Position numbers and translations under genes: made by a program. The notes beneath the pieces are model-generated. The model was not told the origin of the DNA and searched no databases. It was given only the letters and a program-made list of their open reading frames with translations. Positions 1-6,740 of a DNA stretch of 6,740 nt are shown in pieces (the stretch's first letter is position 1; each line of letters opens with the position of its first letter). The stretch is from Deltaproteobacteria bacterium (lineage in GTDB: Bacteria; JAUYMQ01), in contig JAUYMQ010000196.1 in assembly GCA_030698575.1 (NCBI GenBank), positions 1-6,740 on the forward strand, in the 5' to 3' direction.

Positions 1-339
1 GTGCCGGTCCGTGTTTTGCTGACCGAACGGTCATCGCTTTTTCCCGACCTCATGCGCGAGGTACGCGGCTGGCTCGGCGGGAAGAAGGTTGCCGAGCAAC
101 TGGCAACCATCGTCGGCTGCGACGTGCGCTCGGCGGCGCGATACTTGGCGGGCGACCGTATCCCGTCCGGCGACGTTGTGTTTGCGATGATGCTGGACCC
201 GGTGATCGGGCCGCGCGTCATGGCCTACATTTTTGAACGCGCGAGACGGGAACTTTCCGCGCGCGACTTCGACAACTTCAAGAACGAAATGGCGAAGGCG
301 ACTTTACGCGCTTTCGTCAGGGACAACAACGATGTTTGA
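1..339 (+). CDS. Phage helix-turn-helix-like protein, possibly 5'-truncated
   Basis: A 112-residue reading frame opens with GTG at the first base of the window, so the true start may lie outside it; an internal ATG at 52 is another option. Residues about 30-65 (VAEQLATIVGCDVRSAARYL, then AGDRIPSGDVVFAMM) have the pattern of a small helix-turn-helix domain: an alanine-rich first helix, a glycine turn, a recognition helix with basic residues, then a G-x-R-x-PS turn, as in HTH proteins that bind operator DNA. The charged C-terminal part (RARRELSARDFDNFKNEMAK) is likely helical. It is the first visible gene of the plus-strand early operon and ends inside the start of the next gene. No specific family is recognised; DNA binding is an inference from the motif. 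Confidence 0.6.
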   Translation: MPVRVLLTERSSLFPDLMREVRGWLGGKKVAEQLATIVGCDVRSAARYLAGDRIPSGDVVFAMMLDPVIGPRVMAYIFERARRELSARDFDNFKNEMAKATLRAFVRDNNDV

Positions 340-475
340 CGATGATCCGATCCCGCGGGTGGTTACGTTTCTTGGCACTGCGCTTGCCACCGCCGTCATC
401 GCGGCAGTGATCGTCGCGTTGGTTGTCAGCGCTGGCTTTCTCTTCGTCGCGTTCTTGAAAGTGGTTTTGACCTAG
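332..475 (+). CDS. Small single-span membrane protein, 47 aa
   Basis: The ATG at 332 overlaps the upstream stop by 8 bases and has a good ribosome site, AGGGA at 319-323. The 47-residue product has an acidic amphipathic N-terminus (MFDDDPIPR), then about 33 almost uninterrupted hydrophobic residues rich in A, V, I, L and F, and a single lysine near the C-terminus (FLKVVLT). This predicts one inner-membrane helix, perhaps with a second short hydrophobic turn. Small membrane peptides are common in phage early regions, where they may affect superinfection or host membrane physiology, but no known family is recognised. A pinholin-type lysis role is unlikely because no lysis genes are nearby. The gene looks real because of the overlap, ribosome site and composition. 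Confidence 0.6.
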   Translation: MFDDDPIPRVVTFLGTALATAVIAAVIVALVVSAGFLFVAFLKVVLT

Positions 476-480
476 TACGC

Positions 481-498
481 GCCGGCCGATCCGCCGGC
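481..498 (+). repeat. GC-rich inverted repeat between small genes
   Basis: GCCGGC at 481-486 and again at 493-498 flank the six bases CGATCC, so the transcript can fold a 6-bp hairpin just after the membrane-protein gene. No U-run follows, so it is not a normal intrinsic terminator. It may slow ribosomes or protect the messenger end, or it may be chance in GC-rich DNA. Confidence 0.35.
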
Positions 499-520
499 AC
501 ACGACAAATGAGGCCACGTC

Positions 521-700
521 GTGCTTTCCAAACTTTCCGTCCGCACATCGGAGCGCGGCCTGCGGCGGCTGTCGGAATTCCTTCTGGCTCTCGACTGTCT
601 GTTGACCGGGCTTGGCGCGGCCGACCGGCGCTTTCGCCGTGATCGCAAGCGCCGCCAGAACCAGCCCCGCGCATTCGTCGAAGTCGAGTTTCCGCAATGA
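521..700 (+). CDS. Hypothetical basic phage protein, 59 aa
   Basis: This frame starts with GTG and encodes 59 residues. GAGG at 510-513 lies 7 bases ahead of the GTG, which fixes the start. The product is arginine-rich with a leucine-rich middle (RRLSEFLLALDCLLTGLG) and a strongly basic stretch (RRFRRDRKRRQNQPR) before a short tail ending in FVEVEFPQ. It is probably a small helical protein that could bind nucleic acid through the basic stretch, but no family is recognised. The stop codon overlaps the ATG of the next ORF in an ATGA arrangement, suggesting coupled translation. An alternative overlapping ATG frame from 508 gives a less protein-like product. Confidence 0.5.
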   Translation: MLSKLSVRTSERGLRRLSEFLLALDCLLTGLGAADRRFRRDRKRRQNQPRAFVEVEFPQ

Positions 701-831
701 CCATCGCCGCACCCTCCCTCGCGGCGACAACTCCCGGCGGGCAGGCGTATCCCCGCGAGCGTCGGACTAACCCCTCGACCTCCAACCATGGGCGTCTGTC
801 TGCCGGGGCTTTTTTGGGGAGGGGGACGTGA
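697..831 (+). CDS. Tiny hypothetical ORF, 44 aa
   Basis: The ATG at 697 overlaps the preceding stop (ATGA) and the stop at 829-831 overlaps the following GTG (GTGA), so it fits exactly into the chain of coupled small genes. The 44-residue product is rich in A, P, T, R and G (TTPGGQAYPRERRTNPSTSN) and has no recognisable domain, membrane span or signal peptide. It lacks a clear ribosome site of its own and would depend on coupling. It could instead be a non-coding gap; the overlaps at both ends are the main evidence for translation. Confidence 0.35.
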   Translation: MTIAAPSLAATTPGGQAYPRERRTNPSTSNHGRLSAGAFLGRGT

Positions 832-893
832 CGCGCACACACTTGAACGCCATCCATGAACTGCGGCGTCAACGGCTGCGGGAGGCGTCGTGA
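828..893 (+). CDS. Tiny basic peptide, 21 aa
   Basis: A GTG start at 828 is preceded by a very strong purine-rich ribosome site (GGGGAGGGGG, 816-825). The frame encodes 21 residues, MTRTHLNAIHELRRQRLREA plus a final serine, which should form one basic amphipathic helix. Its stop at 891-893 shares a base with the GcrA start (TGATG). It may be a functional micropeptide or a leader ORF whose translation feeds ribosomes into gcrA. The strong ribosome site is the best argument that it is translated. Confidence 0.4.
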   Translation: MTRTHLNAIHELRRQRLREAS

Positions 894-1411
894 TGAGCGG
901 CCCGTGGTCCGAGGATCTGACGGCCGAAGTCGCGCACCTGTGGGCAGACGGACACAGCGCGGGCGAGATCGAGACCATGCTGCCCGCCGGCCACGGCCGG
1001 ACACGGAATGCCATCATCGGCAAGATGTCCCGGCTCCAGCGGGCCGGCGGCCATCCCAAGCGGGAACAAGGACCGCCGCGCGCGACACGACCGAGGCTCA
1101 CCAGTGCCGGCCGTAGCGCGGCGAGCCGGGCCGGCAACGGCACGTTCGGCAGGCCGCCGGTACTCAAGGCCGTTCCCGTGCCGCGTGCCCGCACCGACAT
1201 TCCCGAACCCGTGTCGCTTGGCCTCACGCTGATGCAGTTGACGAAGTTCACCTGCCATTGGCCGGGCGGCGGGCCGTCCGAACCGCCGGGCCTGTTCTGC
1301 GGCCACGCAACGTTCCGTGGAGGGCCGTACTGCGAAGGGCACACGGCCAGAGCATTTCATCCGCCGAAGCAACGTGACCGCGCCGGCTTCTATCAGAGGG
1401 CAGGACGGTGA
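893..1411 (+). CDS. gcrA: GcrA-family cell-cycle transcriptional regulator, phage-encoded
   Basis: The 172-residue product has both hallmarks of GcrA. The N-terminal DNA-binding domain (residues 4-46) carries W-S-E-D-L...LWADGHSAGEIE...TRNAIIGKMSRL, the helix-turn-helix of the family. The C-terminal sigma-interacting domain (about 108-158) carries LTLMQLTKFTCHWPGG, then LFCG, then GGPYCEGHTARAFHPP; C121, C136, C147 and H150 are conserved-looking and could hold a metal. A basic, alanine- and proline-rich linker joins them. In Caulobacter GcrA binds the sigma-70 holoenzyme and activates promoters with methylated GANTC sites. A phage copy would plausibly redirect host RNA polymerase or time phage transcription to the host cycle; that is inference. 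The start is ATG 893 because GGGAGG at 880-885 is 7 bases ahead; a GTG at 890 is too close. The stop overlaps the next GTG (GTGA). Confidence 0.93.
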   Translation: MSGPWSEDLTAEVAHLWADGHSAGEIETMLPAGHGRTRNAIIGKMSRLQRAGGHPKREQGPPRATRPRLTSAGRSAASRAGNGTFGRPPVLKAVPVPRARTDIPEPVSLGLTLMQLTKFTCHWPGGGPSEPPGLFCGHATFRGGPYCEGHTARAFHPPKQRDRAGFYQRAGR

Positions 1412-1725
1412 GCCGCCTCGACGCCCTCAACGGCCTTGGCCCGCGTTATCCCCACGCACCCGGTCACGTCCACGGAAGCCGCACGTCCTACGCCGCAGCT
1501 CGCAGCGTCGATCACAGTGTCTCCCGTCTGGAGCAAGTCGTGATCGACATACTCCGGGAGCATGGCCCGCTCACCGACGAACAGATTCAGGCGAAGCACG
1601 ACGGCCTCGAAAACCTCCGGCCCCGCCGTATCGGCCTCTGGCACAAGGGGAGGGTGGAGAAAACCGGGGAGGAACGGCTGACGCAGTTTCGGAGGAAGGC
1701 GGATGTATGGAGGCTTGTATCATGA
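1408..1725 (+). CDS. Winged-helix-like phage protein, 105 aa
   Basis: Translation starts at GTG 1408, overlapping the gcrA stop by four bases, with GAGG at 1395-1398 upstream. Residues about 40-104 look like a winged helix: a first helix (RLEQVVIDILREHGPLTDEQ), a second helix, a probable recognition segment (ENLRPRRIGLWHKGRVEKTG) and a C-terminal strand (RRKADVWRLV). The pattern 'GPLTDEQI...LRPRRIGLWHKGRVEKTG...WRL' recurs in small phage DNA-binding proteins. The N-terminal 35 residues are polar with histidines and look disordered. Its place directly behind gcrA suggests a regulatory or replication-accessory role, but no target can be assigned. Confidence 0.65.
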   Translation: MSRLDALNGLGPRYPHAPGHVHGSRTSYAAARSVDHSVSRLEQVVIDILREHGPLTDEQIQAKHDGLENLRPRRIGLWHKGRVEKTGEERLTQFRRKADVWRLVS

Positions 1726-1943
1726 CCCGCCGCCGTCCCGACAACCGCGCCGATGATGCGCTGAACAGCACCCGCCTGAGCTGGGCCTGCCTTCGGGAGA
1801 AGCACGTTCGCGCTCGTGCCGTTTGGCCCCGCAACGACACTGAGCAACGCTGGGCACGGGAAGGCAGCGTACCGGATGGCGAATTGGAGTCGCTGCGCCC
1901 CGCCAACGAAAACCACGGGACAGGCGAGGTGCCCTTTGGCTGA
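1722..1943 (+). CDS. Hypothetical phage protein, 73 aa
   Basis: The ATG at 1722 overlaps the previous stop (ATGA) and has GGAGG at 1709-1713, an ideal ribosome site. The 73-residue product is polar and basic, with tryptophans and arginine clusters (RLSWACLREKHVRARAVWPR) and an acidic, glycine-containing tail. No domain is recognised. A longer frame extends upstream to 1317, but it would overlap gcrA and the winged-helix gene throughout and has low-complexity composition, so the ATG at 1722 is preferred. The 3' end overlaps the likely TTG start of the next gene by 8 bases. Confidence 0.6.
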   Translation: MTRRRPDNRADDALNSTRLSWACLREKHVRARAVWPRNDTEQRWAREGSVPDGELESLRPANENHGTGEVPFG

Positions 1944-2274
1944 CGTTGTTCGCATGACCCGCGACGCGCCCGACCAGGATTCGTTCGAGGCGTTCTGGCG
2001 CGTCTATCCGCGCAAGGTCGGCAAGCCGCTGGCCCGTGCGAAATGGGACGCGATTACCAACGGCGGGCTGGCGACGCGCACAATGGACAAGGATTCGGGC
2101 ACCTACGTTCCGATCACGCTAGTTGCAGAGCCGTCCGAAATTCTGGCCGGTGCCATCCGGTACGAGCAACGCAACAGGAAAAAGGGCACGGGCGAATTCG
2201 GCTACGTCGATGACGGCCGCTATTTACTGCACCCGGCGACGTTTTTGAATCAGGGGCGCTTTTATGACGAGTAG
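1936..2274 (+). CDS. Phage replication-protein C-terminal-type protein
   Basis: The product (112 aa from TTG 1936, or 106 aa from ATG 1954) begins its conserved part with SFEAFWRVYPRKVGKPLARA, a motif family 'F..FW..YP.K..K..A...W' found in the C-terminal region of many phage replication initiation proteins and in stand-alone early phage proteins. It ends with YLLHPATFLNQGRFYDE, the matching 'HPATWLNQGRWxDE' signature. The middle contains EILAGAIRYEQRNRKKGTG, a basic helix. No helicase-loader, DnaA-like or winged-helix N-terminus is attached, so this is the short form. TTG 1936 is preferred because GAGG at 1926-1929 lies 6 bases ahead and it overlaps the upstream gene; the ATG at 1954 has no ribosome site. 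A role in replication is inferred from the family; the biochemical activity is unclear. Confidence 0.7.
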   Translation: MADVVRMTRDAPDQDSFEAFWRVYPRKVGKPLARAKWDAITNGGLATRTMDKDSGTYVPITLVAEPSEILAGAIRYEQRNRKKGTGEFGYVDDGRYLLHPATFLNQGRFYDE

Positions 2275-2533
2275 CGCGCCCGCCCTGCGGCCTCCAACGC
2301 CCCCGATGGGTACAGAGACGCTGGAAAGAGGAACCCCCGCCAAGCTGGCCGCTGGGCAGGGGTTCGACACTAGTTCTAGGTGTGGGGCACCCTCGAAGGC
2401 CCTAAATCTAGACCAAACGAGTCGTGTATGCAAGCCCGCCGTGGCGAGCGAGAACGCCAGTAAAAATCGCTCGGGACCGTGGCCCATAGGACGAGCGGCC
2501 TGGGTGGGGTCGAAAGGCCCTCACCAAGGATAG
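2264..2533 (+). CDS. Doubtful proline/serine-rich ORF, 89 aa
   Basis: ATG 2264 overlaps the preceding stop by 11 bases and has AGGGG at 2252-2256, so ribosomes could enter. The 89-residue product begins MTSSAPALRPPTPPMGTE and has no recognisable fold, no hydrophobic core and many S, P, K and R residues. After about 2370 the codon choice changes: it uses AGG, CTA, ATA, GGA and AGT codons that the neighbouring genes mostly avoid. The same DNA folds into several RNA hairpins. The frame may therefore be real only at its start, or it may be an open frame across an RNA element. Its stop falls immediately after the GAAA-loop hairpin. Confidence 0.3.
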   Translation: MTSSAPALRPPTPPMGTETLERGTPAKLAAGQGFDTSSRCGAPSKALNLDQTSRVCKPAVASENASKNRSGPWPIGRAAWVGSKGPHQG

Positions 2534-2645
2534 GCGGACGGTTCGCCCAACTGACCTTCGGCGACCGGCAGGAATGAAAGGGACTGAGTACGCGGGCAGG
2601 GCGTTCCTGCCTCCCCTTGGTCGGGGGCTGGGGGTTCACCCAGGC
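2360..2645 (+). ncRNA. Candidate structured RNA of unknown class
   Basis: This stretch has no convincing gene but a run of hairpins on the plus strand. A 6-bp stem with a GTTC loop and one bulge lies at 2367-2383. A perfect 7-bp stem CGAGCGA/TCGCTCG with a 15-base loop spans 2445-2473. At 2499-2529 a long hairpin has stem blocks CCT/AGG, GGTG/CACC, GGG/CCC, T-G and C-G, one bulged T, and a GAAA tetraloop at 2512-2515. GGCG/CGCC pairs at 2533-2547, GGCAGG/CCTGCC at 2595-2611 and CTGGG/CCCAG at 2628-2643. No hairpin is followed by a U-run. I do not recognise it as tRNA, RNase P RNA, group I or II intron, or a known riboswitch. Boundaries, strand and existence are inferred from hand-folding only, and GC-rich DNA yields hairpins by chance. 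Confidence 0.35.
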
Positions 2646-2674
2646 GGAAAGGGCGAAGCTATGGGAGAGAGAGC

Positions 2675-2869
2675 ATGGCAAAGCCGAAAGCAGTGAAACC
2701 GAAATTCAGGTACGTTTCGCAAGTCGTCACGGAAACTGCCGAGCCGGTGACGAAGAAAGCCCTGCGGGAAACCATCGAAGCGGCGATGATCGGATTTTCG
2801 ATCCGGTCGCGTGACGACAATCGCTGGGTCGAGCAGAAAACCCGCGTTCGTTCCGTGGACATCGACTGA
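2675..2869 (+). CDS. Small basic hypothetical protein, 64 aa
   Basis: ATG 2675 has a purine-rich ribosome site (GGGAGAGAGAG, 2663-2673). The 64-residue product starts with a lysine-rich tail (MAKPKAVKPKFR), followed by a strand-like stretch (YVSQVVTETAE), a helix (TKKALRETIEAAMIGFSI) and a polar C-terminus (RDDNRWVEQKTRVRSVDID). It is well ordered in appearance and composition matches a real protein, but no family is recognised. Its stop and the next start share one base (TGATG), so the two genes are probably translated together. It is the first clear gene after the structured segment. Confidence 0.6.
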   Translation: MAKPKAVKPKFRYVSQVVTETAEPVTKKALRETIEAAMIGFSIRSRDDNRWVEQKTRVRSVDID

Positions 2870-3234
2870 TGGCCGCAGCGATGACAGACCTGACGGAGCG
2901 GGTGGAACAGGCGGCCGAAGCCCTACATGCCAGCCGGCAGCAGGCACTTGGGAATAGGGCTGGCGTAGGAAAATTGAAGGAGTGCTTTCACGCTCTTTCC
3001 AAGAGTCAGAAATACCAATGGAGAGTTGCTGCTGAAGCTGCAATCCGCACCGCCTTCCCCGAACTGTTCTCCGACCCGCCGACGCACGTGCTATGGCCCG
3101 TCATGTCGGTAATTACATCTGTCGAGAGTGACCCGAACGATCCAACACAAATCCACATCTTTACCGACTCGCCCGCCCACCTCTCACAGACGGAGGGGCA
3201 CCCCGTCCCCGACGAGTCCCATCCCCCTGAATGA
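2869..3234 (+). CDS. Hypothetical phage protein, 121 aa
   Basis: Starting at ATG 2869 (overlapping the upstream stop as TGATG) or at an in-frame ATG at 2881, the frame encodes up to 121 residues. The N-terminal 65 residues are helical and charged (ERVEQAAEALHASRQQALGN, then LKECFHALSKSQKYQWRVAA), followed by a short loop (FSDPPTHVLWP) and a polar, proline- and histidine-rich tail (HLSQTEGHPVPDESHPPE) that looks disordered. No membrane span or catalytic motif is seen and no family is recognised. It is the last plus-strand gene of this block and converges on the HTH gene, with only 13 bases between the two stop codons and no obvious terminator there. Confidence 0.55.
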   Translation: MAAAMTDLTERVEQAAEALHASRQQALGNRAGVGKLKECFHALSKSQKYQWRVAAEAAIRTAFPELFSDPPTHVLWPVMSVITSVESDPNDPTQIHIFTDSPAHLSQTEGHPVPDESHPPE

Positions 3235-3247
3235 CCCGGCGCAGGAA

Positions 3248-3457
3248 TTACGGATTAATCGCGATGTGAAAATATCTCCGCACGGCAGCGTTGGCGAGCA
3301 GGGCCTCGACGAGCACGATGACGGGGCCGGGAATATCCCGGTCGCCAGCCTCCCAGCGCCGGACGGTACGGCCGTCAGCGACGTTGACGAGGTGGGCGAA
3401 GCCGGCGGTGGAGAGGCCCAGACGATGCCGAGCGGCCCTGAGGTCAGTCGGCGTCAT
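3248..3457 (-). CDS. Small helix-turn-helix transcriptional regulator, 69 aa
   Basis: The product is a compact Xre/Cro-like HTH domain. MTPTDLRAARHRLGLSTAGF gives helix 1 and the start of helix 2, AHLVNVADGRTVRRWEAGDR contains the turn and recognition helix with the R-x-W-E-x-G signature, and DIPGPVIVLVEALLANAAVR forms the closing helices. The length of 69 residues means a bare DNA-binding domain, as in phage Cro-type proteins. The frame is open further upstream to 3577, but the protein family begins at MTP, so ATG 3457 is chosen. It overlaps the upstream minus-strand gene by 14 bases and has no strong ribosome site, so coupled translation is likely. It is the best candidate to bind the palindromes at 3670-3717. 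Whether it is a lysogeny repressor or a Cro analogue cannot be told. Confidence 0.8.
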   Translation of the reverse strand: MTPTDLRAARHRLGLSTAGFAHLVNVADGRTVRRWEAGDRDIPGPVIVLVEALLANAAVRRYFHIAINP

Positions 3458-3650
3458 ACCACCAGCCCATTCCGAGCTCCTGGGCGATCTCGCGGCCCGG
3501 CGCATCGGCGAGGGCGAGATCATGGACGCGGCGCAGTGTGGCCTCATCGGCACCGCGGACGGCGGTGCGGTAGTCATCCGGGAGGGCGGTGTAGCGGTTG
3601 GCCAGCTCGGCGAGGACGGCGGCGGTCAGGGTTGCTGGGTGGTTGGTCAT
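3444..3650 (-). CDS. Hypothetical 68-aa protein, first gene of HTH operon
   Basis: ATG 3650 on the minus strand is preceded by GGAGA at a 5-base spacing, which selects it over an upstream in-frame ATG at 3662. The 68-residue product (MTNHPATLTAAVLAELANRY, then LPDDYRTAVRGADEATLRRV, then EIAQELGMGWWYDAD) is acidic and alpha-helical. The segment REIAQELGMGWW resembles the second and third helices of an HTH, but no complete DNA-binding domain is visible. It precedes the HTH gene, overlaps it by 14 bases and shares its promoter. It could be a partner or antagonist of the HTH protein; this is a guess from gene order. A much longer minus frame runs upstream to 4340 but is a shadow of the plus-strand gene. 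Confidence 0.6.
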   Translation of the reverse strand: MTNHPATLTAAVLAELANRYTALPDDYRTAVRGADEATLRRVHDLALADAPGREIAQELGMGWWYDAD

Positions 3651-3669
3651 GTCGGTCTCCATTTCTGGC

Positions 3670-3683
3670 GGGCACCATTGCCC
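3670..3683. promoter_or_regulatory. Second, related inverted repeat (operator 2 candidate)
   Basis: GGGCACCATTGCCC has 5-base arms (GGGCA/TGCCC) around CCAT. It shares the GGGC...GCCC half-sites and a CCA(A)T(T)G-like core with the palindrome at 3701-3717. The two centres are about 32-33 bp apart, near three helical turns, so two dimers could sit on the same DNA face. It lies just downstream of the inferred start point of the minus-strand operon. Confidence 0.5.
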
Positions 3684-3696
3684 TATCGACAATCTC

Positions 3697-3725
3697 AATA
3701 TAGGGCCAATGGCCCTACAGGTCAA
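3697..3725 (-). promoter_or_regulatory. Sigma-70-type promoter of the minus-strand HTH operon
   Basis: Read on the minus strand, TTGACC (3725-3720) and TATATT (3702-3697) are separated by exactly 17 bases, close to an ideal sigma-70 promoter (five of six and five of six matches). Transcription would start near 3690, about 40 bases ahead of the first start codon at 3650. The spacer is filled by a perfect palindrome, so a bound repressor would block RNA polymerase directly. Confidence 0.7.
3701..3717. promoter_or_regulatory. Perfect 17-bp palindromic operator candidate
   Basis: TAGGGCCAATGGCCCTA is an exact inverted repeat of 8 bases each side of one central base. It lies within the 17-base spacer and touches the -10 box of the minus-strand promoter. 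This is a classical place for repressor binding. The likely binder is the 69-residue HTH protein of the same operon, by analogy with autoregulated phage switches. Confidence 0.65.
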
Positions 3726-3746
3726 ATCACGAAATGTAACGGCTGA

Positions 3747-4316
3747 ATGACCCGAGGCAGGAAGGCCCGCAAGCCGATGAAGGCAACCGCAAGCATCGAG
3801 CACCAGGTGTCCGAGCGGGAGCGCGGTGGACGCGGCACGGCCACTGTGGAGCGCCTCACGCAAGCCGGGGAGGGCGGGTACGAGGTTGACCCGACAGGCC
3901 GCCAGCGCATCGTTGCGGCTCCGCTGGATCGCCTCTGGAAAGTCGGCCACATCACGCAGCGCGAATTCGACGCCGGGGACAAGTACCGTGGCCTGCACCA
4001 CGTCGCTGACCTTGATCCGGCTGCCCCCAGTGTGGACTGGGGCAGGGTCGGCGGCAGCTTTGGCCCGCGTCCGCCAAGCATGTTCACCGCCCAGCATATT
4101 GCAAGTGCCCGTGAACAAGTCCGCTCGATCGACAAGGCCATTCCCGATCGCAGCGTCGTATCGGTTTTGCTCTATCTCGGCCTCATAAAAGAGCGCGCAT
4201 TGCATGAAATCGGGGCCAGCATCTTCGGGGCGGACAACGAGCGTGATGCCCGCAATCTCGGCCGCGCTGGGTTCCGTACGGCATTGGCTTCGCTCGCCGA
4301 CATCATGAGGGCTTGA
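3747..4316 (+). CDS. DUF6456-like protein, possible late-gene regulator
   Basis: The 189-residue product starts with a basic tail (MTRGRKARKPMKATASIEHQ) and holds a domain resembling DUF6456 of Alphaproteobacteria: PLDRLWKVGHITQREFDAGD followed by KYRGLHHVADLD, a glycine/proline linker (RVGGSFGPRPPS), and a helical C-terminal part (DRSVVSVLLYLGLIKERALH, then RNLGRAGFRTALASLADIM). The C-terminal half has the rhythm of a sigma region 4 or antiterminator-type HTH ('IKERALHEIGASIFG...'). Position immediately ahead of the terminase genes, divergent from the repressor operon, matches that of late regulators in lambdoid phages; that role is inferred. No good ribosome site precedes ATG 3747; an in-frame ATG at 3777 has AGGAAGG upstream at a rather long spacing. 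The DUF assignment is from memory of the family and needs a profile search. Confidence 0.6.
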   Translation: MTRGRKARKPMKATASIEHQVSERERGGRGTATVERLTQAGEGGYEVDPTGRQRIVAAPLDRLWKVGHITQREFDAGDKYRGLHHVADLDPAAPSVDWGRVGGSFGPRPPSMFTAQHIASAREQVRSIDKAIPDRSVVSVLLYLGLIKERALHEIGASIFGADNERDARNLGRAGFRTALASLADIMRA

Positions 4317-4341
4317 CAATCGGCGCGTCCAAGCCGACATT
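4313..4341 (+). promoter_or_regulatory. Weak candidate promoter ahead of packaging genes
   Basis: A perfect -35 box TTGACA (4313-4318) overlaps the stop codon of the preceding gene; GACATT (4336-4341), 17 bases on, is a poor -10 with three matches. If used, transcription would begin near 4348 and run through the hairpin at 4362-4387 into the terminase genes, an arrangement seen where late operons are antiterminated. This is suggestive only. Confidence 0.3.
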
Positions 4342-4361
4342 TCCGCTAGTACGAAGCATCG

Positions 4362-4390
4362 CGCCCGCCGGCACCCCCGCGCGGGCGTTT
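4362..4390 (+). terminator. Candidate intrinsic terminator before terminase genes
   Basis: CGCCCGC (4362-4368) can pair with GCGGGCG (4381-4387) around a 12-base loop, and three T residues follow (TTTCGATT). The 7-bp GC stem is strong but the U-run is short and broken, so termination would be partial. Its place between the possible late regulator and the packaging genes would suit a regulated late operon. Confidence 0.4.
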
Positions 4391-4416
4391 CGATTCCGTA
4401 GCTTAGGTCAATTTAA

Positions 4417-4707
4417 ATGGCTGGACGCCCTCCCAAGGAGAAGTCCTTCGCCAATATGCTCAAGATCGCCATCAACGAGGCGAACGAGCAAGGCGGGACC
4501 AAGCTCCGCGACGTGGCCGACGCGCTGGTGACAAAGGCGCTCACCGGCGATGTGCCGGCCATCAAGGAAGTTGCCGATCGTCTCGACGGCAAGGTGCCGC
4601 AAGGCGTGATCGGTGGCGAGGAAGACGATGCCCCGCTGCGTGTGCAGCTCATAGAACTGGTTGCCGGTGTCCGCAGTCCAGGTTCACCTCCCGCCGAAAC
4701 TGGTTGA
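4417..4707 (+). CDS. Small terminase-like / DUF5681-type DNA packaging protein
   Basis: The 96-residue product begins MAGRPPKEKSFANMLKIAIN, a basic 'GRPPK' hook followed by helices, continues with LRDVADALVTKALTGDVPAI and ends its conserved part with VADRLDGKVPQGVIGG. The pattern 'GRxPK...SFA..L...A..DGKVPQ' is typical of small proteins encoded directly upstream of the large terminase in alphaproteobacterial phages and annotated as DUF5681 or small terminase. Small terminases recognise phage DNA and stimulate the large subunit ATPase. A clear helix-turn-helix is not obvious, so the assignment rests mainly on gene order and motif. AGGT at 4405-4408 is a modest ribosome site. The 3' end overlaps terL by about 41 bases, indicating translational coupling. 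Confidence 0.65.
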   Translation: MAGRPPKEKSFANMLKIAINEANEQGGTKLRDVADALVTKALTGDVPAIKEVADRLDGKVPQGVIGGEEDDAPLRVQLIELVAGVRSPGSPPAETG

Positions 4708-5968
4708 TGTCTTTCTAGGGCCTGCCCTTTACCGGGTGGCCTATGGCGGGCGTGGTTCGGCCAAGACACGCTCATTTGCAACGATGTCTGCCGTGATGGG
4801 CTATCGGCTGTCCCATGCCGGTGAGCGTGGCGTCATCGTATGTGGCCGCGAGTTCATGAACTCGCTGGCGGATAGTTCATTTGCCGAAGTCAAACAGGCG
4901 ATTGAGGACGAACCGTGGCTTGCCGCCGCGTACGATGTTGGCGCGAATTTCATCCGCACCAAGGACGGCCGCATTGAGTTTGCCTTTGTCGGGCTGCGCC
5001 ACAACCTCGCTTCGATCAAGTCAAAGGCCAGAATTTGGGTTTTGTGGGTAGACGAAGCTGAGCGGGTGAGCGCGACGGCGTGGCAGATCGCCGACAACAC
5101 GGTGCGCGAGGAAGGCGCTGAAACGTGGGCAACATGGAACCCGGAACGCAAGGGTTCGGCCACGGACCTTCGCTTTCGCCAGAACCCGCCGCCAGAGTCC
5201 AAGATCGTCGAGATGAACTGGCGGGACAATCCGTGGTTCCCATCGACGCTTGAAAAGAAGCGTCTAGCTGATCTCGAAAAACGTCCCGACCAATATGCCC
5301 ATATTTGGGAAGGCGATTACGTGACGGTGGTTGAAGGCGCTTACTTCGCCGCCTCGCTGACCGAAGCCAAGGCCAAGGGCCGGATCGGCAACGTCTCGCC
5401 TGATCCTCTGATGACCTATCGCGCGTTCTGGGACATCGGCGGGACCGGGGCCAAGGCGGACGCCTGTGCGATCTGGATAGCCCAGTTCATCGGTCGCGAA
5501 ATCCGGGCGCTGAACTACTACGAGGCGGTCGGCCAGCCGCTCGCCACGCACGTCGCTTGGCTCAGGGACAATGGTTACGGCAAGGCGCTGTGTGTCCTGC
5601 CGCACGACGGCGAAACCAACGACAAGGTGTTTGACGTTTCCTACGACAGCGCACTGCAATCCGCGCAGTTCGAAACCGAAATCATTCCCAATCAGGGCAA
5701 GGGCGCGGCCAAGATGCGGATTGAAGCTGCCCGCAGACTGTTCCCGTCGATCTGGTTCAACGCCGGCACGACGGAAGCCGGACGGGAAGCGTTGGGCTGG
5801 TATCACGAGCGCAAAGATGAAGAGCGCGGCGTCGGGCTTGGCCCCGAACACGACTGGTCGAGTCACGGCGCAGACGCCTTCGGCCTGATGTGTGTTGCCT
5901 ATGAAGCGCCGCTGGAGCGGAAGAAGACGCAGCCGGTTCGACATGGACCGGGAGCATGGTTGGGCTGA
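4667..5968 (+). CDS. terL: Phage terminase large subunit (PBSX-type)
   Basis: This is the ATP-driven packaging motor and nuclease. Counting from the upstream in-frame TTG at 4661 (435 aa), the ATPase has Walker A GGRGSAKT (29-36), an adenine-side motif with REFMNSLADSSF, Walker B IWVLWVDEAE (125-134, D131/E132) and a coupling motif TWNPE (158-162). After NWRDNPWFP and YAHIWEGDY comes the RNase H-like nuclease with FWDIGG (D258), DACAIW (D268), LPHDGE (D316) and a C-terminal HDWSSHGADAF (D405). All expected acidic residues are present, so it should be active. The start GTG 4667 gives MSAVQVHLPPKLVDVFLGPA, the usual beginning in relatives; TTG 4661 is the alternative and neither has a strong ribosome site. 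The last residues, PVRHGPGAWLG, are repeated after the reversed gene downstream. The portal gene follows. Confidence 0.96.
   Translation: MSAVQVHLPPKLVDVFLGPALYRVAYGGRGSAKTRSFATMSAVMGYRLSHAGERGVIVCGREFMNSLADSSFAEVKQAIEDEPWLAAAYDVGANFIRTKDGRIEFAFVGLRHNLASIKSKARIWVLWVDEAERVSATAWQIADNTVREEGAETWATWNPERKGSATDLRFRQNPPPESKIVEMNWRDNPWFPSTLEKKRLADLEKRPDQYAHIWEGDYVTVVEGAYFAASLTEAKAKGRIGNVSPDPLMTYRAFWDIGGTGAKADACAIWIAQFIGREIRALNYYEAVGQPLATHVAWLRDNGYGKALCVLPHDGETNDKVFDVSYDSALQSAQFETEIIPNQGKGAAKMRIEAARRLFPSIWFNAGTTEAGREALGWYHERKDEERGVGLGPEHDWSSHGADAFGLMCVAYEAPLERKKTQPVRHGPGAWLG
5930..5968 (+). repeat. Direct repeat copy A: 3' end of terL
   Basis: These 13 codons end terL (QPVRHGPGAWLG and TGA). They match copy B at 6270-6308 at a constant offset of 340 bases. 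CCGGGAGCATGGTTGGG (5948-5964) is identical in both. Codons differ at eight positions including the stop, and five of the seven sense-codon differences are silent. Confidence 0.85.
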
Positions 5969-5974
5969 TCTAGC

Positions 5975-6211
5975 CTAGCCTGATGTGAGTTTCGCCAGAG
6001 CGCGAAAGTGAATCTGGTGTGCTCGCGCTGGTGACAGGCCGAGTGTGGCAGCGATAGCTTTATAGGTCTGAGGGCGTCGAGCAGTACGCGCGGTATAGAT
6101 CAGTCGCTCGCGCTTACTAAGCGCTGCCAATGCTTCTGGTGTTGGTGTTAGTGCCGCCGCCTTTGCTCTCACCGACTGGATGTATCGCTCGCGCTCATTC
6201 GTGGTGGGCAT
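5975..6211 (-). CDS. Sigma-70 region 4-like small protein (moron gene)
   Basis: The 78-residue product ends with a helix-turn-helix closely patterned on sigma-70 region 4: ALSKRERLIYTARTARRPQT (residues 30-49), then YKAIAATLGLSPARAHQIHF and RALAKL. Compare the family 'L..RER.V...R......T..EIA..LGIS..RV.QI..RALKKL'. Regions 1 to 3 are absent, so it cannot be a full sigma factor; it may bind -35-like DNA or the beta-flap, or act as a decoy. ATG 6211 is chosen because AAGGA lies upstream (minus strand, 6226-6222, 10 bases ahead); the frame extends to 6271 but into the terL-like repeat. It is opposite to the packaging genes it interrupts, visibly less GC-rich, has its own promoter and is bounded by a terL-end duplication: all signs of a later insertion. 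Confidence 0.75.
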   Translation of the reverse strand: MPTTNERERYIQSVRAKAAALTPTPEALAALSKRERLIYTARTARRPQTYKAIAATLGLSPARAHQIHFRALAKLTSG

Positions 6212-6235
6212 CGTGCTATTTCCTTGTCTGCCAAC

Positions 6236-6264
6236 AAAGTAACAGTGACGGACGAAAATGGCAA
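6236..6264 (-). promoter_or_regulatory. Promoter of the reversed sigma-4-like gene
   Basis: On the minus strand TTGCCA (6264-6259, five of six to consensus) and TACTTT (6241-6236) are 17 bases apart, and TG one base ahead of the -10 box (TGTTACTTT) gives an extended -10. Transcription would start near 6229, leaving a short leader with AAGGA and then ATG 6211. The -35 box overlaps the start of the terL-like mini-ORF, so the gene carries its own expression signal independent of the late operon. Confidence 0.55.
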
Positions 6265-6308
6265 AGGCCAAGCCCGTGCATCACGGGCCGGGAGCATGGT
6301 TGGGTTAG
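6258..6308 (+). pseudogene. 16-codon terL-end remnant, possible portal leader ORF
   Basis: The frame ATG 6258 to TAG 6308 encodes MAKAKPVHHGPGAWLG. Its last 12 residues match the end of TerL at 10 positions, while no other part of TerL is present. It is therefore the displaced 3' end of a terL gene. The ATG may be new or an old internal lysine-region codon pair changed by chance. The TAG abuts the portal ATG (TAGATG), so translation of this remnant could still deliver ribosomes to the portal gene. No strong ribosome site precedes the ATG. Confidence 0.6.
6270..6308 (+). repeat. Direct repeat copy B: second terL 3' end
   Basis: This is the partner of 5930-5968. It encodes KPVHHGPGAWLG and ends with TAG instead of TGA. 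Across 5931-5968 against 6271-6308 I count 29 identical bases of 38, with 17 in an unbroken run (6288-6304). Confidence 0.85.
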
Positions 6309-6740
6309 ATGGCAAAGACCGCCGCCAAAAAGAAAACGTCCGACGACGATCTGCTCCACGCCGGCCGTGAGGCGTTCGAGAAGTGCGTCGATGCCGAGCG
6401 CGACAACCGCCGTACTGCACTAGAGGATATCCGCTTCGCCCGTGAGGGCGTGCAGTGGCCCGACAACATCCGCAAGCAGCGCGAGAAAGAAGGGCGTCCC
6501 TGTCTCACCATCAGCAAGCTCCCGGCGTTCATTCGTCAGGTCGTCAACGACGCCCGCCAGAACAAGCCCGGCATTAAGGTCAGGCCGGTAGACTCCGGAG
6601 CCGACATCAAGGTCGCCGACATCATGTCGGGCCTGATCCGCAACATCGAATATTCCTCGAACGCCGACGTGGCCTACGACACGGCGGTTGAGTGCGCCGT
6701 GACCGGCGGCATCGGCTATGTCCGGATCGGCATGGACTAC
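6309..6740 (+). CDS. Phage portal protein, P22-type, N-terminal part
   Basis: Translation from ATG 6309 stays open for 144 codons to the window end, so the gene is cut off by the window. After a basic leader (MAKTAAKKKTSDDD) come a charged helix (ERDNRRTALEDIRFAREGVQ), the motif WPDNIRKQREKEGRPCLTIS, then KLPAFIRQVVNDARQNKPGI and IKVRPVDSGADIKVADIMSG, and finally NADVAYDTAVECAVTGGIGY. 'GRPCLTxNxLxxFIRQVVNDxRQNKPxIKVxPVD' is the signature of P22-like portal proteins, which form the dodecameric ring at the capsid vertex through which terminase pumps DNA. The start abuts the preceding TAG and has no clear ribosome site of its own, pointing to coupled translation. The place just after terL fits. 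Confidence 0.92.
   Translation, partial: MAKTAAKKKTSDDDLLHAGREAFEKCVDAERDNRRTALEDIRFAREGVQWPDNIRKQREKEGRPCLTISKLPAFIRQVVNDARQNKPGIKVRPVDSGADIKVADIMSGLIRNIEYSSNADVAYDTAVECAVTGGIGYVRIGMDY

Follow-up and report, generated by a model that had tools for sequence, protein, structure and literature searches.

P22 TerL without residues 483-499 does not bind the portal, and C-terminal portal binding had been reported earlier for T3 and lambda too (PMC5290284). Docking of lambda TerL takes place via a C-terminal tether (PMC9026076). The locus described here resembles the tails of P22 gp2, T3 and lambda gpA in that an apparently portal-specific sequence stands at the C-terminal end of TerL, with the portal next in gene order. 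It differs from P22, whose tail is basic (RPVRRGR), in that the putative tag, a short GxGxW[ML]G motif, is found across different TerL families, and in that the evidence here is sequence comparison.

Layout of the window and the duplicated terL end

The window, i.e. the whole stretch of DNA that was analyzed, is a complete 6,740-bp contig and carries the left-hand portion of a phage late operon. The features around the terL-portal junction are:

4661..5968, + strand: terL, large terminase subunit, 435 aa (Pfam Terminase_3 PF04466, 5e-20; phrog_3717, 3e-56)
5921..5968, + strand: copy A, the last 15 codons of terL and its stop TGA (KKTQPVRHGPGAWLG), by sequence comparison
5948..5964, + strand: 17-nt block, identical to 6288-6304
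5975..6211, - strand: 78-aa gene with a sigma-70 region 4-like helix-turn-helix, ATG at 6211 and stop at 5977-5975 (Pfam Sigma70_r4 PF04545, 2e-9)
6258..6308, + strand: stub ORF of 16 codons, MAKAKPVHHGPGAWLG, its TAG abutting the portal ATG
6261..6308, + strand: copy B, second terL tail, 15 codons and stop TAG, homologous to copy A and to the TerL tails of loci L109 and L113
6288..6304, + strand: 17-nt block, identical to 5948-5964
6309..6740, + strand: portal gene, N-terminal 144 aa, running off the contig end (Pfam P22_portal PF16510, 4e-46; phrog_156)

Further upstream, the window encodes a phage-borne GcrA-like cell-cycle regulator (890-1411; PF07750, 2e-23) and, on the minus strand, an Xre/Aca2-like helix-turn-helix gene, possibly a regulator (3248-3577).

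The initial annotation had reported that the end of terL recurs 340 bp downstream, after a minus-strand gene. This was confirmed: the 41-nt repeat (5924-5964 versus 6264-6304, spacing exactly 340) matches at 32 of 41 positions (78%), far beyond chance, as the best of 20,000 mononucleotide shuffles of 5969-6308 reached 26/41. Direct counting also reproduced the 17 identical bases (CCGGGAGCATGGTTGGG), the agreement of the two encoded tails at 10 of 12 residues and the silent character of five of the seven sense-codon differences. The recurrence of the last 12 codons, described as exact, is so for these 17 bases and not outside them, and the homology reaches further upstream, to 15 codons, once the repeat is compared with L109 (AKAKPVHH / AKPKPVHH). 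Over these 15 codons, the two copies share 11 residues and 32 nt. Copy B starts at codon -15 relative to the L109 TerL tail (AKAKPVHHGPGAWLG) and carries its own ATG (6258) directly in front, which completes the 16-codon ORF; its stop and the portal start form TAGATG.

The divergence between the copies is uneven along the 41-nt match, where the first eight codons differ at nearly every silent site and the next five are identical. By our own count of silent-site arrangements, such a run of identical codons has a p of about 0.14 and is weak evidence; the 17-nt identity was dropped as proof of gene conversion, being statistically weak. The 17-bp word was absent at this locus from every other viral contig searched, and elsewhere it occurred in one contig only, in an unrelated reading frame. 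Both copies share the ending GPGAWLG, which is rare (1 of 82 distinct tails); this points to an ancestor shared not long ago, or to gene conversion of the final codons, more than to a pair of unrelated parents.

The 340-bp unit contains a single ORF, the 78-aa helix-turn-helix protein, and no recombinase. The protein matches PF04545 with 37.2 bits against a curated cut-off of 24.1, and family searches found region 4 only and no sigma-70 region 2 (core and -10 binding). No relative of this gene turned up in pattern scans of viral contigs, phages and plasmids. In alphaproteobacterial genomes, there were weak matches only, inside far longer open frames (331-442 aa), which are probably ordinary sigma factors. 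No sigma-70 promoter-like site was seen for the insert, and its one terminator-like site is weak, on the plus strand and inside the reversed gene.

terL-portal junctions in relatives

TerL relatives and portal relatives were screened for the structure of this junction. Empty sites, which the initial annotation had proposed to look for, were found in many relatives; there, the two genes touch or overlap, with the terL stop about -32 to +8 nt from the portal start. Filled sites were found at about 30 distinct loci; their inserts measure 48-1386 bp and are for the most part plus-strand. An insert is thus present at the terL-portal boundary in some relatives and absent in others, as is the case for morons and mosaic inserts. 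Regex and DNA scans of these about 30 loci revealed no full second tail in any other insert-bearing relative, so that the arrangement in the window is unusual. Searches for the 340-bp unit at the same point in other phages, as suggested at the outset, found no other copy within the limits of the pattern scans.

L109 is a filled site and has the sole in-register repeat found, a 14-nt sequence, TGGATGGGCYGATG, that flanks its insert, once where terL ends and once where the portal begins, with a single mismatch. L113 is the ungapped counterpart, in which the same tail DNA runs straight into the portal. The TerL of L113 has no detectable similarity to that of the window (no tblastn match, no Pfam family). 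The portal of L109 is the nearest to that of the window and the portal of L113 is among the nearest, and the TerL tails of both loci end KPVHHGAGGWMG, so the expectation that uninterrupted relatives would end KPVHHGPGAWLG held only approximately. The tails nearest to copy B are the TerL tails of these two loci, and copy A is nearest to the same two, less strongly, which indicates that each copy is a putative tag matching portals of this type.

Other variations were observed at the junction. In L014 (4050-5574), an HNH-endonuclease-like gene, recognized by eye, and a minus-strand helix-turn-helix-like gene directly follow a TerL tail HGAGSWMG, and terL, having lost its stop, stays open for about 23 further codons. 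L200 and L203 have independent TerL tails ending YRGPGAWLG, and in L200 a 396-bp gap precedes a portal 60% identical to that of the window.

TerL tails and portal similarity

The relation between tail and portal was analyzed for 100 non-redundant TerL-portal pairs using partial Mantel tests. Tail similarity followed portal similarity (r=0.70, p=0.001, n=100) and was not significantly related to the TerL body (r=0.07, p=0.14, n=100); TerL body and portal body were uncorrelated (r -0.06, n=100). A position profile placed the portal signal at residues -1 to -7 only, and every profile segment in the TerL body followed TerL. The outcome was the same for loci with at least 100 bp between the genes (r=0.70, p=0.001, n=43), and the signal was found within the portal clade of the window (r=0.23, p=0.001) and within its TerL clade (r=0.45, p=0.001).

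At the level of motifs, a W[MLA]x ending was present in 47/47 pairs of the window's portal clade, spanning eight TerL clades. It also occurs on most TerLs outside the window's family that precede such portals, these being Terminase_6 where a Pfam family was found, and a GxGxWMG ending is carried by TerLs without detectable similarity to that of the window, given a window-like portal. Three named phages also have a W[MLA]x ending, namely Xanthomonas phage PBR31 (GGWMA), Chlorobiaceae phage CV-1-33 (Terminase_6, tail GWMG) and EBPR podovirus 1 (GGWMG). Conversely, the TerLs of L003-L006 are 75-78% identical to that of the window, end VTGY and are paired with a different portal, and SU10-type portals pair with other tails. 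The W motif is lacking in P22 (RPVRRGR) and L087 although their portals belong to the P22 family, so the tail rule holds by portal clade and not for the whole Pfam family.

These comparisons suggest that the last ~7 TerL residues are a putative portal-matching tag, which would travel with the portal gene and not with the motor. The tie between a short TerL end and the portal is the broader and more interesting result of the analysis. It does not fully separate linkage from functional matching: if the inserts postdate tail exchange, as may be the case, a tail that is simply linked to the neighboring portal gene could look functionally matched to it. If portal matching depends on the seven-residue C-terminal tag instead of the terminase body, this would explain how different terminases can be fitted to the same portal, and the match between tag and portal would represent a directly testable recognition rule.

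In L003-L006, L034 and L090, whose TerL tails end in SSVTGY or similar, proteins of 684-700 aa are encoded downstream. The one tested, from L003, had no Pfam match, and these proteins are possibly an undescribed portal family.

Origin and possible role of the spare tail

TerLs of the window's family are freely exchanged against different portals, and since the last ~7 residues go with the portal, the exchange point lies just upstream of these residues. We consider the window to be, with reasonable but limited confidence, a mosaic joint produced by illegitimate recombination at the terL-portal boundary and carrying a putative portal-docking tag. The most plausible reading of the spare copy is a scar left by the swapping of modules at this junction. 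Under this scenario, a segment ending with terL and its functional tag (copy A), followed by the reversed sigma-4-like gene, would have been joined to a different but closely related terL tail fused to the portal, about 15 codons before that tail's end. Copy B would then be the leftover older tag, its stop kept beside the portal ATG, and would have gained the ATG at 6258 to become a 16-codon leader before the portal. No close relative (>80%) of the window junction was found among the loci screened, and it is for this reason that the order of the recombination events is inferred. The resemblance to morons and to the modular mosaicism of tailed phages lies in a small gene of opposite orientation between two conserved late genes and in a novel joint. 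Unlike in morons, the coding end of the neighboring gene is duplicated, fully in the window, partly in L109 and not in the other inserts at this junction.

The initial annotation was partly supported in its interpretation that a foreign module replaced the end of terL: the extra terL end does mark an insertion or exchange, while the proposed likeness to integrative elements found no support. An integrative-style module, in which the sigma-4-like gene and a replacement terL end inserted into a resident terL and restored its end, with copy B as the old end, would yield the same final structure and is compatible with the likeness of copy B to tails of the portal's lineage and with the empty sites. 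As with elements that rebuild the 3' end of a target gene, a direct repeat of the gene end flanks the insert. However, there is no recombinase or integrase in the unit, no second occurrence of the module was found, the sigma-4-like gene has no relatives in the viral contigs, phages and plasmids scanned, other inserts at the junction have no restored end and the copies have diverged in their first codons; such a module is unlikely, and a self-restoring one was not borne out. Unlikely, too, is a scenario in which the terL end was duplicated inside a single phage lineage, the copies then diverged, whether or not gene conversion took part, and the reversed gene entered between them. The rare ending and the 17 identical bases common to both copies favor it, but eight divergent codons followed by five identical ones need a later conversion, for which the run alone is weak evidence.

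That the window is an assembly chimera of two coexisting phages in the metagenome bin appears very unlikely. The window is an entire contig of a 653-contig genome, and GcrA, present in only 2 of 14 control genomes, is absent elsewhere in the assigned 4.1-Mb genome, which suggests possible mis-binning of the contig. The reading frames are nevertheless intact on both sides, the 17-nt word is below the usual assembly k-mer length, and L109 has a similar in-register repeat. Copy B could also be a portal leader peptide unrelated to terL, as it forms a complete ORF abutting the portal start. This explanation, already considered in the initial annotation, is refuted by homology to TerL tails and retains hardly any probability, since copy B agrees with copy A at 11 of 15 residues and equally, at 11 of 15, with the TerL tail of L109.

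A leader role for the TerL-derived stub is nonetheless possible. Within the mosaic-joint explanation, the stub would have been retained because the terL end in ungapped relatives would double as the translation start region of the portal. As the ungapped terL end overlaps this region, parting the two genes would need two copies of the overlap, which fits L109 and the window. The minus-strand insert provides no plus-strand ORF for translational coupling, and only the stub could presumably serve this function. The stub may thus be kept as a putative leader; no clear ribosome-binding site was seen for it. A highly speculative and improbable alternative is that a translated stub acts as a free 16-residue copy of the tag, which would occupy the TerL sites of the portal and tune docking or packaging order, i.e. 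a decoy peptide derived from a recombination scar. On the mosaic-joint reading, the spare tail would represent a sequence fossil of phage packaging-module swapping. Across the insert loci, an ORF ending at most 14 nt from the portal start was found in 22 of 30 (the window counted), compared with 29-31% at control ATGs.
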